NCBI RefSeq assembly: GCF_004104375.1
Contig: NZ_QOVM01000002.1
Span: forward strand, 558,001 to 622,000
Direction of reading: 5' to 3'
Origin: Leeuwenhoekiella aequorea
GTDB lineage: Bacteria; Bacteroidota; Bacteroidia; Flavobacteriales; Flavobacteriaceae
DNA: 64,000 nt
The position numbers and the translations under genes were made by a program. Numbering within the stretch: position 1 is the first letter of the stretch; every line of letters starts with the position of its first letter. The notes under the pieces were generated by a model that was not told the DNA's origin, did no database searches, and worked only from the letters and a program-made list of their open reading frames with translations. Positions 1 through 64,000 of this stretch are shown piece after piece.

Positions 1-44
1 GTACCGGTCAAGGCGCTGCAGGAGTTTACGAGTTTTTAAATTAA
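1..44 (+). CDS. 3' end of a thiolase (acetyl-CoA C-acyltransferase), partial
   Basis: Only the last 13 codons and the TAA stop are inside the window. Reading from base 3 gives TGQGAAGVYEFLN, which resembles the Gly-rich tail of thiolases (the GxGxGxA segment near the CoA site). The next gene is an acyl-CoA dehydrogenase, and in Bacteroidota a hydroxyacyl-CoA dehydrogenase/thiolase/acyl-CoA dehydrogenase run is a common beta-oxidation operon. The call rests on this short tail and the context. Confidence 0.55.
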   Translation, partial: TGQGAAGVYEFLN

Positions 45-159
45 TAATTAACCAAAGGCTATAGATTTTTGTAGTCCCCATAAATAAAATTTATTCATAA
101 AATATTTTGAGAAGTTGGTTTAATTAAAAGCTAATCTCTCTATTTATATCCTATCAAAA

Positions 160-1968
160 ATGGCAGAAACAGCAGACAACAAAGAAATTTTACGTGGTGG
201 TCAATTTTTAGTTAAAGAAACCGCTTGTGAAGATGTTTTTACTCCTGAAGACTTTAACGAGGAGCAAAAAATGATGAAAGAAACGGTTAAAGAATTCGTT
301 GACCGAGAGATTGTTCCCCACAGAGAGCGTTTTGAACATAAAGATTATGCACTTACGGAAGAGGTTATGCGTAAGGCTGGTGAACTTGGTCTTTTAGGTA
401 TAGCTGTTCCTGAAGAATATGATGGTCTTGGGATGGGCTTTGTTTCTACAATGCTTGTTTGCGATTATATTTCTGGAGCAACCGGTTCTATCGCTACCGC
501 TTTTGGTGCACATACCGGTATCGGTACTATGCCTATTACACTTTACGGTACCGAAGAACAGAAGAAAAAATATGTTCCTAAGTTAGCTACAGGTGAATGG
601 TTTGGCGCTTATTGTTTAACAGAGCCGGGAGCTGGATCTGACGCTAATAGTGGCAAAACTAAAGCCGAACTTTCTTCAGACGAAAAGACCTATAAGATCA
701 ATGGTCAGAAAATGTGGATCTCAAATGCAGGTTTTTGTAATGTGTTTATTGTTTTTGCACGTATAGAAGATGATAAAAATATCACTGGATTTATTGTAGA
801 AAATGATCCTACAAACGGAATCTCACTAGGTGAAGAAGAAAAGAAATTAGGTATTCACTCTTCATCAACACGTCAGGTTTTCTTCAACGATACGGTAGTT
901 CCGGTAGAAAATATGCTTTCAGGTCGTGGAGAAGGTTTTAAAATTGCGATGAATGCACTTAACGTGGGTCGTATAAAACTTGCTGCAGCTTGTCTTGATG
1001 CTCAACGTCGTGTAATTGATATGGGGGTAAAATATGCTAACGAGCGCGTGCAATTTAAAACGCCTATTGCAAAGTTTGGGGCTATAAAATCTAAGCTTGC
1101 CGAGATGGCAACTAATGCTTATGCTTGTGAAAGTGCTGCTTATAGAGCTGCAAAAAATATAGAAGACCGCATTAGTATACGTATTAGCGAAGGCAATACA
1201 CATCAAGAAGCAGAACTTAAAGGTGTTGAAGAATATGCGATTGAATGTTCTATTTTGAAAGTTGCCGCGTCAGAAGATATGCAGAGTTGTGCAGATGAAG
1301 GGATTCAAATATTCGGAGGAATGGGCTTTAGCGCAGATGCTCCTATGGAAGCTGCCTGGAGAGACGCCCGTATCTCCCGTATCTATGAAGGTACAAATGA
1401 GATTAACCGTATGCTGGCTGTAGGAATGCTTGTTAAAAAAGCTATGAAAGGTCACGTAGATCTTTTAAATCCTGCGATGGCGGTAGGTGAAGAATTGACA
1501 GGAATTCCGTCTTTTGACACCCCAGATTATTCAGAGGTACTTTCAGAAGAAAAAGCGATTGTAGCAAAATTGAAGAAAGTATTTTTAATGGTTGCCGGTA
1601 GTGCAATTCAAAAATATGGACCCGATTTAGAATCTCATCAACAGTTATTAATGGCTGCTTCAGATATTCTAATTGAGATTTACATGGCAGAAAGTACCAT
1701 TCTACGTACCGAAAAGAATGTAAAACGTTTTGGTGAAGACACTCAAAAAGAACAAATCGCTATGGCTCAATTATACCTGTATCACGCAGTTGACACCATT
1801 AATTTAAAAGCAAAAGAAGGTATTGTTTCTTTTGCTGAGGGAGATGAACAACGTATGATGCTTATGGGATTAAAGCGTTTTACAAAGTATCAAAATCAGC
1901 CTAATGTAGTTGCTTTACGCAATCTTATTGCTGAAAAGATAACTTCAGAAAATACATATCCATTCTAG
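160..1968 (+). CDS. Acyl-CoA dehydrogenase, long form with C-terminal extension
   Basis: Flavoprotein catalysing the first step of fatty-acid beta-oxidation, making the trans-2-enoyl-CoA and passing electrons to an electron-transfer flavoprotein. The N-terminal helical domain (about residues 30-145) is followed by the FAD/substrate motif CLTEPGAGSD (about 152-161) and the C-terminal helical domain with IYEGTNEI, where E410 should be the catalytic base. At 602 residues it is about 200 longer than short/medium-chain enzymes and resembles the VLCAD/ACAD9-like layout with an extra helical tail. It starts 115 bp after a probable thiolase gene and is followed by an intrinsic terminator, so it is probably the last gene of a beta-oxidation operon. 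Chain-length specificity is not decided by the sequence. Confidence 0.93.
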   Translation: MAETADNKEILRGGQFLVKETACEDVFTPEDFNEEQKMMKETVKEFVDREIVPHRERFEHKDYALTEEVMRKAGELGLLGIAVPEEYDGLGMGFVSTMLVCDYISGATGSIATAFGAHTGIGTMPITLYGTEEQKKKYVPKLATGEWFGAYCLTEPGAGSDANSGKTKAELSSDEKTYKINGQKMWISNAGFCNVFIVFARIEDDKNITGFIVENDPTNGISLGEEEKKLGIHSSSTRQVFFNDTVVPVENMLSGRGEGFKIAMNALNVGRIKLAAACLDAQRRVIDMGVKYANERVQFKTPIAKFGAIKSKLAEMATNAYACESAAYRAAKNIEDRISIRISEGNTHQEAELKGVEEYAIECSILKVAASEDMQSCADEGIQIFGGMGFSADAPMEAAWRDARISRIYEGTNEINRMLAVGMLVKKAMKGHVDLLNPAMAVGEELTGIPSFDTPDYSEVLSEEKAIVAKLKKVFLMVAGSAIQKYGPDLESHQQLLMAASDILIEIYMAESTILRTEKNVKRFGEDTQKEQIAMAQLYLYHAVDTINLKAKEGIVSFAEGDEQRMMLMGLKRFTKYQNQPNVVALRNLIAEKITSENTYPF

Positions 1969-1997
1969 CCTTTCACTCCTAAGAAAGACTGAAAAAG

Positions 1998-2030
1998 ACC
2001 TGTAGCAAATTTGTTACAGGTTTTTTTTTA
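1998..2030 (+). terminator. Rho-independent terminator after acyl-CoA dehydrogenase
   Basis: Inverted repeat of about 12 bp per arm (ACCTGTAGCAAA facing TTTGTTACAGGT, one mismatch, essentially no loop beyond the A/T core), followed at once by a run of T (2021-2029). It lies 30 bp after the stop codon. Confidence 0.85.
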
Positions 2031-2158
2031 TTTAGATCCGAAGATTATGTTTAGCTTGTAATGTAATACTTAATCTTATTCCTGTATTTGTCAAATCGGC
2101 TCAATACTTGCTGTCTTCATATAAACATCAGTATCTTTAAAACTTTATTTAATTAACT

Positions 2159-3037
2159 ATGCTAAACTACATTTTTTCAGCTCTATTTTGTCTGGTTTCC
2201 TTAACCGCAGTAGCACAAACTAGTCCAGATGTTTATTTGTTTGAGATAAAAACTAGTCCTACTACTCTTGAGGTTCTAAGTGGAAAAAATATATCTCAAA
2301 ATCCAAAGTACGATAATCAACCTTCGTTTTATGATGAAAATACAGTCTTGTACAGTCGCACGGAAGACAGTCTGACGGCAATAGGTATTTATGAAATCAG
2401 CACACAGGAAGCTTCTGTTTTAACTGACGAACCCAACAGCGGATTCTTCTCACCGCAACGCCTTCCAGAAACCGATCGCGTCGTGGCGGTGCGTCAAGAT
2501 TCAGAAGGTAGACAACGACTTGCTGTATATGATTTTAAAACCAAAGCTTTTCAAAAGCTGCTAGACAGTAGTCAGGTAGGTTATTTTTCGTTTTACGATA
2601 AAGACACCTTTATAGCCTCTGTTTTAGTTCCTAATCAAATGGATTTATATTCTGGTCATATTTCAAAACAGAATTTAAAAATGATTATGAATAATGTAGG
2701 TAGGTCTTTGCAAAAAGTACCTAAGTCAAAATCATTAAGCTATACCGTGGTTAATGAAGATCAAAATTTGGATTTATATGTTTTAGATCTTTCAGTAGAC
2801 GAACCTACCAGTTATTTTGTTTGTGAATTACCAATAGGAAGACAAGATTACACTTGGTTAGATGAAAACCGCATACTTGTAGGAAGTGGAGACAGCCTCT
2901 TTGTGTATGATTTATTTGGTGAACCTGCCTGGGAGTTTTTAGTGAGCTTAAATAAATACCAGTTAACCAATATTACACGTATATCAATTAGTCCAGATGG
3001 TAAGCATCTTGCACTTGCGGCAGAACCGGTAGAATAA
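2159..3037 (+). CDS. Secreted TolB/PD40-like beta-propeller protein
   Basis: 292 residues with an N-terminal signal peptide (hydrophobic stretch, cleavage after about residue 20, VAQ/TS), so it is probably periplasmic or exported. The rest is a run of short beta-strand repeats of the TolB/WD40-like kind (for example PSFYDENTVLYS, ISPDGKHLALA), suggesting a propeller of about six blades. No catalytic motif is visible. It ends 10 bp before an MFS gene and may be co-transcribed with it. Specific function unknown. Confidence 0.6.
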   Translation: MLNYIFSALFCLVSLTAVAQTSPDVYLFEIKTSPTTLEVLSGKNISQNPKYDNQPSFYDENTVLYSRTEDSLTAIGIYEISTQEASVLTDEPNSGFFSPQRLPETDRVVAVRQDSEGRQRLAVYDFKTKAFQKLLDSSQVGYFSFYDKDTFIASVLVPNQMDLYSGHISKQNLKMIMNNVGRSLQKVPKSKSLSYTVVNEDQNLDLYVLDLSVDEPTSYFVCELPIGRQDYTWLDENRILVGSGDSLFVYDLFGEPAWEFLVSLNKYQLTNITRISISPDGKHLALAAEPVE

Positions 3038-3047
3038 TCTTGTATTT

Positions 3048-4214
3048 GTGATTATATCTTCTAAATCTCGTGTAGTATTTATTATAGTAATAGCCCAATT
3101 TTTAGGAACTTCACTATGGTTTGTAGGCAATATTGTGGTTCCACAACTTCCATTTTCAGATTTAGGAAGGTCTGATGCGATACGCACCATTTTAGCAGCT
3201 GTTCAATTTGGCTTTATTGCAGGCACCCTGCTATTTGCACTACTTGCAATTTCAGACCGCTATGCTCCATCAAAAGTATTTCTTATTTGTGCAGCTTTAG
3301 GAGCTCTTGTAAATCTCACTCTTTTAGCACCTAGTGTTTCCTTTACTACCATACTTATTTCTCGATTTTTAACAGGATTCTGTCTGGCAGGTATTTACCC
3401 TGTAGGAATGAAAATCGCGTCTGATTATTTTGAAAAGGGATTAGGAAAAGTGTTAGGCTATCTAGTAGGTGCACTTGTTTTAGGTACTGCCCTCCCCCAT
3501 TTCTTAAACAGTCTTGGGGTAGCTATCAATTATAAAACAATCACATTGCTTACAAGTATTTTAGCTTTAACAGGCGGACTTTTGGTAGGTTTAGGTGTGC
3601 CTAACGGACCTTTTAGAAAAGCTCAACAGCAAATAAAATTAGCTGGCTTATCAACAATGTTTAAGCACAGACCATTTAAAGCAGCAGCTATTGGATATTG
3701 GGGACATATGTGGGAACTTTATGCATTCTGGGGATTTGTACCTCTATACATTACACTTTATAACACTGAGAATGCCCTAAACATAAATATACCGCTACTG
3801 GCATTTTTAACTCTAAGTATAGGAGCTGTATCTTGTGCTCTCGGAGGGCATATAAGTAAAAAAACTACGAGCAAATCTGTAGCATTATTTTCCCTTAGCG
3901 CTTCGGGGATTTGCTGTCTAGTTTCACCTTTTTTATTATTGGCACCTCTATGGGTTTTTATAGTATTTATTTTGTTTTGGGGAGCTGTAGTGGTTGCAGA
4001 TAGTCCGCAATTCTCTACCTTAATAGCCAATAACACAATCGCCGAATACCGTGGTACGGCATTGACGATAGTAAATTGCATAGGATTTGCCATAACTATC
4101 GTGAGTATTCAATTTGTTGGTTATTTTGTAGAAAATTATGCTCCTTATTTATTTCTTATTTTAGCCTTAGGTCCAATTATCGGTGTTAGTAATTTAATCT
4201 TTCAGAAAAAATAG
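3048..4214 (+). CDS. MFS transporter
   Basis: 388-residue polytopic membrane protein of the major facilitator superfamily with about 12 hydrophobic segments. The MFS loop 2-3 region is SDRYAPSKV, followed by the TM4-type segment SRFLTGFCLAGIYPVGMKI. The start is a GTG at 3048. It is favoured because the first membrane helix begins at about residue 8, and a later ATG would delete part of it. The substrate cannot be told. It sits 10 bp after the propeller gene and 37 bp before the CBM9-like lipoprotein on the same strand. Confidence 0.85.
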   Translation: MIISSKSRVVFIIVIAQFLGTSLWFVGNIVVPQLPFSDLGRSDAIRTILAAVQFGFIAGTLLFALLAISDRYAPSKVFLICAALGALVNLTLLAPSVSFTTILISRFLTGFCLAGIYPVGMKIASDYFEKGLGKVLGYLVGALVLGTALPHFLNSLGVAINYKTITLLTSILALTGGLLVGLGVPNGPFRKAQQQIKLAGLSTMFKHRPFKAAAIGYWGHMWELYAFWGFVPLYITLYNTENALNINIPLLAFLTLSIGAVSCALGGHISKKTTSKSVALFSLSASGICCLVSPFLLLAPLWVFIVFILFWGAVVVADSPQFSTLIANNTIAEYRGTALTIVNCIGFAITIVSIQFVGYFVENYAPYLFLILALGPIIGVSNLIFQKK

Positions 4215-4251
4215 CTGCTAGATTACAATCCAAGATTTTCTAAATTCAACT

Positions 4252-4989
4252 ATGCGTTTTTTATACCTACTAATTTTTCTTGGCTTATCAGCTTGTAACC
4301 AAAAAACTTCAAAGCCTGACTTATTTGAAAAATCTAATACTGATTATCAACCAGTAAAGCGCTCTTTAATTACACCAAATATAGATGGATCTCCCAATGA
4401 TATTGCCTGGAAAAATAAAAATTGGATTCCTTTAGATAATGATTGGGAAGGAAAAAATAAAAATTCTGTACGGTATAAACTTACCTGGACACCTGACGCT
4501 CTATACATTTTGGTGGTTATTGAAAATCTTAAGTTAGAACGCTCATTAAATAATCCTCTCAGTACATTTGAAAACCAAAGCAGACTAATACTATATATTG
4601 ATGAAAATAATAGCGGAGGTAATTATGCAAATGACCATAGCGCTTTTTCTTATCATACACTTGTTGACGGATTTATTCTTGACTATAACACCTTAGGACA
4701 ACCTGCTTTTTACAATAATCATATAGATAGTGAAATCAAACAATCTGATTCTAACCTTTATTGGGAAATCAGGTTAACCGTATTTGATGAAAGTTATTGT
4801 GATAACCTCCCGAATGAAGCGGTGAAGCTAATTAAAAACAAGAAAATGGGTTTTGCAATTGCTTATAGCTCTACAGATGCTTCTACAAATTCAAAAACCA
4901 TTTTAGGCTCTATCGAGATTCCAGAAGATTATAAGAATCAAATTGAATATGATTCAGGTCTTTTTGGTACTATAATGCTTGTAGAATAG
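4252..4989 (+). CDS. Lipoprotein with CBM9-like carbohydrate-binding fold
   Basis: 245 residues. The signal peptide ends in a lipobox (GLSAC, lipidated Cys15), so it should be anchored in a membrane facing the periplasm or surface. The body matches the CBM9/DOMON-like pattern: PNIDGSPNDIAWKNKNW near residue 45, then alternating beta strands with LTWTPDALYILVVIEN and the LILYIDENNSGG segment. Family members bind glycans or are non-catalytic parts of larger enzymes. The ligand here is unknown. It is the third gene of a co-directional run. Confidence 0.65.
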   Translation: MRFLYLLIFLGLSACNQKTSKPDLFEKSNTDYQPVKRSLITPNIDGSPNDIAWKNKNWIPLDNDWEGKNKNSVRYKLTWTPDALYILVVIENLKLERSLNNPLSTFENQSRLILYIDENNSGGNYANDHSAFSYHTLVDGFILDYNTLGQPAFYNNHIDSEIKQSDSNLYWEIRLTVFDESYCDNLPNEAVKLIKNKKMGFAIAYSSTDASTNSKTILGSIEIPEDYKNQIEYDSGLFGTIMLVE

Positions 4990-5052
4990 TTCCTTCTATG
5001 TATATAGAAAGTGAGTCTAACATATGTTAATCTCACGATGTCTTAACCATAC

Positions 5053-5060
5053 TATATTTG
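5053..5060 (+). promoter_or_regulatory. Flavobacterial -7 promoter element (TATATTTG)
   Basis: Exact match to the TAnnTTTG -7 consensus of Bacteroidota housekeeping promoters, about 113 bp before the aldo/keto reductase start. No clear TTG -33 element at the best spacing was seen. Confidence 0.4.
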
Positions 5061-5172
5061 CATTTAGAAACAAGTTCAGCTTTATTTAACCGAGTAGGAA
5101 TAGTAGCTTATAGCGTCAAATTACTTAAGTTTAAATACAACTAATTTTCGCTATAGCGGAAAAACAAACAAT

Positions 5173-6078
5173 ATGGAAAACAAACTAGCACTCAATGATA
5201 ATCTTAGCTTATCAAGAATTATACACGGTTACTGGCGTTTAAGAGACTGGAATCTTAGTGACCAGGAACTTTTAAAACTTATTGAACAAGTTCTTGAATT
5301 GGGAATAACCTCCTTTGATCACGCCGATATCTATGGAAACTATACGTGTGAAGCTTATTTTGGCCGTGCACTTGCTTTAAAGCCATCTTTACGCGATCAA
5401 ATGGAATTAATAAGTAAATGTGGAATTCGATTAAATACAGATGCGAACCCAGAACTTGATGTGAAAATTTATGATTATAGTTTTAATTATATAGTACAGC
5501 AGGCTGAAGCATCACTTAAGCATTTGGGTACAGATCGTCTTGATCTTTTGCTATTACATAGACCTGCTCCATTTTTTAATCCGGAAGAGGTTGCAAAAGC
5601 ATTTGATAAACTAAAACAAAGTGGTAAAGTGCTAAATTTTGGAGTTTCAAATTTCACACCGATGCAATTTGACAGCTTGCAATCACATCTGGATATGCCT
5701 CTTGCCACAAATCAAGTTGAGATTTCAGTTTCTTGTTTAGAGCATTTCGAAAATGAAAATATGGAGTTTCTTCAGAAACATAATATTAAGCCAATGGCAT
5801 GGTCTCCCCTTGCAGGTGGCGGTCTATTTAAACCTCAATCTGATAAAGAACATCGCTTGCATTCTGTATTAAAAGAAATTGCAGCAGCCTTAAACGTGGA
5901 GTCAATTGACCAAGTGATGTATGCTTGGCTATTAAAACATCCTGCTGGCATAATGCCTATTGTAGGTTCTCAACACATAAACCGAATAAAGAGTGCGGTT
6001 GATGCGCTTGAAGTTGAAATGAGCCTTGAACAATGGTACAAAATTTACATTGCCTCAAAAGGAGACGAATTGCCTTAA
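5173..6078 (+). CDS. Aldo/keto reductase (YdhF-like)
   Basis: 301-residue cytosolic NADPH-dependent oxidoreductase of the AKR superfamily. The catalytic tetrad can be read as D49 (SFDHADIYG), Y54, K82 (ISKCG) and H129 (LLLHRP). The C-terminal cofactor region includes PIVGSQHINRI. The length is normal for the family. It stands alone between a promoter-like element and a strong terminator. The physiological substrate cannot be inferred. Confidence 0.88.
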   Translation: MENKLALNDNLSLSRIIHGYWRLRDWNLSDQELLKLIEQVLELGITSFDHADIYGNYTCEAYFGRALALKPSLRDQMELISKCGIRLNTDANPELDVKIYDYSFNYIVQQAEASLKHLGTDRLDLLLLHRPAPFFNPEEVAKAFDKLKQSGKVLNFGVSNFTPMQFDSLQSHLDMPLATNQVEISVSCLEHFENENMEFLQKHNIKPMAWSPLAGGGLFKPQSDKEHRLHSVLKEIAAALNVESIDQVMYAWLLKHPAGIMPIVGSQHINRIKSAVDALEVEMSLEQWYKIYIASKGDELP

Positions 6079-6102
6079 AATTTTTTTTAATTAATAACTA
6101 AT

Positions 6103-6130
6103 AAAAGCCTCATGTTTTGAGGCTTTTTTA
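6103..6130 (+). terminator. Rho-independent terminator after aldo/keto reductase
   Basis: Stem AAAAGCCTCA facing TTGAGGCTTTT with a short loop, followed by T6. It lies 25 bp after the stop. Confidence 0.85.
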
Positions 6131-6258
6131 CTTTAATTGAAAATTCTAATTATTTACCATCGATATAGTTAAATACAAGTTCAAGTTTTTAATATTCTTA
6201 ACAAGTAATACAGTTTCAACCTATTATTTTTATAATAAACACATATAAATATTAGCAT

Positions 6259-7362
6259 ATGAGTACGTATATAGATTCTAGACTTTCACTATTCCTTGTA
6301 ATAATTTTAATATCTGGGATATTAGTCTTCACTCTTTTATTTTATGCTTTAAAAAAGTTTGGTAAAAGTCCACGTACAATTTTGCCTGTTAACTTTGCAA
6401 CCCGCATACGCATACCACTCGCATTATTTTTGTTGGCTTTAATTCTAAGAATCGTTCTTGTAAGAGAAGAAATTACAGCATATATAAATCAAGATATTCT
6501 GTCTCATGCAAGCACCTTATTGTTCATCACAAGTATTACCTGGGCAATTATTTTAGTAATAAAAGCATTTAAAAGAAACATTCTTACCAAATATGATATG
6601 AGTGTCTCAGATAATGTGCACGCTAGAAAAATTTACACTCAGTTTAGCGTACTCGAACGGGTTATCATTTTTGTAATTGTTCTATTTGCCGTGAGTATTG
6701 CATTGATGAGTTTTGAAAATATAAGAGCAATTGGCGTAAGTATTTTAACTTCTGCTGGGATTGCTGGTATTATCATTGGTTTTGCCGCTCAGAAAGCCTT
6801 AGGAACATTAATGGCAGGAATACAAATCGCATTTACCCAACCAATTCGTATAGATGATGTTGTTGTAGTTGAAGGAGAATGGGGCCGTATTGAAGAAATT
6901 TATTTGACCTATGTTGTTGTTAAGATTTGGGACAAACGAAGATTGGTTTTACCCACTACGTATTTCATTGAAAAACCATTTCAAAATTGGACGCGCAATT
7001 CGTCAGATATACTGGGAACCGTTTTCATTTATACAGATTATAGCGTACCCTTTGATGCTTTACGTCACGAACTTACTCGAATCTTGGAAAGTACAGATTT
7101 ATGGGATGGTGAAGTTAATGTTCTGCAAGTTACAGATACAAAAAATGAAGTCGTAGAAACAAGAGCTCTTATGAGCGCAAAAGATTCTCCTACTTCGTGG
7201 GACTTACGCGTATTGGTACGTGAAAAACTTGTAGTATTTATTCAAAATAATTATCCGCATAGCTTGCCCCGCACACGTGTGGAAATGCACGAAATTACAG
7301 ATTCTAAAGATCCGGAAAATACTTCTACGTCTCCAGAACCTTCCGATTTACTTCGTAAATAA
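6259..7362 (+). CDS. MscS-family mechanosensitive ion channel
   Basis: 367-residue inner-membrane channel. Hydrophobic segments lie at about residues 10-32, 50-70, 83-103, 130-150 and 155-180. The last carries the pore-helix pattern GIIIGFAAQKALGTLMAG typical of MscS TM3. The following beta domain contains IRIDDVVVVEGEWGRIEEI and VLPTTYFIEKPFQNWTR, which match the conserved MscS middle domain. Family members open under membrane tension and release solutes during hypo-osmotic shock. It appears monocistronic. Confidence 0.92.
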   Translation: MSTYIDSRLSLFLVIILISGILVFTLLFYALKKFGKSPRTILPVNFATRIRIPLALFLLALILRIVLVREEITAYINQDILSHASTLLFITSITWAIILVIKAFKRNILTKYDMSVSDNVHARKIYTQFSVLERVIIFVIVLFAVSIALMSFENIRAIGVSILTSAGIAGIIIGFAAQKALGTLMAGIQIAFTQPIRIDDVVVVEGEWGRIEEIYLTYVVVKIWDKRRLVLPTTYFIEKPFQNWTRNSSDILGTVFIYTDYSVPFDALRHELTRILESTDLWDGEVNVLQVTDTKNEVVETRALMSAKDSPTSWDLRVLVREKLVVFIQNNYPHSLPRTRVEMHEITDSKDPENTSTSPEPSDLLRK

Positions 7363-7487
7363 TTGTTTGGTATTTATTGATTTTCAATCTAAGATGTTGG
7401 GCAAAGAATGCAAACATTAAACTAACGTTTTATCCTATTAAAAACGTAGAATCTTGTAATTTACACTTCAGTACAAATGATTTATAA

Positions 7488-8939
7488 TTGAAAGATAAAG
7501 CGACAGAAAATAAATGCTGGATGGTCTGTAGTGACTGTAAGGGTGAAGGGAGACGTAAGCGGCGAATACGCAAGAAAGTCCGTCTTAATTATAAAAAACA
7601 GTTAGCGGCCGCGCTTAAAGGCGAGGCTCCAACACCTATACCTCCTAAAGCTCATAAATACCTTTGTGCAACTTGTAAGGGTTCTGGTCTTATCAAAGCT
7701 CCTAATTTTCCAAAGCCAGATTCTAATAATTTTCCACTTATTGCTATTATAGGTGGCGGTATTGGAGGTGTTGCTCTAGCTGTTGCTTGTTTACATCGGG
7801 GAATACCATTTACATTATATGAGCGTGATTCTAGTTTTAATGCCAGGTCACAAGGATACGCACTAACCTTGCAACAAGCAAGTTCGGCAATAAAAGGTCT
7901 TGGTCTTAGTGATCTTAAAGAGGGGATTATCTCAACCAGACACGTTGTTCATACTATTAATGGTGAAATTATAGGTGAATGGGGAATGCGCAAATGGCTC
8001 GAGTCGCAATCAGCTCCTTTTTCAAAACGCACAAATATTCATATTGCAAGACAATCTTTACGTCAAGAACTATTAGATCAGCTATTGCAATCAGACTCGG
8101 TTAAATGGGATCATCAACTTTTAAGTTATTCAGAAACCGAATCTATAAACTTAAATTTTATACACGATAATGAATTGGTATCTGATAAAGCTGATGTACT
8201 TGTGGGTGCCGACGGAATTTTTAGCGCGGTTCGTAATCTTTTACTAAAAGAAAATAATAAACCTTTAAGATATTTAGATTGTATCGTTATTTTAGGTATT
8301 TGCCCGTTGTCAAAATTAAAAGATATTGAAAACCCTTTGTTAGATTCAGCAACGGTTTTTCAAACTGCTAATGGCAATGAACGCATTTATATGATGCCTT
8401 ATGATAAAGATCATATTATGTGGCAATTAAGTTTTCCATTACCGGAAAATGAGGCCAAAAGTCTCAGTGCATTGGGAAGTGATGCTCTTAAAAAAGAAGC
8501 CTGTCGACGCACGGAGTGGCACAGTCCTATTCCCGAAACTCTCGCCGCTACATCTAGCGATTTAATATCTGGGTATCCAGTATATGACCGGGAAATATTA
8601 GAAACTAAGGATTTTGTACATGCTTCAAAAACTACATTAATAGGTGATGCAGCACATCCTATGAGTCCGTTTAAAGGTCAGGGAGCAAATCAAGCTTTGC
8701 TTGATGCTCTTGCTCTTGCTCGTGAGATTTATAAGGGATGCGGACCTAATTCTGGCTGGCGGGAAGAAGGTATTAGAAAACGTATATTATTAAATTTTGA
8801 ATCTGAAATGCTCAAACGTAGTGGTAAGAAAGTAAAAGATTCTGCTGCAGCTGCAGTATTTCTTCACACAGATGAAGTTCTCTATAAAGCCAACCAACCA
8901 CGTGGACGCCATCTCAAAACTGATAAGAATAGTGATTAA
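7488..8939 (+). CDS. FAD-dependent monooxygenase with N-terminal DnaJ-like zinc-binding module
   Basis: 483 residues. From about residue 82 it is a PF01494-type flavin monooxygenase: dinucleotide fold IAIIGGGIGG, the VGADGIFSAVR (DG) motif and GDAAHPMSPFKGQGAN (GD) motif that binds the FAD ribityl/phosphate. The first 80 residues carry two CxxCxGxG motifs, CSDCKGEG (C14/C17) and CATCKGSG (C60/C63), as in the DnaJ zinc finger, separated by a very basic stretch. The start is uncertain: a TTG at 7488, or ATG at 7521, which would leave both Cys pairs intact. The gene is flanked by gaps of 125 and 127 bp and appears monocistronic. The substrate is unknown, perhaps an aromatic compound or antibiotic (TetX-like families share this fold). 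Confidence 0.8.
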   Translation: MKDKATENKCWMVCSDCKGEGRRKRRIRKKVRLNYKKQLAAALKGEAPTPIPPKAHKYLCATCKGSGLIKAPNFPKPDSNNFPLIAIIGGGIGGVALAVACLHRGIPFTLYERDSSFNARSQGYALTLQQASSAIKGLGLSDLKEGIISTRHVVHTINGEIIGEWGMRKWLESQSAPFSKRTNIHIARQSLRQELLDQLLQSDSVKWDHQLLSYSETESINLNFIHDNELVSDKADVLVGADGIFSAVRNLLLKENNKPLRYLDCIVILGICPLSKLKDIENPLLDSATVFQTANGNERIYMMPYDKDHIMWQLSFPLPENEAKSLSALGSDALKKEACRRTEWHSPIPETLAATSSDLISGYPVYDREILETKDFVHASKTTLIGDAAHPMSPFKGQGANQALLDALALAREIYKGCGPNSGWREEGIRKRILLNFESEMLKRSGKKVKDSAAAAVFLHTDEVLYKANQPRGRHLKTDKNSD

Positions 8940-9066
8940 CTGCATTTAATAATAAATTAATCTACAACATTTGATTCCTTTAGAAAATTAAACGTAGCAT
9001 TGTTATATAATCCTATTTAAATCAGAAATTTAAATATCATTAATGCCTGCAACAGCACGAGAGTGA

Positions 9067-9561
9067 ATGAGAACCAAAAATAATTTATACAAAAAGTTAT
9101 ATTCCAGAAAAAGTCAGCGGTTTTTAACCACTAAAGTTCGCCATTCCAGGCAAGATGATATTGATAATCGAAAAATTGTATGGCACGCTATTGCCTCTTT
9201 TTACTTAGACACAGAATTGCTTGAGTATGATTATGAGCGTATCGCAACACTTTTTACGCAATCTGGATTCTCGATTACTGAATTAAAAAAAATAGACTTG
9301 TATGAAGTCTTTCCTGTCCTTAAGGATAACGTTCTTACGATCTCTGGGGTGTGGAATGGGGTTGATGAAGGCTGGCTAAATAAGGCGTGCACGCTCACCT
9401 ATTACAGACGAAACAACAATTTATTTAGAATGAAAGTTAGGTTTTACAATCGCGTTTTATACACGATGCGCAAAGAGCATTGGATAAATATAGAATCAAT
9501 TATGCGAAGTAAAGTAACTCCACAAATTCCTATCAATTCTAATTTAATAGAAAATAGCTGA
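9067..9561 (+). CDS. DUF7079-like hypothetical protein
   Basis: 164 residues, with a very basic N-terminus and no signal peptide or membrane segment. The central part (WHAIASFYLDTELLEYDYERI, then LYEVFPVLKDNVLTISGVW) fits my memory of the DUF7079 pattern, in which a 'W-A-S-x-F-x-DTE' block is followed by 'EV-PV-x-x-N-L'. Function is unknown. It ends 69 bp before arsR but is probably a separate unit, because a repeated ars element sits between them. Confidence 0.55.
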   Translation: MRTKNNLYKKLYSRKSQRFLTTKVRHSRQDDIDNRKIVWHAIASFYLDTELLEYDYERIATLFTQSGFSITELKKIDLYEVFPVLKDNVLTISGVWNGVDEGWLNKACTLTYYRRNNNLFRMKVRFYNRVLYTMRKEHWINIESIMRSKVTPQIPINSNLIENS

Positions 9562-9594
9562 AATAAATCAGCATCTAGTTTTAGGATTTACCTT

Positions 9595-9614
9595 ATTAAT
9601 CGTAATATTGCAAT
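9595..9614 (+). promoter_or_regulatory. Candidate ArsR operator A overlapping the arsR promoter
   Basis: The 20-mer ATTAATCGTAATATTGCAAT recurs with 17/20 identity at 9976-9995, immediately before the next gene. Its core is an imperfect palindrome around AATATT, and it overlaps TAATATTG, one base off the flavobacterial -7 consensus. ArsR-type repressors bind such sites and are released by As(III). Confidence 0.55.
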
Positions 9615-9630
9615 GTACTAATATTTAATT

Positions 9631-9963
9631 ATGGGTTTAGCTAAAACTGAAATGTTTACCGATGAGCAAAATAAGATTGCACTCTTTGCTAAGGCGTTTG
9701 GACATCCTGCTCGTGTTTCTATTTTACAACATCTGTTTAAAATAGATTCTTGTGTATGCGGCGATCTTGTAAATGAAATAGGATTAGCTCAGCCTACAAT
9801 TTCTCAACATCTCAAAGAATTAAAACACCTTGGTTTAATTAAGGGAAACGTTGAAGGCACCAGTGTTTGCTATTGCATAGACAAAGAAAACTGGACCGCA
9901 ATGAAGGCTTTAATGAATCAATTTTTAGATCAGGATGTAAGCCTAAACAACGATTGCTGTTAA
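9631..9963 (+). CDS. arsR: ArsR-family metalloregulator of the arsenic operon
   Basis: 110-residue winged-helix repressor of the SmtB/ArsR family. The helix-turn-helix is LAQPTISQHLKELKHLGLI (about residues 50-70). A CVC pair (C41/C43) lies at the start of the DNA-binding helices as in As(III)-sensing ArsR proteins, and the protein ends in a vicinal C109-C110 pair that may add thiol ligands. It is the first gene of an operon with DUF6428, arsC and acr3, so arsenite/antimonite sensing is the likely role. Candidate operators lie before this gene and before the next one. Confidence 0.92.
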   Translation: MGLAKTEMFTDEQNKIALFAKAFGHPARVSILQHLFKIDSCVCGDLVNEIGLAQPTISQHLKELKHLGLIKGNVEGTSVCYCIDKENWTAMKALMNQFLDQDVSLNNDCC

Positions 9964-9975
9964 AAATTTAAATTC

Positions 9976-9995
9976 ATTAATCGTATAATCGCAAT
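9976..9995 (+). promoter_or_regulatory. Candidate ArsR operator B (second copy of the 20-bp element)
   Basis: ATTAATCGTATAATCGCAAT, 17/20 identical to 9595-9614, lies 12 bp before the DUF6428 start. It implies a second ArsR-controlled promoter inside the operon, or an extended binding region. Confidence 0.5.
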
Positions 9996-10007
9996 AAACA
10001 AATAATT

Positions 10008-10475
10008 ATGAAATTATCTGAAGTAAAAAATAATTTAAGACAATTAGAGAAAATCGCTTTTCAATTACCTAATGGCGAATTAGTTCCAAATCATTTCCAC
10101 GTAACAGAAGTAGGTAAAATCACCAAGAATTTTATTGATTGTGGTGGTACCGTACGTAATGAAGAAGTAGCTAATTTTCAACTATGGAACGCAAATGATT
10201 ATGATCACCGCTTACATCCTGAAAAACTTTTAGATATAATCGAATTATCTGAGAAGATTTTAAAGCTTGATGATCTTGAAATCGAAGTAGAATATCAAGG
10301 TGATACTATTGGTAAATTTGGACTTGACTTTGACGGTACAAATTTCTTGCTTACTTCAAAGCAAACCGACTGTCTTGCTAAAGAAAGTTGTGGTATTCCT
10401 GAAGAAAAGCCCAAATTAAAAATGGCTGATATAGCAACGGGTACAAGTTGTACTCCAGGAGGAAACTGCTGTTAA
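10008..10475 (+). CDS. DUF6428 family protein of the arsenic operon, Cys-rich tail
   Basis: 155-residue soluble protein. Proteins of this type (DUF6428, from memory) recur in Bacteroidota ars operons, but no function is established that I know of. Residues 1-115 form an alpha/beta domain with FHVTEVGKITKNFIDCGG near residue 30. The C-terminal 35 residues are Cys-rich (C122, C128, C148, C154, C155) and end in GGNCC. Thiol pairs like this could bind As(III), as the vicinal Cys pairs of the ArsD chaperone do; that is inference. It lies 44 bp after arsR and 17 bp before arsC. Confidence 0.75.
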   Translation: MKLSEVKNNLRQLEKIAFQLPNGELVPNHFHVTEVGKITKNFIDCGGTVRNEEVANFQLWNANDYDHRLHPEKLLDIIELSEKILKLDDLEIEVEYQGDTIGKFGLDFDGTNFLLTSKQTDCLAKESCGIPEEKPKLKMADIATGTSCTPGGNCC

Positions 10476-10492
10476 TCAAAATCTGGTAACTT

Positions 10493-11125
10493 ATGAATAC
10501 TCAAGAAAACCTATTATTTGATAACATTTCTGTTTTTATCTCAAAACTAGATAGTGATACTATTTCACAAGAGCGTAAAGAAGTATTGCAGCCTTTAGCA
10601 GATTTTATTCAATCTAAAGTATCGGCTGCTCAACCTGTACGCATCAATTTTATATGTACTCATAACTCAAGAAGGAGTCATCTTTCGCAAGTATGGGCAC
10701 AGACAATGGCGACCTACTTTAATATTGATAATGTTTTCTGTTATTCTGGAGGAACAGAGGCTACAGCCTTATTTCCTATGGTAGCAAAAACACTGGAAAG
10801 TACCGGTTTTGCAGTCAAAACCATTTCTGAAGGTGATAATCCTATTTATAGTATAAAGTATGGAGCAAGTGAATCACCTGTGATAGGTTTTTCTAAAAAA
10901 CTTGATGATGATTTTAATCCTAAATTCAATTTTGCAGCAATTATGACATGCTCGCAAGCAGATGGTGGTTGCCCATTTATTGCCGGTGCAGAAAAACGTA
11001 TTCCTATAACATTTGAAGACCCAAAAGTTTTTGACAACACTCCTCAGCAAACTGAAAAATATGCCGAGAGAAGTCTTCAAATAGCAACGGAAATGTTCTT
11101 TATATTTTCTCAAATCAATAAATAA
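10493..11125 (+). CDS. arsC: Arsenate reductase, thioredoxin-coupled (LMW-phosphatase type)
   Basis: 210 residues. The low-molecular-weight tyrosine-phosphatase fold carries the CX5R loop C55-THNSR-R61, and a later C153-SQADGG-C160 pair. Both the CX5R nucleophile and the CX6C pair match the three redox Cys of pI258-type ArsC (Cys10, Cys82, Cys89), which reduces arsenate to arsenite with thioredoxin. An N-terminal extension of about 45 residues precedes the fold. It lies 12 bp before acr3, so reduction and efflux are co-expressed. Confidence 0.9.
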   Translation: MNTQENLLFDNISVFISKLDSDTISQERKEVLQPLADFIQSKVSAAQPVRINFICTHNSRRSHLSQVWAQTMATYFNIDNVFCYSGGTEATALFPMVAKTLESTGFAVKTISEGDNPIYSIKYGASESPVIGFSKKLDDDFNPKFNFAAIMTCSQADGGCPFIAGAEKRIPITFEDPKVFDNTPQQTEKYAERSLQIATEMFFIFSQINK

Positions 11126-11137
11126 ATAAAAGATACA

Positions 11138-12190
11138 ATGGCTAAAAAAAAATTGAGTTTTCTCGATAGAAATTTAACCTTATGGATTTTTGTTGCGATG
11201 GTAATAGGAGTTGGTATAGGCTATTTCTTTCCATCATTTCCTACTGTAATTAACTCTTTAAGCAGCGGATCTACAAATATTCCTATTGCTATAGGTCTAA
11301 TTGTTATGATGTATCCACCACTGGCTAAAGTGAATTATTCCTTATTACCCAAAGTTTTTAAAAACACTAAAATCTTATCTATCTCTCTAATTTTAAATTG
11401 GATTGTAGGTCCTGTTCTAATGTTTCTTCTGGCTATAACCTTTCTAAGAGATTATCCTGAATATATGGTAGGTCTTATCCTAATTGGTTTGGCTCGCTGT
11501 ATTGCAATGGTTCTCGTATGGAATGATCTTGCTGAAGGTAGTAGTGAATATGGGGCAGGTTTGGTTGCTTTAAATAGTATTTTTCAAGTATTTGCTTATA
11601 GCTTCTATGCGTGGTTATTTATTACAGTACTCCCCCCCTATTTTGGATTTGAAGGAGCTATCGTAGATATTTCTGTAGGTACTATTGCAGAAAGTGTAGC
11701 TATTTATTTGGGTATTCCATTTGTTTTAGGAATACTTAGCCGTTTAATATTAGTGAAAACTAAAGGGGAAGAATGGTATATGCAAAAGTATATCCCTACA
11801 ATTGCTCCACTTACTTTAATCGCTCTACTTTTTACTATTGTGGTTATGTTTTCACTTAAAGGTGAGCTTATCGTAGAAATCCCAATGGATGTGTTAATTA
11901 TAGCCGTACCACTTCTAATCTATTTTACATTAATGTTTATCATAGGCTTTTTCTTTACAAAGGCTACAGGAGCTGAATATGATAAAACTACCGCTGTAGC
12001 ATTTACTGCGGCAGGAAATAACTTTGAACTGGCTATTGCGGTAGCAATTGCCGTATTCGGTTTGAACTCGGGGCAGGCGTTTGCAGGTGTCATAGGTCCT
12101 TTAGTTGAGGTTCCGGCTCTTATATTATTAGTAAGAGTTTCGTTTTGGCTACGGAAAAAATACTTTACAAAAACTGCAAATTCGGTTTAA
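11138..12190 (+). CDS. acr3: ACR3-family arsenite efflux permease
   Basis: 350-residue membrane protein with about ten transmembrane helices. The conserved TM4 Cys is in [18 protein letters not shown], and the helix-break segment is [19 protein letters not shown] in TM9. ACR3 exports As(OH)2O- by proton antiport. It is the last gene of the ars operon, followed by a strong terminator. A run of seven C at 11632-11638 lies within the coding sequence, which is unusual in this AT-rich DNA. Confidence 0.94.
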
Positions 12191-12212
12191 CTATTATATT
12201 ATTTTGAATTTG

Positions 12213-12242
12213 AAATGCCTCCTCATAGGAGGCATTTTTTTT
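12213..12242 (+). terminator. Rho-independent terminator of the ars operon
   Basis: Stem AAATGCCTCC facing GGAGGCATTT with a short loop (stem about 12213-12237) followed by a T run. It starts 22 bp after the acr3 stop. Confidence 0.9.
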
Positions 12243-12313
12243 AATTTAATACCTAGATTTTCAAAATATGATAGGGATGATCGACCTTTACAAACTTAAA
12301 TTGAATTGATACG

Positions 12314-12640
12314 ATGAATTGGGTTCTTGTAATAATTGCAGGTTTGTTTGAAGTAGCTTTTGCATTTTGCTTGGGTAAAGCAAATGAGACCACAGGTAAG
12401 GAAATGTATGTATGGTATACCGGTTTTCTAATCGCTTTACTAATAAGTATGGGGTTACTAATTAAAGCAACTCAAACATTACCTATAGGCACTGCCTATG
12501 CAGTCTGGACGGGTATCGGAGCCGTAGGAACGGTACTTGTAGGTATTTTAATTTTTAAGGAGCCTGCTACTTTTTTACGTCTCTTTTTTATAACTACACT
12601 TATCGGCTCGATAGTAGGATTAAAAGTAGTTTCCCACTAA
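12314..12640 (+). CDS. SMR-family exporter, Gdx/SugE type
   Basis: 108 residues and four transmembrane helices, the normal size of small multidrug resistance proteins, which act as antiparallel dimers. The essential membrane Glu is E13 (GLFEVAF). The segment LPIGTAYAVWTGIGAVGT is characteristic of the SugE/Gdx branch, whose studied members export guanidinium, rather than of EmrE. I saw no guanidine riboswitch in the 70 bp between the ars terminator and this gene. It converges with the radical SAM gene. Confidence 0.88.
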   Translation: MNWVLVIIAGLFEVAFAFCLGKANETTGKEMYVWYTGFLIALLISMGLLIKATQTLPIGTAYAVWTGIGAVGTVLVGILIFKEPATFLRLFFITTLIGSIVGLKVVSH

Positions 12641-12657
12641 GATAATATATCCTTACG

Positions 12658-14535
12658 CTAACTCGCTTTTGAAACTTGATCGAGTAGATAATTACCAATC
12701 ATATTTTTGGGATGACTCGTTTCTACAATAGGAAAGTCAAACCAGTGTTGCAGGTTTTTTTCCAGTCCCGCATTATTAAGATAATTATTTAATGCAAGAT
12801 TGAGACCGGCAGTATATTTAGGATGATCTGCCCCCAACGGATCTACATGGTACAAATCATTCTGAGCAAAACCTTCAAATTCGGGTCCGGTGATTTGAAT
12901 TTCAAAAGCATCGGGATTCTTGCCTATAGGGCTATGAATGGTGGTTGTAAACTGATGCCAGAAAGCTGATTGAATACAATTATTTTTAAACAGCTGACGC
13001 ACTACTTCTAACGAATCTATAGTTTCTTGCTCGGTTTGAGTAGGAAAACCATACATAAGATATGCGTGAACCATTATATTATTTTTTGAGAAATAATGCG
13101 TCACACGAGCCACTTGAGCTATGTCTACACCTTTTTTCATTTTAGCCAGAAGTCGATCTGAAGCAACTTCAAGTCCACCAGTTACTGCGATACAACCAGA
13201 TTGAGCCATTAAGGCGCACAAATCATAATCAAAGGTTTTTTCAAATCTTATATTTGTCCACCATGTGATTTTAATTTTCCGTGCTATTAATTCATTAGAT
13301 AAGGCTCTAAGCATTTTTGGCGGGGCTGCTTCATCTACAAAATGAAAACCTGTAATCCCTGTATCACTTACAATTTTCTCAATTTTATCTACAAGCTTAC
13401 TCGCTGTTGTATTTTGATAATTGCCTATATAATCAAGGTTAACATCGCAAAATGAGCATTGTTTCCAATAACACCCATGAGATATCGTAAGCTTATTCCA
13501 GCGTGCATCTGTCCACATTCGATGCATCGGGTTTACAACATCCAGAAACGAAACGTATTTATCAAATGGTAATCCGCTATAATCTGGAGCCGGTAAATCT
13601 CGATGATGATAGATCGTATTAGGAATCTTATTTTTATAAACGACTTGACCTTCCTCTAAAATAAAGGTACGTTCCAGTTCATCTATAGAAATACCTCCCT
13701 CTATATAATTAATTATTTTTAGAAGTGGACCCTCGCCATCATCAAGCGAAATAAAATCTACAAACTCGAAGATTCTGGTGTCCTTTAAAGACCTTAACTC
13801 GGTGTTACAATAACCACCTCCAAAAGCTACTTTAATATCTGGAAATAGCTGCTTAATAAATTGAGAACAACGTAGTGCAGAGAATAAATTTCCTGGAAAT
13901 GGAATAGTAAAACAAACTAAAGCAGGATTTACAGTTTTTATTTGATCAATTAGCAGATCAAGCATTTGTTCTTCAACTCGGGTAGGTTGATAACTTAGAA
14001 ATTCATCAATATCGTCAAAACTACTTGCTGAAGTCGCTATCTGCTCTGCATATTTAGTAAAGGCAAAAAATTCGTCAACATTAGCTTGAATAAAATCTCC
14101 TATTTCTTCAATAAATAAAGTTCCGTAATGCTTTGCTTTATCAATAATACCTGCATTTCCCGGTGACCAGGCAATTTTAGTATTTACATTTTTGAGTCGG
14201 TGTCCTTGTGGTAAAAAATTAGGCTGTAAAATGTGATGAGCACCTTCTAGGTCTTCTTTTTGAAGAAAAGATATAACAGCATCTACCCGGGATATATATA
14301 GCTTTTTAAATTTTCGTACTAGTGGATAATTATAATTCTCCAAAGCATCAGCTTCTTCAAAAACAGATTTTAAAAAGTCTGCCGTAAATAGTGCTGTAAA
14401 CAATTCGATGCTTAAGTCAAAGTGTGCAACAGATACTCCGTGTTCATTCAGAAAACCCTTTAAATACGCCGTCGCGGGGTAGGCAGTATTTAACTGTGTA
14501 AATGGCGGAGTTATGAAAAGAATTTGAGATTGCAT
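12658..14535 (-). CDS. B12-binding-domain radical SAM protein, substrate unknown
   Basis: 625 residues. The N-terminal third resembles the cobalamin-binding domain of radical SAM enzymes (ITPPFTQLNTAYP at the start, then FPDIKVAFGGGYCNTEL near residue 235). The radical SAM domain begins around residue 345 with ISHGCYWKQCSFCDVN; these three Cys should bind the [4Fe-4S] cluster, but the spacing is CX4CX2C instead of the usual CX3CX2C. Later motifs VTGGLEVAS and MVHAYLMYGFPTQTEQE fit the TIM barrel. Members include methyltransferases and other modifying enzymes; no partner gene shows the substrate. A -7 element ends 5 bp before the ATG, so the mRNA may be leaderless. Confidence 0.85.
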   Translation of the reverse strand: MQSQILFITPPFTQLNTAYPATAYLKGFLNEHGVSVAHFDLSIELFTALFTADFLKSVFEEADALENYNYPLVRKFKKLYISRVDAVISFLQKEDLEGAHHILQPNFLPQGHRLKNVNTKIAWSPGNAGIIDKAKHYGTLFIEEIGDFIQANVDEFFAFTKYAEQIATSASSFDDIDEFLSYQPTRVEEQMLDLLIDQIKTVNPALVCFTIPFPGNLFSALRCSQFIKQLFPDIKVAFGGGYCNTELRSLKDTRIFEFVDFISLDDGEGPLLKIINYIEGGISIDELERTFILEEGQVVYKNKIPNTIYHHRDLPAPDYSGLPFDKYVSFLDVVNPMHRMWTDARWNKLTISHGCYWKQCSFCDVNLDYIGNYQNTTASKLVDKIEKIVSDTGITGFHFVDEAAPPKMLRALSNELIARKIKITWWTNIRFEKTFDYDLCALMAQSGCIAVTGGLEVASDRLLAKMKKGVDIAQVARVTHYFSKNNIMVHAYLMYGFPTQTEQETIDSLEVVRQLFKNNCIQSAFWHQFTTTIHSPIGKNPDAFEIQITGPEFEGFAQNDLYHVDPLGADHPKYTAGLNLALNNYLNNAGLEKNLQHWFDFPIVETSHPKNMIGNYLLDQVSKAS

Positions 14536-14539
14536 AGTG

Positions 14540-14547
14540 CAAAGATA
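14540..14547 (-). promoter_or_regulatory. -7 promoter element (TATCTTTG) directly before the radical SAM gene
   Basis: Exact TAnnTTTG on the minus strand, ending 5 bp upstream of the ATG. Normal spacing would place the transcription start on or next to the A of the start codon. Confidence 0.6.
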
Positions 14548-14630
14548 GAATTCTATATATTGAATAATCTGATACTAAAGTATATTAAGAGAAAGTAAAC
14601 ATCTGCATTCCTCCTAGCGGTATGTAAATA

Positions 14631-15242
14631 TTACTGCTTTATCAATAACGAATTATACATAAATGTATCCTGCCAATTTTCAAATCGCTTATCAAACTTT
14701 TCAGTAAAAATTAAATACTGGCATTTACCTATACTTTCTGGAGTTCTCACAACATCGCCAAAACTACTTTTACCTAATAAAAAGTGTGCATCATCTATAA
14801 TACACATCTGCAGTTCGTTAAGATTGATTCCGTTTAAAAAGAATATTTTATTCAGACGTTTTGGCGTTGCAATAACGACATCTGTTCCCATATAAATTTC
14901 GTCACGTTGATCGTCTATATTCTTCTCATCATATGCGCAATAAACGCGTAAATCTGTATCTTTTACATAAGGATAAAACTCAGACTCCAACTCAAGCGCT
15001 GCTTGCTTATTTTCAACAAAAATAAGTGCGCGTGGTGCATCTGCAACTGCTTGTCCTTTTAAGTTTTGAATTACACTTAAAATTATACTGGTCGTCTTAC
15101 CAGCTCCTTTAGGAGCAACCACAAACATACTCGACCCTCCTTTTATTTTTGAAAGAATTTTCTTTTGTAATGGTAAAGGTTCTTTGATTCCCTTTTGAGC
15201 CAGTGTTTCTTTTAAAGGTTCTATTAATTTCTTAAACGACAT
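14631..15242 (-). CDS. One-domain DEAD-box-like ATPase (helicase N-terminal domain only)
   Basis: 203 residues covering only the first RecA-like domain of a DEAD-box protein. Visible motifs are a Q-motif-like PLPLQKKIL, Walker A APKGAGKT (about residue 44), an ATPKRL version of TPGR, and IDDAH in the DEAD position (about residue 147). Where the SAT motif is expected the sequence reads IFTEKF, and the helicase C-terminal domain is absent because the gene ends in a normal stop. Whether it hydrolyses ATP or acts as an RNA-binding or regulatory protein is open. It has its own promoter-like element and sits 95 bp before the radical SAM gene. Confidence 0.8.
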   Translation of the reverse strand: MSFKKLIEPLKETLAQKGIKEPLPLQKKILSKIKGGSSMFVVAPKGAGKTTSIILSVIQNLKGQAVADAPRALIFVENKQAALELESEFYPYVKDTDLRVYCAYDEKNIDDQRDEIYMGTDVVIATPKRLNKIFFLNGINLNELQMCIIDDAHFLLGKSSFGDVVRTPESIGKCQYLIFTEKFDKRFENWQDTFMYNSLLIKQ

Positions 15243-15265
15243 AGTTGCAATTCCTTAATTTGCTG

Positions 15266-15273
15266 CAAAGATA
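15266..15273 (-). promoter_or_regulatory. -7 promoter element (TATCTTTG) of the DEAD-box-like gene
   Basis: Exact TAnnTTTG on the minus strand, 23 bp before the ATG at 15242, which predicts a 5' leader of about 15-20 nt. Confidence 0.6.
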
Positions 15274-15338
15274 GTCGTTCTCATTCTGCTAACTCGTGTT
15301 ATTTGATTGTTATAATCAAAGTAGTAGAAGTGCATATT

Positions 15339-16112
15339 TTAAGCTTCTATCGTATTTGTTTTCTTAAATTCTGAAGGACTTATGCCTGTATTTTTTCTGA
15401 AAAATCTCGAAAAACTACTAATCGAATTAAACCCCAACATATAAGCTAACTCTTTTGTGGTAATTTCAGTTTTTACGAGTTCGCGTTTAGCTTCAGTTAT
15501 TTGGCGTTGCTGTATTACTTGCCTTGCTGTGAGCTTTAGTTTTGCTTTTAAGATTTGATTAAGTCGTTTCTCACTAATGCCCAATTTCTCTGCATAAAAT
15601 AAGCCATTAGGTTCATTAAGAAAATGAGTTTCCATAAGCTCTAAAAACTGAAATACGCGTTTTTGATTAAGATCTTGCTCTATGAAACGATCATTTTGAC
15701 ATCGAATAAGATGTAACAAAAGAACTTTCAACAAGGTTTTCAGCATTATATAAGAACTGTCTACTCTATGAAATTCTGACTTCAGATGATCCAAAATACT
15801 TATTAAATGCTCAATTTCTTTTAAGTCAGACAAGACCAATCGCGGACTTCTATTGAAAAGGGACATTACATCCAGAGCGTATTCAATATCGTCCTCATCG
15901 ATCAGATCCCGCTCAAAATTCAGTAAGATTCCAAGCTTATTCAAAAAGATAGTATCATTAAAATTTTCATTCAAGGGTTTATAATGAATATGCAATTCTT
16001 GCGTATTTACATATTTAATATAGATACCCATAGAGTTTCCTGCGAATTGCTCCTCGCCTCCCTGAAAATTTTCAATAATCTGAAATTTATTTTCCCAACT
16101 TGTTAAATACAT
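15339..16112 (-). CDS. AraC-family transcriptional regulator
   Basis: 257 residues. The C-terminal 90 residues form the double helix-turn-helix of AraC/XylS proteins (YAEKLGISEKRLNQILK, then ELAYMLGFNSISSFSRFFRK with the GxS/F signature). The N-terminal 150 residues look like a cupin-type sensing domain with no recognisable ligand motif. It follows the MFS gene by 42 bp on the same strand, so it probably controls that transporter. Confidence 0.9.
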   Translation of the reverse strand: MYLTSWENKFQIIENFQGGEEQFAGNSMGIYIKYVNTQELHIHYKPLNENFNDTIFLNKLGILLNFERDLIDEDDIEYALDVMSLFNRSPRLVLSDLKEIEHLISILDHLKSEFHRVDSSYIMLKTLLKVLLLHLIRCQNDRFIEQDLNQKRVFQFLELMETHFLNEPNGLFYAEKLGISEKRLNQILKAKLKLTARQVIQQRQITEAKRELVKTEITTKELAYMLGFNSISSFSRFFRKNTGISPSEFKKTNTIEA

Positions 16113-16154
16113 GTCCTACCAACTGTACCTCAAAAATAGGGAGAATTCTTTTGG

Positions 16155-17294
16155 TTATTTAATCACTTTCTGAAATACAAAATAAATACCTATACAAAAG
16201 ATAAAAGCTAGCCCCGTAGCAACGCCATAAATTGCAACATAAGTATCAGAAATAAACTCTATAAACGTAGATAAAAACTGCCCTCCAAAAACACCCATTG
16301 AAAACAGGCTTAAATTTTTTCCTTGATTATGGGGAGTACTGTTTTCTAACATCAAATGGTTTAACAAGGGAATTGTAAATCCAAAACCAATACCTATAAA
16401 TATAACAGTCACTATTAAAAATGCCAGACTTGACGTAATAGCCAGAACTAAATAACCTAAAGCGAAAAATAAAAATCCTAATGCAACAGTCTTTGTACTT
16501 CCCTGCGCTTTAACCATTCGTGGCATTTGGCTTGCGGTTAATATTGCAATTACCGATATAAATGCGAGTAAATAACCCGTTTGAGATTCAGTAAAATCAA
16601 ATGACTGGGGTAGATAAAGTGGTAGCGTTACAAAACCTATAAAAAACAGCATCATGGCAAGTAACGAGGTGATAAAAATAAGTTTTACAGTCGTCTTGCT
16701 TACTAAATTTGATGCACTGGAAGAAATTGCAGCTTGCTCTTTAGGCTCTGGCTTTGGAAGAAATAAAGCTACTAGAACTAGACAAACTAAAGCTGTAAGG
16801 TAAATATAGAATGGGAATTGCCAATTAATTTCTCCCACTATTCCCCCTATGGCGAGGAATACAACTCCGCCTAACTCAATAGCCATTCCTTGCCACGCGA
16901 TCATCTTCATACGTGCATCTCCAGTAAAAAATTGAGCAATATAGGTAGTGATAGATACCTGAATCGCAACTGTGGCTGCACCTAATAGAATTCGATCTAT
17001 TATGAGTAAATAATCTGAAGTTATATAGGCTCCCGCAACTCCTAAAATAGCATAGGGTATTAAGCCAATATATAACAGTTTTAAGGTTCCTAATTTATTG
17101 ACTAGCCTACCTATGATCGGTGCAAAAAGCACTACTCCCAAAGAAGGTAGGGTAATAAGCCAACTTGCCGAAAAACCAAGATCATTATTTGCTAAAATCC
17201 CTGACAGCGAGGGCGCAATTACCGCACCTGCCATAATCGTTAAGCTACTTACAAATAGGATTGTGAAAATTCCTGCGTTTGATATTTTATCCAT
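16155..17294 (-). CDS. MFS transporter (drug-efflux-like)
   Basis: 379 residues with about 12 transmembrane helices. After TM2 comes IIGRLVNKLGTLKLLYIGL, close to the MFS motif A (GxLaDrxGrk) of 12-TMS drug/proton antiporters. A basic start (MDKISN) leads straight into TM1. It is first in a two-gene unit with an AraC regulator and divergent from tetR. The substrate is not inferable. Confidence 0.88.
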   Translation of the reverse strand: MDKISNAGIFTILFVSSLTIMAGAVIAPSLSGILANNDLGFSASWLITLPSLGVVLFAPIIGRLVNKLGTLKLLYIGLIPYAILGVAGAYITSDYLLIIDRILLGAATVAIQVSITTYIAQFFTGDARMKMIAWQGMAIELGGVVFLAIGGIVGEINWQFPFYIYLTALVCLVLVALFLPKPEPKEQAAISSSASNLVSKTTVKLIFITSLLAMMLFFIGFVTLPLYLPQSFDFTESQTGYLLAFISVIAILTASQMPRMVKAQGSTKTVALGFLFFALGYLVLAITSSLAFLIVTVIFIGIGFGFTIPLLNHLMLENSTPHNQGKNLSLFSMGVFGGQFLSTFIEFISDTYVAIYGVATGLAFIFCIGIYFVFQKVIK

Positions 17295-17496
17295 TCTGCA
17301 AATTTCTTATTTACTTCTGCGATGAGTGATACCTATTTTCTAAAATAGTATGCTCAAAAGGAAATGAAAATAAATTAACTGAACACTAAAACGCCATATT
17401 TAATTCAAATAAAATTGAATATTACAACAAGGTGTGTTCATATTTTGGAGTTGAAGGTGTATTAAAAACTAAAATTGTGTTAATCCAACTTCTATT

Positions 17497-17514
17497 ACTA
17501 AACGATTGGTTAGT
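17497..17514. promoter_or_regulatory. Candidate TetR operator in the tetR promoter
   Basis: Imperfect 18-bp palindrome ACTAAA-N6-GTTAGT. It overlaps TAGTTTTG (17511-17518), a -7 element, and sits 20 bp before the tetR start, where binding would block transcription. The same spacing and half-sites recur at 18113-18138. Confidence 0.65.
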
Positions 17515-17534
17515 TTTGTAGTGAAATTAATTTA

Positions 17535-18098
17535 ATGGCAAGGAAAAAACAATATATAGAAGAAGATGTAATCGTTAAAGCGATGCATTTGTTTTGGCGT
17601 AAAGGATATGAAAACACCTCTATGCAGATGCTTGAAAAAGAGATGGGAATCAATAAATTTTCTATTTATTCAAGCTTTGGAAACAAGCACGGCCTTTTTC
17701 TAGAAAGTTTAAAATGCTATAAATCTAAAGTAGCATCTATGTTTGACAAATTTCAAAAGGCTTCTAAAGGCGTTGATGACATAAAGCAATTCTTTTACGA
17801 TTCGGTTGCCATAAGTTCGCAGGATGACTTTGAAAAAGGATGCTTACTCACTAATACATACAACGAATTTTCAGAAACAGATGATCCGCTGATAAATGAT
17901 TTAATGGTTTCCTTTATGGACAATTTGAAAAAGTTGTTTATCGAAAAACTAAAATTGAGCGGTTATAGTGACGAAGAAGAAATTACTAAACTGGCTAACT
18001 TTTTAGTTTTAGCAAAACACGGTCTGGCAGCAGCCTCCCGAGTAAATTCGGAAAAAGAGATTGAAGACTATATTGAAATGACGTTTAAAAATTTATAA
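17535..18098 (+). CDS. TetR/AcrR-family repressor
   Basis: 187 residues. The N-terminal helix-turn-helix is AMHLFWRKGYENTSMQMLEK followed by MGINKFSIYSSFGNKHGLF, the standard TetR pattern (about residues 10-55). The C-terminal all-helical domain should bind a small ligand. It resembles the YxaF/AcrR branch often linked to reactive-compound responses. Two matching palindromes, one over its promoter and one in the gap before the next gene, suggest that it represses both itself and the downstream run of six genes. Confidence 0.9.
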   Translation: MARKKQYIEEDVIVKAMHLFWRKGYENTSMQMLEKEMGINKFSIYSSFGNKHGLFLESLKCYKSKVASMFDKFQKASKGVDDIKQFFYDSVAISSQDDFEKGCLLTNTYNEFSETDDPLINDLMVSFMDNLKKLFIEKLKLSGYSDEEEITKLANFLVLAKHGLAAASRVNSEKEIEDYIEMTFKNL

Positions 18099-18112
18099 AC
18101 GTTTTTTTACCC

Positions 18113-18138
18113 AATAACTAAATGAACGTTTAGTTATT
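18113..18138. promoter_or_regulatory. Candidate TetR operator before the AhpD-like gene
   Basis: Perfect 10-bp arms (AATAACTAAA / TTTAGTTATT) around TGAACG. The inner 18 bp, ACTAAATGAACGTTTAGT, matches the tetR-promoter site in half-sites and spacing. It lies 35 bp before the next start codon. It could form an RNA hairpin, but only T4 follows, so an operator is favoured over a terminator. Confidence 0.65.
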
Positions 18139-18173
18139 TTAAGATTAAAAATTAATATTTAAAATTTTACACA

Positions 18174-18722
18174 ATGACAACTTTAAAAATTCACGATTTA
18201 GAAACTGCTCCACAAGAGAGTAAAGTATTCTTAGAACAATCTCAAAAGCAAAATGGTATGATTCCAGGTTTACACGGCGTGTTAGCCGGCGCACCGGGAT
18301 TACTTGAAGGATACCAAACCTTACACAAATTGTTTATGGATTCTTCTTTTAACAAAGAAGAATTAACAGTGGTATGGCAAGCGATAAATGTTGAGCACGA
18401 ATGTCACTATTGTGTGCCTGCACATACAGCTATCGCAAATATGATGAAGGTAGATGAAGATATAACTGAATCATTGCGTAATCAAACTCCATTAGCTGAT
18501 GCTAAACTTGAAGCATTGCGTACACTAACTTTATCTATGGTTCATAATCGCGGAAATGTAACTCAAGAAGAATTACAAGCATTTTATGATGCTGGTTATG
18601 GTGAGAGACAGGTACTTGAAATTATTTTAGGACTTTCTCAAAAAGTAATAAGCAACTATACAAATCATATTGCGAATACACCAGTAGATGCTCCTTTTGA
18701 AAAGTTTGCGTGGAAAAAATAA
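18174..18722 (+). CDS. AhpD-like carboxymuconolactone decarboxylase-family protein
   Basis: 182 residues, all-helical. The AhpD-type site reads EHECHYCVPAH: E75, C77, C80 and H84, the CxxCxxxH pattern used for thiol-disulfide and peroxidase chemistry, rather than a true decarboxylase site. It is the first structural gene after tetR and behind a candidate operator. The role is probably reduction of peroxides or other electrophiles with a thiol partner; the substrate is unknown. Confidence 0.85.
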   Translation: MTTLKIHDLETAPQESKVFLEQSQKQNGMIPGLHGVLAGAPGLLEGYQTLHKLFMDSSFNKEELTVVWQAINVEHECHYCVPAHTAIANMMKVDEDITESLRNQTPLADAKLEALRTLTLSMVHNRGNVTQEELQAFYDAGYGERQVLEIILGLSQKVISNYTNHIANTPVDAPFEKFAWKK

Positions 18723-18790
18723 TTAGAAGATAAACTTCTAATAATGAGTACGAACTGGCTCGATTAAATTGAGATTGGCTAGTTCGTACT
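18722..18790 (+). other. Two hairpins between the AhpD-like and SDR genes
   Basis: A perfect 8-bp stem (ATTAGAAG / CTTCTAAT, 18722-18742) is followed by a 10-bp stem (AGTACGAACT / AGTTCGTACT, within 18747-18790) with a long loop and only TTT after it. They could weaken read-through or stabilise the upstream message, lowering expression of the rest of the operon relative to its first gene. Confidence 0.45.
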
Positions 18791-18814
18791 TTAATAATAT
18801 TTAAAAATAAAACT

Positions 18815-19549
18815 ATGAGTATTTCAATAAAAAACCAAGTAGCACTAGTCACTGGTGCAAACCGCGGAATAGGTAAGGCAATCACCGAATCATTTTTAAA
18901 ACACGGTGCAAAAAAAGTATACCTAGCCGTAAGGGATACAACATCAACTCAAGAGCTGGAAGAGACTTACGGTGATCGTGTAGTTACACTGGAAGCTGAT
19001 GTATCAAACACAGTATCGATTCAGAAACTAGCAGAGCAAACTCCTGATGTCGCTATTGTAGTAAATAATGCAGGTATTGGTTCACCATGTGCAACTCTTG
19101 ATGAGGATGTTTTAGAAAGCTTAACAAAACAACTTGATGTTAATGCTTTTGGACTTTTACGTGTTGCCACTTCTTTTGCAAAAACCTTAGAAAAAAATAA
19201 AGGAGCACTCGTTCAGCTTAACTCGGTAGCTTCTATTAAAAATTTCCCTCATTTATCTACTTACTCAGCATCTAAAGCTGCCTCGTATTCTTTGACTCAA
19301 GGATTAAGAGCAGAACTATGTCCTAAAGGAGTAACTATTCTAAGTGTACATCCAGGACCTGTAGATACAGAAATGGGCGCTGCAGCAGGATTTGAAGATG
19401 GTGCAGATACCTCAGTGATTGCCGAAGGAATCGTAACTTCTCTTGAAGCCGGGGATTTTCACTTATTTCCCGATGAGATGGCAAAGCAATTTGAAGATGC
19501 TTATAGCAACTTTTCTGAGAAAATAGTTTTAGCCGATCTTTCTGAATAA
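18815..19549 (+). CDS. Short-chain dehydrogenase/reductase
   Basis: 244-residue Rossmann-fold oxidoreductase of the classical SDR family: cofactor motif TGANRGIG (13-20), NNAG (84-87), and catalytic S137, Y150 and K154 (YSASK). The segment HPGPVDTEM follows in the usual place. The basic residue in the glycine-rich motif (R17) suggests NADP(H). Third gene of the TetR-linked cluster; EthD gene begins 15 bp later. The substrate is unknown. Confidence 0.9.
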   Translation: MSISIKNQVALVTGANRGIGKAITESFLKHGAKKVYLAVRDTTSTQELEETYGDRVVTLEADVSNTVSIQKLAEQTPDVAIVVNNAGIGSPCATLDEDVLESLTKQLDVNAFGLLRVATSFAKTLEKNKGALVQLNSVASIKNFPHLSTYSASKAASYSLTQGLRAELCPKGVTILSVHPGPVDTEMGAAAGFEDGADTSVIAEGIVTSLEAGDFHLFPDEMAKQFEDAYSNFSEKIVLADLSE

Positions 19550-19564
19550 TTAAATAATAGACTT

Positions 19565-19873
19565 ATGATCAAGTTAACTGTAATGTATCCTAATAATGTA
19601 GACTTAACATTTGATAAGGATTACTATTTAAGCAAACACGGAAATTTAATTGCAGAATTATTAGGTGAAGCAATTATAGATTCTGATGTGAACTTTGGTA
19701 TTGCTTCAGCATCACCTACTGAGTCCGCTCCTTATGCTGTGATTGCAAATATCACTTTTAAATCTATGGAAAGTTTTGAAAAATCTTTTGGCGCTAATGC
19801 CGAAACAATTTTAAAAGATTTACCACATTTTACCAATGCAGAGCCGGTAATTCAACTCAGTGAGATTGTATAA
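19565..19873 (+). CDS. EthD-domain protein
   Basis: 102 residues, the normal size for a single ferredoxin-like (dimeric alpha/beta barrel) EthD domain. It opens with IKLTVMYPN and carries YYLSKHGNLI, matching the F/Y-x-x-x-H signature of the family. EthD proteins accompany degradation or modification of organic compounds and some are oxygenase-like or cyclase-like; the biochemistry is unclear. It lies between the SDR gene and a lipoprotein gene. Confidence 0.82.
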   Translation: MIKLTVMYPNNVDLTFDKDYYLSKHGNLIAELLGEAIIDSDVNFGIASASPTESAPYAVIANITFKSMESFEKSFGANAETILKDLPHFTNAEPVIQLSEIV

Positions 19874-19900
19874 AATTAATAACTTAAAAACCAATCAAGT

Positions 19901-20740
19901 ATGAAAATTAAACTGTTATCAGGAATAGTGAGCTTGGCATTAATCTCTTGTGGATTTAACGATAAATCTAAAGTTGAAATAAGTTCTGAAAATTCTCAAG
20001 AAGAAAAAATAGCTGAACCCGAATTTCAAAATAAAGGTCACGAATTAGTTTATGCAGTAGCTCAAAAGGTTGGAAATAAAGATTCACTTTGGGCAAAAAA
20101 TGATGTGATTTACACATATACTTACAAAACTCCAGATGGTAAAACCGATGTTAGTACCGAAAAATACCTTTTTGACGGTGAACTTTCCTACGGCTCTTAT
20201 TCGAAACATGAACGTACTCTTCCACAGTTAGAAGGAGTAATTGAGCAGGGATTTGATGGTGAAAATTATTGGTTACGTCACAACGACACCTATTTATCTG
20301 ATGAGGAAATGATGAAGCAAGTTGCTTTTAATAGACCTACTAATTTTTACTGGTTTACGATGATGCAGAAGCTACTTGACGACGGTATAAACTATGAATA
20401 CTTGAATAAAAAAACAATCGACAGTATAACCTATGACGTTGTAAAAATAACTTTTGATCTTAATGAGGATAAACCTAAAGATATCTATCAGGTTTATATT
20501 AATGAAGAAACTAATTTAATAGATCGCTTTTTGTTTACAGTAGCAGATTTCAATGTTGTAGAAACTCCGTATTTGATGGTTTTAGAATATGAAGAAATCG
20601 ATAATATGCTGATACCTACATCTCGTAAGTATAAAAAATCATCTTGGGATGGTGAGTTAACAGATGAGCCGTGGATTTATGTAAACTGGACTAATATCAA
20701 ATTTGATAATGGTCTTAATAAGGATGTTTTCACAAAATAA
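19901..20740 (+). CDS. Lipoprotein of unknown function in the TetR-linked cluster
   Basis: 279 residues. The signal peptide ends in LISC (lipidated C17), followed by a short acidic linker and a beta-rich domain with VIYTYTYKTPDGKTDVSTEK and YLFDGELSYGSYSKHE. The pattern resembles Bacteroidota outer-membrane lipoprotein families with a LolA/LolB-like incomplete barrel (a DUF6503-type relation is possible but not certain). It ends 2 bp before the next gene, so co-translation is likely. Confidence 0.7.
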   Translation: MKIKLLSGIVSLALISCGFNDKSKVEISSENSQEEKIAEPEFQNKGHELVYAVAQKVGNKDSLWAKNDVIYTYTYKTPDGKTDVSTEKYLFDGELSYGSYSKHERTLPQLEGVIEQGFDGENYWLRHNDTYLSDEEMMKQVAFNRPTNFYWFTMMQKLLDDGINYEYLNKKTIDSITYDVVKITFDLNEDKPKDIYQVYINEETNLIDRFLFTVADFNVVETPYLMVLEYEEIDNMLIPTSRKYKKSSWDGELTDEPWIYVNWTNIKFDNGLNKDVFTK

Positions 20741-20742
20741 AG

Positions 20743-21420
20743 GTGATGACTTATACGCTTTCCCAACAATTATCTAAGCAACAATTAGCCGGTCTTGTAT
20801 TTAAAGAGGTTTTTAGAACCGCTACAGATAAACCGGGGTTTTTCCATATTAATTTGGGCAGCGATAGTTCGTCAAAAGCGTTAAGATCATTAATGGTGAC
20901 ACTTAAAAATGAGCTATCACTATTATCATTAGTTCATTTTAAAAAGTCATTAGCTTACCATTGGCTGGTGCGATTTGATCAACAGGTAAATACTCCGTTT
21001 CACATTGATAATGCAGGAGATCAATCATTTCTTATGTTAGGTTATGAACCTAGTGAAATTGCCAGTGAGTTATCTTTTGCTGATTTTCATAGGTATGCAA
21101 AGGCAGATTTAAAAACCTCGGAAAATTATCTAAACACTTTTCAGCCTGTTTTTAAAGCTGAAGAATCTCAACTAGCTCCTTTCACAACCACATTAAATTC
21201 TTTTAAGAAAGACTCGTACAACTTGGTGATTATAAATAATAGTCACCCCAGATCCACGGAAACTTTAGGTGTTTTTCATAAAGCACATATTAAACATTGT
21301 GATCTACAAAAAAGCAGAATAGTTAACTCAATGCTTATAAATATGGTGGATGAATCTTTTGAGAATAAAACGGAACCGAGTGAAACAAATTTCATAGACA
21401 CTTCTATAATAAGTAAATAA
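20743..21420 (+). CDS. Hypothetical protein with an HxD...H pattern (possible Fe(II)/2OG-type fold)
   Basis: 225 residues, no signal peptide. I do not recognise a family with confidence. What can be seen is WLVRFDQQVNTPFHIDNAG with H87-I88-D89, and about 80 residues later LVIINNSHPRST with H168 and R170, spaced like the HxD...H...R ligands of Fe(II)/2-oxoglutarate oxygenases (double-stranded beta-helix). Other His-rich parts include VFHKAHIKH near residue 180. It sits tightly inside the TetR-linked operon with SDR, EthD and FrnE-like genes, which would suit an oxidative-chemistry enzyme. A new start at M2 is possible. Confidence 0.6.
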   Translation: MMTYTLSQQLSKQQLAGLVFKEVFRTATDKPGFFHINLGSDSSSKALRSLMVTLKNELSLLSLVHFKKSLAYHWLVRFDQQVNTPFHIDNAGDQSFLMLGYEPSEIASELSFADFHRYAKADLKTSENYLNTFQPVFKAEESQLAPFTTTLNSFKKDSYNLVIINNSHPRSTETLGVFHKAHIKHCDLQKSRIVNSMLINMVDESFENKTEPSETNFIDTSIISK

Positions 21421-21426
21421 AAAAAT

Positions 21427-22080
21427 ATGGCTAATAAACTGAAAATTGATATTGTATCTGATGTTGTTTGTCCGTGGTGTATAATAGGCTACAAAAGACT
21501 AGACAAAGCAATTAGAGAATTAGGTCTGGAAGATCAGATAGAATTAGAATGGCAACCCTTTGAGCTCAATCCAAATATGCCTGTTGAAGGTCAAAATTTA
21601 CGTGAGCATATAGCTGAAAAATACGGATCTACCACAGCGCAACAAGAAGAATCTCAACAACGTATGATAGATGCCGGTGCTGAGCTGGGATTTACATTTG
21701 ATTATTTTGAAGAGATGCGAATGGCTAACACTTTTGATGCGCATATCTTGCTAGAATATGCTAAAGATTTTGGGAAGCAAACCGAATTAAAAATGCAATT
21801 GATTAAAGCATTTTTTAGTGAGCGTAAAGATGTTTCTAAACAAAGTGTACTCAAGGAGGCCTTGTTGAAAGTAGGTCTTAATGCTGAGGAAGCTTTAAAA
21901 CGCTTAGATAGTGAAGAAGCACGCTATGAAGTGCGCACAACCCAATCTTACTGGAAAAATCTTGGTGTGAATTCGGTTCCTACCGTTGTATTCGATCGCA
22001 AGAGCGCAGTTACTGGCGCGCAGCCGGTAGATGTTTTTAAACAAGTTCTTCTTGAGGCAATGGGCAAGCAAACGAGTTAG
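21427..22080 (+). CDS. FrnE-like DsbA-family dithiol oxidoreductase
   Basis: 217 residues of a cytosolic thioredoxin-like fold with the CPWC active site (C15-C18, DVVCPWCIIG) and the cis-Pro segment NSVPTVVFD near residue 183. FrnE homologues catalyse disulfide exchange and have been linked to oxidative-stress resistance and polyketide biosynthesis. Last gene of the TetR-linked cluster; a strong bidirectional hairpin follows about 105 bp later. Confidence 0.88.
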   Translation: MANKLKIDIVSDVVCPWCIIGYKRLDKAIRELGLEDQIELEWQPFELNPNMPVEGQNLREHIAEKYGSTTAQQEESQQRMIDAGAELGFTFDYFEEMRMANTFDAHILLEYAKDFGKQTELKMQLIKAFFSERKDVSKQSVLKEALLKVGLNAEEALKRLDSEEARYEVRTTQSYWKNLGVNSVPTVVFDRKSAVTGAQPVDVFKQVLLEAMGKQTS

Positions 22081-22184
22081 CAACAAGCAATATCAGATCT
22101 CAAGCTGGGTTAATAATTACTAAGTCTTGAGGGTAAATAAATGATATTTAATGTCATATCCATTTTTTAATTAGGTACTATTTT

Positions 22185-22226
22185 AAAAAAGCTGATATTA
22201 ATTTAAAAATTAATATCAGCTTTTTT
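22185..22226 (+). terminator. Bidirectional-looking terminator after the TetR-linked cluster
   Basis: Perfect 20-bp arms (A6-GCTGATATTAATTT and its complement) with an AA loop, flanked by A6 on one side and T6 on the other, so it would work on either strand. Confidence 0.85.
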
Positions 22227-22289
22227 ATTCTGTATAAGTATGTGATTTTTGAATAAATAGCTAAATTACAGTCTATTATCTCCGTGATT

Positions 22290-22718
22290 ATGAATAGTAA
22301 AAAATCCTTGAAAATTTATTATCAAGTGGAGAATAAATCGATTTATATCGATGATGATCACAACAGCTATATGTTTTTACAGAAATTTTTAATGGTTCTT
22401 ATTCTTGCTAACTCAATATTAAATCTCTTGAATATTTTTATGAATAGAATACGTTTTTAATCTGTAGTATGGATTTTAATGGGTGTGCTAAGTATCTATT
22501 ATTTGTATATCTATTTCTTCAAAATAACCATGAAAGACGAGTTACCCATTTCTCAAATAAGTCACTTATCAAAACGGACATTTTTTAGAATTAATCACTA
22601 CTCAATTGTATTGAAAAATGGTAAAAAACGAAGCCTTCCTCAAGTGAAAACTCAGGATGACGTTAAACAATTAGAAGTTATACTTGCAACTTTCCAAGCA
22701 AATCCTAAGTATAATTAA
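22290..22718 (+). pseudogene. Small membrane protein gene split by an in-frame TAA
   Basis: Two segments lie in the same frame: 22290-22460 (56 codons, MNSKKSLKIYYQ...) ending in TAA at 22458, and 22461-22718, which continues SVVWILMGVLSIYYLYIYFF and ends in NPKYN. Together they would make about 142 residues with two transmembrane helices (about residues 33-50 and 58-72) and a hydrophilic tail (ISHLSKRTFFRINHYSIVLK) like PH/YcxB-type small membrane proteins. Each half has its own ATG (22290, 22479), so re-initiation is possible. A nonsense mutation or a sequencing error would explain it equally well. Promoter and function are unknown. Confidence 0.6.
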
Positions 22719-22909
22719 CTACACATTTTGTGAAACTAGAACCGGCCCTTTATAAAATTCATAAGTCTGAATAATGAAGCTTAAAGATAGATTTAAACTT
22801 ATTTCTTATCATTTTAATTTAAAAAGAAAATTCAAGTTAAGGTTTGCAATTACATTGCGACTAGTGTATCTATATAATTTCTTACACTACAAAAAACCTT
22901 CCGCAGTAC

Positions 22910-23806
22910 ATGGATAAACTTAAAGGAATTGCCTTCGTTTCGATAGGCGCTGCCAGTTATGGTGTTTTAGCAACCATAGTAAAACTTGCAAATAATGCCG
23001 GTTTTGGTACTGCTGCACTTACGTTTTTACAGTTTGTATTTGGAGTAATCGTACTTAGTATAATCTCCTTTGTTTCAGTAAGAAAAAACAATTTAACAGC
23101 TACAAACAACACTATTTCCTCAAATAAATCAAAGTTCAAATTGCTGCTCTTCGGGTCTTCGCTCGGATTTACAAGTTGTTTTTATTACCTCGCTATTCAA
23201 TTTGTACCGGTTTCAATAGGTATTATTCTACTTATGCAAACGGTTTGGATGAGTATCATTCTAGAGTTTTTTACTGAAAGAGAACGGGTTAACAGAACAA
23301 AACTTATAGGTGCAATTGTAGTCTTAGCCGGCACAGCCCTAGCCTCTCGCATTTTTGAAAGTGATTTTACATTTAGTCCGTTGGGTTTTGGATATGGTTT
23401 TCTGGCTGCTTTATCCTATACAATCACTATGTATGCGACTAATAAAATATCACTAGACTTACCTAACATTACTCGAAGTAAATATCTGGTTCTTGGGGGA
23501 TTTATTGCTATTATATTCTTTTGGAATTATCAAATCACCGAAGAATTAAATACACTCGAACTTATTAAATGGGGCGTAATTCTAGGGTTATTTGGTACGG
23601 TTTTACCTCCAATTTTATTTAATAATGGTGTTCCAAAAATTGGCGCAGGATTAGCTGGAATCTTAGCCACGTTAGAAATACCAGTTTCTATCTTAAGTGC
23701 CTATTTTATGCTCAACGAGCGTATAGGATTATTACAAGCATTAGGAATCTTGATCATTTTAATTACAATAATAAAAATCAACACGCATAAAGAAAAAGTC
23801 ATATGA
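22910..23806 (+). CDS. EamA/DMT-family transporter
   Basis: 298 residues with about ten transmembrane helices in two EamA repeats; the second ends with PVSILSAYFMLNERIG, the typical C-terminal block. It overlaps the next gene by 4 bp (ATGA), a sign of translational coupling. EamA proteins move amino acids, nucleosides or other metabolites; the substrate is not predictable. Confidence 0.88.
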   Translation: MDKLKGIAFVSIGAASYGVLATIVKLANNAGFGTAALTFLQFVFGVIVLSIISFVSVRKNNLTATNNTISSNKSKFKLLLFGSSLGFTSCFYYLAIQFVPVSIGIILLMQTVWMSIILEFFTERERVNRTKLIGAIVVLAGTALASRIFESDFTFSPLGFGYGFLAALSYTITMYATNKISLDLPNITRSKYLVLGGFIAIIFFWNYQITEELNTLELIKWGVILGLFGTVLPPILFNNGVPKIGAGLAGILATLEIPVSILSAYFMLNERIGLLQALGILIILITIIKINTHKEKVI

Positions 23807-24402
23807 GTTTTTTAGAAGTAATGCAAAGTCGTTATACAACAAAGAAGTTTGATGCTTCAAAAAAAATAACGCCAGAAAATATCGAAGCCCTAAAAGAAAT
23901 TCTGCAGTTAGCTCCATCCTCAATAAATAGCCAACCTTGGAAATTTACATTTGTTTCCAATTCAGAAATAAAAGCAAAATTAGCTGACGTATCTTGGATT
24001 AATACTTCAAAAATTCTCAATTGCGATACGCTTATAGTTTTAAGTCGTGTTAAAAGTTTAGAAGCTTTTGAAGCACGAATCGAGAAAGAATTACCTCAAG
24101 GAGCTGTTGGTTTTTACAATGATTTTATCAAAAAACTACCGGAACCACAAATTTACGCCTGGTTTGAAAAACAAGTATATCTTGCACTAGGGGTATTATT
24201 AAGTGCTTGTGCAGATATGGGAATTGATGCAACACCTATGGAAGGAATTGAGCCAGATGCATATGATACAATTTTGGGCCAAAAGGAACACACGACTCTG
24301 GTTGCCGTAGCAATTGGATATAGAGACGCAGATGATACAAATCAACCTCATATAAAACCAAAATCCAGAACCGCATTAAAGAATGTGATTGAAGAAATAT
24401 AA
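23803..24402 (+). CDS. Nitroreductase-family NAD(P)H-dependent flavin reductase
   Basis: 199 residues, typical of oxygen-insensitive nitroreductases (FMN, homodimer). The FMN/phosphate block is YTTKKFDASKKI near the start and LAPSSINSQPW (about residues 40-50), and the C-terminal VAVAIGYRDADD is standard. Close to the NfsB/YodC branch. Coupled to the EamA gene by a 4-bp overlap. The electron acceptor in vivo is unknown. Confidence 0.88.
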   Translation: MSFLEVMQSRYTTKKFDASKKITPENIEALKEILQLAPSSINSQPWKFTFVSNSEIKAKLADVSWINTSKILNCDTLIVLSRVKSLEAFEARIEKELPQGAVGFYNDFIKKLPEPQIYAWFEKQVYLALGVLLSACADMGIDATPMEGIEPDAYDTILGQKEHTTLVAVAIGYRDADDTNQPHIKPKSRTALKNVIEEI

Positions 24403-24422
24403 TTTGCGTTATTCAAGATAAT

Positions 24423-24463
24423 AGCAAAGTCTGATAATTGTAAATCGGTTATCAGGCTTTGCT
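24423..24463 (+). terminator. Hairpin after the nitroreductase gene (weak U-tract)
   Basis: 15-bp arms (AGCAAAGTCTGATAA facing TTATCAGGCTTTGCT) with one G-T wobble and an 11-nt loop. Strong stem but no run of T after it, so it may be a Rho-assisted terminator or a 3' stabilising structure. Confidence 0.5.
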
Positions 24464-24586
24464 GCTAGATATCATGCACACCATTAATCACAAAGTCATC
24501 AAATCTTAATATAATCCCAAGCTGAAGACTTTTAAAAAGCAGAACTTTACAACAATTTTTAAGACAGATAATGCAGCACAGAAGTT

Positions 24587-25486
24587 ATGAGTAAAATTAA
24601 GACAGCAATAAAAGCGACTTATTTTAGTATCATAGGCAATGTGATTCTAGCTATTTTAAAAGGTATTGCTGGTATTTTTGGAAACTCGTACGCCCTTATT
24701 GCTGATGCGATTGAATCTACCGCAGATGTTTTTGCCTCTTTTCTGGTACTATTCGGTTTAAAATATGCAGATCGTCCACCAGATGACAATCATCCGTATG
24801 GTCACGGTAAAATAGAACCTCTCGTAACGTTTATGGTGGTTGCTTTTTTAGTTACCTCAGCATCGGTAATTGCATATGAAAGTATCCAAAATATACAAAC
24901 TCCGCATTTGTCACCTAAGCCCTGGACGTTGCTGGTACTCGGCTCTATAATTATCTGGAAAGAAACTGCTTTTAGAATTGTTTTAAAGCGCAGTATTGAA
25001 ACTAACAGCTCTTCATTAAAAGCAGATGCCTGGCATCATCGCAGTGATGCAATTACATCTGTAATGGCATTTATAGGAATTAGTATTTCACTGATTTTTG
25101 GAAAAGGTTTTGAAGCTGCAGATGACTGGGCCGCATTACTAGCCTCTGGTATAATTATCTACAATGCTTACTTGATTTTTAGACCTGCTCTGGGTGAGAT
25201 CATGGATGAAAACAGATATGACGATGTCATTGAAGAGGTACGGGTAAAATCTCTGGAAGTTACCGGAGTATTAGATACTGAAAAAGCTTTTATTCGGAAA
25301 GCTGGTATGAATTACCATCTTGATTTACATGCAATTGTAGATGGTGATATAAGTGTAACAGCGGGGCATATAATTGCGCATAAATTACAAGATCACCTTA
25401 AAGAAGAAATTCCCAACCTCAATTTTATATTAATTCATATTGAGCCTGGGAATCCTGTAGATTTTGACTCTACATCTACAAATTAG
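24587..25486 (+). CDS. Cation diffusion facilitator (CDF) metal exporter
   Basis: 299 residues: six transmembrane helices followed by a cytosolic C-terminal domain (EEVRVKSLEVTGVLDTEKAF). The metal site in TM5 is DAWHHRSDAIT (HxxxD). In TM2 the segment DAIESTADVFAS gives ExxxD where many CDFs have DxxxD or HxxxD. HPYGHGKIEPL is the conserved loop. CDFs export Zn2+, Mn2+, Fe2+ or Co2+ by proton antiport; the TM2 variation makes the metal uncertain. Confidence 0.9.
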   Translation: MSKIKTAIKATYFSIIGNVILAILKGIAGIFGNSYALIADAIESTADVFASFLVLFGLKYADRPPDDNHPYGHGKIEPLVTFMVVAFLVTSASVIAYESIQNIQTPHLSPKPWTLLVLGSIIIWKETAFRIVLKRSIETNSSSLKADAWHHRSDAITSVMAFIGISISLIFGKGFEAADDWAALLASGIIIYNAYLIFRPALGEIMDENRYDDVIEEVRVKSLEVTGVLDTEKAFIRKAGMNYHLDLHAIVDGDISVTAGHIIAHKLQDHLKEEIPNLNFILIHIEPGNPVDFDSTSTN

Positions 25487-25492
25487 ATGTAG
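25470..25492. terminator. Short hairpin across the stop codon of the CDF gene
   Basis: Perfect 9-bp stem (CTACATCTA / TAGATGTAG) that includes the TAG stop, between convergent genes (next stop at 25507). Weak candidate with no strong U-tract. Confidence 0.3.
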
Positions 25493-25506
25493 TGAAATAT
25501 CTGTTT

Positions 25507-26217
25507 TTATAAACCGGCAGCGGCGTCTTTGTCTAAAAACCAAGTTAGCTCACCCTCTTTAGGAGCTACTAAACTTGCCGGAAATTTTTTATAATCTTCA
25601 AGTTCATTAACTATTAATGATACTTTTTCTTTTTTACTAGCTCCCGTTACTAGAAATGCAATTGTTTCTGCAGCATTTATAACTTTACCGGTAATTGTAA
25701 TACGTTTTTGACCACTTTCAGGATGCGTAGCTACTCTGCAACTTTCTGGCATTTCCCATAATTCAATCTGATGTGGAAAAATTGATGCAGTATGACCGTC
25801 ATCACCCATACCTAGAATAACCAAGTCAAAACGCGGTATTCCATTTAAGCTTGGTAAATTATCGCGTAATACATTTGTATAACGCTTCGCCTCTTCTTCA
25901 GGATCAGCTTCTCCTAAAATTCGATGAATATTTGCTTCCGGAATATCAATTTTTGAAAGCAAATGAGTAACCGTCATTTTGTAATTACTCTCTTCATCTG
26001 TAGGAGCTACACAACGCTCATCACCCCAGTAAAAATGCACCTTCGACCAGTCTATTTGAGAATTATATTCTGAAGCCAGTTGATCAAAAACAATTTTAGG
26101 CGTGCTTCCTCCGGAAAGTGCAACATTCACCTCTTTTTTATCAGCGCAAAGTTCTTTGAAAAAATAAGAGAATTCTTCGGCAACTTGCTGTTTTGTATCT
26201 TTTATACGTAAGTCCAT
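25507..26217 (-). CDS. pgl: 6-phosphogluconolactonase
   Basis: 236-residue cytosolic hydrolase of 6-phosphogluconolactone, second step of the oxidative pentose phosphate pathway. Motifs are VALSGGSTPKIVFDQL (phosphate loop), WSKVHFYWGDERCV, and DLVILGMGDDGHTASIFP, which are characteristic of the family (SOL/DevB type). It lies 30 bp after zwf on the same strand, so the two enzymes act in sequence from one message. Confidence 0.95.
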   Translation of the reverse strand: MDLRIKDTKQQVAEEFSYFFKELCADKKEVNVALSGGSTPKIVFDQLASEYNSQIDWSKVHFYWGDERCVAPTDEESNYKMTVTHLLSKIDIPEANIHRILGEADPEEEAKRYTNVLRDNLPSLNGIPRFDLVILGMGDDGHTASIFPHQIELWEMPESCRVATHPESGQKRITITGKVINAAETIAFLVTGASKKEKVSLIVNELEDYKKFPASLVAPKEGELTWFLDKDAAAGL

Positions 26218-26247
26218 AACTATGGAAATTTTTAATTATACTTCAAT

Positions 26248-27786
26248 TTAAATAATGCAAAAACCGGATTCATCGGTAAGATGTTCTCCAGGATTTCGCC
26301 ATCCGTTGCTATCTTCAATAAGATCATCAGAATCTTTGGGACCCCAAGTTCCCGCAGGATAACCGTACGTATTCACATCTTGACCGTTTGCCCAGTATTC
26401 CAAAATAGGATCTACAAACGCCCAGGCAGCTTCTACCTCATCTGCACGTGCATATAAGGTCGCATCTCCTTGCATAGCATCTAGTAATAGACGCTCATAA
26501 GCATCCATTATATTGGAGTCTGATAAACTGCTATAGTAAAAATCCATATTCGCACGCTCTACCTGAAAGCCTTGACCAGGTACTTTTACACCAAATTTGA
26601 TTAAAATACCCTCATCTGGTTGAATACGAATAATAAGCTTATTGTCTTTATTATTTATATCCTGATCCTTAAATACCTGATGATGCGGAGTTTTAAAATG
26701 TATAACAACTTCAGTTACTTTTGTAGGCATTTGCTTTGCGGTACGCACGTAAAATGGAGTGTCTTTCCACCTCCAGTTATCCACAAAAAATTTAATTGCT
26801 GCGTAGGTTTCAGTTTTAGATTCAGGATCTACACCTTCCTCTTCTCTGTAACCTTTTACGCGCTTACCATTGATACTAGAAGCAACATACTGCCCACGCA
26901 TGGTATTGTGAAACAGTTCTTCTTCAGACCTCATAATGCGTAATGATTTTAAAGCTTTTACTTTTTCATTACGTATTTCTTCAGCATTAGAATTTATAGG
27001 TGGCTCCATTACAATTAAAGAGACAATCTGTAATAAATGACTCTGAAACATATCGCGCAAAGCACCAGATTTATCATAATATCCACCGCGTTTCTCTACG
27101 CCTACCGTTTCTGCATTTGTAATTTCTACGTGATGAATATAATTTCGGTTCCAGAGAGGTTCAAAAATTGAGTTAGAAAAACGCGTTACAAGTAAATTCT
27201 GAACGGTTTCTTTACCCAAATAATGATCTATTCTAAAAATCTGATTCTCTTTAAAGTATTTCTGTAAACCTTTATTTAATTCCTGAGCAGTTTCTAAACT
27301 ATAACCAAAAGGTTTCTCAACAATTATGCGTCTAAAGCCTTTATCATTTCCAGAACCTTTAGTTAATCCTTGATCTGAAAGATTTTTTGCTATCGGCTCA
27401 TATAAACTAGGCGGTGTAGAAAGATAAAACATAAAACTACCATTAGTTTTACACTCTTTATCTAAGCTTTCTATACGATTTTTAAGATCTGTATAATCTG
27501 AGTCATAATCATCTCCCAGATCCTGATAATACATTATATCTGCAAATTTCTTAATGAATGCCGCATCCTTAGTTTTTACTTCTTCTTTTAAATAGGGACT
27601 CTCATAAACAACTTTTTTACGAAACTCTTCGTCGCTCATATTGCTACGGCTTGCTCCTAGAACAACAAAATTTTCAGGGAAATGTCCACCTTCATACAAG
27701 TGATATAATGCAGGTATTAATTTACGAGCGGTAAGGTCTCCAGATGCTCCAAATATAACCAGCAATTGATTTGATGTAGAATTCAT
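26248..27786 (-). CDS. zwf: Glucose-6-phosphate 1-dehydrogenase
   Basis: 512 residues. The nucleotide-binding start is VIFGASGDLTARKLIPALY and the substrate/active-site motif is RIDHYLGKETVQN (about residue 185), where His and Lys act in catalysis. Length and C-terminal domain are normal. It converts glucose-6-phosphate to the lactone, producing NADPH. Divergent from gnd across a 206-bp region, and upstream of pgl, so all three oxidative-branch genes lie together. Confidence 0.96.
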   Translation of the reverse strand: MNSTSNQLLVIFGASGDLTARKLIPALYHLYEGGHFPENFVVLGASRSNMSDEEFRKKVVYESPYLKEEVKTKDAAFIKKFADIMYYQDLGDDYDSDYTDLKNRIESLDKECKTNGSFMFYLSTPPSLYEPIAKNLSDQGLTKGSGNDKGFRRIIVEKPFGYSLETAQELNKGLQKYFKENQIFRIDHYLGKETVQNLLVTRFSNSIFEPLWNRNYIHHVEITNAETVGVEKRGGYYDKSGALRDMFQSHLLQIVSLIVMEPPINSNAEEIRNEKVKALKSLRIMRSEEELFHNTMRGQYVASSINGKRVKGYREEEGVDPESKTETYAAIKFFVDNWRWKDTPFYVRTAKQMPTKVTEVVIHFKTPHHQVFKDQDINNKDNKLIIRIQPDEGILIKFGVKVPGQGFQVERANMDFYYSSLSDSNIMDAYERLLLDAMQGDATLYARADEVEAAWAFVDPILEYWANGQDVNTYGYPAGTWGPKDSDDLIEDSNGWRNPGEHLTDESGFCII

Positions 27787-27992
27787 AAAGAATTTTGATT
27801 TTTTAATGATTTTTGTAGTCGATAATGGTTAGTTGCAATTATAACATGAGTTTATACAATAAAGTAGTAATAAGTCAATGTTATCATTTAATTTTGGCTA
27901 TAACCAATACAAAAATAAGGCATCTTACCTGCACACAAGAGGCTTTATAAAAACATTATAGTGCAAATTTAAAAGAACAATAAATAATTATT

Positions 27993-29405
27993 ATGGAGCA
28001 TAAAAATTATGATTTTGGCCTTGTAGGTCTTGGTGTAATGGGACGTAACTTTATATTAAATGTCGCAGACAATAATTTTAAGGCCTACGGTTATGATCTG
28101 GATCAGGAAAAGGTTGATGCACTCAAGACAGAAGGCGGTAATCTTGAAAAAGTTGATGCATCATCAGATATAACAACGTTTATAAATGCACTTTCTGCTC
28201 CGCGAAAAATTATGTTGCTGGTACCTGCAGGTAAAATTGTAGATCAAGTAATAGAATCATTACTTCCACATCTGGATCAAGGAGATATAATTATTGATGG
28301 AGGAAACTCTTTTTTTACAGATACAGACCGTCGTGAAGCTTATTTAAAAGAAAAGGGTATAAACTTCTTTGGAGCTGGTGTTAGTGGCGGTGCCGAAGGA
28401 GCTCGCAAGGGCCCAAGTATTATGCCGGGTGGAGATGCTGAAGCATACACACATATCAAACCTATTTTTGAAGCAGTAGCCGCAAAATTTAAAGGAGAAC
28501 CCTGTGTTGCGCATTTAGGTCCTAAATCTGCCGGAAACTATGTGAAAATGGTTCACAATGGTATCGAATATGGTATGATGCAACTTACTTCTGAAATCTA
28601 TGACCTACTTAAAAAGTCACTCGGATTAAGTAATGATGAATTGCATCAAATATTTGATCGTTGGAACAAAGATCGTCTACAGTCTTTTCTTGTAGAAATT
28701 ACTGCTGAAATATTTGCTCAGAAAGATGATCTGGGAGACGGAGATCTTGTAGATATGATACTTGATAAAGCCAAGCAAAAAGGTACCGGGAAATGGACTT
28801 CGCAAAATGCAATGGATTTAGGAATTCCTGTACCTACTATTGATGTCGCAGTAAGTATGCGTGAGATTTCTGCATTAAAAGAAGAACGTATCGTTGCAGA
28901 TAAATTATATAGCAGACCAGAACCACAAGAGATTGATAAAGACAAATTAATCGCTATGGCAGAAAAGTCATTATACTTCTCTTTTATAGCTGCATATGCT
29001 CAAGGTTTACATCAGCTTGCAGATGCATCTAAAGAGTATGAGTACGATCTCGATATGTCTGTTATTGCAAAAATCTGGAGAGCCGGTTGTATCATTAGAT
29101 CTGGTTTATTAGATGCTATTTCAGAAGCTTATATTACAGATAAATCACTTCCTAACTTATTACTAGCACCTGCATTTGTTCCTAAAGTACAAGAAACAAT
29201 GGCGTCTGTAAGAGAGACCGTGGCGTATGCTGCTATGAGCGGAATTCCGGTTCCGGGATTATCTGCATCATTAAATTACTTCGAAGCATATACCTCAAGT
29301 CATTTACCACTAAACTTGATACAAGCGCAACGAGATAACTTTGGTTCACATACCTATGAGCGCATAGATCGCGAAGGTATTTTTCACACAGAATGGGGAA
29401 AATAA
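27993..29405 (+). CDS. gnd: 6-phosphogluconate dehydrogenase, decarboxylating
   Basis: 470 residues, the normal size of the long NADP-dependent enzyme. Cofactor motif GLVGLGVMGRNFILN, substrate motif GAGVSGGAEGARKGPSIMPG and catalytic KMVHNGIEYGMMQL (Lys and Glu in the expected places). It makes ribulose-5-phosphate, CO2 and NADPH. Divergently placed from zwf-pgl, suggesting shared control from the 27787-27992 region, in which I could not recognise an operator. Followed by a strong terminator. Confidence 0.96.
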   Translation: MEHKNYDFGLVGLGVMGRNFILNVADNNFKAYGYDLDQEKVDALKTEGGNLEKVDASSDITTFINALSAPRKIMLLVPAGKIVDQVIESLLPHLDQGDIIIDGGNSFFTDTDRREAYLKEKGINFFGAGVSGGAEGARKGPSIMPGGDAEAYTHIKPIFEAVAAKFKGEPCVAHLGPKSAGNYVKMVHNGIEYGMMQLTSEIYDLLKKSLGLSNDELHQIFDRWNKDRLQSFLVEITAEIFAQKDDLGDGDLVDMILDKAKQKGTGKWTSQNAMDLGIPVPTIDVAVSMREISALKEERIVADKLYSRPEPQEIDKDKLIAMAEKSLYFSFIAAYAQGLHQLADASKEYEYDLDMSVIAKIWRAGCIIRSGLLDAISEAYITDKSLPNLLLAPAFVPKVQETMASVRETVAYAAMSGIPVPGLSASLNYFEAYTSSHLPLNLIQAQRDNFGSHTYERIDREGIFHTEWGK

Positions 29406-29425
29406 GAACCTATTAAATACAAATT

Positions 29426-29450
29426 AAAGAGCCCAATAGGGCTCTTTTTT
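29426..29450 (+). terminator. Rho-independent terminator after gnd
   Basis: Stem AAAGAGCCC / GGGCTCTTT with a 4-nt loop (AATA), then a T run, 20 bp after the stop. Confidence 0.9.
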
Positions 29451-29489
29451 AGTTTAAGCCGTGTTATTTAGAGAATCTCCGTATTTTAA

Positions 29490-30914
29490 ATGCTTCAAAA
29501 ATTCAATTTTATGTTTAGAATATTACAGCTATTTATTACTTCTTTAGTCTTATTATCCTGCACCGTAAAAGCTCCTGTATTTGATCTTGTTATTCATAAT
29601 GTTAATATTATAAATCTAGAAAAAGGAGAGATTCTAAATGAACAATCTGTTTTTATAAATGCAGATACTATTCATTCTATAGTACGTACAAAAGATTTAC
29701 TAACTAGTGCTGCAAAAACACAGATTGACGGAACAGGAAAATATCTTATGCCGGGTTTGTGGGATAATCACGTTCATTTTAGAGGTGGTGACAGCCTTAT
29801 TGAAGAAAACAAGAAATTCTTAAATCTCTATCTCGCTAATGGAATTACTACCGTGCGTGACGCAGGTGGTGATTTAACAACTTCAGTAATGCAATGGCAA
29901 GAGGATATGAAAAATGGAGTTTTAAACGGACCCACAATTTATACTTCGGGACCTAAGATTGATGGTCCCGGCGCAACCTGGGCAGGTTCTTTAGAAGTTT
30001 CAACTTCTGAAGACATAGAAAGAGCGCTCGACTCCCTTCAGTCTTTAGATGTGGATTTTGTAAAAATTTATGACAGTAAGATTTCCGCAGAAAATTATCT
30101 TCAAACTATTAAAAAAGCAGAAAAACGCAGAATCATAACCAGCGGCCATATGCCCTACTCCGTAACTCTTGAAGAAACTACTGCAGGAGGAATTGATGCC
30201 ATCGAGCACTTGTATTATATTTTGAAGGGTTGTTCCCTAGAGGAAGCCGCAATAACTGAAGCGGTTAAAACTGGAAAGATGGGATTCTGGTCTTCTTTAG
30301 ATCGTGTTATCAAAACGTATTCTGAAACTACAGCGACAAAAACATTTAGTAGTTTAACAGAGCGTGATGTGTATGTAGTCCCTACACTACACATAGGTAA
30401 AACCCTGAGTTATTTAGATGAGCATGATCGTACAGGAGATACAAACCTCAACTATATAGGTCCTGGAATTAAAAAAACATATAAAGGTCGTATTAATAGT
30501 GCACTAGGCGCCTCACCAGTATTTATACGAATGCGGAAAAAATTAGATTCTACATTTGTTAAGTTAACCGGCGAATTGAATAAAAATAAGGTTGGCCTTC
30601 TTGCAGGTTCAGATTGTGGTGCGTACAACTCTTACATCTATCCAGGTATCTCCTTACACAACGAACTCGAAGCATTAGTAGGAGCTGGTTTAAGTCCGTT
30701 AGAAGCACTTAGAACTTCTTCACAAAATGGGGCTAAATTCTTAAAAAAGACCGTTCCAACAATACAGAGCGGTGGTCGAGCAGATTTAATAATTATAAAT
30801 ACAAATCCGTTGCAGGATGTCAAAAGCACACAAGATATTTATGAAGTAATCAAAGCCGGAAGAGCATTCAATAGAAAAAAACTAGATAGCTTATTAGAAG
30901 CTTCAATTTATTAA
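29490..30914 (+). CDS. Amidohydrolase-family lipoprotein
   Basis: 474 residues. The signal peptide ends in a lipobox (LVLLSC), so it is likely an exported lipoprotein. Two starts are possible, 29490 and 29511; the second gives a more compact signal. The metal-dependent hydrolase barrel shows DNHVHFRGGD (HxH), SGHMPYS and IEHLYYI (His ligands) and GSDCGAYN (Asp). Members cleave cyclic or linear amides, including peptidase- and prolidase-like activities. The substrate is unknown. A serine carboxypeptidase gene follows 52 bp later, so a peptide-processing context is possible. Confidence 0.88.
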   Translation: MLQKFNFMFRILQLFITSLVLLSCTVKAPVFDLVIHNVNIINLEKGEILNEQSVFINADTIHSIVRTKDLLTSAAKTQIDGTGKYLMPGLWDNHVHFRGGDSLIEENKKFLNLYLANGITTVRDAGGDLTTSVMQWQEDMKNGVLNGPTIYTSGPKIDGPGATWAGSLEVSTSEDIERALDSLQSLDVDFVKIYDSKISAENYLQTIKKAEKRRIITSGHMPYSVTLEETTAGGIDAIEHLYYILKGCSLEEAAITEAVKTGKMGFWSSLDRVIKTYSETTATKTFSSLTERDVYVVPTLHIGKTLSYLDEHDRTGDTNLNYIGPGIKKTYKGRINSALGASPVFIRMRKKLDSTFVKLTGELNKNKVGLLAGSDCGAYNSYIYPGISLHNELEALVGAGLSPLEALRTSSQNGAKFLKKTVPTIQSGGRADLIIINTNPLQDVKSTQDIYEVIKAGRAFNRKKLDSLLEASIY

Positions 30915-30966
30915 ATTTAAGAGCTAGAAATATTTAATTGCTTATTACCATTAACACAGAAATTTT

Positions 30967-32454
30967 ATGAGTTTAAAAATTACCATACTTCTTCTTCTCG
31001 TTACTTTTTCAACTTTCGCACAAAAAATAAAAGTTCCTGTTGATACAACCAGTACATCCACTTATAGTGTTACTATAAAAGGTAAAACCATTCCGTATAG
31101 AGCTGAGTTAGGGTTCCAACCAGTATGGGATGAATCTGGAAATCCCGTAGCTACTCTAAATTATACATACTATTCACGTACCGATATTAAAGATGATCAA
31201 ACGCGACCACTTGTAATAAGCTTTAATGGAGGTCCTGGATCTGCATCTGTATGGATGCATATCGCCTACACCGGACCCAGAATACTTAAAATAACAGATG
31301 AGGGCTTCCCGGTACAGCCTTATGGTATAAAAGATAATCCTTACTCGATTTTAGATGTTGCAGATATCGTCTTTATAAATCCGGTAAATACAGGTTACAG
31401 CAGAATGCTTCCTAATGAAAAAGGAGAAATGCCAGACCGTAAGGAGTTTTTTGGGGTAAACGCAGATATAAGCTATCTAGCCAGTTGGGTAAATACTTTT
31501 GTTACCCGTCACAACCGCTGGAGATCTCCAAAATTTCTTATTGGGGAGAGTTACGGTACAACTCGTGTTTCTGGTCTGGCAATGGAACTACAACAAAGTA
31601 AATGGATGTATATCAACGGCGTAATACTTGTATCTCCTACAGAAATAGGCTTTGAATTTGAGGGACCAGTAGAAATCGCAAATCGATTACCTTATTTTGC
31701 TGCAGCTGCCTGGTATCACAAAGCTTTACCGCCAGAACTTCAGAATAAAGATTTATTAGAAATGTTGCCTGAGGTTGAAGCCTACGCGGTAAATGAATTA
31801 CTTCCTGTGTTAGCCAAAGGAGGATCTGCTACTACTATTGAGCGAGCACAAGCAATTGAAAAAACTGCATATTATTCTGGTCTTAGCCAGAAAACGGTAG
31901 CCCAGCATAATCTTGCGGTACCATTTAACTACTTTTGGAAAGATTTATTACGTGACAAAGAAGGGTTGACCATAGGACGTCTTGACTCTCGCTATAAGGG
32001 ATTAGATATTGCTAATGCAGGGTCCTCACCAGATTACAACAGTGAACTCACCTCATGGTTACATAGTTTCACACCTGCGATTAACTACTACATGACTCAG
32101 GAACTTAATTTTAAAACAGACCTTACCTATGACATGTTTGGCGACGTAAGACCTTGGGACCGTACTAATAATAATTCTGGCGCCGATTTACGCGAAGCAA
32201 TGGCAATGAACTCAAATTTGCACCTCTTGGTTCAATCTGGTTACTATGATGGCGCTTGTACGTATTTTAATGCCAGGTATATTATGAATCAGATAAACAT
32301 CAATGGTAAATTCACAAACCGCATGGATTTTAAAGGATATCGCAGTGGTCATATGATGTATCTACGTAATGAGGATCTCAAAAATGCCAACGAAGACTTA
32401 CGTGTATTTATAGAAAAAGCAAGTAAGAATATTGCTCAAGGTGCCAAGTACTAA
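30967..32454 (+). CDS. Secreted S10-family serine carboxypeptidase
   Basis: 495 residues with a signal peptide (cleaved after about residue 18, FAQ). The alpha/beta-hydrolase fold carries the nucleophile in GESYG (about residue 193), an oxyanion region SFNGGPGSASVW, the acid residue region SGYYDGACTY and the catalytic His in YRSGHMMYL. These are the S10 features. Together with the preceding lipoprotein it may release amino acids from peptides outside the inner membrane. Confidence 0.9.
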   Translation: MSLKITILLLLVTFSTFAQKIKVPVDTTSTSTYSVTIKGKTIPYRAELGFQPVWDESGNPVATLNYTYYSRTDIKDDQTRPLVISFNGGPGSASVWMHIAYTGPRILKITDEGFPVQPYGIKDNPYSILDVADIVFINPVNTGYSRMLPNEKGEMPDRKEFFGVNADISYLASWVNTFVTRHNRWRSPKFLIGESYGTTRVSGLAMELQQSKWMYINGVILVSPTEIGFEFEGPVEIANRLPYFAAAAWYHKALPPELQNKDLLEMLPEVEAYAVNELLPVLAKGGSATTIERAQAIEKTAYYSGLSQKTVAQHNLAVPFNYFWKDLLRDKEGLTIGRLDSRYKGLDIANAGSSPDYNSELTSWLHSFTPAINYYMTQELNFKTDLTYDMFGDVRPWDRTNNNSGADLREAMAMNSNLHLLVQSGYYDGACTYFNARYIMNQININGKFTNRMDFKGYRSGHMMYLRNEDLKNANEDLRVFIEKASKNIAQGAKY

Positions 32455-32517
32455 AATTGACAACCATATTTAAGATTCTATTAATCTTAGTTATTCGCTA
32501 AGCTTGAATGTATAGAT

Positions 32518-32525
32518 TAAATTTG
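32518..32525 (+). promoter_or_regulatory. -7 promoter element (TAAATTTG) directly before the HAD gene
   Basis: Exact TAnnTTTG ending 4 bp before the ATG at 32530; normal spacing would put the transcription start at or next to the start codon (leaderless). Confidence 0.5.
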
Positions 32526-32529
32526 CAGG

Positions 32530-33351
32530 ATGGATTTATCTCAAGTAAAATTAGTGGTTTCTGATATGGATGGCACACTCCTAAATGATAAAGGGGTGGT
32601 TAGTGATTTATTTTTTGAACAGTTTGAACAGCTTAAAAAACATGATGTAAAATTTGTTGCCGCAAGCGGAAGACAATATTACAGTATGATTCACAAGCTC
32701 GAGCCTATTAAAGATGAGATTACAATTATTGCAGAGAATGGCGGGATGACGGTTATCGCAGAAGAAGTGACCGATACTTGCACAATAGATACAAACACTG
32801 TTCATGATTTGATACGAGATATGCGTAAAATAGAAGATGCGCATATTGTACTTTGTGGTAAAAAACAAGCTTATGTAGAGTCAAAGCATCAGGAGTTCCT
32901 AAATATATTTGATGAATATTACTTTAGATATAATCTGGTAGATGATCTTACTGAAATAGAAGATGATGATTTCTTCAAAATTGCCGTTTATAGTTTTGGA
33001 GGATCAGAAAAAACAACTTACCCAGCAGTAAAACATCTCGAAGATAGAATTAAAGCTAAAGTGTCTGGTGAAAACTGGTTAGACTTAAGCCATTTACATA
33101 CAGATAAAGGGCGTGCATTAAAAATTATTCAATCAAAATTGAATATCTCTAAAGAGGAAACGATGGTTTTTGGAGATTACAATAATGATATTGAAATGTT
33201 AGCGCTCGCTCATTTTAGTTATGCAATGCAAAATGCACATCCTAACATCATTAAAGCTGCTAATTATAGCACAAAAACCAATAATGAAAATGGTGTAGAA
33301 TATATACTGGGAAAACTTATTGAAGCAAAAGAGCAGCTAGTTACCAAATAA
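32530..33351 (+). CDS. HAD-family Cof-type phosphatase
   Basis: 273 residues. Motif I is SDMDGTLL (nucleophile Asp in DxDGT), motif II is in the AASGRQYY region, motif III is the lysine before DKGRALKI, and motif IV is FGDYNNDIEML, the Cof/YbhA pattern (class IIB cap). Typical substrates are sugar phosphates or small phosphorylated metabolites. Its 3' end overlaps the convergent YjbQ gene by 15 bp. Confidence 0.92.
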   Translation: MDLSQVKLVVSDMDGTLLNDKGVVSDLFFEQFEQLKKHDVKFVAASGRQYYSMIHKLEPIKDEITIIAENGGMTVIAEEVTDTCTIDTNTVHDLIRDMRKIEDAHIVLCGKKQAYVESKHQEFLNIFDEYYFRYNLVDDLTEIEDDDFFKIAVYSFGGSEKTTYPAVKHLEDRIKAKVSGENWLDLSHLHTDKGRALKIIQSKLNISKEETMVFGDYNNDIEMLALAHFSYAMQNAHPNIIKAANYSTKTNNENGVEYILGKLIEAKEQLVTK

Positions 33352-33759
33352 TGTGATAACCACACTTCGTGATCCACCATTATTTCTGTGCTCACATAAG
33401 TAAATGCCTTGCCAAGTCCCTAAATTTAATTTGCCATTCGTTACCGGGATTGTGACAGAAGCTCCCATTAATGAGGCCTTGATATGTGCAGGCATGTCAT
33501 CTGGGCCTTCAAATGTATGTTTATAATAGGGTGCATTTTCAGGCACCATTTTATTTATATGACTTTCAAAATCATCACGTACTGTAGGATCGGCATTTTC
33601 ATTTATAGTAAGACTAGCAGAAGTGTGTTTAATAAATACCTGTAATTGACCTACTTTAATCTTATTGATGTGCTCTAAGTGGTTTTCAATTTCTGAAGTA
33701 ACTAAATGAAACCCTCTGGCTTTAGGTCTTAGTTTTATTTCTTTCTGAAAAAAATGCAT
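33337..33759 (-). CDS. YjbQ-family protein
   Basis: 140 residues, the normal size. The conserved blocks KHTSASLTINENADPTVRDD (about residues 45-64) and the C-terminal GTWQGIYLCEHRNNGGSRSV define the YjbQ/UPF0047 family, some of which have weak thiamine-phosphate synthase activity. Actual role unknown. Convergent overlap of 15 bp with the HAD phosphatase gene. Confidence 0.92.
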   Translation of the reverse strand: MHFFQKEIKLRPKARGFHLVTSEIENHLEHINKIKVGQLQVFIKHTSASLTINENADPTVRDDFESHINKMVPENAPYYKHTFEGPDDMPAHIKASLMGASVTIPVTNGKLNLGTWQGIYLCEHRNNGGSRSVVITLFGN

Positions 33760-33904
33760 ATATGCTGACTTTAAAATTTAGTTGAATAAAGTTACAGTTT
33801 TTAGATAGGCTCTAAAATTTCTAGCTGTGAATAATGCTTAATAATGGTCTTTCAGGTTTTACTAAGGACTCCTATCTTAGTACTGAATCTTTAAACCATA
33901 AGAA

Positions 33905-34921
33905 ATGTCAGCAATTCTGAAAATAACTCCGCTTCAAAACCAGTGGGATACACAAGATCCTTTTTTATTTTGTGCTTTTCATCATGATTTATATCCCGAA
34001 GGGAATGGACATTCTGGACCTAAAGATTCACTGGCAGGACGCACTATAGGTCAAGATTTTACACAACGTGATGGCTGGGCAATGTACCATGGTTCAAAAG
34101 TACCGGGTTTTCCGGCACATCCACATGTAGGTTTTGAGACAGTAACAATTGCAGAAGAGGGATATGTGGATCATTCAGACTCCTTAGGTGCTGCAGGTAG
34201 ATTTGGTAATGGAGATGTACAATGGATGACTGCTGGTAAGGGTGTTCAACACAGTGAAATGTTTCCGCTACTCAATACTGAAGCTAAAAATCCGCTGCTG
34301 TTATTTCAAATCTGGTTAAACTTACCTACAAAGAGTAAAGGTGTGAACCCTTATTTTGGGATGATGTGGCACGAGAACATTCCAGTGATTAGCATAAAAG
34401 ACACTAATAATAAGCAAACGACAATTAAATTAATTGCCGGTGAATTTTCAGATACCCAATCTCTAAATCCGGCACCAGATTCTTGGGCAGCAGATCCTGA
34501 GAATGCAATAAATATCTGGTTGATTACCTTAGAACCAGATGCAGAGTTTACACTTCCGAAAGGAAAATCTGGTGTTAATCGTTCGCTTTACTTTTATGAG
34601 GGCAACATTCTTTTTTCCGAAGAATTTACAATCCCCAGTATGCATCAAATAAAAGCAGATGCAACTAAAGATCTAACATTAACAAATTCTGACCAGTTCG
34701 CTCAGATTTTACTTTTAGAAGGTATGCCCATAAATGAACCCGTTGTACAACACGGCCCATTTGTAGGTAATTCTAGAACAGATATTGAAAAAGCCTTTAG
34801 TAACTTTCAAGAGACCCAATTTGGTGGTTGGCCCTGGCCTTCACAAGAATACACCCACGATGTAAATTTAAAGCGATTTGCGAAATATCCCGATGGAAAG
34901 ATTGAAGAGTTGGAGTTTTAA
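33905..34921 (+). CDS. Pirin-family protein
   Basis: 338-residue double cupin. The N-terminal domain has the iron ligand pattern GFPAHPHVGFETVTI (HxH), then MTAGKGVQHSEMF (His) with an acidic residue between them, as in pirin. Some pirins are quercetinases or redox-sensing regulators; the sequence gives no way to choose. It is monocistronic. Confidence 0.9.
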   Translation: MSAILKITPLQNQWDTQDPFLFCAFHHDLYPEGNGHSGPKDSLAGRTIGQDFTQRDGWAMYHGSKVPGFPAHPHVGFETVTIAEEGYVDHSDSLGAAGRFGNGDVQWMTAGKGVQHSEMFPLLNTEAKNPLLLFQIWLNLPTKSKGVNPYFGMMWHENIPVISIKDTNNKQTTIKLIAGEFSDTQSLNPAPDSWAADPENAINIWLITLEPDAEFTLPKGKSGVNRSLYFYEGNILFSEEFTIPSMHQIKADATKDLTLTNSDQFAQILLLEGMPINEPVVQHGPFVGNSRTDIEKAFSNFQETQFGGWPWPSQEYTHDVNLKRFAKYPDGKIEELEF

Positions 34922-35023
34922 AAAGGCTAATGTGAAAATTATCTTAATTTTAATTTACATTTAATCGTACTTAATTGCTATTAAACGGTTAATATTGTAT
35001 TGTTAAAACTTATCCCAACTTTT

Positions 35024-38000
35024 ATGGTTAAAAAAATTACGCTATTAAGAAAGAGCATTTTACTGTCTTTCCTATTTATTAGTTTAGGATTTTCTACAGC
35101 AGCCTATGCACAATGTGCCGGCCAAGATGCCAATTTGAGTACCTGTAATAAAGAGGTAAACCAATTTATTGACCTGTTTGCAGCTTTAGGTGGAAGTCCA
35201 GAACGCGGAGGTACCTGGATAGATGTTGATAATACAGGTGGATTAAATGCAACTACTGGTATTCTAAATACGTGGCAAATAAGTAGTGGTGGTACATTTA
35301 GTTACACCTACACAAATGCAACGTGCTCACAAAGTGCTACAGTTACCCTAGCATTAGCCGGTTTTCCAGGACAAAGCAATATGCTTGCGGTTGCTTGTGA
35401 TGATAATACACGGGTTAATCTATTTCAATTTACCGGAGGTAGCCCTGCTGCTACCACTCCCGGAAACTGGATGCTTATTGACGTAAATAATGAGCGTGGC
35501 GATAATGTTACCACCATAAGTAATGCTCTTACAGGTCGCAATTTTAATGCTTTACAAGCAGGTACAGGTACTTATACATTTAGATATACAATTACTGATC
35601 AACCAGCTATAGATTGCCAGTCTAGTTCAGGATCAACTTCGTCGTTATCGAGTATGGTACGCCTGGAAGTATCCCCTGCACCAAACGCCGGAAATCTTGA
35701 TATTACGACAAAAACAATTTTCTGTGAAACAGACGATTTTAGCAGCCTGCGTAATTTTGATTTAAGAAATGTGATTGTAAATGAAGATGAAGGCGGTACG
35801 TGGACTGAATCTAGAACAAATGAAATTAGCAATGCTAATGATAGTTTTATAGATATTCAAAACATTAGAGATACTTACGGGGTAGGGATTTATTCTTTTA
35901 CATATACAGTAGAGCCTATTAATCAAATATGTAATGAAAGTGAGATAACAGTAGATATAGTTATTGAGCAAGTTGCAGATTTTAGAAACGCAACTTTAGA
36001 ATTTTCATTTCCAGAAGCCCTTGATGATGTAATTTGTGAAGATACACTTCCCATAAATCCTGTAGTTACCATCACAGGGGATATTGCAGATATTCCAAAT
36101 GGTGATTATGTAATGACCTACAGCGTAGGCACTGCTCCTAATACTGGAACAGAAATAATCACAGTGACTATGACTGATGGTATAGGTACATTTAATGCCA
36201 ATCCTTCATTTTTTACGGGAGTAGGAATTGCAGAACTGGCCATTACATCTATACAGGATCCTAATACAGAAGGTACTTGTATTTCTTACATAGGTGATTT
36301 AAGAGATACACTTACAATTATAGGTCTTCCTAATCTTTCAGATATTGCCTTAAGCGTTAATCAGCCATTATGTTTAGAGGAAGATGGTGTATTTAATTTA
36401 AGTGATGCAGGTACAACGCCAGAATTAGAACTTATCGATGGTTCTTATAGTTTTACCTATTCTTTAAGTAGTGGTGGTGTAGCAACAACGTATACGCAAA
36501 ATGCCGATGTAGTAAGCGGTATGGCATCTATAACTCTAGCGTCTAATGCACTTGCTACCGCCGATGATTATATTCTTACGCTACTCAACGTGACGAATGA
36601 TGCAGGCTGTAGTACAGATACTAGTGTAGAAACAAACTTTACTGTTAATCCTAAACCCAATGCGGAAACAATTGCAATAACTGTTACAGATGCTTGTGAA
36701 AATGATCTGGTTACTGTCACCATATCTGACTCTGCTGCAACACCTAATCTTATTGATGGAGTTTATGATTTCAATTATGAGATAAGCGGAGCAATTAACG
36801 CAACTAATCAAGTTGCAACCCAAGTTACTATCACTAATGGAACAGGATCTTTCGATTTACCTGCTACGCTTTTAGTAAACGGAGATTCAAGTTTGACCTT
36901 AGTGGGGATTGTGAATACGATAACTACTTGTGAAGCAGATAATCTGACAATATCAACTTCAGATTTCACAATTACACCTATTCCCGATGCCTCTAATGCA
37001 TTACTTGCATTTGCCGATATATGTGAAGACAATACAGGTTCATTACTTATAACTGCACCAGCTATAGAAATTCAAGATGGCACGTATACAGTTTTGTATG
37101 ACCTAAGTGGTGCCAATGCATCGAGTCAAAACCAATCTACAGTTACATTTACAGCTGGCGTTGGGACATTAGAAATACCTGCGGTACAATTAGAAAATGC
37201 CGGTACCAATACAATAACTATAACTAGCTTATCTACGAATGTCTTGAATTGTGAAGCAACAGGCTTACCACTTACTCAGGATTTTGAAATACTTCCTACT
37301 CCAGATCTTGAGTCCACAACGATAACAGCTACAGATATATGCTTAGGAGAAAATGGCCAAATACTTTTTTCTAATTCAAATCTTGCCGATGGTTCTTATG
37401 AAGTAGAATATGAATTAACTGGAGCCAATTTATATAGTAATCTTGAAACTGTTCAGTTTGTTCAAGGAAACGCCACCCTATCATTAGATGCATCTTTTTT
37501 AATGAATGATGGCAACACAACTTTTACTATTGAAGCCATTACTAACCCATTGTCTAATTGTGCAAATACCACTTTATATACAACTTCATTTACTATAAAT
37601 CCTATTCCTGAACTAGCTACTGAAAGTATAAACGCTTCAGATATATGTTTAGCAGAAAACGGACTAGTTAGTATTTCGAACGCTACAGGTCTTTCTGACG
37701 GAGATTATAGTATTACCTATGATCTATCAGGTTCAAATTCTTCAAGCAACCTTTCTGCATCAGTAACCGTTACTAATGGTTCTGGAGTTTTTGAAATACC
37801 AGCAACCGTATTAACTCAACTGGGGATTACAACTGTTACTATCACTGCAGTTACAAACTCAACAAGCTGTGCCCCTGGTACATTAAACATCAGTAATGAT
37901 TTTGAAATTTTTGATCTGCCTGATGCGACCGGTGTAACGTTAACAACAAATGATGTGTGTTTTGGAGAAGCTGTATCTATAGCTATCGATAACGCTTCTT

Positions 38001-38773
38001 CTCTCACAAATGCTAGCTATATGGTTACCTTTCAGTTAAGTGGTGCAAATACTACGCAAACTATTACTGCCGAACTAACATTTGTATCGGGTTCTGCAAA
38101 TCTTATACTTGATTCTGAATTACTTACAAATGCCGGTAATACTACTTTTGAAATCTTAGATATTCAAAATTTTACAACGTTATGTAGTGCTTCAAATTTA
38201 TCTGCAGCGCCGGTTCAATTTAATTTAGAAGATCCTGAAATTCCAACAATTAGTACTACAGGTTCTATTTTCTGTATAAATGATGATCCTACAGTGGCAG
38301 ACTTATTGGCAAATATAAATTCGTCTTTTGAAGTTCTTGTTTATGATGCACCTACAAATGGTAATTTAATTAGTTCAACTGCTTCTTTATCTGCAAATAC
38401 AACTTATTATTTTGCCGCGCAGAATACAAGCACCGGTTGTGAAAGTTCGCAGCGCTTAGCAGTTACAGCAGATTTAACTGGATGTGATTCAGTCTTTATT
38501 CCTGAAGGCTTCTCTCCTAACGGTGATGGAATAAATGATTTATTTGAAATGAAAAACATTGATATCATTTATCCCAACTATACAATCGAAATATTTAACC
38601 GAAATGGAAGCGTAGTTTTTAAGGGTAATGCTTCAATAGGACCTTGGAACGGTCAGGCAAATCAAAATCGCCTAGGTGGAAACACCCTTCCTAATGGAAC
38701 ATATTTCTACATCATCAATTACAATAACGGCCAAAAAAGTTCTAAACAAGGCAAAGTTTACTTAAACAGATAA
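35024..38773 (+). CDS. Very large T9SS-exported repeat protein with gliding-type C-terminal sorting domain
   Basis: About 1249 residues from the ATG at 35024; a TTG at 35000 is possible but gives a poor signal start. An N-terminal signal peptide ends at about AYAQ. The middle is a tandem array of about seven Ig-like repeats of roughly 100 residues, each with a D-x-C-x-x-(E/D/N) block (ATDICLGENG, ASDICLAENG, TNDVCFGEAV). The C-terminus is the CHU_C/gliding-associated domain: FIPEGFSPNGDGINDLF and later GTYFYIINYNNG. This is a type B T9SS signal, normally handled by a PorP/SprF protein encoded next door. Probably a surface adhesin. Confidence 0.9.
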   Translation: MVKKITLLRKSILLSFLFISLGFSTAAYAQCAGQDANLSTCNKEVNQFIDLFAALGGSPERGGTWIDVDNTGGLNATTGILNTWQISSGGTFSYTYTNATCSQSATVTLALAGFPGQSNMLAVACDDNTRVNLFQFTGGSPAATTPGNWMLIDVNNERGDNVTTISNALTGRNFNALQAGTGTYTFRYTITDQPAIDCQSSSGSTSSLSSMVRLEVSPAPNAGNLDITTKTIFCETDDFSSLRNFDLRNVIVNEDEGGTWTESRTNEISNANDSFIDIQNIRDTYGVGIYSFTYTVEPINQICNESEITVDIVIEQVADFRNATLEFSFPEALDDVICEDTLPINPVVTITGDIADIPNGDYVMTYSVGTAPNTGTEIITVTMTDGIGTFNANPSFFTGVGIAELAITSIQDPNTEGTCISYIGDLRDTLTIIGLPNLSDIALSVNQPLCLEEDGVFNLSDAGTTPELELIDGSYSFTYSLSSGGVATTYTQNADVVSGMASITLASNALATADDYILTLLNVTNDAGCSTDTSVETNFTVNPKPNAETIAITVTDACENDLVTVTISDSAATPNLIDGVYDFNYEISGAINATNQVATQVTITNGTGSFDLPATLLVNGDSSLTLVGIVNTITTCEADNLTISTSDFTITPIPDASNALLAFADICEDNTGSLLITAPAIEIQDGTYTVLYDLSGANASSQNQSTVTFTAGVGTLEIPAVQLENAGTNTITITSLSTNVLNCEATGLPLTQDFEILPTPDLESTTITATDICLGENGQILFSNSNLADGSYEVEYELTGANLYSNLETVQFVQGNATLSLDASFLMNDGNTTFTIEAITNPLSNCANTTLYTTSFTINPIPELATESINASDICLAENGLVSISNATGLSDGDYSITYDLSGSNSSSNLSASVTVTNGSGVFEIPATVLTQLGITTVTITAVTNSTSCAPGTLNISNDFEIFDLPDATGVTLTTNDVCFGEAVSIAIDNASSLTNASYMVTFQLSGANTTQTITAELTFVSGSANLILDSELLTNAGNTTFEILDIQNFTTLCSASNLSAAPVQFNLEDPEIPTISTTGSIFCINDDPTVADLLANINSSFEVLVYDAPTNGNLISSTASLSANTTYYFAAQNTSTGCESSQRLAVTADLTGCDSVFIPEGFSPNGDGINDLFEMKNIDIIYPNYTIEIFNRNGSVVFKGNASIGPWNGQANQNRLGGNTLPNGTYFYIINYNNGQKSSKQGKVYLNR

Positions 38774-38786
38774 AAGGATAATCTCA

Positions 38787-39731
38787 ATGAAAAATTCAAC
38801 TTCAAAATATAGTCTTTTTGCAGTGCTTGTCCTTTTATGTACAAGTATGTTTGCACAGCAAGATCCAGAATACACTCAATATATGTATAATATGAGTGTC
38901 ATAAACCCTGCATACTCATCAGTAAATAAAGCTAAAATAGGTGGAATTTATAGAGCCCAATGGGTAGGAATAGATGGAGCACCAACAACAGCGAGCTTTT
39001 TTGCTCACTTACCTATGTCTGATAAAGTAGAACTAGGTCTAAATATTGTGCACGATGAAATAGGAGATGTTGTACAAGAAACAAATCTAAATGCAGATTT
39101 TGCTTATAAGCTACCTATTCAGGAAAACGCTACCCTTGCGCTAGGTTTAAAAGCTGGGGCATCATTTTTCAGTACAGATTTTAGTAGATTACAACTAGGT
39201 AGTGGTGGTGCTGCAACAGATCCGTCCTTTGACCAAAATATAAATGAAACCTATCCTACCATAGGTATAGGTGCCTACTACTTTTCTGAAAAGTATTACG
39301 TAGGAATTTCTGCTCCTAATCTTGTAGCATCTTATCACCTGGAAGATGAGAACGGAATACAGCGATTAGGAAGTGAGAACACTCATTATTTTCTAACAGG
39401 AGGTTACGTATTTGAGCCTACTTCAGATTTTCAGATTAAACCCTCTTTTATGGCAAGATGGGTTAATGGTGCTCCGGTAAGTATAGATGTGAATGCTAAC
39501 GTGCGTTTCTATCAACGATTTGAAGCTGGTATAGGTTATCGAATTGATGATGCTGTTACCGGCATGCTTAATTTTGAAGTTACACCTGGCGTTCGTGTGG
39601 GTTATGCTTATGATTACACTACATCTAACTTAGGTGAATACAACAACGGTAGCCACGAAGTAATGGTTTTGTTTGATTTTGATCTATTGAGCAAGTTACC
39701 ATCGTATTTAAAATCACCACGTTTCTTCTAA
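38787..39731 (+). CDS. PorP/SprF-family type IX secretion membrane protein
   Basis: 314 residues with a signal peptide (CTSMFAQQD) and the family start block DPEYTQYMYNMSVINPAYSS. The rest is beta-rich, consistent with an outer-membrane barrel ending in FFxF-like residues. PorP/SprF proteins are needed for export or surface attachment of type B sorted proteins such as SprB. It lies 13 bp after the large adhesin gene and 11 bp before the OmpA-domain gene, so they form one operon. Confidence 0.92.
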   Translation: MKNSTSKYSLFAVLVLLCTSMFAQQDPEYTQYMYNMSVINPAYSSVNKAKIGGIYRAQWVGIDGAPTTASFFAHLPMSDKVELGLNIVHDEIGDVVQETNLNADFAYKLPIQENATLALGLKAGASFFSTDFSRLQLGSGGAATDPSFDQNINETYPTIGIGAYYFSEKYYVGISAPNLVASYHLEDENGIQRLGSENTHYFLTGGYVFEPTSDFQIKPSFMARWVNGAPVSIDVNANVRFYQRFEAGIGYRIDDAVTGMLNFEVTPGVRVGYAYDYTTSNLGEYNNGSHEVMVLFDFDLLSKLPSYLKSPRFF

Positions 39732-39742
39732 TTTACGGTATA

Positions 39743-41620
39743 ATGACTATGAGAACTTACACACTATTTTTTATACTGCTTACCGTATTTCAAGCAGGAT
39801 TTTCACAAAGTAAATCACTAAAAGAAGCTAATAAGCTTTTTGCAAATCAAGCCTATGTTGAGGCAATAGCGGCTTATGAGGATGAAGAAACACTTGATTC
39901 TACAGCATTATTAAATCTAGCAAATGCTTATTATTATACAGCCGATGCTGAGAATGCAACTGCAGCTTTTGCTAAGGCCTGGTCTTCAAATCCGAACCAA
40001 AGTCTTTCAACGTATTTTAAATATGCAGATGCTGCAAAACGCACAAATAATTATGATAAAGCGAATGAGCTGCTATCTATTTATACCGGCGAGACTATTT
40101 CGATTTTACAGGATGCTGAAGCCACAGGAAAAGATCTTCCGCAGTATTTTGTAGCACAACCTCTTGATGTATCCTCTGCTTATGATGATTTTGGAGCCAC
40201 GTATTTTGACAGACAAATTGTTTTTGCATCTAATCGGAATACAGAACGCCCCAACTATGCGTGGGATGGCAAACCGTTTTTAGATTTGTATTATGCAACT
40301 GTATCTGGATCCGCACTTACAGATGTAGGATTGTTTCCCGGATCTATAAATACAGATACTCACGAAAGTAATGCTGTATTTTCACCAGATGGAAAGCGAA
40401 TGTTTTTTACAAGAACTAGTCCGCAGCTAACCCGTATCGAAAAAAATAAAGTAGGTGTTCTGCAAATCTACAGCGCTACTTTGGTAGGTACAAAATGGTC
40501 TGATGTAAAGTTATTGGAAATTAATAACTCAAAATATTCGGTAACACACCCGGCGATAAGTCCCGATGGAGAATGGTTGTATTTTTCAAGTGATATGCCT
40601 GGTGGATTTGGAGGTTTTGATATTTATAAAGCACAGATTAATCCAGATGGAAGTATAACTAATGCTGAAAACCTGGGAGCGCAAATTAATTCTGATAAAC
40701 TGGAACAATTTCCATTTATCGCTCAAAATGGAGACCTTTATTTTGCAAGTAATAGAGTTGAAGGCTTAGGTGGATTAGATATATACCGAAGTGTTTTAGA
40801 AGATGGAAACTTTCAGAAAGCTTTTAATTTAGGTGCCTCCTTAAATTCTAATGCCGATGATTTCTCCATTATTTTGAATGAGAAAGAAGAAAAAGGATTT
40901 GTTTCTTCTAACCGCACTGGAAAAGACAAATTATATGCGCTAACTATTTATCCAAATATCGATTATCTGGTATTAGGTAATGTGGACGATAAAAAAACTT
41001 CCAGACCTATAGAAGGTGCAGAAGTGACTATGTTTAATGCAGAAACCGGATCTGTTTTAAAAGCAGTATCTGCAAAAGACGGAAGTTTTAAATTTGAAGT
41101 AAGTCCTAATAGCTCCTACAATTTTAAAACAAATAAAGAAGGCTATGCTCCTGCCGAAAAAGAGGTGAATATTGAGTATTCACCAAGCACTAAAACAGTT
41201 ATTAAATTAGAGATGCTTGCATATAAAGATTCTGATAGCCTTATAGTTTACAACGAGCGAAATAACACGACTCAAGTTAATCTGGAGAAAATATACTTTG
41301 ATTTTGATAAGGCTTCAATACGTAATGATGCTGCACTTATACTCAATAAATTAGTTACTGTTATGCAAAAATATCCTACAATGAAAGTTGAAGTAGCAGC
41401 ACATACAGATTCTAAAGGTTCAGACAGTTATAATCTCGAATTGTCAGAGCGTCGGGCGCAAGCAACTAAAGCCTATTTAATCTCTCAGGGAATCTCAGAA
41501 AGTAGACTAACCGCTAAAGGATATGGAGAGACAGATTTAATAAATGATTGTAATTCTATAAACTGCTCAGATGCACAACAAGATGCTAACAGACGTAGTG
41601 AGTTTACGATTATCAATTAA
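39743..41620 (+). CDS. OmpA-domain outer-membrane protein with TPR and PD40 repeats
   Basis: 625 residues: signal peptide, a TPR-like region (about residues 20-110), PD40/WD40-like propeller repeats (FSPDGKRMFFT, ISPDGEWLYFS, AQNGDLYFAS), a carboxypeptidase-like/CNA-type beta domain (about 410-490) and a C-terminal OmpA peptidoglycan-binding domain (VNLEKIYFDFDKASIR, then AAHTDSKGSDSYNLELSERR). PorE-type proteins with this architecture link T9SS barrels to peptidoglycan. Third gene of the adhesin operon, followed by a terminator. Confidence 0.9.
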   Translation: MTMRTYTLFFILLTVFQAGFSQSKSLKEANKLFANQAYVEAIAAYEDEETLDSTALLNLANAYYYTADAENATAAFAKAWSSNPNQSLSTYFKYADAAKRTNNYDKANELLSIYTGETISILQDAEATGKDLPQYFVAQPLDVSSAYDDFGATYFDRQIVFASNRNTERPNYAWDGKPFLDLYYATVSGSALTDVGLFPGSINTDTHESNAVFSPDGKRMFFTRTSPQLTRIEKNKVGVLQIYSATLVGTKWSDVKLLEINNSKYSVTHPAISPDGEWLYFSSDMPGGFGGFDIYKAQINPDGSITNAENLGAQINSDKLEQFPFIAQNGDLYFASNRVEGLGGLDIYRSVLEDGNFQKAFNLGASLNSNADDFSIILNEKEEKGFVSSNRTGKDKLYALTIYPNIDYLVLGNVDDKKTSRPIEGAEVTMFNAETGSVLKAVSAKDGSFKFEVSPNSSYNFKTNKEGYAPAEKEVNIEYSPSTKTVIKLEMLAYKDSDSLIVYNERNNTTQVNLEKIYFDFDKASIRNDAALILNKLVTVMQKYPTMKVEVAAHTDSKGSDSYNLELSERRAQATKAYLISQGISESRLTAKGYGETDLINDCNSINCSDAQQDANRRSEFTIIN

Positions 41621-41633
41621 TAGTATAGACATA

Positions 41634-41663
41634 AAAAAACCCGCTCCTAGAGCGGGTTTTTTG
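41634..41663 (+). terminator. Rho-independent terminator of the T9SS adhesin operon
   Basis: AAAACCCGCTC/AGCGGGTTTT hairpin with a short loop followed by T, 14 bp after the stop; because A-runs flank the other side it may also end the convergent gene at 41683. Confidence 0.9.
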
Positions 41664-41682
41664 TTTTAAGGGAAATTGAAAC

Positions 41683-43146
41683 TTATAGTCCGCTTATATA
41701 GCTTCCATAAAGATCTTTAAAGCGCATTCCTTCAGACATGCGGTATTTACTAAGTTTTTTAAATTCAACCAGTGCCCATAGAATAAATTCTTTCATAAAG
41801 TATTGATCTTTTTTGTCAAGATCAGGTTGATACGTATTTATTAATGTTTGCAATGGGGCTACCTCATCAAGCATTTTTTTATAAGACGCATCATTTAAAT
41901 CATCTAACAATTGAAAATCGGTTTGATCAAAGAACCACGCAATGATGGGATCATACGGATTATTTTGATCCTGCTTTTCTAATTTTTTAATTTCTGGAAA
42001 ATAGGTTACAAATAAGGTCTTGATTGCGTCACCTAATAACATATTTGCTACGGAAGCTGCTCCCTCCTGCTCTCCCTCATAAACTAACTCTACTTTCCCA
42101 GTAATTGCAGGGATCATACCTGTAAAATCTCCCAGTCGCACTGTGGTAGTTTCATCTCCTGCCTGTAATGCTCTACGTTCTGCAGTACTCAAAAGATTCT
42201 CATATGCTGTAATACTCATACGAGCACTTACACCACTTTTCACATCGATATATTCACTCTCACGGGCTTCAAAACTTATTTGCTCTAAAAGATCTTTAGC
42301 TAGCGAAGGAACATAAATTTGTTCCTCACCACGTCCATCTTTACGAGCCTCTTGTTGCGTAATGGTACGGGCAATCTCTATAGTTTCTGGGTAATGCGTG
42401 AGTATTTGAGAACCTATTCTGTCCTTCAAAGGTGTTACAATGCTTCCTCTATTTGTATAATCTTCGGGATTTGCTGTAAATACAAACTGAAGATCTAAAG
42501 GTAATCGCAACTTAAATCCTCTAATTTGAATATCTCCTTCTTGTAAGATATTAAACAACGCTACCTGAATACGAGCCTGAAGATCTGGTAATTCGTTAAT
42601 AACAAAAATACACCTGTTGGCACGAGGAATCATTCCAAAGTGAATCACCCGATCGTCTGCATAACTTAATTTTAAATTTGCCGCCTTAATAGGATCTACA
42701 TCACCTATTAAATCTGCAACAGTCACATCTGGAGTTGCAAGCTTTTCAGCAAAGCGATCATCGCGATGTAACCAATCAATTGGAGTGTTATCTCCTTTCT
42801 CTTCGATTAGATTAATCGCATAACGTGATAAAGGTTTGTAAGGGTCATCATTTAATTCAGAACCTTCCACAACAGGCACCCATTCATCAAGTAACTGAAC
42901 CATAAGACGGGCTAAACGTGTTTTTGCTTGTCCTCGAAGCCCCAGTAAGTTTATATTGTGTTTTGATAATATCGCACGCTCTAATTCTGGAATTACGGTA
43001 TATTCATAACCATGAATTCCCTCAAACGAGTTCTTTCCTTCCTTGATATTCTTTAATAGATTTTGACGAAGTTCATCTTTAATACCGCGGCTGGTATAAT
43101 TATCTTTTTTTAATTCGCCTAATGTCTTGATTGCTGGTTTACTCAT
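41683..43146 (-). CDS. ChlI/MoxR-type AAA+ ATPase
   Basis: 487 residues. Walker A reads GLRGQAKT (about residue 75), and the Walker B-like segment is CIFVINELPDL (N-E instead of D-E). VALFNILQEGDIQIRG and FVFTANPEDYTNRG match the magnesium-chelatase I / MoxR sensor region. Such ATPases remodel VWA-domain partners, and the VWA gene lies 22 bp upstream on the same strand. There is no chlorophyll biosynthesis context, so a chaperone/assembly role is likely. Confidence 0.88.
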   Translation of the reverse strand: MSKPAIKTLGELKKDNYTSRGIKDELRQNLLKNIKEGKNSFEGIHGYEYTVIPELERAILSKHNINLLGLRGQAKTRLARLMVQLLDEWVPVVEGSELNDDPYKPLSRYAINLIEEKGDNTPIDWLHRDDRFAEKLATPDVTVADLIGDVDPIKAANLKLSYADDRVIHFGMIPRANRCIFVINELPDLQARIQVALFNILQEGDIQIRGFKLRLPLDLQFVFTANPEDYTNRGSIVTPLKDRIGSQILTHYPETIEIARTITQQEARKDGRGEEQIYVPSLAKDLLEQISFEARESEYIDVKSGVSARMSITAYENLLSTAERRALQAGDETTTVRLGDFTGMIPAITGKVELVYEGEQEGAASVANMLLGDAIKTLFVTYFPEIKKLEKQDQNNPYDPIIAWFFDQTDFQLLDDLNDASYKKMLDEVAPLQTLINTYQPDLDKKDQYFMKEFILWALVEFKKLSKYRMSEGMRFKDLYGSYISGL

Positions 43147-43168
43147 AGTCTTACTTTATTTTCTTTAT

Positions 43169-44290
43169 CTAGCGTATTCTCTTTTTTCTATTAGTCTCAT
43201 AATCTTCAAAAATCATTTCTCCTAGTCCTTTTAAACCCGTGTAAAATGCTTTTCCTTGATTAGCTTCTGTAAACTGTCTTACAAATTGCATGAGGTAAGG
43301 ATCCTGCGCAATCATAAAAGTAGTGATCGGAATTTTAAGTTTTCGTGCCTGACTCGCCTGACTATAACATTTATTAACTATATATTCATCAAGCCCAACA
43401 CTATTCTTATAATACCTGCCATCAGATTCTCTAATGCAACTGGGCTTCCCATCAGTAATCATAAAAATCTGCTTATTCGTATTCCTTTTACGTCTCAATA
43501 TATCCATTGCTAACTGAAGTCCGGCAACCGTATTTGTATGATAAGGACCTACTTGTAAATACGGTAAATCTTTAATTTTTATAGGCCAGGAGTCATTACC
43601 AAAAACGATAATATCGATTGTGTCTTTTGGGTACCGGGTTGTTATTAATTCGGCAAGTGCCATGGCAACTTTTTTTGCTGGTGTAATGCGATCTTCACCA
43701 TACAAAATCATACTGTGACTTATATCTATCATTAGTACGGTACTCATTTGTGCTTTGTGCTGCGTTTCTTCAACAATTAAATCGCGTTCTGTGAGATCAA
43801 AATTGCCCATCCCGTTGTTTATCTGGGCGTTTTTTAAACTTTCGGTCATTGATACGCGATCGAGTCCATCCCCAAAACGATACTCGCGGGTTTCTCCAGT
43901 ATGTTCATCTCCGCTACCTACACGATTGGTTTTATGATTACCTAAACCTCCACGCTTTAGATTACCAAAAATTTGATCAAGAGCACGTTGTCTAATAGCT
44001 TGCTCAGTTTTAGCAGTAATAGAAATTGATCCGTTACCGTCTGGTTCAATTTCTTCTTTAAGATATCCTCGTTCCTTTAACTCTTCAACAAAATCGTCTA
44101 AGGTATAATCGGGATTAGTAAGTTTATATTCTTTATCGAGTTCTTTAAGCCAATCCATTGCTTCGTCAAAATCTCCTGAAGTATGTGTAATCAACTCTTT
44201 GAAAATTTCAAATAACTGATCAAACAATGATTGCTCGGGAGCTTCGTATGTTTTAAATACAAAACCCTTGCGTAAATTTTCCTTTTTCAT
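43169..44290 (-). CDS. VWA-domain protein, partner of the AAA+ ATPase
   Basis: 373 residues. The C-terminal half is a von Willebrand A domain with MIDAS residues: VLMIDISHSMI (DxSxS, about residue 190), a Thr in HTNTVAGLQ and Asp in MITDGKPS. The N-terminal half is helical and charged. MoxR/ChlI ATPases and VWA proteins commonly work as pairs to activate or assemble substrate proteins. It is the first gene of the two-gene unit. Confidence 0.88.
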   Translation of the reverse strand: MKKENLRKGFVFKTYEAPEQSLFDQLFEIFKELITHTSGDFDEAMDWLKELDKEYKLTNPDYTLDDFVEELKERGYLKEEIEPDGNGSISITAKTEQAIRQRALDQIFGNLKRGGLGNHKTNRVGSGDEHTGETREYRFGDGLDRVSMTESLKNAQINNGMGNFDLTERDLIVEETQHKAQMSTVLMIDISHSMILYGEDRITPAKKVAMALAELITTRYPKDTIDIIVFGNDSWPIKIKDLPYLQVGPYHTNTVAGLQLAMDILRRKRNTNKQIFMITDGKPSCIRESDGRYYKNSVGLDEYIVNKCYSQASQARKLKIPITTFMIAQDPYLMQFVRQFTEANQGKAFYTGLKGLGEMIFEDYETNRKKRIR

Positions 44291-44414
44291 AGTACTTAAA
44301 ATTACGGATTTTTAGACTTTTCACCTTAGAAAGTAACGAAAAGCTAGGCGTAAAAATTTACCTTAATATGCTATACTATTAGACGTCTTGGACAGCATAG
44401 GATTACATATAAAA

Positions 44415-44444
44415 CAAAAAAACCCTTCATTGCTGAAGGGTTTT
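44415..44444 (-). terminator. Rho-independent terminator of the fasciclin gene (minus strand)
   Basis: Stem AACCCTTCA / TGAAGGGTT with a 4-nt loop, followed on the minus strand by T7; it starts about 22 bp after the fasciclin stop. Confidence 0.85.
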
Positions 44445-44465
44445 AAATAGTGACTTATTAAAGTC

Positions 44466-45065
44466 TTACATTTTTGGCATAACTACTGCATCAATACCGT
44501 GAATCACTCCATTAGAAGCATCAACGTCTGCCATAGTTACTTTTGCTTTACTTCCGCTAGCGTCAGTTACAATAACATTCTCACCATCTAAAGTAGCAGT
44601 TAACTCACCACCCTGTACAGTTTTAATCACAAAACTTCCATTGTTTTCTTTAATAGCTTTAACTATATCTGCAGCCATATACTCTCCAGAAACTACGTGG
44701 TATTTTAATAGACCAGCAAGTTTCTCTTTGCTTTCAGGTTTAGTCAAACCTTCTAAAGTACCTTCAGGTAATTTATTAAATGCATCGTTAGTAGGTGCAA
44801 ATACTGTGAATGGTCCAGAACCATTTAAAGTTTCTCCTAATTCTGCAGATTGAATTGCAGATACAAGGGTTGTAAAGTTTTCGTTATCCATTGCGATAGT
44901 AGCGATAGTCTGCTGCTCTGGCATTGTTTCTTCAGTTTGTGCTTCTGCCTCCATAGCCATTTGCTCTTCGGTCATAGTTTCATCAGCCTCTTTGTTTTCA
45001 CTGTCTTTGCAAGATGTAAATGCTAAAGTAGCAAGTACTGCCATACTTAAAAATATCTTTTTCAT
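44466..45065 (-). CDS. Fasciclin-domain lipoprotein
   Basis: 199 residues. The signal peptide ends in a lipobox (AFTSCK), then comes a Glu/Met/Gln-rich linker (about residues 22-52), then one fasciclin (FAS1) domain with GPFTVFAPTNDAFNKLP and LLKYHVVSGEY and a C-terminal NGVIHGIDAVVMP. FAS1 domains mediate adhesion or protein binding. Divergent from the large Asp-box gene. Confidence 0.93.
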   Translation of the reverse strand: MKKIFLSMAVLATLAFTSCKDSENKEADETMTEEQMAMEAEAQTEETMPEQQTIATIAMDNENFTTLVSAIQSAELGETLNGSGPFTVFAPTNDAFNKLPEGTLEGLTKPESKEKLAGLLKYHVVSGEYMAADIVKAIKENNGSFVIKTVQGGELTATLDGENVIVTDASGSKAKVTMADVDASNGVIHGIDAVVMPKM

Positions 45066-45247
45066 AAGTGTTGATTTTAAATTTTAGTTGTTCAAAAGTA
45101 TATCGAAATTCGTTCTCTTTTACATTTTAGTATTTAAGCTTCTGTTAATTGTATTTTATTTATGTTAATGCAAAATCAAAATGCCATTCTGAATCTTAAT
45201 TTTTTAATTTTCTTAACTTTAGAAACTAAATCCAGTTAATTTTAATT

Positions 45248-48200
45248 ATGAAAATAAGATTACTTCTTTCTTTTTTAGCAGTATCGCTAAGCATGTTTGG
45301 TCAACAGGTTAATCTCGACCTTTTAAAAAATATTAAACCCCGAAGTGTAGGCCCTGCTGGTATGAGTGGTCGAATTACCGCAATTGATGCCGTTACAAAT
45401 AATCCCGATATTATTTACGCGGGTTCTGCAAGCGGTGGTATTTGGAAATCAACTTCTGGGGGTGTAACCTGGAAGCCTATTTTTGAAAATGAAGCTACGG
45501 CTTCTATAGGAGCAGTGGCAATACAGCAATCAAATCCAGCTGTAGTTTGGGCAGGTACCGGTGAAGGAAACCCGCGTAACAGTCTTAATGGTGGATTCGG
45601 AATTTATAAAACGCTTGACGGTGGCAAAACATGGAAATGTATGGGATTAGAAAACACGCGCCATATATATAGGGTGCGTATTAATCCTTCAAATCCAGAT
45701 ATTGTCTATGCCGCCGCTATAGGCTCTCCTTGGGGAGAACATGAAGAACGTGGTGTGTATCGCACAATCGATGGCGGTAAAAACTGGGAAAAAATTCTCT
45801 ATGTGGATCAAAAAACCGGCGCAGGCGAATTAATTATGGATCCTACTAATTCCAATAAACTTATTGCTGCAATGTGGCAGCATAAGAGAGATCCTTGGTT
45901 CTTCAATAGTGGTGGTCCAGGATCTGGATTATACATTACTTATGACGGTGGAGATACCTGGAAAGAAATCACATCACAAAATGGTTTACCAGAAGGAGAT
46001 TTAGGACGTATGGGTCTTGCCATTGCTCCAAATAAACCAAATATCGTCTACGCCTACATAGAATCTAAGAAAAACGCATTGTACAGATCTAACGATGGCG
46101 GTGAAAACTGGAAGAAAGTAAATGATAATATGGATGAGATAGGAAATCGTCCTTTCTATTATGCCGAAATCTATGTCGCCCCTAACAATGAAAATCGTGT
46201 CTATACTGTATTTACATATATTAATGTATCTGAAGATGGTGGTGCAAGTTTTAATGAACTAATGCCGGCTTACGGTGTTGAGAATGGTGTTCACCCAGAT
46301 CATCACGCCTGGTATATACATCCTACAAACGCAGATTTTATGATAGATGGTAATGATGGAGGATTAAATATTACCCGTGATGGCGGAAAGTCTTGGCGCT
46401 TTGCGGAAAATATTCCGGTAGGTCAATTTTATCATATTGCTGTTGACAATGAATTTCCATACAATGTTTATGGAGGAATGCAAGACAATGGAAGCTGGAG
46501 AGGACCAGCTTACGTCTGGAAAGATCAAGGAATACGCAATGCCTACTGGCAGGAAATATCGTTTGGTGATGGTTTTGATGTAGTACCAGATCGCGATAAT
46601 TCACAGTATGGATGGTCTATGAGTCAGCAAGGATACGTGAGCAGATATGACCACATTACAGGAAATAACTATTCTGTGCGTCCTACACATCCAGACCCTG
46701 AAGTAGAACTAAGATTTAACTGGAATGCTGCTATTAATAGTGATCCTTTTGATAACAGCACATTGTATTTTGGGAGTCAGTTTGTGCATAAATCAACAGA
46801 TAAAGGTCTTACTTGGAAAGTTATATCGCCAGATCTAACCACCAATAATCCTGAAAAGCAAAAGCAAAGCGAGAGCGGGGGTCTTACAATGGATGCTACC
46901 GGTGCAGAAAATCATACGACAATACTTGTAATTGAGCCTTCTCCAGTAGAAAAGGATATGCTATGGACGGGTTCTGATGACGGTAAAGTATTTTATACGT
47001 TAAATGGTGGTACAAGCTGGACAGATGTATCAAAAAATATTAAAGGTCTTCCCGAAGGTAGCTGGATAGCTCAAATAAAAGCTTCTGCCACAAATAAAGG
47101 TGAAGCCTTGCTTGTAGCCAATAATTACCGCCGTTTTGATTACAAACCCTATGCATACCGTACTACTGATTATGGTAAAACATGGAAAAGCTTGGTTAAA
47201 GCGGAAGATGTAGGCAGTTATACACTTTCTATTTTAGAAGATAAAATTCAGCCCAAGCTTATGTTTTTAGGTACAGACGATGGACTCTATATAAGTTTTA
47301 ATGCAGGTGCAAACTGGCAAAAATGGACTAATGGTTTTCCAACCGTTCCTGTAAAAGATATGGTTATTCAAGAGCGTGAAGATGATCTTGCGATTGCAAC
47401 ATTTGGGAGATCTATCTGGGTGCTAGATGATCTTAAACCTTTGAGAGCATTGGCAAATGACACCCAATTAGTCACAAAAATGAATTCTTCAGAATCACCG
47501 GTACTCGAAGTATTCCCCACTCCCCTGACCTATCAAAATGCTTCTCAACAACCTACCGGAAGTAGATTTGGAGCAGATGCTACTTTCAACGGACAAAATC
47601 GACCCGGCGGTGCTCACATAAAATATCTTTTCATCCCTAATAAAGATGTCAAGAAAGACTCAGTAAAAAACGAGTCTTTGGAAAATACTATTCAATGGGA
47701 TAGTATCACCTTAAATATCTATGACGGATCACAATTAATACGCACTTTAAAAACTAAGTCACCAGATAGTGCAGGTACGTATACGATGAGATGGAATATG
47801 GATGAAAAAGGCAGCGACAGACCCTCCCGCACGTTACGTGAACGTACTTCAGAAGCTGGTGGTGTTTCTGTAAAACCGGGAAGCTATAGAATCGTTATGA
47901 ATTATGGCGATCTAGAAGATGAACAATCTATTACCGTTAAAAGCGATCCAAGATTAACTATTTCATCAGAGGCAATTAAAGAAATTTATACCGCTCAGAA
48001 AAATTTAGAACAGATGATTCAAATTTCTGCTGATGCTGTAAAACAATTGGTCGAAAGTAAAAACATTGCTAAAGGGTATATAACTGATCTTAAAAAATTA
48101 GATAAGAAAAGATATGAAGCACAAATAGATAGTTCGACAGCAATTGTAAAAACAATCGACAGTAAAATTGCTTTATTTTTAGGGAATGAAGATGACAGAC

Positions 48201-48448
48201 AGGGAATTACACGCAATAAGGAGGTCACTGTGTTGAATCGTATATATGAAGCAAACAGCTATGTAAGAAGTAGACCTAATGGAATAACTAAAACGGAAAC
48301 TATTCTTATAAAGCAAGCTAAAGACGAACTTAATAATGCACTTCAAACCGTCAATTCGTTTTTTAATGAAGAATGGATCTCCTATAAGAATGAGATGCAA
48401 CAGTTAGAAATTGATCCTTTTAAAGAGGTTAAAATTTTTCAGCTTTAA
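45248..48448 (+). CDS. Secreted VPS10/sortilin-like Asp-box repeat protein
   Basis: 1066 residues with a signal peptide (cleaved near residue 18). The body has about nine Asp-box-like turns of the form S/T-x-D-G-G-x-T-W (LDGGKTWK, IDGGKNWE, YDGGDTWK, NDGGENWK, RDGGKSWR, TDYGKTWK), giving a large beta-propeller. The C-terminal 300 residues are beta-rich and helical and include DPRLTISSEAIKEI. Often annotated as glycosyl hydrolase or BNR protein, but no catalytic residues are obvious; peptidase- or ligand-binding roles are possible. Monocistronic with a terminator. Confidence 0.85.
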   Translation: MKIRLLLSFLAVSLSMFGQQVNLDLLKNIKPRSVGPAGMSGRITAIDAVTNNPDIIYAGSASGGIWKSTSGGVTWKPIFENEATASIGAVAIQQSNPAVVWAGTGEGNPRNSLNGGFGIYKTLDGGKTWKCMGLENTRHIYRVRINPSNPDIVYAAAIGSPWGEHEERGVYRTIDGGKNWEKILYVDQKTGAGELIMDPTNSNKLIAAMWQHKRDPWFFNSGGPGSGLYITYDGGDTWKEITSQNGLPEGDLGRMGLAIAPNKPNIVYAYIESKKNALYRSNDGGENWKKVNDNMDEIGNRPFYYAEIYVAPNNENRVYTVFTYINVSEDGGASFNELMPAYGVENGVHPDHHAWYIHPTNADFMIDGNDGGLNITRDGGKSWRFAENIPVGQFYHIAVDNEFPYNVYGGMQDNGSWRGPAYVWKDQGIRNAYWQEISFGDGFDVVPDRDNSQYGWSMSQQGYVSRYDHITGNNYSVRPTHPDPEVELRFNWNAAINSDPFDNSTLYFGSQFVHKSTDKGLTWKVISPDLTTNNPEKQKQSESGGLTMDATGAENHTTILVIEPSPVEKDMLWTGSDDGKVFYTLNGGTSWTDVSKNIKGLPEGSWIAQIKASATNKGEALLVANNYRRFDYKPYAYRTTDYGKTWKSLVKAEDVGSYTLSILEDKIQPKLMFLGTDDGLYISFNAGANWQKWTNGFPTVPVKDMVIQEREDDLAIATFGRSIWVLDDLKPLRALANDTQLVTKMNSSESPVLEVFPTPLTYQNASQQPTGSRFGADATFNGQNRPGGAHIKYLFIPNKDVKKDSVKNESLENTIQWDSITLNIYDGSQLIRTLKTKSPDSAGTYTMRWNMDEKGSDRPSRTLRERTSEAGGVSVKPGSYRIVMNYGDLEDEQSITVKSDPRLTISSEAIKEIYTAQKNLEQMIQISADAVKQLVESKNIAKGYITDLKKLDKKRYEAQIDSSTAIVKTIDSKIALFLGNEDDRQGITRNKEVTVLNRIYEANSYVRSRPNGITKTETILIKQAKDELNNALQTVNSFFNEEWISYKNEMQQLEIDPFKEVKIFQL

Positions 48449-48467
48449 AGAATCTTTATAAAACATT

Positions 48468-48508
48468 AAAAATCCCGATTGCTCGTTGCAATCGGGATTT
48501 TCTTTTTT
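48468..48508 (+). terminator. Rho-independent terminator after the Asp-box gene
   Basis: Stem AAATCCCGATTGC / GCAATCGGGATTT with a TCGTT-type loop, then a T-rich tract (TTTTCTTTTTT). It may serve both directions, because the App1 gene ends nearby. Confidence 0.88.
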
Positions 48509-48509
48509 A

Positions 48510-49487
48510 TTAGTTTACTATAATACCTAGTTTTTTTGAATGAGAAATCGCTTCAGAACTATTTCTAAAGTAGCAAGTCGCAACTTGCATACGTTCAATA
48601 TTTTTTAAAGTATCTGCAATTTTTCGTTTTGACGATCTCTTAGTTTGCCTTAAATAAACGGCCTTAATATTTAAAGGAAATATTTTACATATACGTTCAT
48701 AGATATACGCGTCGTGTTGCGAGTCATCACCTAAAAGCACATACTGCTGCTTCGGGTAAAATGATATTATATCTTTTATCTTAACAAACTTGTGATCGTG
48801 ATTTCCTCCTCCCGTGGTAAGAAAATCTGATATTCCTGTTTTAATATCTTTTAATTTAATAACCGCCTTAGGTAACTCTTGCAGTTTTGAAAACTGTACG
48901 ATAAAATCATATAGATTCCATTCACTACTAGATACATAAAAAAACGAATTGCTTTTTCCTTTTTCTTTATGACCACTATTGCTTAATGCTGCATAATGCT
49001 TAGCTACATCATCAAATATTTTACGCTTGTTTACATTACGAGCAAGCATCACATATAACTTTTTAAAAATATTACCGCTATGCGAAATAAGAAAGGTATC
49101 ATCTATATCTGATATAATACTTAATTCACTTTTGTAAGGTTTCAGTAATTCTGCATTTTCAACAATACCATAATTTACTTCATCTAGTTTACAGATAACC
49201 TGATACTCGTGCCAGCCACTTTCTAATTTTTCATTAAAAGGAACCGTAAATCTAAAATAGCCATCATCCATAGTACGAGTTGTGACTTCCAGATTTTTAA
49301 ATCTTAGTTGTACTTCGACATTCTTAAGGGGAGAGATTCTAAACATATGCAATACCGCAAATGCATGTTTAAAGCCTTTGCGATCTGCCTGATATTTATC
49401 TGGAGCCCAAGATTTAAAAACGTGCCCAAAAACAATTAGCTCATCGTCATTAACATAACCTCGGTATACTTGTAAATCTAGTTTCAC
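48510..49487 (-). CDS. App1-type phosphatidate phosphatase (DUF2183)
   Basis: 325 residues. An N-terminal beta-sandwich (about residues 1-130) precedes a HAD-like phosphatase domain with DIDDTFLISHSG (DxDxT nucleophile, about residue 132) and later FVKIKDI and LLGDDSQHD, the App1 C-terminal motifs. App1 hydrolyses phosphatidic acid to diacylglycerol, in yeast actin patches; bacterial members are little studied. It is divergent, with only 64 bp between starts, from a diacylglycerol kinase gene that would catalyse the reverse reaction. Confidence 0.88.
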   Translation of the reverse strand: MKLDLQVYRGYVNDDELIVFGHVFKSWAPDKYQADRKGFKHAFAVLHMFRISPLKNVEVQLRFKNLEVTTRTMDDGYFRFTVPFNEKLESGWHEYQVICKLDEVNYGIVENAELLKPYKSELSIISDIDDTFLISHSGNIFKKLYVMLARNVNKRKIFDDVAKHYAALSNSGHKEKGKSNSFFYVSSSEWNLYDFIVQFSKLQELPKAVIKLKDIKTGISDFLTTGGGNHDHKFVKIKDIISFYPKQQYVLLGDDSQHDAYIYERICKIFPLNIKAVYLRQTKRSSKRKIADTLKNIERMQVATCYFRNSSEAISHSKKLGIIVN

Positions 49488-49551
49488 TATTGGTAATTTA
49501 TTAACGTTGTCGAGTTGTCAAAATACCTAATTTTAAATCGAAATTTACTTA

Positions 49552-50427
49552 ATGAAAGCACAAAAGAGCATATTACTTGTAATCAATCCTATTGCGGGAG
49601 ACACCGATAAAAAGCCCATTATCGAGGCTTTTAAAAATCACGTAAGAACGAATGGAAATACACCATTAGTTTATGAAACTACGGGTGAAAATGACAATGA
49701 AGCTATAGCAAACTATATAGACGATCACGATGTAAAGCGGGTGCTAATTTCTGGTGGTGATGGTACAATACGACAGGTTGCAGACGGTTTGAAAGAGCGC
49801 TCAATAAACATTGGGTTATTACCCTCTGGATCTGCAAACGGATTAGCTTCAAATTTTTTAATTCCTGAAAACTTAGAAGACCAACTTGACATTGCGCTGG
49901 GAGATACATTTATTGATCTGGATGTTCTTGACATTAATGGTTATACCAGTTTACATATTGCAGATTTAGGTGTAAATGCTAAGCTTATTAAAAACTATGA
50001 AAAGTCTGAAATACGTGGGAAATTGGGTTATTTTCTACAGGCTATACCTACCCTATTAAATTCTGATTACCCATTTGAAGTCGAGATTTTTGCTAATGGA
50101 AAAAGTCACAAAGAAGAAGGTGTACTCATTGCAATAGCAAATGCTAATAAATTTGGAACCGGTGCAAATATTAATCCGACAGGAAAAATGGATGATGGTC
50201 TATTTGAAGTACTTATTTTTAAAAATCTCAGTATTAAAGGTATAATTCAAACCTTTTACGATGATGCGCCACTTGATCCTGACTTTGTAACGGTAATAAG
50301 TAGTAAAGAAGCTACTATTAAATGTACTAAACCTATTGCATTTCAAATTGACGGTGAGTTTATAGGTGAGCAGTCGCTTGTTGAGGCAAAAATGACTCCC
50401 CATAAACTACGAATTGCTATTCCGTAG
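49552..50427 (+). CDS. Diacylglycerol kinase family (YegS/DgkB-type) lipid kinase
   Basis: 291 residues of the DAGK/NADK fold: LLVINPIAG at the start, the phosphate/nucleotide motif SGGDGTIRQV near residue 65, and LLPSGSANGLASNF, the diagnostic region that binds the substrate. The C-terminal beta domain follows. Members phosphorylate diacylglycerol or other lipids. It stands back to back with the App1 phosphatase gene. Substrate specificity (DAG, sphingosine or other lipid) cannot be told. Confidence 0.9.
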   Translation: MKAQKSILLVINPIAGDTDKKPIIEAFKNHVRTNGNTPLVYETTGENDNEAIANYIDDHDVKRVLISGGDGTIRQVADGLKERSINIGLLPSGSANGLASNFLIPENLEDQLDIALGDTFIDLDVLDINGYTSLHIADLGVNAKLIKNYEKSEIRGKLGYFLQAIPTLLNSDYPFEVEIFANGKSHKEEGVLIAIANANKFGTGANINPTGKMDDGLFEVLIFKNLSIKGIIQTFYDDAPLDPDFVTVISSKEATIKCTKPIAFQIDGEFIGEQSLVEAKMTPHKLRIAIP

Positions 50428-50528
50428 AATAATTAAAAATTATGTATTTTGTTAAGCTATCTATAATTCTTTGGTAAGCGATTTGCATTCCTTTAATTTA
50501 GCTACACTAAACAATCAAATATATTATT

Positions 50529-51110
50529 ATGAAAAACTACGCAATACTTTTTTCTCTTGCTCTTACACTAGGTTTTACATCTTGTAAAAGCGATAAGAAA
50601 GATAAGGAAGAGGATGTAACAACTACTGAAACTACCGAAACAACTGAAGTACCGGTAGTAAAAAAAATAAACGTATCACTTGATGCTAAAAGTGGAAGTA
50701 CTGCAAAGGGTACCGCTGTTTTTAAAGAAGAAGATGGTAAAGTTGTGATGACTGCTGTCTTTGAAGGATTGCAACCGGGTACTCATGCAATTCATATTCA
50801 TGAAAACGCAGATTGTTCTGCAGAAGATGGTACTTCTGCCGGAGGACACTGGAATCCTACAAAAATGCCACACGGTAAATGGGGCGATAGCGAAGGATAC
50901 CATAGAGGGGATATCGGTAATTTTGAAGCAGATGACAATGGTAATGGTACTATTACAATGACTACAGAAGAGTGGTGCATTAGCTGTGAAGATAACACAA
51001 AAAACATTGCAGGTAAAGGTCTTATAGTACACCAGGGTGCTGATGATTTCACAAGTCAGCCTAGTGGTGATGCTGGAGCTCGTGTAAGCTGTGGTGGAAT
51101 CATTGAATAA
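50529..51110 (+). CDS. sodC: Cu/Zn superoxide dismutase lipoprotein
   Basis: 193 residues. The signal peptide ends in a lipobox (GFTSCK), followed by a Thr/Glu-rich linker. All metal ligands are visible: HIH (Cu), GGHWNP (bridging His), PHGKWG, YHRGDIGNF (His and Asp for Zn) and IVHQGADDF; the electrostatic-loop Arg is in AGARVSCGG. The protein would detoxify superoxide at the outer face of a membrane. It is monocistronic, with a terminator 26 bp later. Confidence 0.94.
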   Translation: MKNYAILFSLALTLGFTSCKSDKKDKEEDVTTTETTETTEVPVVKKINVSLDAKSGSTAKGTAVFKEEDGKVVMTAVFEGLQPGTHAIHIHENADCSAEDGTSAGGHWNPTKMPHGKWGDSEGYHRGDIGNFEADDNGNGTITMTTEEWCISCEDNTKNIAGKGLIVHQGADDFTSQPSGDAGARVSCGGIIE

Positions 51111-51136
51111 TCTTACTAGAAAATAGATCAAGTACT

Positions 51137-51165
51137 AAAAGCAGCCTTCTTGGCTGCTTTTTACG
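51137..51165 (+). terminator. Rho-independent terminator after sodC
   Basis: AAAAGCAGCC / GGCTGCTTTTT hairpin with a 5-nt loop and a terminal T run. Confidence 0.9.
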
Positions 51166-51202
51166 TTTTATTTAATACATTTAGCCTTAACTAACTTATG
51201 CT

Positions 51203-51733
51203 ATGCAGCCAGACGATTTAATACTGAGATTACAGCAAAAAGATGAAAAAGCTTTTGAACGTTTGTACACATTGTATTCTCAAAGCATTTTTGGAGTAAT
51301 AAATAGTGTTCTGCACGACACCGAAGCTTCAGAAGAAGTTTTACAGGATGTTTTTATTAAAGTGTGGGACAATTGTGACTCGTACTCCTCAAAAAAAGGA
51401 AGATTTTTTACGTGGTTACTTAATATCGCGCGAAATGCCGCTATCGATAAAACCCGTTCTAAATCTTTTAAAAATCAAAAGAAAAACCTCACTCAAGAAT
51501 ATTTCGTAGATATTATTGAAAGCAAGAATAGCTTTTCAAACAAAATGGATGCTATAGGTATTAGTAAGTACATCAAAACTTTAGGGGAAGAATGTAAAAA
51601 AGTAATTAACCTGTTATTTTTTAAAGGTTATACGCAAAAAGAAGCTTCTGAAGAGTTGAGCATTCCGCTAGGTACTATTAAAACCCGTAACAGACTTTGT
51701 CTAAATAAATTAAGAGAAATACTAGTCGAGTAA
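51203..51733 (+). CDS. ECF-type RNA polymerase sigma factor
   Basis: 176 residues. Region 2 includes FERLYTLYSQSIFGVI and DVFIKVWDNC, and region 4 ends in GYTQKEASEELSIPLGTIKTR, the helix-turn-helix. The size and lack of region 1.1 and 3 fit an ECF sigma. The stop is 1 bp before the anti-sigma start, so the pair is co-translated. The regulon is unknown; surface-stress roles are common for such pairs in Bacteroidota. Confidence 0.94.
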   Translation: MQPDDLILRLQQKDEKAFERLYTLYSQSIFGVINSVLHDTEASEEVLQDVFIKVWDNCDSYSSKKGRFFTWLLNIARNAAIDKTRSKSFKNQKKNLTQEYFVDIIESKNSFSNKMDAIGISKYIKTLGEECKKVINLLFFKGYTQKEASEELSIPLGTIKTRNRLCLNKLREILVE

Positions 51734-51734
51734 G

Positions 51735-52544
51735 ATGAATATACAAGAATATATAAATTCTGGCATCCTTGAATTATACGTTTATGGAGCTTTGAGCCCT
51801 CAGGAAAGTGAAGAGGTTTCTAAGGTTCTTAAACAGTATCCAGAGGTTGAAACTGAAGTTTCAGAAATTGAAGAAGCTTTAAAAAGTTTAGCCTCAGCTG
51901 CGGCTCCTTATAATCCTGAGCAGATGCTAGCTGCAATAAAAGCTAAATTAATTAGTCACGGCGGGATTGTACAGATGCACCCGACTCCTATTAATAAGCG
52001 CGCACGTATTATATCGTTCATAAGCGTTGCCGCCTCATTGATCTTTTTAGTAGGCATCTTTGTACTGCTTAACAGAACAAATAATTTACGTCAAGAACTT
52101 CGAGTTGTAGAGGCTAAGAATGCCATAATGCAGACTAAAGTAGATGATTCAGAAAATTCTTTAAATCAAGCTAAAACGATATTAGCAGTAATTAGAGATC
52201 CTAAAGTCACAAAAGTGCCTCTTGCCGGTCAACAAGTTGCTCCAGACGCTTATGTTAATGTTTTCTGGGATAAAGAAAATAACAAAGCTTATATAGATGC
52301 ACTGGGCTTACCAGAACCTCCACAAGGAATGGTTTATCAGGTTTGGTCTTTAAAACTTGATCCACTTACTCCTACAAGTATGGGGTTGTTAGAGGACTTC
52401 TCTAATAATGAAAATAAAGTGTTCTCTTTTGATAATCCAAATGAATCTCAAGCTTTTGGAATAACACTTGAGCCTGCAGGTGGTAGTGAAACACCTACTA
52501 TGGACCAACTTTATACTTTAGGTGTTGTTACGAATAATGCTTAA
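51735..52544 (+). CDS. Membrane anti-sigma factor, RskA type
   Basis: 269 residues. An N-terminal cytoplasmic part (about 1-85; IQEYINSGILELYVYGALSP), a single transmembrane helix (about 92-112, FISVAASLIFLVGIFVLL) and a periplasmic C-terminal RskA-like domain (VFWDKENNKAYIDALGLPEP, about 170-265). No HxxxCxxC zinc motif is visible, as in other non-ZAS anti-sigmas. Paired with the preceding ECF sigma, it should sequester it until a periplasmic signal leads to release. Confidence 0.9.
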   Translation: MNIQEYINSGILELYVYGALSPQESEEVSKVLKQYPEVETEVSEIEEALKSLASAAAPYNPEQMLAAIKAKLISHGGIVQMHPTPINKRARIISFISVAASLIFLVGIFVLLNRTNNLRQELRVVEAKNAIMQTKVDDSENSLNQAKTILAVIRDPKVTKVPLAGQQVAPDAYVNVFWDKENNKAYIDALGLPEPPQGMVYQVWSLKLDPLTPTSMGLLEDFSNNENKVFSFDNPNESQAFGITLEPAGGSETPTMDQLYTLGVVTNNA

Positions 52545-52557
52545 TTAAAATACCGCA

Positions 52558-52601
52558 TAATTATAAATGCCTCTAGAGTTTTCTAGAGGCATTTATAATT
52601 A
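52558..52601. other. 20-bp perfect palindromic hairpin after the anti-sigma gene
   Basis: Arms of 20 bp (inner part AATTATAAATGCCTCTAGA, loop GTTT) starting 14 bp after the anti-sigma stop. No run of T follows on either strand, so it is either a Rho-assisted terminator/stabiliser, a folded RNA, or a protein-binding palindrome. Confidence 0.5.
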
Positions 52602-52615
52602 GAAAAAATAGGGCA

Positions 52616-52657
52616 TAAAAAAAGAACCACCTGCCTTCTCCAAAACATGGTGGTTCT
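52616..52657 (-). terminator. Intrinsic terminator on the minus strand without an annotated gene
   Basis: On the minus strand AGAACCACC pairs with GGTGGTTCT (9 bp, loop of about 15 nt) and is followed at once by a run of T (the A-run at 52617-52623 on the plus strand). No plus-strand T run is present, so direction is clear. It lacks an upstream annotated gene on that strand, which points to an unannotated short transcript. Confidence 0.7.
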
Positions 52658-52686
52658 CCAACTAACAAAAAATCCAAAAAAACTAA

Positions 52687-52827
52687 TCAACTAACCAATT
52701 GATATTCATTTTTCTTTTTCATAATTCCGACTAATCGGGAAACTGGATTTTTTTCCAATTTTAAATAGTTAAATGCCCAACTTAATCTATTTACTACATT
52801 TACGTAATAGCGTTTTCTATGGTTTTC
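52687..52827 (-). other. Minus-strand 46-codon open frame of coding-like composition, upstream of the terminator
   Basis: An open frame runs from after a TAA at about 52828 to TGA at 52687-52689 on the minus strand. Its translation includes VVNRLSWAFNYLKLEKNPVS and RLVGIMKKKNEYQLVS, which looks protein-like rather than random. No ATG exists before codon 36; a TTG at codon 24 would leave 23 residues. It may be a very short protein with a non-ATG start, a fragment of a degraded gene, or part of an RNA. Listed for completeness. Confidence 0.3.
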
Positions 52828-52981
52828 TTATTTCTATTTTTTTTGTGTTAAAGTGAATGTTAATATAATAAACCCAGCATTTATCAACGCTACCAAAGAT
52901 TATTTAAGGAAAATCTGTTAAGTACACAATATAATTTTCGAACTAAGAGTTACACAGACTTAATTTCAAAACAACATTATA

Positions 52982-54187
52982 ATGAATCCTTCATCTCCCG
53001 GATGGATAACAAAACACCAACCTATACTTAAGAAGAAAATTCTGGAGCGACAACCAGACTTTGAATTATTTTACAACAACCTTCTGGAAACCGGTTTTTT
53101 ATATGGTGTTTCTGTTACTACCTGGAGTTATGGCGATCAGGAGCCTTTGCGATGGACGGAAATAGAAAGAACAAAACTCAACTTTCACGATAGCCTGTAT
53201 TTTGCATATTTCAACTATTCTAATAGTGAAGATGGTTTCTTTGAGGCAATTACAGATTTTTACTCTCAACTTAACCCTAAAGAATTCCATTATTTTGGTT
53301 ATTTCAAAAAACCAAAACCAAACGCATCTTCATTAGAAAAAATAATACAAGAACGTATTCAAACTAATACTCCGGTATTACAGAAAAACTTTAGCAATCT
53401 TATAACCAATGCCCTTTTATTTCTAGATGTAATTGCATTTGATTATTTTCTTAACAAAGGGGTTAATAGTATCACATTTGCTCAAGAGTTAGAAGCCAGA
53501 CTTATGAATACAATCTGGCTGGCTCTTATGCAAAAAGAGGAGAAAGAGTATTATGATAAGCTGTTACTTAAACTATTTGAAAAATCATTACGCTATTCTA
53601 GTAGTTTATCACGTGAAATACAAAATATTGAAGATTTGCAACTCGCAAATTATCCTAAACTCATTCAGAAGAAATATTTATTAGATATGGCAGCACTTGC
53701 TATATGGCATGATTCTAGTATAGATCGTTCTGAATATTTATTTCTGAAAAGCTTAGGGAAATCTTTAAAATTACCTCATCAAACTATTGAAACTTCTGCA
53801 AATTATGTACACCGCTTCATAGTCAATAACCGCAATAAAATTGCCTATTTTAACTCTAGTAATCCCGTTAAGCATTTTTACAAGCAAACTACAAAAACAG
53901 TTAAAATACTAATTCTACGTAATAAAAAACGATTGCTGCAAGAGCTTTCTGAGAGTAAAGGTCTCGTATTATTGTTGAGTCAATCTACATTTAGAGATTT
54001 AAGTAAAAATGAGAAAAAGAGGGTAAAAACACAATTACTCAGTATTTGCAAAACTGTACCGTCATTAGCAATATTTATGCTGCCCGGTGGCGGAGTTCTA
54101 CTTCCGCTTTTAGTAAAATTTATACCCGAACTACTTCCCACTGCCTTTAATGATAACCGACTAGATGATGAACTGGAAACAATATAA
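52982..54187 (+). CDS. LETM1-related biofilm-associated-type protein
   Basis: 401 residues, no signal peptide. The middle contains a TerB-like helical segment (LDMAALAIWHDSSIDRSEYL, about 235-255) and the C-terminal end shows a LETM1-like hydrophobic block (LPGGGVLLPLLVKFIPELLP, about 370-390), the only probable membrane element. LETM1 is a mitochondrial cation/proton-exchange-related protein; the bacterial family carries 'biofilm-associated' as a name only. Gene is followed by DUF2254 after 52 bp on the same strand, maybe as a two-gene membrane unit. Confidence 0.7.
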   Translation: MNPSSPGWITKHQPILKKKILERQPDFELFYNNLLETGFLYGVSVTTWSYGDQEPLRWTEIERTKLNFHDSLYFAYFNYSNSEDGFFEAITDFYSQLNPKEFHYFGYFKKPKPNASSLEKIIQERIQTNTPVLQKNFSNLITNALLFLDVIAFDYFLNKGVNSITFAQELEARLMNTIWLALMQKEEKEYYDKLLLKLFEKSLRYSSSLSREIQNIEDLQLANYPKLIQKKYLLDMAALAIWHDSSIDRSEYLFLKSLGKSLKLPHQTIETSANYVHRFIVNNRNKIAYFNSSNPVKHFYKQTTKTVKILILRNKKRLLQELSESKGLVLLLSQSTFRDLSKNEKKRVKTQLLSICKTVPSLAIFMLPGGGVLLPLLVKFIPELLPTAFNDNRLDDELETI

Positions 54188-54239
54188 AATAGCGGGTGAA
54201 AGTTTAAATTATATTGAAGTTATTTAGCAACTTCGCTTT

Positions 54240-55571
54240 ATGCTTCAATTTATCACAAAAGTTAAACTCATATTTAATAATATCACCGGTAAAATAGGTT
54301 TTTATCCTTCACTATTTGCCTTTGGAGGTCTTTGTTTAGGTTTTATAATGCTTTATGCAGAAAGTCAAGGCATTTCAAAATTTCTCATAGAAAACGCGCC
54401 TAAATTAGTCATTAATGATGCAGATACTGCCCGTACGCTACTAAGTACTTTTATAGGTGGCATAATATCACTTATGGTATTTAGTTTTTCTATGGTAATG
54501 ATATTACTCAATCAAGCTTCTAATAATTATTCACCCAGAATTCTGCCCGGTTTAATATCAAACAAAAGACATCAGTACGTTTTAGGATACTACATAGCTA
54601 CATTAATCTACTGCATTCTTGTTCTACTAAGTATTAAACCTACAGATAACAAATATCAGCTTCCAGGTTTTTCGGTACTTATAGGAATAATACTGAGTAT
54701 GCTGGTACTGGCATTGTTTATCTATTTTATCCATTCAATTTCTGAAGCCATTCAGATTAATAAGATAATTGAAACTATTTATCAAAAAGCAAAGCTTCGC
54801 CTTACAGAACTCACAAGTCAAACTGATGAAGAATATAGCCAGGAAGATTTTCCGGATAGCGAAGACTGGAATATTATCCGTATTGATAAAACAGGCTATC
54901 TTCAAACCATAGCGACTAATGCCCTACTAGAATTTTGTGATGAAGCTAATTGCAAAGTTGAACTCTTGGTAGCAAAAGGCACTTTTATATTAAAGAATAT
55001 TCCTATTGTAAAATGTAATATAGAACTCGATGAAAAACAACAAGATCAATTATTTACTTGCTTTGGTTTCTCCCGAAGCGAGATCGTAACTCATAATTAT
55101 GTATTAGGATTTAAACAGCTCACTGAAATTGCAATTAAAGCAATGAGTCCTGGGATTAATGATCCTGGCACTGCGATTACCTGTATAGATTACTTGTCAG
55201 AATTGTTTGCTCTAAGACTATGTAAAAAGGATTTCAGTTATTTTAAAAATAAAGATAATCAAGCGGTAATAAGTTTAAGAACTATAAATTTTAAAGAGCT
55301 TATTTACTTTGTATTTGTACCCTTACGCATTTATTGTAAACATGATATAATAATGCTGCACAAGATGCTTACTGCCTTGTATTTCTTATTGCAAAGCGAA
55401 AGTGTAATCGATGATGCTCAGGAAATCATTATTAATGAGGCTAACTTAATTTTGCAAGATGCAAAGCAAAGTATCACAAATGAAGAAGATCTAAGCGGCG
55501 TATTTGCAATACGTGAGAAAATTGCTGCGATAAATACCACGACTATAGAGCTTGTAGCATTAAACCCTTAG
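54240..55571 (+). CDS. DUF2254 membrane protein
   Basis: 443 residues with four predicted transmembrane helices near residues 18-38, 62-88, 110-130 and 140-165, followed by a soluble region. The conserved DUF2254 signature PGINDPGTAITCIDYLSE is present at about residue 308, as is VFSFSMVMILLNQASNNYSP in TM2. Function is not established. Its 3' end overlaps the LytTR gene by 4 bp in the convergent orientation. Confidence 0.9.
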   Translation: MLQFITKVKLIFNNITGKIGFYPSLFAFGGLCLGFIMLYAESQGISKFLIENAPKLVINDADTARTLLSTFIGGIISLMVFSFSMVMILLNQASNNYSPRILPGLISNKRHQYVLGYYIATLIYCILVLLSIKPTDNKYQLPGFSVLIGIILSMLVLALFIYFIHSISEAIQINKIIETIYQKAKLRLTELTSQTDEEYSQEDFPDSEDWNIIRIDKTGYLQTIATNALLEFCDEANCKVELLVAKGTFILKNIPIVKCNIELDEKQQDQLFTCFGFSRSEIVTHNYVLGFKQLTEIAIKAMSPGINDPGTAITCIDYLSELFALRLCKKDFSYFKNKDNQAVISLRTINFKELIYFVFVPLRIYCKHDIIMLHKMLTALYFLLQSESVIDDAQEIIINEANLILQDAKQSITNEEDLSGVFAIREKIAAINTTTIELVALNP

Positions 55572-56326
55572 GATAGCCACAATTTAAAGTCCTTTACGCG
55601 TTCTCTACTCACAATGATATCTTGATCTGAACAGGATTTCAATTTTACCTGCAGTCGGGAATTTGTATAACTTACAATATCCTCTATCGCTTTTATATTT
55701 ACAAAGTACTTTCGGCTTACTCTAAAAAATTGATCTGGTGCTAGTTCATCTTCCAAAAGCTCTAGCGTGGTATCCAGTAGATAGTCGCGTTGTTCCCGTG
55801 TACGTGCGTATGTCCCTTTATTTTCGCTATATAAACAAACAATATCTTCAACATTAATTAGCTTTATATGCTGCCCGATTTTAACGGTAAAACGTTTTTT
55901 ATAATCTCGCTCCACCGGATTGATACCTAATAATTTTCGGATATCATCAAAATTCACCTTTACATCTGCCTGAACAGGATTTTGTTTTTTAAATTTTAAT
56001 ACCGCATTTTCCAATTCTTCATCATCTATAGGCTTTAACAAATAATCAATACTATTTAATTTAAAAGCTTGTAGCGCATATTCATCATAAGCAGTAGTAA
56101 ATATTATAGCACTCGTTACAGTAACGGCATCAAAAATCTCAAATGATAAACCATCACTTAATTGTATATCCAAGAATATTAAATCTGGATGAGAATTATT
56201 TGTAAACCAGGTTATGGCTTCTTCTACTGAGTTTAACTGTGCCAGAACATTTAAATCTAAAGCTTCCAGCATTCGAGTAAGACGCCTTGCAGCAGGTTTT
56301 TCATCCTCAATAACAAGTACATTCAT
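55568..56326 (-). CDS. LytTR-family response regulator
   Basis: 252 residues. The receiver domain has acidic residues near positions 7-9 (EDE) and the phospho-acceptor D53 (LIFLDIQ), with TTAYDEYALQAF and KPI (Lys about 108) completing the site. The C-terminal LytTR DNA-binding domain includes CLYSENKGTYARTREQRDYL and FRVSRKYFVN. It is the last of five genes in the LytS/2TM operon, and pairs with the histidine kinase at 57121-58458. Confidence 0.93.
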   Translation of the reverse strand: MNVLVIEDEKPAARRLTRMLEALDLNVLAQLNSVEEAITWFTNNSHPDLIFLDIQLSDGLSFEIFDAVTVTSAIIFTTAYDEYALQAFKLNSIDYLLKPIDDEELENAVLKFKKQNPVQADVKVNFDDIRKLLGINPVERDYKKRFTVKIGQHIKLINVEDIVCLYSENKGTYARTREQRDYLLDTTLELLEDELAPDQFFRVSRKYFVNIKAIEDIVSYTNSRLQVKLKSCSDQDIIVSRERVKDFKLWLS

Positions 56327-56355
56327 AATGATACAATGATTAATAAATTAAGAGT

Positions 56356-56685
56356 CTAATCCCAGTTATTTATAGAAGAGCTTTTTTCTTCTTCCTGCTC
56401 TAAGTATTCTTTTATTTTTCGCTGTTCCCATTTTTTATACTTATACTCTATTTTACTACCGCGAGTAATATAGAAATAATAAATAAGGAGACCCATTCCC
56501 CAGCAGGATGCCAAGATAACCGGTGACCACCACGGGATGTAACTGCTTATCGCTCCGTCATCAAATAAACCGGCACAAAATGCAAAGTAAGCGAGACAAA
56601 CCACAATATAAACAGGTATGGAATTATAAAAGTTTTTGAGTTTTTTTACTCGTTTTGCTGCTTCTGTATAATTTGAATGTTCCAT
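56356..56685 (-). CDS. 2TM-domain protein (second copy)
   Basis: 109 residues. Two transmembrane helices (about 22-42 and 52-73) are followed by a conserved amphipathic C-terminal helix (KKWEQRKIKEYLEQEEEK). This is the 2TM family (PF13239 type) known next to, or fused to, bacterial histidine kinases. It sits between another 2TM protein and the LytTR regulator. Likely interacts with the kinase; role unproven. Confidence 0.85.
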   Translation of the reverse strand: MEHSNYTEAAKRVKKLKNFYNSIPVYIVVCLAYFAFCAGLFDDGAISSYIPWWSPVILASCWGMGLLIYYFYITRGSKIEYKYKKWEQRKIKEYLEQEEEKSSSINNWD

Positions 56686-56703
56686 TTTATCTTTTTTTTA
56701 AAC

Positions 56704-57018
56704 TTATTCCCAACGCCCCATAGTTGATTGCGACTTATCTTCACGATCCATAAATTCTTTTATTTTTCGTTCTTCCCAATCTTTTGAAACAATTGGATTC
56801 CAATTAAAAGCTTTCGCTGCATGAAATAACAAACCTATCCCCCATCCAAATGCAGGCCATAAGAACCAAGGGTATCTCAATTCATTTGTATAATAATTTA
56901 ATGCTGCTAAACCACCTATAACGAGTACATAACTCATTAAACTACCATAAAACTTTTTTAATTCTCTCACTTGTTCTTTAGCCTGAAAGTATCTGCTTTC
57001 TTTGTCTAAGTTTTCCAT
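56704..57018 (-). CDS. 2TM-domain protein (first copy)
   Basis: 104 residues: N-terminal charged helix (SRYFQAKEQVRELKKFYG), two membrane helices (about 27-45 and 50-68, with FLWPAFGWGIGLLFHAAKAF) and the tail KDWEERKIKEFMDRED. It is close in sequence to the 2TM tail of the kinase upstream and to the next gene, so the three are paralogous modules. Spacing of 18 bp to the second copy suggests the same operon. Confidence 0.85.
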   Translation of the reverse strand: MENLDKESRYFQAKEQVRELKKFYGSLMSYVLVIGGLAALNYYTNELRYPWFLWPAFGWGIGLLFHAAKAFNWNPIVSKDWEERKIKEFMDREDKSQSTMGRWE

Positions 57019-57120
57019 TTGATTTAATTGTTAAGATTAATATAGAGCAAATATCATAGCTTCTTTGGATCTGCTCAAGTTTTAGATACTCGACTGTAGA
57101 ATTTACTTACTCAATTGTAA

Positions 57121-58458
57121 TTAGTTATCCGTTTTCTTATCCATTAGTTCTCTAATTTTTCGGGCTTCCCAGTTCTTGCCTAGAAATAGATTGTAATTAA
57201 ACACTTCAGCACCGTGAAAAAATAATCCCAATCCCCATCCTAATGCGGGAAATATCGACCAGGGAAATGAGGTGCTGTATAAATTTAAACCTATGAGTAT
57301 AGGAATAATCAAACAATAGAGCCCCAGATTTATATAGAAACCCTTTAGTTTTTCTACGTGTTCTTTAGCGAGAGCATATTTTTTCTCTGATAAGTAATTT
57401 TGAGTATTCATAACAGGTTGTTTTAATTGATGAGTTAACAGCGGTATTTTCACTATAAATTCTTCTGAGTTTTGCTCAATAAGTATAGTACGCGTTGAAA
57501 GCAGCGCATAACGTTGTCTAATATTTATAAGTCCTACGCCACTACTTTTTGCAATTATTTTTTTTGGCTGAAGATTATTACTAATAACCAGATAGTTATC
57601 AACTTCTTTGATTGTGATATGTAATTTGTATAAATCACTTACTACATTATGCTTCACAGCATTTTCTAAAAGAAGCTGCAATGCCAGTGGTACTACCTTT
57701 GCGGCAGAATTAATGGCCTTATCCGGTATTGAGAATACAATACTATCTTCATAACGCATTTTTAAAAGTGTCATATACGTTTTAGCAAAAGCCAACTCCT
57801 CATCTATTGCTATGAGTTCTTTATTTTTTTGCTCCAGAACATATCTATAAACCTTAGAAAGCGAGGTAGTAAATTTTTGTGCCTGCTGCGGATTTTCTTC
57901 AATTAGACTGGTAAGTACATTCAAACTATTAAAAAGAAAATGCGGATCTAATTGGTTTTTTAATGCATCAAATTGAGCTGATGCAGTACCTGCGATAATT
58001 TTCTGTTCCTTAACTTGTCGATCTTTCTTGTAGCGATAATAGAAAAAAGAATAGAATATAATATTACAAACTAACGCTATGAATATAGGAATCCAGTATT
58101 CAGAAAATGATTCCTCTTGTACAAAGAGTACGACATCAATATCTTGAGTAATTGATTTTATAAAAATTCTTACCAGAAATATCCCAACCACAGTTACTAG
58201 TAAACTTGCAATTATGGCTTTATAAAGATGTTTTAAAGAATAAAGCTTATCAACGTGCTTTTTAAAGAAATATCTAAATACAGCCATATTAAGCATATAC
58301 AACGCGACTGAATAAAGGAGACTCTGTAAAAAGTCTATTACAAGATTACTATCTATTCTTAATGTATTACCTAACGCGAGATGTATTGCTAGAAAAACAA
58401 GATAGATTGCAATACCTACGACTAGAGCTTTCCCAAACTCTTTTAAAATGTTATTCAT
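57121..58458 (-). CDS. LytS-type sensor histidine kinase with fused C-terminal 2TM domain
   Basis: 445 residues. Hydrophobic segments near 12-31, 44-62, 79-102 and 122-140 form the membrane part. The kinase core has LKNQLDPHFLFNSLNVLTSL with phospho-acceptor H173, and VPLALQLLLENAVKHNV as the N-box of the HATPase. After about residue 350 a 2TM domain begins (MNTQNYLSEKKYALAKEHVE, FPALGWGLGLFFHGAEVF, KNWEARKIRELMDKK). The junction is in frame without a stop, so this is one fused protein unless M350 is a separate start. It should phosphorylate the LytTR regulator of the same operon. Confidence 0.92.
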   Translation of the reverse strand: MNNILKEFGKALVVGIAIYLVFLAIHLALGNTLRIDSNLVIDFLQSLLYSVALYMLNMAVFRYFFKKHVDKLYSLKHLYKAIIASLLVTVVGIFLVRIFIKSITQDIDVVLFVQEESFSEYWIPIFIALVCNIIFYSFFYYRYKKDRQVKEQKIIAGTASAQFDALKNQLDPHFLFNSLNVLTSLIEENPQQAQKFTTSLSKVYRYVLEQKNKELIAIDEELAFAKTYMTLLKMRYEDSIVFSIPDKAINSAAKVVPLALQLLLENAVKHNVVSDLYKLHITIKEVDNYLVISNNLQPKKIIAKSSGVGLINIRQRYALLSTRTILIEQNSEEFIVKIPLLTHQLKQPVMNTQNYLSEKKYALAKEHVEKLKGFYINLGLYCLIIPILIGLNLYSTSFPWSIFPALGWGLGLFFHGAEVFNYNLFLGKNWEARKIRELMDKKTDN

Positions 58459-58652
58459 ACTTTCTTAGGTAGTTGGTCATTTTTTGTTGAGATTATAAAG
58501 TTATGACAATCCCTGAAAAGCACTGTTGAAGGTTGAGCTAGTCTAGTTTCTATTGAATGTTTTTCAACAATCTTTGTACGGGGTTGCAAGTTACTTTCTG
58601 ATGAGTCTGCTAGTAGGATTGCATTAACGATTATTAAAATAAGTTTAAACAT
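58455..58652 (-). CDS. Short secreted or membrane-anchored hypothetical protein, coupled to the kinase
   Basis: 65 residues. A hydrophobic N-terminus (MFKLILIIVNAILLADSSES) looks like a signal or anchor, followed by a polar tail without motifs (RTKIVEKHSIETRLAQPS). It ends with an ATGA overlap of 4 bp with the kinase start, typical of translational coupling, which is the main support for a real gene. No family is recognised. A periplasmic modulator of the kinase is a possible role. Confidence 0.45.
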   Translation of the reverse strand: MFKLILIIVNAILLADSSESNLQPRTKIVEKHSIETRLAQPSTVLFRDCHNFIISTKNDQLPKKV

Positions 58653-58818
58653 AGCCAGCTGTTTTCATTATTAGATACATCAAAGATGATAAACAGTGCT
58701 TTATAACCTAAATAGGATTGACTCAATTGTCAAATTAGCCTACTCAAATGTAACATGCTTTATATTTAAGCAGAACGTTAACAATGACATAAAAACTTTT
58801 AACGTCAAAATGAATTAA

Positions 58819-58826
58819 TATTTTTG
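58819..58826 (+). promoter_or_regulatory. -7 promoter element (TATTTTTG) of the phosphoesterase-like/barrel gene
   Basis: Exact TAnnTTTG, 23 bp before the ATG at 58850. Confidence 0.5.
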
Positions 58827-58849
58827 CTCAAATTCCTACACCCCAATTC

Positions 58850-61800
58850 ATGTTACATAAAAAAATACTTCGGGTATTATCGTTTGCAATTAGTTTAATG
58901 ATTATAATTTCCTGTGCCAGCAAACGCACACAATACCTAGATACTAAAACTAAGACTATTACTACAACAGGTGATACTTCGTCATATCGAAGCGTTTATT
59001 TAATGGGAAATTTGGGCTCAAGCAAAAGTGGGCCGAATAAAAAATTAATTTCTGCCTTTGATAGTGTGCAAAGCAGCAACGCAAGCAAAGAAGATTACTT
59101 GGTTATTCTGGGAGACAATATTTATGCAAATGCTTTAAAGAAAGGAACAAACGAGGAACAACTAGAACAGAGCATCTCGTTAATCAAATCTTTTAATGGA
59201 GAGACGCTTGTAATTCCGGGAGAAAATGAATGGAATGATAAAGGTGCAAAAGGTGTAGAAAAAATTGAAGATTATATTGAAAGTAAAATTGGTAAAGACA
59301 ATCACTTTCAACCAGAAAATGGTTGTCCATTAGAAACAATAACTGTTGATGATGAAACCGAAATCATTATTGTAGACTCCCAGTGGTATATTGAAGATTG
59401 GAGTAAACATCCAAATTTTAATGATAAATGTGCCATAAAAACGCGTACTCAATTAATTACAGCTTTAAAAGACGAAGCCAGAAAAGCTAGACATAAAAAT
59501 ATTTTGCTTGTTATGCATCATCCACTATTCTCAAATGGGATTTATGGTGGTGAAATGAGTACACGATCATTATATAAACCTTCCGCAGAAAATGCCTTTA
59601 TTCCCCTGGCTGGATTTGGTTGGGCTTTTATGAGAACCCAGGGTGGATTATCAAAGCAAGATCAGTTTAATCCATTAATGAATGACCTAATGCGTGAGAT
59701 CAAAAAAATGGCCATTGATCTTCCCAGACTTTTTGTACTTTCTGCTCACGAACGCTCACAGCAATATATCGTAAATAAAAATATACGCCAGATTATTTCT
59801 GGTACAGGTAGTAAAACGGAATATGCTCGCTTAGGAAAAGATGGATATTTTTCTTCGGTAGCTCCTGGTTTTACCGAGTTGCGTCTCTTCAAAAACGGAT
59901 CATCAACCGTTCATTATTATACACTTGAACAAAATAAATTAGTCGAGAAATTTTCTAAAGTAGCATTTGCGCAGCCTAAACCTTTTCCCTTAGATTCATT
60001 ACCTGCTAACTTTTCAAAATTTGAATCCGCTCGAATTTACCCAACAGAGACCGTTAAGGTAACCCCAGAATTTGAAGAGAAATGGGGCAAACACTACAGA
60101 GATTTATATGGAGTTGAAATTAAAGCACCAGTCGCGATATTAGATACGCTGTATGGCGGACTTCAAGTAGAGCGAGCCGGAGGAGGAAATCAAACCCAAT
60201 CTTTACGTTTGGTAGATAAAGATGACAAAGAATACAATATGCGAGCTTTAGCAAAAGATCCTTTTGCCTTTTTAAAATCATCTGGATATGATGATTTGGA
60301 CGCACAAGCTTATTTTAAAGGTACACTTCCCGCCCAATTGATAGAAGACTTTTATACTGCAGCTCATCCTTATGGAGCTTTTGCAATCCCTAAACTAGCA
60401 GGTGCTGCAAATTTAAATCATACGCATCCTAAAGTTTTTTATGTACCTAAACAGCCTCGATTAGGAGATTTTAATCATAGTCATGGAGATCGTTTATATA
60501 TGATCGTAGAAAAGCCAGATTCTGATTTTAATGGCGATCATATGTTTGGCTTTAATGAAGATGTAGAAAGTACCTCAGATCTTTTTGAAGCAATACGTGA
60601 AGATGAAAAAAATCGAGTCGATGAGCTAGAATATATACGAGCGCGGGTTTTTGATATGCTTGTAGGAGATTGGGATCGCCACGAAGATCAATGGCGCTGG
60701 GCAGAGCAAAAAGACAGTTCGGGAGTTGCCCATTATATTGCAATCCCAAGAGATAGAGATCAGGTGTTTTCAAAATTTGATGGAAAAATCATTAAAAAAC
60801 TACAGAAATTTATGCCCAGCACTCGCGAACTGGCAAACTACGGTCCTGATATTGAATTTATAGAAAAATTTAGTGAAAGTGCCATAAATCTCGATCGTGC
60901 TGTATTGCAACGTACTTCAAAAAAAGAATGGCTTGATGCAGTAGTATATATTCAAGAAAACATAACCCCAGCAGTGGTGGCAAAGGCCTTTAAAGATATG
61001 CCAGAAGAAGTTCAGGATGAAAACTGGAAAAATATTCAGGAAGATTTACTGAAACGAAAAGCGAATTTAAAAGCAATTGTAGAGCGCTATTATGACTACT
61101 ACATAAGATTTCAGACCTTAAAAGGTACCGATAAGGATGATCACTTTTATATAAATCGCAATTTAGACGGTACAACTCAAATAAAGGCTTATCGCATAGA
61201 GGATGGAAAAGATGGTGCTTTGCTTTTTGACCGCCTTTTTAATCCTAAAGAAACAAAGGAGATTTGGATTTATGGGCTAGATGATGACGATCGTTTTACC
61301 ACCACAGGTGATGCAAAAAGTAAAATTAAACTTGTGATTGCAGGTGGGCAAAATGATGATATTTATGACTTACAGAATGGAAATAATCTTACCGTTTATG
61401 ATCAACCAAAAGGGAATAAAATTGAAAAAAATAAAGGTGCTCGAGTACGATTTAGTTCGGTTTATGAGAACCATATTTATGATACCGAAAGACTCCCTTC
61501 TGAAGCAAAACAAGTAGGTTTAAATGTTTCTTATAATCCAGATTGGGGAGTAGCTCCACATCTAATTATTAAACGTCAAAAATTAGGATTTGAGCGCAAT
61601 CCGTTTACATCACAATTTGTAGCTGATGTACACTATTTTTCATTAATGCAAGCAGCACAATTTAAAGGTGAAGTTCATTTTTCAAATATTTTTCCGGAGT
61701 GGAATTTTAAAATTTCAGGATTAGCAACTACAAATAATTACACTGAAAACTTTTTTGGCTTCGGAAATAAAACCCAAAATAACGCAGCCCATTTTGATCA

Positions 61801-62515
61801 AAATCGCATAAATATGCAAAAATTTGAAGGTGGCGCAGGTGTGTATTATAACGGAGAATATGGTAGTTCATTTGAGGCGTCTTTTAACTACCAGCAATAT
61901 AACCTTGATCAATCACTTTTACTCAACAACTACAACCATCTGAATTCTAACAATTATGCAACTTTAAAATCTATTTATTCCTACACGAGTTTAGATCAAG
62001 AAAAATTTCCTACACGAGGTATGCTTTTTGAGGCTTCAGGATTTTATAGTGATAATCTGGACAACCGAGAAACAGTCTTTGCTACAGATCCAAAACTTAT
62101 CTTTTGGAACGCGATAGATTCCTCCAGAGATCTTATTTTAAAAACCCAAATAGATGCCGCACTTCGATTTGGAAATGATATCCCTTTTTATCAAGCAGCA
62201 AAATTAGGTGGTAATTCAGGTTTACGAAGTTATCGTTTAGGAAGATTTACAGGCGATCAAATGTTGCATTCTTCAGTAGATTTATTATATCAAATTAAGC
62301 CAATTAAAACGGCTTTATTTCCTATTCGATCGCATCTGTATTTAGGATACGATTTAGGTAGAGTTTGGTTGAATAATGAAGATTCAAATCGATGGCATGA
62401 CAGTTACGGTGGAGGTGTGAATTTTAGTATTGGAGAATTTCTATCTAGTAGCTTTGGATACTTTACCGGTTCGGAAGGGGGGCGTCTTCAGTTTGCTCTA
62501 AAATTTGGTGCATAA
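58850..62515 (+). CDS. Multidomain outer-membrane lipoprotein: phosphoesterase-like, kinase-like and beta-barrel parts
   Basis: 1221 residues. A lipobox-like signal (IIISC, C22) opens the protein. Residues 45-340 resemble the metallophosphoesterase fold, with LGDN (88-91) and HHP (223-225) intact, but GNLG (53-56), GENE (124-127) and AHER (299-302) replace the GDxG, GNHD and GHxH that family members normally use. Residues about 430-800 contain LYGGLQVERAGGG, a K/RxxxxKD strand (RALAKD) and GDWDRH (606-611) followed by AIPRDRDQVF, similar to the catalytic and metal-binding segments of FAM20/HipA-like kinases. The last 350 residues form a BamA/TamA-like outer-membrane barrel. Promoter directly upstream. 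Confidence 0.75.
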   Translation: MLHKKILRVLSFAISLMIIISCASKRTQYLDTKTKTITTTGDTSSYRSVYLMGNLGSSKSGPNKKLISAFDSVQSSNASKEDYLVILGDNIYANALKKGTNEEQLEQSISLIKSFNGETLVIPGENEWNDKGAKGVEKIEDYIESKIGKDNHFQPENGCPLETITVDDETEIIIVDSQWYIEDWSKHPNFNDKCAIKTRTQLITALKDEARKARHKNILLVMHHPLFSNGIYGGEMSTRSLYKPSAENAFIPLAGFGWAFMRTQGGLSKQDQFNPLMNDLMREIKKMAIDLPRLFVLSAHERSQQYIVNKNIRQIISGTGSKTEYARLGKDGYFSSVAPGFTELRLFKNGSSTVHYYTLEQNKLVEKFSKVAFAQPKPFPLDSLPANFSKFESARIYPTETVKVTPEFEEKWGKHYRDLYGVEIKAPVAILDTLYGGLQVERAGGGNQTQSLRLVDKDDKEYNMRALAKDPFAFLKSSGYDDLDAQAYFKGTLPAQLIEDFYTAAHPYGAFAIPKLAGAANLNHTHPKVFYVPKQPRLGDFNHSHGDRLYMIVEKPDSDFNGDHMFGFNEDVESTSDLFEAIREDEKNRVDELEYIRARVFDMLVGDWDRHEDQWRWAEQKDSSGVAHYIAIPRDRDQVFSKFDGKIIKKLQKFMPSTRELANYGPDIEFIEKFSESAINLDRAVLQRTSKKEWLDAVVYIQENITPAVVAKAFKDMPEEVQDENWKNIQEDLLKRKANLKAIVERYYDYYIRFQTLKGTDKDDHFYINRNLDGTTQIKAYRIEDGKDGALLFDRLFNPKETKEIWIYGLDDDDRFTTTGDAKSKIKLVIAGGQNDDIYDLQNGNNLTVYDQPKGNKIEKNKGARVRFSSVYENHIYDTERLPSEAKQVGLNVSYNPDWGVAPHLIIKRQKLGFERNPFTSQFVADVHYFSLMQAAQFKGEVHFSNIFPEWNFKISGLATTNNYTENFFGFGNKTQNNAAHFDQNRINMQKFEGGAGVYYNGEYGSSFEASFNYQQYNLDQSLLLNNYNHLNSNNYATLKSIYSYTSLDQEKFPTRGMLFEASGFYSDNLDNRETVFATDPKLIFWNAIDSSRDLILKTQIDAALRFGNDIPFYQAAKLGGNSGLRSYRLGRFTGDQMLHSSVDLLYQIKPIKTALFPIRSHLYLGYDLGRVWLNNEDSNRWHDSYGGGVNFSIGEFLSSSFGYFTGSEGGRLQFALKFGA

Positions 62516-62580
62516 CCCAATTTAAATTTAGATTTTCTAATCTATGTAACCCGAGTTACTGTATACCAGAAGAGGTGTAT

Positions 62581-62588
62581 TATCTTTG
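62581..62588 (+). promoter_or_regulatory. -7 promoter element (TATCTTTG) of the MBL/rhodanese gene
   Basis: Exact TAnnTTTG, 18 bp before the ATG at 62607; predicts a 5' leader of only about 13 nt. Confidence 0.65.
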
Positions 62589-62606
62589 CATAAGAAAATA
62601 GATAAG

Positions 62607-64000
62607 ATGAACATAGAACAAATTTATACGGGTTGTTTAGCTCAGGGAGCATACTATATTGAAAGTGAAGGAGAAGTTGCAGTTATAGATCCTTTACGGG
62701 AAACAAAACCTTATATAGATCGTGCCGAAGCAGATAATGCTAAAATCAAGTATATTTTTGAAACACATTTTCACGCAGATTTTGTGAGTGGACACGTAAC
62801 TCTTGCAAAGGAAACAGGAGCTGACATCATATATGGCCCTCAGGCAAATCCCTCTTTTGACGCTATAATCGCAAAAGATAATCAGGAATTTAAATTAGGT
62901 GCAATTACCATCAAGGCCCTACACACTCCCGGTCATACAATGGAAAGTACTACGTATTTACTGATTGATGAAAATGGAAAAAATCACGCTATTTTTAGTG
63001 GAGATACTTTGTTTTTAGGTGATGTAGGTCGTCCAGACCTGGCTCAAAAAGCAAAAGAACTATCTCAAGATGATCTTGCTGGTTTTTTATATGATAGTTT
63101 ACGTACTAAAATTATGCCGCTAGCAGATGACATTATAGTGTATCCTGCCCACGGTGCCGGCTCTGCTTGTGGAAAAAATATGATGAAAGAGACCGTGGAT
63201 ACACTGGGCAATCAGAAAAAGATGAATTATGCACTACGTGCAGATATGAGTAAAGAAGAGTTTATTGCCGAAGTTACAGATGGCTTACTACCTCCTCCTT
63301 CTTATTTTCCGCTCAATGTAAAAATGAATAAAGAAGGCTATGACGATATAAGTGATGTTATTGAACGTGGTACACAAGCGCTGGATCCTGATGCATTTGA
63401 AAAAGCCGCAAATGATACCGGAGCTGTAATCTTAGATGTGCGCAAACAATCTGCATATGCCAAAGCTCATATTCCAAGATCAATATTTATAGGTATTGAC
63501 GGTGGTTTTGCTCCTTGGGTAGGCGCTCTAATAGCAGACACAAAGCAGCCTATTTTATTAGTTGCAGAAGAAGGAAGAGAAGAAGAAACGATTACACGTC
63601 TTTCCCGCGTAGGTTTTGACGGAACTATAGGATATTTGAAGGGAGGTTTTAAATCTTGGGTAAGTGCTAATAAACAAACTGATTCTGTACACTCTGTTGC
63701 AGCTACTGAATTAGAAAAAGCTGTTAATCAAAATGAAAATACACCGGTCTTTGATGTACGTAAACCAGGTGAATTCGAAGCAGAACATCTAAAGATTGCA
63801 CAAAGTACTCCCCTAGATTTTATAAATAAACATCTAAAAGATTTCCCTACAAACACAGATTTTTATATTCATTGTGCAGGTGGTTACCGTAGTATGATTG
63901 CTGCCAGTATTTTAAAAAGTCGTGGAATTCATAATTTAATTGATGTACAAGGTGGTTATAAATCTTTAAAGGAAACAGATCTAAAAACAACCAACTTTGT
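62607..64000 (+). CDS. Persulfide dioxygenase-like MBL-fold enzyme with two rhodanese domains, 3' partial
   Basis: At least 464 residues, cut by the window end. The N-terminal MBL domain has the ETHFHADFVSGH motif (H54, H56, D58), LHTPGHTMEST and FSGDTLF, as in ETHE1/persulfide dioxygenases; F59 replaces the usual His, as in related bacterial enzymes where the iron uses other ligands. Two rhodanese domains follow. The first (LDVRKQSAYAKAHIP) ends in VAEEGREEE with no Cys; the second has IHCAGGYRSM with the catalytic Cys. It should oxidise glutathione persulfide and handle sulfane sulfur, from a promoter directly upstream. Confidence 0.9.
   Translation, partial: MNIEQIYTGCLAQGAYYIESEGEVAVIDPLRETKPYIDRAEADNAKIKYIFETHFHADFVSGHVTLAKETGADIIYGPQANPSFDAIIAKDNQEFKLGAITIKALHTPGHTMESTTYLLIDENGKNHAIFSGDTLFLGDVGRPDLAQKAKELSQDDLAGFLYDSLRTKIMPLADDIIVYPAHGAGSACGKNMMKETVDTLGNQKKMNYALRADMSKEEFIAEVTDGLLPPPSYFPLNVKMNKEGYDDISDVIERGTQALDPDAFEKAANDTGAVILDVRKQSAYAKAHIPRSIFIGIDGGFAPWVGALIADTKQPILLVAEEGREEETITRLSRVGFDGTIGYLKGGFKSWVSANKQTDSVHSVAATELEKAVNQNENTPVFDVRKPGEFEAEHLKIAQSTPLDFINKHLKDFPTNTDFYIHCAGGYRSMIAASILKSRGIHNLIDVQGGYKSLKETDLKTTNF

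Follow-up and report, generated by a model that had tools for sequence, protein, structure and literature searches.

A widespread Bacteroidota family of putative outer-membrane proteins with a predicted kinase fold and an Omp85 barrel, and a paralogue with an altered metallophosphoesterase core

The closest described proteins are fusions of a metallophosphoesterase (MPE) domain with an Omp85 barrel, which were catalogued in 2014 as the 'Metallo' subfamily (Heinz and Lithgow 2014, PMC4104836). As in the family studied here, a PF00149 domain is fused to an Omp85 barrel, and both likely represent the same group of proteins. In the available part of that article, the domain is named a metalloprotease, 'Metallo' is not among the clusters listed as having predicted POTRA domains, the word 'kinase' is absent from the main text, and altered-motif paralogues are not discussed. 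The terms 'kinase', 'phosphatase' and 'metallophos' are absent from PMC12611786 and PMC12045153, as are 'outer membrane' and 'metallophos' from PMC12599244. A metallophosphoesterase of R. anatipestifer (Niu 2021), which appears among T9SS effectors in a table of another paper, was not counted as a characterised member. In the literature searched on Omp85, polyphosphate-kinase and HipA/CtkA/FAM20/CotH topics in Bacteroidota, no description of the kinase-fold part of MPE-Omp85 proteins was found; papers among the matches dealt with an alphaproteobacterium and with Legionella kinases. An earlier note on this DNA had called the combination of domains rarely described; this seems to hold for the kinase-fold domain, but not for the MPE-Omp85 pairing, which was already known. 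Outside the cytoplasm of bacteria, only a small number of kinases are known, and the extracytoplasmic kinases of the FAM20 and CotH types serve as precedent. Plasmodium GAP50 is a protein with an MPE fold that is anchored in a membrane and is not known to act as a phosphatase.

The window, i.e. the whole stretch of DNA analysed, comprises 64,000 nucleotides of Leeuwenhoekiella aequorea (assembly GCF_004104375.1, contig NZ_QOVM01000002.1, positions 558,001 to 622,000, forward strand). The features of the gene under study are collected in Table 1. The reading frame, the lipobox and the motifs GNLG, GENE, AHER, GDWDRH and AIPRDRDQVF were found where the earlier note had placed them. In a Pfam scan, the window protein matched no family. 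A similar N-terminal cysteine was identified in many relatives from the Flavobacteriaceae, with the N-termini judged by eye; a crude lipobox pattern matched 36/72 and 7/19 rows and missed clear cases.

Table 1. Features of the gene in the window (positions are those of the 64,000-nucleotide stretch; aa, amino acids)
Feature	Position	Strand	Basis or content
Complete CDS, ATG start, frame open, 1221 aa	58850..62515	+	Lipobox, MPE-type domain, kinase-fold domain, beta-rich linker, Omp85 barrel
Signal peptide and lipobox, Cys22 (IISCAS)	58850..58915	+	Sequence
MPE-type domain, residues 45-380, core altered	58982..59989	+	Alignment to PF00149-positive relatives; GAP50 Foldseek match of full model
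N54 replacing motif I Asp (GNLG 53-56)	59009..59011	+	Alignment
Motif II, D89-N90 intact (GDN 88-90)	59114..59119	+	Alignment
Motif III, GENE 124-127: E125 for Asn, N126 for His	59219..59230	+	Alignment
Motif IV, His224 intact (HHP 223-225)	59519..59521	+	Alignment
Motif V, AHER 299-302: His300 retained, R302 for His	59744..59755	+	Alignment
Predicted kinase-fold domain, residues about 400-753	60047..61108	+	AlphaFold model of residues 385-855; Foldseek matches CtkA, HipA, Golgi casein kinase
Glycine-rich loop GGGNQ 444-448	60179..60193	+	Sequence, relatives' alignment
Lys469, invariant, candidate nucleotide-binding lysine	60254..60256	+	91/91 full-length rows
Catalytic-loop motif GDWDRHEDQW 606-615 (GDWDRH 606-611)	60665..60694	+	D607, H611 91/91; D609 89/91; register with CtkA
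Candidate metal-binding segment AIPRDRDQVF 631-640	60740..60769	+	D635, D637 91/91
Beta-strand-rich linker, residues about 754-880	61109..61489	+	Secondary structure of models
16-strand Omp85-type barrel, residues about 884-1221	61499..62512	+	Model; BamA/TamA matches

By its sequence relatives, the window protein belongs to a widespread modular family spanning the Bacteroidota. Matches, partial ones included, were found in 91 of 120 genomes of the same taxonomic family (the window's own among them) and in 136 of 296 genomes of the phylum sample, and the reading as a lone fusion was rejected on these counts. The genome of L. aequorea itself contains three paralogues including the window protein, one of which, L002, has an intact MPE core. 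The combination of domains is not confined to the window protein, and the damage to the MPE domain marks certain paralogues. Since relatives with the kinase domain alone and with the MPE domain alone exist, the two halves are separable. The form consisting of kinase domain and barrel is also present in a Parabacteroides record. For the comparison of residues, 91 full-length rows covering several Bacteroidota classes were used, a non-random sample of the best matches and hand-picked distant ones. Eight open reading frames that were truncated where their locus ended had been excluded, as had a duplicate of the window.

The middle segment had been proposed to resemble FAM20/HipA-type kinases, and structure prediction led to the same fold. 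The AlphaFold model of residues 385-855 reached a mean pLDDT of 91.9 and a pTM of 0.92, and Foldseek matched it to CtkA (E 7.8e-7), HipA (2wiu, E 5.8e-6) and Golgi casein kinase (E 2.3e-4), with modest TM-scores (0.33 over the query and 0.52 over CtkA). The middle domain of the window protein is accordingly modelled as a CtkA/HipA/FAM20-type kinase fold. CtkA was also found at E 0.0022 by a profile of the kinase-fold domain, with the catalytic motif in register. Eleven of 19 tallied kinase-domain positions, which were picked from a list of conserved positions, are identical in all 91 rows (G445, R465, K469, D500, P507, D602, D607, H611, D635, D637 and G645), and the position of D609 is Asp in 89 rows and Gly in two. 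The role of D609 as the catalytic aspartate is presumed from the register with CtkA, and we take K469 to be the nucleotide lysine and D635 and D637 to be metal-binding aspartates. Where CtkA and HipA carry the catalytic-loop Asn, 89 rows have Gln (Gln614 in the window protein) and two have Asn. The kinase motif, called intact in the earlier note, is invariant or near-invariant across relatives, more than chance would give. In two of eight kinase-plus-barrel relatives, the motif residues are missing from the alignment.

The C-terminal barrel recognised from the sequence was recovered in the model with 16 strands, and Foldseek matched it to BamA (E 1.4e-11) and TamA (E 1e-9). For NCBIfam Omp85_fam, the window protein scores 42.9 bits versus a cutoff of 200, and the relative L073 lies above the PF01103 cutoff (40.2 versus 24). 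In the RGY/RGF loop, a functional motif of Omp85 barrels, the family consensus is GLRGYR and the window reads GLRSYR. Neither the window protein nor any of seven relatives gave a POTRA match in a Pfam scan, and other domains occupy the region before the barrel; Omp85 proteins without an N-terminal extension exist, according to the available part of Heinz and Lithgow (2014, PMC4104836). The window protein would probably be held by an N-terminal lipid anchor, with its soluble domains on the periplasmic side. The residues ASKRTQ after Cys22 contain no acidic signal of the type which we take to direct surface export in Bacteroidota; this argues against a delivery by the barrel, of the kind proposed for PlpD, in which the soluble domains would reach the surface and act outside the cell. 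Such a delivery, a possibility raised for the 'Metallo' subfamily in the part of PMC4104836 available, is considered improbable here.

Outside the order of the window, a family gene is found no more than 6 kb from a polyphosphate kinase gene (PPK1) in 18 of 81 genomes, where about 0.6 are expected; the 16-kb limit in the linkage test was set after the data had been seen. The 81 genomes consist of 38, of which 17 have PPK1 within 6 kb, and 43 added ones with one further case, while 22 of the 103 matching genomes outside the order were left out as weak, barrel-only or unlisted matches. The linkage is weaker at 18/81 than at 17/38 and still far above expectation. Family genes of relatives are also linked to a phytase-like/SdiA-regulated propeller. 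PPK1 was not found beside the window copy: the two PPK1 genes of the genome are about 110 kb away from that copy and 130 kb away from the third paralogue. Among the 25 loci with wide flanks from the window's order, none contained a PPK1 gene.

With an Omp85 barrel in its usual orientation, the kinase domain would lie in the periplasm, and the main objection to the kinase reading is that this compartment is ATP-poor. This scarcity, the replacement of the catalytic Asn by Gln in nearly all rows and the linkages of the relatives to PPK1 and the propeller would also suit a pseudokinase or binding domain, with phosphate, polyphosphate or a nucleotide as possible ligands, whose outer-membrane protein would serve in phosphate sensing or scavenging. 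However, the Lys, Asp and His of the site are identical in every row across several classes, which is beyond the expected need of simple binding, and this alternative is regarded as possible but rather doubtful. A more specific version of the kinase reading, which we consider unlikely, would tie the family as an outer-membrane kinase/phosphatase module to the polyphosphate pathway: a periplasmic envelope protein or glycan would be phosphorylated using polyphosphate or an exported donor instead of cytosolic ATP, and repeated loss of the phosphatase half would yield kinase-biased paralogues like the window gene.

For the MPE half, PF00149 matched neither the window protein nor the relative L003; it was passed by the relatives L002, L073, L104 and L105, all of which align over the MPE domain of the window. 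GAP50 (3tgh) is an MPE-fold match of the full AlphaFold model among the 50 Foldseek matches listed. Because they align with GDxG, GNHD/E and GHEH-type motifs that are intact in relatives, the changes in the window represent substitutions at active-site columns. Four of the seven core residues differ from the intact rows (N54, E125, N126 and R302), in agreement with the earlier claim that at least three metal-binding or catalytic residues are changed. The two intact motifs, GDN 88-90 and HHP 223-225, had been omitted there. Among the literature listings, no functional class known to carry this set of substitutions was found.

All seven core residues are kept in 68 of the 91 full-length members, which ties the damage to particular paralogue lineages; in the remaining 23, at least two residues are lost. 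On a quick tree of kinase domain and barrel, the core changes its state six times, at least five of these changes being forced by branches with an SH-aLRT of 95 or more, and four changes are needed versus six when the two longest branches are removed. The altered domain has dN/dS values of 0.025, 0.105 and 0.057 in three of six Leeuwenhoekiella orthologue pairs, the other three being saturated, and is under purifying selection in the three unsaturated pairs. The full frame and the neighbouring genes are preserved in the window and in five Leeuwenhoekiella records. Both observations disfavour a decaying gene, to which the altered motifs might point, and this explanation can practically be discarded.

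Of the 23 altered rows, 17 have lost both the Asp of motif I and the final His of motif V, yet keep D89, H224 and H300. This retention and the purifying selection would be in line with an altered domain that is still an enzyme, with one metal bound in a half-site of D89, E125, H224 and H300. Against it, 21 of the 23 altered rows no longer have the His of motif III and four no longer have D89, and a one-metal enzyme is held to be quite unlikely. From its residues and the selection acting on it, the MPE half of the window protein is most likely a pseudo-phosphoesterase, binding or regulating rather than cleaving.

Taken as a whole, the explanation which we favour by a slight degree predicts a periplasm-facing outer-membrane protein with the kinase-fold half as the candidate catalyst and the MPE half as a pseudo-phosphoesterase. 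Members with both sites intact would most likely attach phosphate or a related group to an envelope substrate and take it off again. The window copy is a paralogue whose MPE half no longer has the Asp of motif I, the Asn and His of motif III and the last His of motif V, which would leave the kinase-fold half with its conserved site as the candidate catalyst. If this is true, a kinase-fold domain conserved at the outer membrane throughout the Bacteroidota and joined to a phosphoesterase, in some families encoded beside a polyphosphate kinase gene, would point to a control of the cell envelope by phosphorylation. That the phosphoesterase core has been lost repeatedly while the kinase site was kept is a natural experiment which makes the question testable.

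Among the known systems, GAP50 has an MPE fold like that of the full model, but is eukaryotic and has neither a kinase fold nor a barrel. Membership in CotH (PF08757), considered from a D..H..N/DxD pattern, was dropped, because the profile-profile alignment lay off the active site; one of 77 members matched CotH at E 0.042. HipA kinases (PF07804) have a similar kinase fold, and their NxDDHxxN is in register with DWDRHxxQ of the family. They differ in that the profile-profile comparison is not significant (E 0.21); a PF07804 scan left the window protein unmatched and gave weak matches in three of 77 members (best E 0.045). CtkA from Helicobacter pylori (3akj, 3akk, 3akl) is the top fold match and the better of two weak PDB sequence-profile matches, and its GNFDRHNGNW aligns with GDWDRHEDQW of the window. 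However, the identity in the fold alignment is 12%, CtkA has no MPE domain or barrel, and it carries Asn where the family has Gln. For the FAM20-type Golgi casein kinase (4kqb), the fold matches the kinase domain of the window protein.

In the 1221-aa product of the window gene, the motifs GNLG (residues 53-56), GENE (124-127) and AHER (299-302), together with the other motifs listed in an earlier note, were found in place. A Pfam scan of the protein and a PDB sequence search each gave no match at E up to 1, and the sole NCBIfam match was Omp85, sub-threshold, at residues 1031-1192. The architecture, with a metallophosphoesterase (MPE)-type domain, a kinase fold and a barrel, is nearly certain. 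The full model, which spans residues 22-1221 with a mean pLDDT of 88.4 and a pTM of 0.84, contained 16 barrel strands, and the lipobox and the Omp85 orientation suggest that the soluble domains are periplasmic.

The kinase-type middle segment claimed in that note was borne out by the predicted structure of residues 385-855 (mean pLDDT 91.9, pTM 0.92), for which Foldseek identified 34 PDB matches at E up to 0.001. CtkA ranked first (7.8e-7), followed lower down by HipA (2wiu, 5.8e-6), Rio2, Golgi casein kinase and PI4KII-alpha; the TM-scores were modest, as expected for remote kin. Two PDB sequences matched a 77-member profile with E no higher than 10: CtkA at 0.0022 and, at 0.27, an unrelated protein. 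The CtkA segment DTLLGNFDRHNGNW was aligned with the family's DmligDwDrhedqW. Eleven of 19 conserved kinase positions tallied were invariant in 91 full-length rows, and D609 varied in two. Neither the HipA_C nor the CotH profile claims this family. Taken together with the fold and profile matches and the conserved site, this shows that the domain is folded like a kinase and forms its own family. It may also work like one; the odds lean slightly towards a putative catalytic role, the difficulty being the donor in the periplasm.

In the catalytic loop of the MPE-altered relatives L083 and L087, Gly stands in for D609 and Asn for Q614. The kinase Lys and Asp residues were kept in 14 of 16 shorter relatives; the exceptions, L091 and L109, are kinase and barrel proteins in whose alignment the kinase motif residues are absent, possibly the opposite kind of loss to that in the MPE-altered copies.

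For the MPE half, the alteration noticed earlier was confirmed: the window copy lacks four of seven tallied core residues, all of which are intact in 68 of the 91 full-length rows, while at least two were lost in the other 23. All tested intact-motif relatives (L002, L073, L104 and L105) passed the PF00149 threshold. Among the 23 altered rows, which within one clade are not independent of one another, Asp 54 was kept in one, His 126 and His 302 in two each, and Asn 125 in seven; D89, H224 and H300 were kept in 19, 23 and 21. In 17 of 23, positions 54 and 302 were both lost with D89, H224 and H300 all kept. By MPE chemistry this eliminates metal site 1 as well as the catalytic His and spares most of metal site 2, a pattern that looks unlike random decay. 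On a quick tree built on kinase and barrel columns, without the MPE, the altered or intact label required six changes, at least five of them being forced by branches with SH-aLRT of at least 95. Enlargement by 18 copies (109 rows, 30 altered) again gave six changes, at least five of them forced, and four when the two longest branches were omitted from the count. We infer that the direction was loss, not gain, and the MPE domain of the window copy is likely inactive.

Tandem triplets in the order altered-intact-altered were identified in four genomes (L111, L112, L113 and L114), altered/intact pairs at four more loci and likewise at two Dokdonia loci. An intact copy was also present in 14 of the 16 sampled genomes in which an altered copy was seen; none was seen in G295 and G347, in a phylum-sample search scoring two candidates per genome. 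For the altered MPE domain, three of six pairs gave usable dN/dS values, namely 0.025, 0.105 (with dS only 0.09) and 0.057, and the other three were saturated. In those usable pairs the kinase domain gave 0.021, 0.040 and 0.038; intact MPE domains gave 0.022 and 0.023 (two usable pairs of five).

The window's genome contains three family copies, and eight further relatives were identified by record: five from Leeuwenhoekiella (70-76%), two from Dokdonia (53%) and one from Aquimarina (39%). Counting partial ones, matches were present in 91 of 120 genomes from the same family and in 136 of 296 from the phylum sample. Among 72,556 plasmid records, a relative was present in five, annotated as hypothetical protein in four and without a feature in one. 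An N-terminal hydrophobic anchor was apparent by eye in seven of eight kinase-alone relatives. One of these (L108:3945-6507) lies directly upstream of a PycTM-domain gene, which ties kinase and PycTM without MPE or barrel.

Copies and forms of the family, features of the window, and neighbours at 77 compared loci
Feature	Position or occurrence	Strand	Description
Window gene	58850-62515	+	1221 aa
L002, paralogue	contig 7		40% identical to window gene
L003, paralogue	contig 3		35% identical to window gene
Histidine kinase	57121-58458	-	C-terminal 2TM domain
LytTR response regulator	55568-56326	-	
CHU_C protein	35000-38773	+	1257 aa; type IX secretion domain
Sortilin-Vps10/BNR-repeat protein	45248-48448	+	1066 aa
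Full form			about 1240 aa; MPE, kinase, barrel
Kinase and barrel form			about 870 aa
Kinase-alone form			about 430-500 aa
MPE-alone form	4 seen		387-426 aa
HD-PycTM or PycTM membrane protein	44 loci		
Phytase-like/SdiA-regulated propeller	43 loci		two clusters, 23 and 20
Roughly 790-aa protein	24 loci		at best weak GAF match
PPK1	18 loci		
Histidine-phosphatase-type protein	10 loci		

Of the 77 loci, 76 fall with the family gene on clustering and L107 is MPE-only, L094 and L149 being one place; neighbour clusters were named from few scanned members each, and for polyphosphate kinase (PPK1) all eight scanned exceeded the TIGR03705 cut-off. In a genome-wide count outside the window's order, 18 of 81 genomes, spread over 10 of their 22 families, had PPK1 no more than 6 kb from a family gene, where copy number and genome size would predict about 0.55. 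Leaving out the cases that prompted the test (G340, G330, G410, G269, where the gene near PPK1 is the MPE-only form, and G283) gave 13 of 76. Within 16 kb, a limit set after the data were seen, the count was 35 of 81 versus 1.2 expected, with one family (f23) supplying most of the extra cases. The linkage thus occurs in many families yet is not the rule, since 63 of 81 genomes have no PPK1 at 6 kb. At ten loci outside the window's order (L092, L094, L097, L131, L133, L135, L158, L159, L163 and L165), family genes lie near PPK1 with varying combinations of histidine-phosphatase-type, HD-PycTM and phytase-like propeller genes. This gathering may represent an undescribed phosphate-related cluster.

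Within the window's order, none of 25 loci had PPK1 in the cluster, while the HD-PycTM gene was still present at 22 and the propeller at 20. The window copy itself has left the cluster; its neighbours, common to five Leeuwenhoekiella records, are the 2TM-histidine kinase, the LytTR regulator and a rhodanese/lactamase-B protein. Two small proteins lie between the histidine kinase and the regulator and group with that kinase by sequence.

The literature searched yielded no account of the kinase domain, of the fact that MPE-altered paralogues retain it, or of the linkage to PPK1. The MPE-Omp85 fusion is already known from PMC4104836. Among the 50 structural matches listed for the full model, GAP50 represents the MPE fold, and the model also matches BamA, TamA and F. 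johnsoniae BamA.
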